In this document: positions 1 through 10,459 of the stretch, piece after piece
Numbering within the stretch: the stretch's first letter is position 1
Layout: every line of letters begins with the position of its first letter
Origin: Dunaliella salina
Lineage: Eukaryota > Chlorophyta > Chlorophyceae > Chlamydomonadales > Dunaliellaceae
Direction of reading: 5' to 3'
Assembly (NCBI GenBank): GCA_002284615.2
Contig: MU070856.1
Span: 14,005-24,463 of the forward strand
Length of the DNA stretch: 10,459 nucleotides
Position numbers and translations under genes: made by a program
Notes under the pieces: generated by a model
Database searches by the model: none
What the model saw: the letters and a program-made list of their open reading frames with translations, nothing else
What the model was told of the DNA's origin: nothing

Positions 1-54
<54 letters not shown>

Positions 55-72
55 GCTTGCGCGCGCACACAC
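1..72. repeat. Compound (AC)n / (GC)n microsatellite at the left edge
   Basis: Twenty AC units (1-40) pass directly into GC units (41-56), then TTGCGCGCGC and a short ACACAC. The alternating purine-pyrimidine GC part is a classic Z-DNA-prone sequence. The tract begins at the first base of the window, so its true length is unknown. Confidence 0.97.
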
Positions 73-208
73 CATGTATTTACTGCAAGCAGATGGGGGC
101 GCTTTGCTTTGGAGTGTAGGCAAGCTCATTTGCTGATCATCTGTCGCAAAGGGATAAAGCGTTGCTAACAGAGTTGCGCGCCTCTGATTGTTGCGTTCTT
201 GCTTGCAG

Positions 209-399
209 AGTTGAGCTATGCGAAAAGAAAGAAAAAGATGCTGTACGTTGTCCCCATGGCAGAAGAATGGGAGGACCCAACCACAGATGTCCTTCTTGGG
301 ATGATCCAGAAAGGAGGCGAGTGGGTGACTGATCGAAGTGTTGCCCCTAACAGGATTGTCAACGACATTGTGGGCATCTTCAAAAAGGCAGCAGCGTGA
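209..399 (+). CDS. Terminal coding exon of an unidentified gene; weak resemblance to the C-terminal part of a TIR-like domain
   Basis: A pyrimidine-rich acceptor ending TTGCAG (203-208) opens a 63-codon exon that stops at TGA 397-399. The exon begins with the last two bases of a codon. The peptide starts with a basic stretch (SYAKRKKK), continues with a hydrophobic strand and acidic turn (MLYVVPMAEEWEDPTTDV), then a GGEWV segment, and ends in an amphipathic helix (NRIVNDIVGIFKK). The order Glu-x-x-Tyr-Ala, basic residues, hydrophobic strand, Trp-rich loop and final helix recalls the last third of TIR domains, but no diagnostic residue proves it. The earlier exons lie left of the window. Clean splicing, protein-like composition, a stop codon and a nearby AATAAA support a real 3'-terminal exon. 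The exon call is fairly secure; the TIR guess is weak. Confidence 0.6.
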
Positions 400-565
400 A
401 AGAAAGCAAAGCAAACCTGCAGCTCATTTGAAAGACAAATTTCTCAAGCTTCTCAGCCACCAAGTATTGGTCAAAAACAATTTGTTGGTGGCTCTGCACA
501 TCACTTTAAAGAAATCCTTTGCCTTCTGAAGCACTGGGAGAAAATAAAGGTAGGTGGAATTTAGC
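400..565 (+). promoter_or_regulatory. 3' UTR with canonical poly(A) signal
   Basis: After the TGA at 397-399 there is about 145 nt of ordinary sequence, then AATAAA at 543-548 in an A-rich context, followed by GT-rich sequence (GGTAGGTGG) of the kind found downstream of cleavage sites. Cleavage would fall around 560-570. A single AATAAA can occur by chance, but its position fits the upstream exon. Confidence 0.5.
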
Positions 566-1398
566 ATGACCTTGGCTTCTTGGATTTAGGGCAAATAATA
601 ATCTGCACAAGCGGACAAGGTGGACACGAATGAGTCCCTCTACTTTTGCAATCCGAGGTGTTGCAGCCAATGTTTTTTTTGGGGGCTGCCTTTTATCCTA
701 TTGGAGCTGCAGTGTTAGCTCCTGCAAAAGGCTCTGAGCTCAAAACAATGCGTCTGCAGCCTTGAGTGTACGAGAGCTGTTTGGAAGGTGTGGTGCTCCC
801 CTCTGGTATTTAGTTGGAATGGAGGGCATCACTAGTGATGTTGTGCTCTTCATTTCTGCATGCTGCATGTGAGAGTGACTTGCCTACTTGGAGACAATTT
901 GAACCACCTGGCCTTGGCAGTGTGCGGATTCACACTACGTGGACTGCAGATTAGAAAATAAGGCCCCAAGAGTTTTTGTTTTGACTTTCCTTTGAAACCC
1001 TTCTGATGTGCTGATTTCATGCTTGAAATTCCGTGACAAGTGACTCCTTTGGAGCCAAGACCTCAGGTGTTAATGAGCTGATGCATCTATTCGGGCGCTT
1101 CCTGAACTCTGGATGAGTGCAAATTTTGATGGCCTTAGCGCGTTTGACTGCATGCCTCTGCTGTGATCCGGGCATTCCAACAAATCAACGTTCATGCACT
1201 CTCTGTCCGAGGATCAAAAAGCACGCTATACAGAGGCTGGGCTCTAAGAGGGACGTACCACTGAAGTGAAGCACAGCCACACAATTGATAGCTTACATAC
1301 CAGAAACCTGTGGGGTATGCACCATGCGAGGGAATCGATACGCGCTAGCCTAGTTGGAGTTGACCAAGCTGATTACAACCCATGCGCAATCAAATCCC
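566..1398. other. Intergenic stretch without recognisable genes
   Basis: I see no convincing exon, RNA gene or repeat array on either strand. The only local structure is a perfect 14-bp palindrome, CATCACTAGTGATG, at 827-840. Being between a polyadenylation signal and a possible promoter, this is probably the spacer between two same-strand genes. Confidence 0.4.
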
Positions 1399-1406
1399 TA
1401 TAAAAG
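1399..1406 (+). promoter_or_regulatory. TATA-box-like element TATAAAAG
   Basis: TATAAAAG lies in the spacer after the upstream gene's poly(A) signal and about 380 nt before a possible first coding exon. Its position is reasonable for the promoter of the M16-like gene, but such octamers are common by chance and no initiator or other core element is identifiable. Confidence 0.2.
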
Positions 1407-1439
1407 GTTAGCTTGGCTAAGGTGAAGAAAATGTCCTCG

Positions 1440-1780
1440 CTTGTTGCAACCGAGCTCTACTATCATGCTGTCAACATCAGAAAAGAAGGAGAGGGGCAGC
1501 TATGCAGAGGTTAACTCAAGCATTATTCAAGGGAAGGAGAAAAGAGTGAGAATAACCAAAAGGAGAAGAAGAGAAGAGCGAAGGCCATGTGCTCTCAAGG
1601 GAAGGGCCCCTGATTAGCAAGCTAGCAAAAGCCTCACCGAAATGCTTTCAAAATCTGCGCTAGAAACAGCTTTCCTAGTTGAGCCAGAGCTATTGAGGAT
1701 CTGGAGGCCATGCTCCTGGACGCTCAGACTCTCCTAGGTCTCTCTCTCTCTCCCCCTCACTTCTACCGCCGCGCGCCCAG
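1440..1780. other. Purine-rich stretch followed by a CT-rich tract
   Basis: 1478-1610 is strongly purine-rich (many GAAGGAGA-type runs). Then (CT)7 at about 1738-1752 leads into CCCCCTCACTTCTACC and ends in CCCAG at 1780. The last part reads as a long polypyrimidine tract with a splice acceptor. The rest contains no exon I can support. Confidence 0.35.
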
Positions 1781-1830
1781 CAGAAGCCCCCCAAGATGGC
1801 CCTGGAAATGAAGAGGCAACCTCATCAACG
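1781..1830 (+). CDS. Possible small exon carrying a start codon
   Basis: A long CT-rich tract ends in CCCAG at 1780, and a donor, GTATGT, stands at 1831. The 50-nt exon between them contains AAGATGG, a start codon (1796-1798) in strong Kozak context (A at -3, G at +4), reading MALEMKRQPHQ before the donor. It would leave two bases of a codon, which does not join directly to the next M16 exon candidate (about 2536), so another exon would be needed. It could be a 5' exon of the M16-like gene, part of an untranslated transcript, or chance. Confidence 0.22.
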
Positions 1831-2209
1831 GTATGTGCACTTGATCCAAATTAAGTACTGTGAAGACTCAAGGCCTGACATTACTTGGATGCGGCGCATC
1901 CATGGTATGATGCAAGCATTTGCTACGCGCTACTAAAGCATATGATACATGCCCTACCCATTTGCAGTGCCCTACTGCTCATTGTTTTCTGTCATCCCTC
2001 TTTCATTTGATTGCTTTTGCCGAGGCCATGGCCTCTCCTCTTCTGTCCCTTTTGTTGTTATTTTGAGGCTGGTCGTGCGCAGCACTGCCTCACTGCAACC
2101 CATCTGATGCCTGCTTTCCCCCACACCCCCACTTGCATTTTCTGCTGTGATTCATATGCTACCCCTTCCTGCTCATTCTAAAAATTGTTAAATTAATTTC
2201 TTCGTGATA
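1831..2209. other. No recognisable gene
   Basis: Pyrimidine-rich sequence with no supported exon. If the 1781-1830 exon is real this is intron. I checked 400-2644 for Glu-His codon pairs preceded by a His codon three positions earlier (the HxxEH motif expected for an active M16 N-domain) and found none on the + strand. Confidence 0.35.
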
Positions 2210-2420
2210 TTTCTGCTGCTGTCCTTTGCTTACTTTTTTATTTGTTTCCGCTCAGCTGCCCTTGACGGCGGATATAGCGTGTAACCTTACCTTACCTTAT
2301 TTGTTTCATCTGCTGCCCCCCCTTGCTTACTATTTTTTTGTTATTCATTCATTTGCTGCCCTCCCACGCTTTCTTTTCCGCTCATCTGCTGCCCTGGCTT
2401 GCTCTTCCTTTTGCTTACAG
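2210..2420 (+). repeat. Degenerate pyrimidine-rich tandem repeat ending in an acceptor-like site
   Basis: Variants of 'CATCTGCTGCCC..CTTGCTTAC' and 'TTTGTTTCCGCTCA' recur about five times between 2210 and 2420 at irregular spacing of roughly 40-60 bp. A short CTTAC repeat (about 2284-2299) is included. The last copy ends in CTTTTGCTTACAG, a strong splice-acceptor look-alike. The long open frames here come from T/C-rich composition and are not proteins. Confidence 0.55.
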
Positions 2421-2535
2421 CGATGTATCTCCTCTCTGTTGCTCCTTTGCCATAAGATGCTTCAGCCAGCCTGCAAACAGTCTGGCGAGCAACAGCCCTG
2501 CAACCATCTTGCATCTTGTACCTTACAACCATTAG

Positions 2536-2736
2536 CCTTGCAAACAATCAAGGAGCAGCCCTGCTGACAAAACACTCATCTATGTGGAGTCCAACTGCTT
2601 TGGCTGTGTTGGGCTCCCTCCCGTTTAACGCGGGCTGTATGCAGAAAAAAAATTTGATTGTCGAGGAAGGACAGATGTGTTTGGATGATGCACCCTTTGG
2701 CATGAAAGAGGTTGAGAACATGTGTGTTGAGGGGAA
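2536..2736 (+). CDS. M16 peptidase-like gene, exon covering the region after the zinc motif (start uncertain)
   Basis: The frame open through this region reads ALAVLGSLPFNAGCMQ, then NLIVEEGQMCLDDAPFGM. Active M16 N-domains have a helix ending in a 'P-F...E-K' turn followed by a '(V/I)V-E-E-R-x-M-R-x-D' stretch, where the third zinc-ligand Glu sits; this resembles it. Arg is common at the two positions that here are Gly and Cys. A donor, GTGAGG, follows at 2737, leaving two bases of a codon; without splicing the frame stops at TGA 2738-2740. The acceptor is uncertain: ATTAG at 2535 is one option, GCAG at 2644 a shorter one. Next-exon linkage is unresolved. Assignment is moderate to weak alone and strengthened by the clear downstream M16 exons. 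Confidence 0.4.
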
Positions 2737-3138
2737 GTGAGGATGGGTGCATAGCTCTTCGGTCTGCCATGTAGTAAAATTTAATGCTCTTCTTCAATAT
2801 AGTGCAGGAACAAGCAGGCCCTGGATAGTTGGCTGTTGATACTTATCCATTGACAGATAGAACACTTGACAACTCATTGGTATTTTTGGTCGGATACAAA
2901 TTTGATGGGGATCACAACATCAGCAGGTCTACACTTTTTCCTGCACATAGTCATGCTCAATCACAGATCTTGCTCTTTTACTGCCCTGGAAGCAGGCAAT
3001 GCATGTGATGGTTTAACGTCCAGAGTCAGCAAAAGCTATCTTACAATTGACAGGTTCACTCAAGCTGTTGGCTTGGGTTGCAAGTGTACTGGCTCTGCTT
3101 GATCCATGCTGCTGCTTGACTGTTATTGGTCTGAGCAG
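2737..3138. other. Presumed intron of the M16-like gene; one exon probably missed here
   Basis: About 40 residues expected in M16 proteins between the exons at about 2536-2736 and 3139-3195 (a 'HPY...G' loop) are not found. A short open segment after TTGACAG (3053) has no matching donor in phase. No repeats are visible. Confidence 0.3.
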
Positions 3139-3195
3139 CTGCAGAGCGCTGGCTTGGCTGCAGCACACAGAGAATTCTTAGGGCAGACACAGCGG
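3139..3195 (+). CDS. M16 peptidase-like gene, short exon before the central strand
   Basis: Nineteen codons lie between an acceptor (TCTGAGCAG, ending 3138) and a donor (GTATGG at 3196), in phase 0 at both ends. The reading contains AGLAAAHREFLGQTQR. This matches the usual M16 pattern just before the central beta strand, a helix of type 'D-L-x-x-x-H-R-x-F-(Y/L)'. The following exon (3798) also begins in phase 0, so the joint is consistent. An alternative acceptor CTGCAG six bases downstream would drop two residues. The exon is too short for certainty. Confidence 0.4.
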
Positions 3196-3330
3196 GTATG
3201 GGCCAGATTCACAAGGTCAGCGGTACAACAGAGACAGGGCACCCCCGGCACAAGGCCAGGAATAACAGAATCGGAGCCAAGCCTCAGTGGAAGGTGGTTC
3301 AGAAGGTTTAATAAGAGAGAGAACCCAATT

Positions 3331-3344
3331 AAAAAAAAAAAAAA
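3331..3344 (+). repeat. A14 homopolymer
   Basis: Fourteen A residues after GAACCCAATT. It could be the tail of an old retroposed element, but no flanking duplication or recognisable SINE head is seen. Confidence 0.5.
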
Positions 3345-3579
3345 CACTCAAATACATGTCAGCTCACACACCCATTTGTACCATGATTGAACAGTGCCAC
3401 ATATTTTATGGGACAAAATGTTTTTGTCCCTTCGCATCTGTAGTAGAGTTTTTAAAAGCATGCTGTGAAGCTGGAAATCTGGCGTCTTTAGAGCATTCCA
3501 CAGTCAGTATTAGGATCCTGGCTTTGAGTGTTTGGACCCATTTTATAGCAATCTTTTAGAGGGGTCATGCTGCTGTGCA

Positions 3580-3700
3580 CTTTTCCCAGTCTGACAGATC
3601 TGCCCAGTGGAGCCCGGCTTTGCCTGCTTTCCCTGGTCTGACAGATTTTCCCACTTTCCCCGGTCTGACAGATTTTCCCACTTTTCCTGGTCTGGCGGTT
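3580..3700 (+). repeat. 27-bp tandem repeat built like splice acceptors
   Basis: Units of 'GGTCTGACAG' plus 'ATTTTCCCACTTTCCCC' recur with CTGACAG at 3591, 3638 and 3665, and a degenerate CTGGCGG at 3692. The last intervals are exactly 27 bp. Each unit is a pyrimidine tract followed by CAG, i.e. a splice-acceptor mimic, lying 100-210 bp upstream of the acceptor used for the 3798 exon. Confidence 0.8.
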
Positions 3701-3797
3701 TTGCACAAATTTGCCCAATTGGGCGTTTATCACCACAGCGAATTGGGCCATGCATGTATCTCTTGATTACCGGCTTTCTTCTGACCATGCTGTGCAG

Positions 3798-3878
3798 GTT
3801 GCTGAGCTGGCTAGAGCAAAAAGCATGGACCCAGTAGTCTGCACTGTGGGCATTGTGGGTGGTGTCACTCCAGGTCAT
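3798..3878 (+). CDS. M16 peptidase-like gene, exon with the central strand of the N-domain
   Basis: An acceptor CTGTGCAG (ending 3797) and a strong donor GTGAGT (3879) enclose 81 nt, 27 codons, phase 0 at both ends. The exon starts VAELARAKSMDP and ends CTVGIVGGVTPGH. The second half matches the M16 hallmark 'l-v-V-G-D-V-x-P-x-x-V', with Gly in place of the usual Asp. It joins in phase to the 5508 exon, which continues with VWKLAKKYW as the family pattern predicts. The last 15 bases of the exon plus the donor form the first unit of the tandem array that follows. Resemblance is good but the exon is short. Confidence 0.6.
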
Positions 3879-4070
3879 GTGAGTGCACAATTTTGTTGGT
3901 CAGACCATGTTGTACTAAAATCTCTCCAAATCAAGTTAGTACATGTAATGTCATTCAAGCCATGTCAAACGAAACAAAAATCACTCCATGTCAAGTGAGT
4001 GCAGGATATGCTGCCAATCGGGGCATCTTGTGCTAGAACCACTCCAGATCACATGAGTGCAGAACAGGCC
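3864..4070 (+). repeat. 56-60 bp tandem array whose first unit contains the exon end and its donor
   Basis: A core like 'ACTCCAGATCAAGTGAGTGCAG' starts at 3867 (overlapping the exon), 3923, 3983 and 4041, so periods are 56, 60 and 58 bp. Linkers also match ('TTGGTCAGACCATG', 'ACTAAAATC'). At the place of the true donor GTGAGT the copies have GTTAGT, GTGAGT and ATGAGT. The array resumes at about 4894 after an insertion. Confidence 0.75.
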
Positions 4071-4380
4071 TTTTTCCTCGTTTTTGCGGAACCAAGATTT
4101 TAATACTGTGAGGGAAATCCTTCTCTCGCACGCATTGCGCGGATCAGTCAATCAAGCAAGACAGTTTCAACATCCTTGCGCGCGCAACAAGGTGCATCTC
4201 TACTCGCTCAAGTTTTGAAATGTTCCAAAAGGGTTAGGTCATTCATGATTTGCAGGTTTCAGAAACGCCTCAAATCGCCCAAAACTCATGAGCTGCAATC
4301 TGCTGTTTGGAGTCCCCATTAGGACTTGTTGGCGGAAATCTTGGCAGGCCCTACTCTTCAGGGGACCCATGGGTTATAAC
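4071..4380. other. Unassigned sequence between the array and the foldback element
   Basis: No gene. It contains TTGCGCGCGCAA (about 4178-4189), a short palindrome. The stretch interrupts the 56-60 bp array, so it probably belongs to the inserted DNA, but its left boundary is not marked by a clear duplication. Confidence 0.35.
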
Positions 4381-4761
4381 GTAGTGGAACGTGACCATGA
4401 CACACCCCCAAAATTTTTGAATTAGATTTCTCCATTGCGCAACAGTACGCACCCTGATCAGAAATTCTTTTCCTGCACCTTAACAGACCTTTAGGCACCC
4501 CCCTGAAAAACCCTGTCTTGCATCACACACCCCTTCAAAAAAGATACTGCAGTGGAACTTGGTCATTATGCATTATTTATCTTTTTTCAAGGATTTCGTA
4601 ATGCGGAATGGGGTGTTTCAGGGGGATGCGTAAAGGTGCGTAAAGGTGCGCAAAGGTGCGTAAAGGTGCAAGAAAAATTTCTGAGCAGGGTGCGTACTGA
4701 TGCATAATGGAAACATTCAATTCAAAAAAATTGGGGGTGCGTCGTGGTCACGTTCCACTAC
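4381..4761. mobile_element. Foldback (MITE-like) DNA element with long terminal inverted repeats
   Basis: The left arm (about 4381-4515) is the imperfect reverse complement of the right arm (about 4611-4761). The outer 17 bases GTAGTGGAACGTGACCA are identical at both ends, and similarity continues through CAGTACGCACCCTG and CCCCCTGAAA. TA dinucleotides at 4377-4378 and 4764-4765 flank the arms at equal distance, compatible with a TA target duplication as in Tc1/mariner-type elements. The element has no coding capacity. The spacer holds a third, direct copy of the end motif (GCAGTGGAACTTGGTC, 4549-4564), hinting at nesting. The right arm has expanded a TGCGTAAAGG unit four times. It lies within the intron between the 3798 and 5508 exons. 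Confidence 0.85.
4627..4670 (+). repeat. Four tandem 10-bp units (TGCGTAAAGG) inside the right arm
   Basis: Four copies, one with C for T (TGCGCAAAGG). The left arm has only about one to two degenerate counterparts, so the expansion arose after the element formed and makes the arms unequal. Confidence 0.85.
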
Positions 4762-4810
4762 AGTAAATAATGCGTGCGAACAAGCGTTCTCTACGGTATA
4801 TTCATTCACT

Positions 4811-4890
4811 AAACGGGTGAACTAGTGGTCAATGCTTATCCGAATGCGCCAATTGAATCTCTTGTACCCCAGTTCGATTCCTGGTTCCCA
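4811..4890 (+). other. tRNA-like sequence with A- and B-box look-alikes (probable SINE head or dead tRNA)
   Basis: TGAACTAGTGGTCAA (4818-4832) resembles an RNA polymerase III A box, and AGTTCGATTCC (4871-4881) differs by one base from the B-box consensus GGTTCGANTCC. The spacing of about 40 bp is right. However, the seven bases before the A box (AAACGGG) do not pair with those after the T arm, and the T stem has a mismatch. This argues against a working tRNA and for a tRNA-derived SINE or pseudogene. Confidence 0.45.
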
Positions 4891-4893
4891 AGT

Positions 4894-5010
4894 TACACTA
4901 AAATCTCTCCAGATCAAGTGAATGCAGAACACTGTTGATGCCACTTGTTGATGTCACACAAGGTAAACTGAGTGCAGAAAACTGTTAGCCAGGCCATGTC
5001 AGACCAGGAA
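4894..5010 (+). repeat. Continuation of the 56-60 bp array after the insertion
   Basis: ACACTAAAATCTCTCCAGAT closely repeats the segment at about 3914, followed by AAGTGAATGCAGAAC. A weaker unit follows (GTCACACAAGG...GAGTGCAGAA, from about 4953), then GCCATGTCAGACCAG, matching the array's linker. This shows that the DNA between 4071 and 4893 was inserted into a pre-existing array. Confidence 0.65.
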
Positions 5011-5109
5011 GAATAAGGCGTGCAGTTTTTTCTGGGTGGTTGATGTAGGCATAAGTGGCTCTTACCATTCTTGGAGGTAGTGAGAGTGAATCGCAAGGGA
5101 ACAAAAGTG

Positions 5110-5143
5110 TGGGTGGGTGGGTGGGTGGGTGGGGCGGGCGGGG
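5110..5143 (+). repeat. (GGGT)n G-rich tract, potential G-quadruplex
   Basis: Six closely spaced GGGT units followed by GGGGCGGGCGGGG give many G-runs of three or more with one-base loops, an ideal G-quadruplex pattern on the + strand. It is on the sense strand of the presumed intron. Confidence 0.85.
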
Positions 5144-5179
5144 TGTAACAACTTGTGCGCAAGGAGATGGGTCAGACGG

Positions 5180-5240
5180 CTTTGTGGGACACTCATAAAG
5201 CTTTGTGGGACACTCATAATGTTGAGACAGTCTCAACATT
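5180..5240 (+). repeat. 21-bp tandem duplication followed by a 23-bp near-perfect palindrome
   Basis: CTTTGTGGGACACTCATAA occurs at 5180 and again at 5201. Directly after it, AATGTTGAGAC and GTCTCAACATT (5218-5240) are perfect inverted repeats separated by one base. Such a tight hairpin can extrude or block polymerases. Confidence 0.85.
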
Positions 5241-5409
5241 TCTTCACATGCCTTGCATCACTGTTCCATGCACCTTGCACCGTGCACTATGCACCATGTG
5301 GAGATCCTGGGTAGCTAGCGCAACCTACTACCAAAACACAATCGTGCAAAGCCCAAGCAGCTCAAAGGCAAATATAAAAGCACAGTGCGCACACCTACAG
5401 TGTCCGCTG

Positions 5410-5481
5410 TTCAAAAGCTTGCCAGCATTCAGCTTCAAAAGCTTGCCGGCATTCAGTTTCAAAAGCTTGCCAGCGTGCCAG
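5410..5481 (+). repeat. Three tandem 24-bp units just upstream of an exon
   Basis: TTCAAAAGCTTGCCAGCATT plus CAGC repeats at 5410, 5434 and 5458 (the third copy diverges near its end). Units contain a HindIII site and end in an ATTCAG or CCAG acceptor-like trinucleotide. The array ends about 25 bp before the acceptor of the 5508 exon. In one frame it would repeat FKSLPAFS, but no evidence makes it coding. Confidence 0.9.
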
Positions 5482-5507
5482 TATTCACCATGCCATCACT
5501 GTGACAG

Positions 5508-5673
5508 GTCTGGAAGCTCGCCAAGAAGTATTGGGCAGGGTGGAAGGAGCCCTATGCCAACACAGCGGCCTCCTCTCCATCCTTGCAAGCGCCTCAGTCC
5601 CTTATGGTCTCAGCCACAGCAGCAGCAGCAGCAGCAGATGTACGGGGAGAGCTGGTTCTTCAACTCTCCTTCA
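5508..5673 (+). CDS. M16 peptidase-like gene, exon beginning VWKLAKKYW; 3' end uncertain
   Basis: The acceptor CACTGTGACAG ends at 5507 and the exon joins in phase 0 to the 3798 exon. It reads VWKLAKKYWAGWKEPY, a close match to the M16 segment after the central strand ('v-x-x-L-A-x-K-Y-F-G-x-W-K-x-x-Y'), then a Ser/Pro/Gln linker and polyAla from a CAG tract (5617-5638). Candidate donors are GTACGG at 5640 and GTACGA at 5674; the latter is used here. The same frame stops at a TGA about 50 nt further. Another frame, open to 5913, reads polyGln then SPSVRATPLM, also acceptable for the next M16 strand, so a frameshift at the CAG tract is possible. The roughly 25-40 residues expected before the 6607 exon were not found. 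Confidence 0.5.
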
Positions 5674-6274
5674 GTACGAGCCACCCCTCTAATGCCTGCA
5701 TCGCCACCCACCCCAACTGAGGTGCTACCCGGCAGTTTTGCTGAGAGCACCATCCCCGGGAGCTGTTTGCGACAAGCAGCGCAAACAGGATTAAAGCAAG
5801 GATCGGCAGCACTTTACAAAGTGCAGAAGGGCTGCCCCGTCCTGCAGGTACGGAACTCCAGGAGTCGCCATCAGACGCGTTTTCTAAGCCACATCAAAAT
5901 AACATGGGAATAGACTCCCAGAGACAAAATGGGTCTCGAGCTGGCCAAACCTCTTGCTTGTAGTTTGGAATTCGCCATACTCCTGTCTGTTCGTTTTATC
6001 AAATGGACCCTCTGAGTCTCTGCAACTTTCGTGCTTGCCGAGGCTTCCCATGGCGGGTGCCCAACCTTCAAGCAACATGAAGCTTTGCTTTGTGCCTACT
6101 TTAGGTAAAGTGTGAGCAAGCAGAGGAAAGAACGTTCAGAGCAACCTCTATATGCAAGGAGGGCTTTCTGATTTCGTTCGAGGGGTCAAGGGCTTCTGCT
6201 GGCAGCGCTGGAATTCCACTCAAAATTTTCTGTTTAAATGGAATGGGAGCACTCTTTCAAGAAAGCTCCATGAA
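5674..6274. other. Presumed intron with no resolved exon
   Basis: The start of the stretch is open in one frame to 5913 with a good donor (CTGCAG|GTACGG at 5848), so some of it may be exonic. Beyond that I see no supported feature. A short M16 exon ought to lie somewhere between here and 6606. Confidence 0.3.
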
Positions 6275-6307
6275 CCCCCCCCCCCCCCCCCCCCCCACAC
6301 ACACACA
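6275..6307 (+). repeat. C22 homopolymer followed by (CA)6
   Basis: Twenty-two consecutive C residues (6275-6296) run into a short CA repeat. Such poly-C is error-prone in sequencing, so the exact length is unreliable. Confidence 0.95.
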
Positions 6308-6606
6308 GGCAATTTGTATTGCAAATTTAAGCTTGAATTCGATATTCCCACAATCTTGGTGTATGCAAATCATCCTGTTTTACCAGCTTGTTTTTGCTGT
6401 TTTACATTTGCTGCAGTGCTTGTGATACAATGCCATTGCAGGTTTTTAAAATGCAGATGTTTGAACGCTTGCAAAGAGAGAAGCACTCTTGTTTGCCTTG
6501 CCAGCCTACAGCCTTGGAAGCAACTTAGCAACTGTAAATAAGGGACGCTATGCTGAAGTCAAAGCTACATTTAATCACCTGCAGCGTTCCTTACTCCTGT
6601 ATGCAG

Positions 6607-6689
6607 GTAGCTTGTGAGCTGCTGTCTGGCTCACGCACCTCCAGACTTGCCACCCAGCTAGTGCTGCCCCAGCGCTTAGTGTCTGCCAG
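6607..6689 (+). CDS. M16 peptidase-like gene, exon with the GRTSRL-type motif of the C-terminal domain
   Basis: Acceptor CTGTATGCAG (ending 6606) and donor GTAGGG (6690) enclose 83 nt, starting in phase 0 and leaving two bases (AG). The peptide VACELLSGSRTSRLATQLV followed by LPQRLVSA matches the C-terminal M16 domain pattern 'l-L-s-x-G-R-T/S-S-R-L-y-x-x-L-V', in which the domain's helix packs against the catalytic half. Ser replaces the common Gly before Arg, and Ala the common Tyr. The two left-over bases join a C at 7813 to give Ser, so the splice to the next exon is exactly in phase. This is one of the surest exons in the window. Confidence 0.75.
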
Positions 6690-6768
6690 GTAGGGCTTCA
6701 CTTCTCTCGCAGTTCTTTGCGTGCAGTATGGTTTTCATTGTTTCATTTGCTTCAGAATTATTTTGATA

Positions 6769-6769
<1 letters not shown>

Positions 6770-6864
<95 letters not shown>

Positions 6865-6869
6865 TCACA
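6770..6869 (+). repeat. (CA)42 microsatellite
   Basis: An uninterrupted CA run covers 6770-6853, then TATACACACACTCACA. It sits in the intron between the 6607 and 7813 exons. The polyHis-Thr open frames across it are artefacts. Confidence 0.98.
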
Positions 6870-7250
6870 AAACAACATTTCCATGTTGCAGCATCATTTT
6901 TGCTTTTGCATTTTGATGGTGCACAGCTGTGGCACACGCACCAAGCAATGTCATCAGGTGGACAATTCTGTGTTGGCCCAACAAATCTTTTTTGATAGCT
7001 ATATCACAGGCCAAGCATATCCTCAATTGAAGCTAATGGATTTTGGGGGGCTTGGCAAAAGGCCTTTTCAATCAAAAAGAGAGAAATGTATCCATATAAC
7101 CAAACATGATGGAGCCTGCAGACCTGGCTTCAAGCTCTTGTCCAGCAGCCGGGGTAATTGACGGAATCTTACAGTGATGGCCCTTTTTGGCTTTGTACTC
7201 CTATCTCCCTGTTTGTGTGCTTAGCTGGCATTTATAGTTAAGACTAAAGG
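6870..7250. other. Intron sequence without identified features
   Basis: The stretch holds an acceptor-like CATGTTGCAG (about 6891) and an open frame continuing from the CA repeat, but nothing matches the M16 gene and the flanking exons already join in phase, so no extra exon is required here. Confidence 0.4.
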
Positions 7251-7257
7251 CTGTTTC

Positions 7258-7773
7258 TGTCATCACTGGAGGCATCTCTTGTCATCACTGTAAGAATATC
7301 TGTCATCACTGTAAGAATATCTGTTATCACTGGAGGCTGTCTCTGTCATCACTGGAGGCATCTCTTGTCATCACTGTAAGCACATCTGTCATCACTGGAG
7401 GCTGTCACTGTCATCACTGGAGGCTGTCACTGTCATCACTGGAGGCTGTCACTGTCATCACTGGAGGCATCTCTTGTCATCACTGTAAGCACATCTGTCA
7501 TCACNATCTGTCATCACTGGAGGCATATCTGTCATCACTGGAGGCTGTCACTGTCATCACTGGAGGCATCTCTTTTCATCACTGTAAGCACATCTGTCAT
7601 CACTGTAAGCACATCTGTCATCNCTGGAGGCTGTCACTGTCATCACTGGAGGCATNTCTTGTCATGACTGTAAGCATGTCTGTCATCACTGGAGGCTGTC
7701 ACTGTCATCACTGGAGGCATCTCTTGTCATCACTGTAAGCATGTCTGTCATCACTGGAGGCATCTCTTGTCAT
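7258..7773 (+). repeat. Minisatellite of 21/22-bp units in a 65-bp higher-order pattern
   Basis: Twenty-four units all start TGTCATCACT (with a few changes) and end in one of three tails: A, GGAGGCATCTCT (22 bp); B, GTAAGCACATC (21 bp); C, GGAGGCTGTCAC (22 bp). Unit starts run from 7258 to 7746; one unit at 7496 is cut to 13 bp at an N. The order is A B B C A B C C C A B x A C A B B C A B C A B A, so C-A-B trimers of 65 bp recur. Ns at 7505, 7623 and 7656 mark assembly ambiguity. Unit lengths are not multiples of three together, so it is not a coding repeat. It ends 39 bp before the 7813 exon. Confidence 0.97.
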
Positions 7774-7812
7774 TAGGACCCAATCTTGCCGCTGTGTGCT
7801 TGGCATGCACAG

Positions 7813-7880
7813 CGCCATCACGTCCTACCCTGGAGAGAAGCATGCTGGCCTGACGCTGGCCACAGGCGTGCCCAGAGAAG
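7813..7880 (+). CDS. M16 peptidase-like gene, exon with the YPG(E/D)KHA segment
   Basis: An acceptor GGCATGCACAG (ending 7812) and donor GTGTGT (7881) enclose 68 nt. The exon begins with one base completing a Ser codon from the 6607 exon and ends with one base that makes Gly with the 9958 exon. It reads TSYPGEKHAGLTLATGVP then RE. In bacterial-type M16 proteins the GRTSRL helix is followed after about 12-15 residues by 'x-Y-P-G-D-K-x-x-x-L-x-x-x-x-x-P-x-x-G', exactly this order and spacing. Phase fit on both sides plus family pattern make this call strong. The exon's last 34 bases and its donor are tandemly repeated downstream. Confidence 0.78.
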
Positions 7881-8480
7881 GTGTGTGGATTGATGTTTGA
7901 GCTCAACATTGCAGGCTTTATTGCATGCTTTGCTTTATGCTGAGAAGGGGTGAAGCAAGGGGCCTGACGCTGGTCACAGGCGTGCCCTGTTAAACTGTGC
8001 GGATAAGCATTTGAGCTCCAGGTTGCAGGTTTTGCTGCATGCTTTACTTAAGGCTAAGATGGGTTGTAAGAAGGGGCCTGGCACTGGTCACAAGCATGCC
8101 CAAAGAAGGTGTGTGGGATTGACATTTGAGCTCCAGATTGCAGGCTTCATCTAGATTGCAGGCCTCATCTAGATTGCAGGCTCATCTAGACTGCAGGCTC
8201 ATCTAGATTGCAGGCTTCATCTAGACTGCAGGCTCATCTAGGTTGCAGGCTTCATCTAGACTGCAGGCTCATCTAGATTGCAGGCTCATCTAGATTGCAG
8301 GCTCATCTAGATTGCAGACTTCATCTTTTGCCTTAGTGGATGCTGAGAAGGGGTCAAGCCAAGAGATAGATGCCGGTTGCAGGCGTGCCCAGAGAAGTTG
8401 AGTGGATTGGCATGAAAGCTCTGGATTGTGTGCCTTGTTCAAGTGAAACCAGAGATGCAGTTAAAGCAGAGACGCATTTA
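7847..8480 (+). repeat. 114-bp tandem array whose first unit contains the exon end and donor
   Basis: Units begin at 7847 (inside the exon), 7961 and 8075, exactly 114 bp apart, with a diverged fourth from about 8364. Each starts as GGCCTGACGCTGGCCACAGG, then GCGTGCCC, the donor region, 'TTTGAGCTC', 'TTGCAGG' and 'GAAGGGG'. The donor position reads GTGTGT in unit 1, GTGCGG in unit 2, GTGTGT in unit 3 and TTGAGT in unit 4. Unit 2 has an in-frame TAA in its exon-like part. Unit 3 is enlarged by a nested minisatellite. Confidence 0.9.
8137..8328 (+). repeat. Nested 17/18-bp minisatellite inside the third 114-bp unit
   Basis: Ten full units and one partial of ATTGCAGGC(T)TCATCTAG. Starts are at 8137, 8155, 8173, 8190, 8207, 8225, 8242, 8260, 8277, 8294 and 8311. 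Units alternate between 17 and 18 bp by one T, and first bases vary (AT, AC, GT). Most junctions form TCTAGA (XbaI), and the AC variants form CTGCAG (PstI). The seed, TTGCAGGCTT, is present once in the first 114-bp unit. Confidence 0.97.
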
Positions 8481-9344
8481 AAGCATTTAGATTGTAGTCT
8501 TGAGCCAGATTGTGGGCTTGGAATTTATCACAAGCATGCTCTTTGAATGGCAAGCACAAGGCTCGATCCGTTTTACATACCAGCACACCTTAAATCAGGT
8601 TAGCCAATTAGGTTTGAGTTAATGTCCAGCTGCAGCCAGCTAATTCTGAGTATGCAGGACCTTTAATTTGGACCTTCTGAGCAACCCTGCATACTCAGCT
8701 TGTGCTGGAAATGAAAAGGAGATGGCTTTTGAAATTTCATGACAGCTGGCTTTGACCAAGCTCCAGGGACGCGCACAACCGCTCCTGGGCCACCAAAACT
8801 GGCAGAACATGCCTGGGAAATATGCTGGACAAGTCCTCATACTCAGGTGGGGGCCAAGAACAGTGCTTGCCTGGCTTCCCAGTTCGCACCACTTTTGCCT
8901 AGCAAATGGCACGCAGGTGAACATGCACTAAGTGCTCAAGACCAAATTTTGCCCCCCCTTTTTTTTACTCTGTTGGATCAGGCTTGACCTGAACCTACCT
9001 GAGAGCTAAAATATGGGCAAAATTTGGGCCAGAGCAGGTGTTTTGGCACCCATTTGCCTGGACATGGTCAAAAATGACCTAAAATGCCCATGGCTTGAAA
9101 TTAGAGCCCCACCCTCACTTTTTTGATGCAGAAGTACCAAACAGGCCATCCTTAAGCACTTCGTAGCCTCAGATTGTGGCAAGGCATTAACTCCTCGTTT
9201 TCACACATAGCTTGGCTAAACTGGCCTTAAATAAATCCTGGTTGGGACACTCTATCAAGTGTCTCTGGCCTGCACCGTTTGTAGCCAGCAGGCGATGCCA
9301 TGATACTCGCAAACGAAAGGTAGTTTGAGGCCCATGCAAAAGAA
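8481..9344. other. Intron sequence with one inverted repeat, no gene
   Basis: CTGAGTATGCAGG (8646-8658) and its perfect reverse complement (8686-8698), with outer CCAGC/GCTGG extensions, could form a hairpin with a 27-base loop. An acceptor-like TGATGCAG at about 9129 opens a frame, but the flanking M16 exons already join in phase and no donor follows. I see nothing else. Confidence 0.45.
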
Positions 9345-9555
9345 TCTTGTGCGCTGGCTGAAAGCGGCATCATCTGGGGGGTCTAGGAGTTGCCACCGTG
9401 CTGCCGAACAACCACGCCACCAGGAGGTGCCTAGTGTGGGCATATCCTAGGTTGAGGCACAAGCTCACAAGTTGTGTGCTCTGGCTGAAATAGGTGTGGA
9501 GGTTCCAGGAGTTTATCTTGCTGCTGAGCCAAGGAGCCACCTTGCCTCCTGGTGG
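9345..9555 (+). repeat. Two diverged direct copies, about 126 bp apart
   Basis: Copy 1 (about 9345-9428) and copy 2 (about 9471-9555) share the order TTGTG, GCTGGCTGAAA, a G-rich spacer, TCYAGGAGTT, GTGCTGCC/TTGCTGCTG, a GCCACC motif and a CCTCCTGG/CCAGGAGG end. Identity is moderate with small gaps, so the duplication is old or the copies belong to a dispersed repeat. Confidence 0.5.
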
Positions 9556-9725
9556 GGCTGGGCTCCTCCATATTTGGCCAAATCATTTGTCTGCTTTGGA
9601 CTTGGAGCTCTGATGGCTTCTGCTGGAGGCCACATTGCCTTCCAAATTGAACGCCTCCACTTGATTTGCTGTGCCATATGACGTCACTATCTTTTTGTTG
9701 CACCCCTTCAACTCTTTTTTTGCGA

Positions 9726-9748
9726 GGGCTGTTGTTCCAGAACAGCCC
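9726..9748. other. Short hairpin followed by T-rich tract
   Basis: GGGCTGTT and AACAGCCC form a perfect 8-bp stem around a 7-base loop. T-rich sequence (about 9768-9799) follows. In a eukaryotic intron it has no clear role. Confidence 0.5.
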
Positions 9749-9957
9749 AGATTTGCTATCTGTGCTTCTATTTTTTTTGTTTTTCTACTTTTTTTTTCTG
9801 GAGGACTTCATCCACTTTCTCCTTCCACCCTGCACAAAAGTGCTCTTCTGTATCCTTCCTCTCCGGGCTCAGATTCACAATGCACGGGCTCGTCTTCAAA
9901 TTATGGAGGAAAGCATTATGAGACTGAAGCTGTCTTTTGCCATTCCCTACTTTTAAG

Positions 9958-10031
9958 GGAGCTCTCCGGAGGAATGTGAGAAGCTGCTCAAGGAGCGACT
10001 GGAGCAATTGTCATCCTCTGCTCCCTCCCAT
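9958..10031 (+). CDS. M16 peptidase-like gene, exon with the ...SPEECEKLL... helix
   Basis: The acceptor TTCCCTACTTTTAAG ends at 9957 and the donor GTAAGC is at 10032, giving a 74-nt exon. Its first two bases complete a Gly codon begun at 7880, after which it reads SSPEECEKLLKERLEQL and SSSAPSH, leaving phase 0. M16 C-domains have 'P-x-x-G-x-(T/S)-x-E-E-x-E-x-x-L-x-x-E-L-x-x-L' right after the preceding strand, so order, spacing and phase all fit. An earlier acceptor at 9872 would give a longer exon interrupted by TAA at 9954-9956; that TAA overlaps the acceptor I prefer. The gene continues beyond, probably off the window. Confidence 0.75.
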
Positions 10032-10367
10032 GTAAGCAGTTGTCGGAAGAAATGCTCACTGTGACTCCTCAGTTGCTGAAAAAACAAAATGATGGTCTGC
10101 ATGCGTCTTTAGGAGCAGCTAGGTTCTTGCTCTTTGAGAAGTAGTAATGATGGAAGTTTGTGAACAACGTAACCAGGCGCTTCCATCCCTGCACACTTGG
10201 CTGTGCATTCCTGGATTATGATTTCAGGTAGAAGCTATTGCAATAGCAGTTTTTATATCTTCAGCAATTGTTGTTCAAGATTACCTTTGGCCAGGGCTCA
10301 CGACTAAAATTTATTAATGGACAACCTCCTGTCCTCTTATGTTTTTTCACACAAGTAGGAAGGACAC

Positions 10368-10368
<1 letters not shown>
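10032..10368. other. Presumed intron start; no firm exon
   Basis: An acceptor-like GACTCCTCAG (ending 10072) and donor-like GTAGTA (10141) enclose 68 nt open in phase 0, but the peptide does not resemble the expected M16 continuation. Nothing else is recognisable before the terminal microsatellite. Confidence 0.35.

Positions 10369-10459
<91 letters not shown>
10369..10459 (+). repeat. (AC)n microsatellite at the right edge
   Basis: An uninterrupted AC run of 91 bases reaches the last base of the window, so its real length is unknown. The poly-Cys/Val frame on the opposite strand is an artefact. Confidence 0.98.

Follow-up and report, generated by a model that had tools for sequence, protein, structure and literature searches.

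The end of an exon in an M16 peptidase-like gene of the green alga Dunaliella salina, together with its splice donor, is repeated in tandem within the intron that follows. The duplication comprised exon as well as intron sequence, running from 34-44 bp inside an existing M16 exon across the donor into the intron. Re-amplification brought the unit to about four copies, and a nested 17-bp array later grew in one of them. With good confidence, the array is best read as the outcome of near-neutral tandem duplication across splice sites. Exon-edge duplication clearly recurs in D. salina.

The 114-bp array and its source exon

The window analysed here is a stretch of 10,459 nucleotides whose end coincides with the end of its contig; the 9,905 bases fetched upstream of it are all N. 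The assembly searched amounts to 284.9 Mb in 1,403 contigs. Two D. salina proteins found with the joined exon peptides define the gene: P0001 (DUNSADRAFT_2821, 449 aa; ankyrin-like and TIR-named, with an M16-like C-terminal part) and the M16 peptidase-like P0002 (594 aa). In tblastn searches P0001 maps onto the window in exon order, most pieces with 97-100% identity, at 208-316, about 1783-1830, 3798-3878, 5508-5638, 5719-5847, 6607-6689, 7813-7880 and 9958-10031 (exact ends read by eye). The exon at 7813-7880 encodes part of an M16 peptidase: P0001 matches it at 100% (7811-7882) and continues, again at 100%, at 9957-10031, while P0002 matches it at 95.8%. The identity of this exon, already proposed in the initial annotation, is thus supported independently of the repeat; the downstream exon had been started at 9957 and is moved to 9958 by a reading by eye that keeps the frame. 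Assignment to M16 follows from the matches of P0002 and of two bacterial M16 proteins, P0003 and P0004. Searches of Pfam, NCBIfam and PDB sequences with the joined peptide pieces gave no M16 match, the PDB search returning just two chance-level AcsD hits (E 0.3). The features are as follows; a slash marks the cut at a donor or the join in a protein.

6607..6689, + strand: preceding M16 exon (VACELLSGSRTSRLATQLVLPQRLVSA); P0001 and P0002 matches at 6601-6687
7256..7773, + strand: separate minisatellite of 22/43/65-bp units in the preceding intron, ending 40 bp before the exon without crossing into it (Tandem Repeats Finder, self-comparison)
7813..7880, + strand: M16 peptidase exon (AITSYPGEKHAGLTLATGVPRE plus the first base of G), source of the array (P0001 100%, P0002 95.8%, frame)
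7881..9957, + strand: array-bearing intron, as joined in P0001 (P0001 exons on both sides)
7847..7960, + strand: copy 1 of the 114-bp unit, with the last 34 exon bases, the used donor AAG/GTGTGT after 7880 and 80 intron bases containing an in-frame TGA (Tandem Repeats Finder, self-match, frame)
7961..8074, + strand: copy 2, donor altered to CTGTGC at 7995, in-frame TAA and TGA (self-match, frame)
8075..8147, + strand: front part of copy 3, with an intact decoy donor AAG/GTGTGT cut after 8108; the tail continues at about 8327-8364, past the nested array (Tandem Repeats Finder, self-match)
8135..8326, + strand: nested 17/35/52-bp expansion within copy 3 (Tandem Repeats Finder)
8365..8421, + strand: partial copy 4, in which 18 bases (8380-8397) are identical to the exon end and GT is gone at the homologous place (self-match, BLAST footprint)
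9958..10031, + strand: next M16 exon (SSPEECEKLLKERLEQLSSSAPSH); P0001 100%, P0002 inside a wider match

The initial annotation had described an exon end and donor duplicated into the intron, with a first unit starting 34 bases before the exon end, further copies at 114-bp steps and a fourth beyond a nested expansion, and had proposed a tandem-repeat finder as a check. Tandem Repeats Finder recovers both the 114-bp array (7847-8147, 2.6 copies, 77% matches) and the nested array, and the description agrees with what was found: copies start at 7847, 7961 and 8075, followed by the partial fourth near 8365-8421. Each unit crosses the exon-intron boundary, joining the last 34-44 exon bases and the donor to about 80 intron bases. 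The exon edge itself is homologous to the copies, rather than sharing being confined to intron sequence; the last 34 exon bases (7847-7880) score 49 in local alignment with their own intron, the top score among 500 dinucleotide shuffles being 25. The array as such therefore stands, but its 3′ limit, formerly put at 8480, does not: the BLAST footprint spans 7837-8421, related sequence stops nearer 8421, and 8442-8485 is a separate 17-bp repeat (Tandem Repeats Finder). The minisatellite upstream of the exon contains three N, at 7505, 7623 and 7656.

The exon has been held while the copies drift. Over the 34 exonic columns there are five differences between copies 1 and 2, six between 1 and 3 and nine between 2 and 3, which places about one change on the exon branch and four and five on the copies. 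Copies 2-4 share GT at the position of the GC within the exon's GGCCACA; the paralogue P0002 has the alanine that matches the exon, whose state is therefore probably ancestral.

The idea that the duplication had moved the exon border is contradicted by the proteins. P0001 joins PRE/G straight to SSPEEC, P0001 and P0002 both read GVPREGSSPEEC, and in a comparison by eye P0003 and P0004 have an equal number of residues across the join, with no gap. From these ungapped alignments of P0002 and the bacterial proteins, the border in use is judged not to have moved and, as far as can be seen, the array would leave the protein unchanged. Under near-neutral duplication the first donor would remain in use; the copies behind it would then be spliced out with no change to the protein, and such duplications would be tolerated and decay at a near-neutral rate. 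Splice-site-crossing duplication recurs in the introns of this alga, with donor-side copies lying downstream of their exon and acceptor-side copies upstream; the exon copy would be the selected one. The effect would be intron growth and a supply of decoy splice sites, and any function of the array is putative.

Several observations concern the state of the gene. P0001 is a fused gene model, an ankyrin-like, TIR-named N-terminal part being followed by the M16 C-terminal part, and a separate intact M16 paralogue exists in P0002. The M16 part at the window locus looks like a decayed, truncated and frame-shifted partial duplicate: no M16 HxxEH in a fitting context was found in the window gene copy (there was one unrelated hit), and the frame changes relative to P0002 at a CAG run near 5617-5637, which P0001 crosses with an 80-base gap. 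A weak match to P0002 at 2621-2701 (residues 257-283, 41%, E 0.03), in the right order, is possibly a remnant M16 exon skipped by the gene model. At 316 there is an apparent GC-AG intron, the P0001 join fitting AAAGGAG/GCGAGT. Long (AC)n runs occupy 1-40, 6770-6869 and 10364-10459; two of them lie at the window ends and the last closes the contig. P0002 and the exon queries match the assembly, much of which is N, at the window's own locus only, and a phage collection contained no match to the window.

Exon-edge repeats at protein-kinase loci

Ten loci that ranked high when the same assembly was searched for protein kinases, picked before their sequence was seen and regardless of repeats, provided 32,797 readable bases from one protein family in one species. 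They hold 21 of the 66 matches of that search, some high-ranking loci having been skipped, for example where the frame hinted at neighbouring N. Comparing the loci with themselves, at periods of 35-600 and E up to 1e-4 and with low-complexity sequence filtered out, yielded 11 repeat families. Exon ends were taken from frames and splice motifs, several of them being predicted. In the first exon set six of the 11 families overlapped an exon edge, with 1.3-1.4 expected (P 6e-4); two further exons, shown by tblastn of 142 proteins, led to the recognition of the edge families in L032 and at L039 4084-4317, so that the final figure is eight of 11 against 1.87 expected from random placement of the footprints (P 4e-5). 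From self-comparison and exon ends, the eight families, found at five of the ten loci, divide into five on the donor side (L032, L034, two in L038 and L039) and three on the acceptor side (two in L039 and one in L040). In the latter, exon starts and their acceptors are duplicated upstream into the preceding intron (L039 294-1155 and 4084-4317; L040 938-1069, reverse strand). The other three are confined to introns; L034 holds two of them and L038 one.

Proteins can be compared with two of these loci. At L038 and L039 the joins in P0005 and P0125, YPPP/GQ and RPYG/SMKQQQ, correspond to the first donor, and at L039 both proteins use the last of three acceptor-side copies (765, 875 and 1044). A JGI sequence, P0126, has identical joins; it is probably a spliced transcript, because the three exons concerned alone span 3.4 kb of genome for about 150 of its 849 residues, while its longest contig has 5,876 bases. 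All three are gene models or translated sequences. The edge in use at both loci is the one joined to the rest of the exon. Minisatellites are common in the assembly: 200,000 bases sampled at random contained 35,410 readable ones (164,590 N) with 15 arrays of period at least 15, two of them of at least 80. Two readable 10-kb loci taken at random and scanned with Pfam showed only the domains PCIF1_WW and RNase_H and no useful splice sites.

If the positional excess of exon-edge families is true, plain neutral placement is not the whole story. Exon edges might genuinely be favoured for tandem duplication, for mutational or selective reasons such as splicing-linked R-loops or microhomology at splice motifs, a reading that we regard as tentative. 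The exon would act as a master copy that seeds intron growth repeatedly, which is conceivable but rather doubtful. Equally, we would put forward with some reserve that D. salina exon edges are preferred starts of tandem duplication, from which a selected exon spills its last or first 30-110 bases and splice signal into the flanking intron.

The difficulty is one of visibility: a pair anchored in an exon stays recognisable for longer because exon copies are held by selection. The excess of eight families in 11 survives moderate correction for this effect, with P 0.002 if visibility is doubled and 0.014 if it is tripled, and weakens to 0.041 at a fourfold and 0.085 at a fivefold weight. Masking all exon bases leaves seven families, of which four still extend to an exon edge where 1.38 would be expected (P 0.028). 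The same masking removes four of the eight edge families, as a visibility effect predicts. Part of the excess is indeed visibility, exon copies decaying slowly.

Probes taken from the last 40 bases of exons were re-found within 600 bp of intron at five of 20 donors, compared with eight of 198 intronic probes and none of 400 shuffles; five of those eight intronic hits fall in introns with a donor-side array. Leaving out one doubtful case of short offset (L040 1487, offset 4) makes the count four of 20 (P 0.016, Fisher's test). By position relative to the exon-intron border, hits number 5/19 at the exon end, 0/55 deeper in the exon and 0-3/19 at each intron offset. Set against a preference for edges are the acceptor probes from the first 40 exon bases, re-found at just two of 15 acceptors, the small sample from a single protein family in which families within one locus are not independent, and the finding of no mechanism signature at the sampled loci. 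Overall, the positional excess at exon edges is suggestive.

Decoy donors, intron origin and artefact

A second alternative to near-neutral duplication gives the copies a role as alternative or regulatory donors: splicing from a downstream one would either alter the protein or reduce expression through an mRNA that carries a premature stop. The donors at the window read AAG/GTGTGT in copy 1 (7880), AAA/CTGTGC in copy 2 (7994, dead), AAG/GTGTGT in copy 3 (8108, intact) and AAG/TTGAGT in copy 4 (8397, dead there). Copy 3 had rightly been singled out as a ready decoy, since it keeps the full 9-mer, and copy 4 as lacking GT. As 114 is a multiple of three, splicing from copy 3 would insert 228 nt and leave the phase intact. 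The exon frame, though, reads PREGVWIDV*: copy 1 already has an in-frame TGA six codons beyond the exon, and copies 2 and 3 contain additional stops. The in-frame TAA noted earlier in copy 2 is confirmed by this reading; the TGA of copy 1 and the loss of GT in copy 2 had been missed. No open reading frame would thus accompany use of an alternative donor at the window, and a functional isoform from the copy-3 donor, as implied by the alternative splice forms first suggested, is unlikely at this locus because of that early TGA. P0002 still gives a weak match to the copy-3 peptide GLALVTSMPKEG (58%, E 1.9).

At the kinase loci the evidence is mixed. In L038 the decoy CTG/GTGAGT (6.2) scores above the used CCG/GTGAGT (5.6) and lies 192 nt further on, in phase and open throughout; in L034 the decoy CAG/GTGAGT scores above the used CAG/GTGGGT. 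Against regulatory use, the L039 decoy runs into a stop at once and that of L034 is out of phase, which leaves L038 as the only open frame among the three other decoys checked. P0001, P0005, P0125 and P0126 are all joined at the first donor, and no decoy-derived insert is present in P0005, P0125 or P0126. GT is kept at the homologous place in seven of 13 donor-side copies, read by eye at the window (1/3) and four kinase loci (L038 3/6, L039 2/2, L034 1/1, L032 0/1). This is about what is expected of sites roughly 20% diverged and fits neutral decay. Regulatory donors are, on this evidence, improbable as a general account of the copies. The L038 decoy, judged from its motif and frame, is a better candidate for alternative splicing than the window, and the best of those found.

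An origin of the intron through tandem duplication of an AGGT-containing exon segment (the Rogers / Hellsten model) is very unlikely: AGGT-bearing tandem exon copies do adjoin a donor, but the model predicts likeness to the next exon after each donor copy, and exon 9958-10031 scores 16 against the array, a value reached by 162 of 300 shuffles, so that intron gain from exon duplication was rejected for want of homology to the downstream exon; moreover, the unit carries intron sequence after the donor, and the intron therefore predates the duplication. An assembly or annotation artefact is still less credible, for although the draft assembly has many gaps and the neighbouring array contains three N, the copies differ at 15-35% of sites, unlike assembly stutter, and the layout recurs at other loci with independently supported exons. 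A transposon or introner was also considered and provisionally set aside, the assembly search giving one match, the window itself; this search is weak, 164,590 of 200,000 sampled bases being N.

Known boundary-crossing repeats and intron growth

Introns are usually thought to grow by transposons and internal repeats. Recurrent copying of exon edges suggests one further route to the large introns of D. salina, with proteins left unchanged. If exon edges are copied repeatedly, a single process would lengthen introns, create decoy splice sites and provide raw material for extending exons; it could be counted in any annotated genome. It leads to a testable rule: copies on the donor side are found downstream of the exon, with splicing at the first donor, and those on the acceptor side upstream of it, with splicing at the last acceptor. 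There is also a warning here for gene finders: through the copies, coding-like stretches and genuine donor motifs persist within introns.

The draft genome of D. salina has been given as 343.7 Mb (PMC5658486), and 53% of the genome as intron in a passage citing others (PMC12702839). If exon edges are truly favoured, they would steadily drive intron growth in a genome of which about half is reported to be intronic, and would maintain a supply of decoys. A small number of these could become new exon ends, the decoy in L038, open and in phase, being a candidate.

Tandem repeats that cross exon-intron boundaries are known already, from human duplicated genes and from single cases like a potato RdRp gene; what may be new is their regular siting at D. 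salina exon edges. Literature searches, mainly of open-licence titles, found no report of exon-edge tandem repeats in Dunaliella. De Grassi and Ciccarelli (2009, PMC2812944), in the passages considered, describe human genes in segmental duplications where internal tandem repeats at an exon-intron boundary change the length of the exon or the intron, usually by expansion. There, as at the window, minisatellite units cross the boundary in duplicated genes; in about two thirds of the modifications listed in those passages the boundary or exon was changed, whereas the used border at the window is unchanged, and copy number was compared between paralogues, whereas the window array is known from one locus.

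In the potato RdRp gene a tandem duplication spans an intron-exon boundary (PMC4974935, in the part describing this gene). The duplicated segment likewise crosses one boundary and takes splice signals along with it. In potato the outcome was a new intron, formed from a cryptic exonic donor, whereas at the window the intron came first and was only lengthened. Intron gain in Drosophila by tandem duplication of coding sequence with a proto-splice site (PMC2891723, as far as its relevant passages go) similarly leaves tandem exon copies and splice signals in an intron. It needs exon-derived sequence at both intron ends; the window, by contrast, lacks downstream exon sequence.

Alternative splicing has been described in a D. 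salina MAPKK gene, DsMEK1, for which a variant without four exons is published (PMC7439689); the passages covered describe no use of decoy donors. L038 is MAPKK-like and has two exon-edge arrays, identity with DsMEK1 not being implied. At 3577-3769 of L038, this MAPKK-like gene carries a five-copy exon-edge array with a decoy 192 nt downstream.
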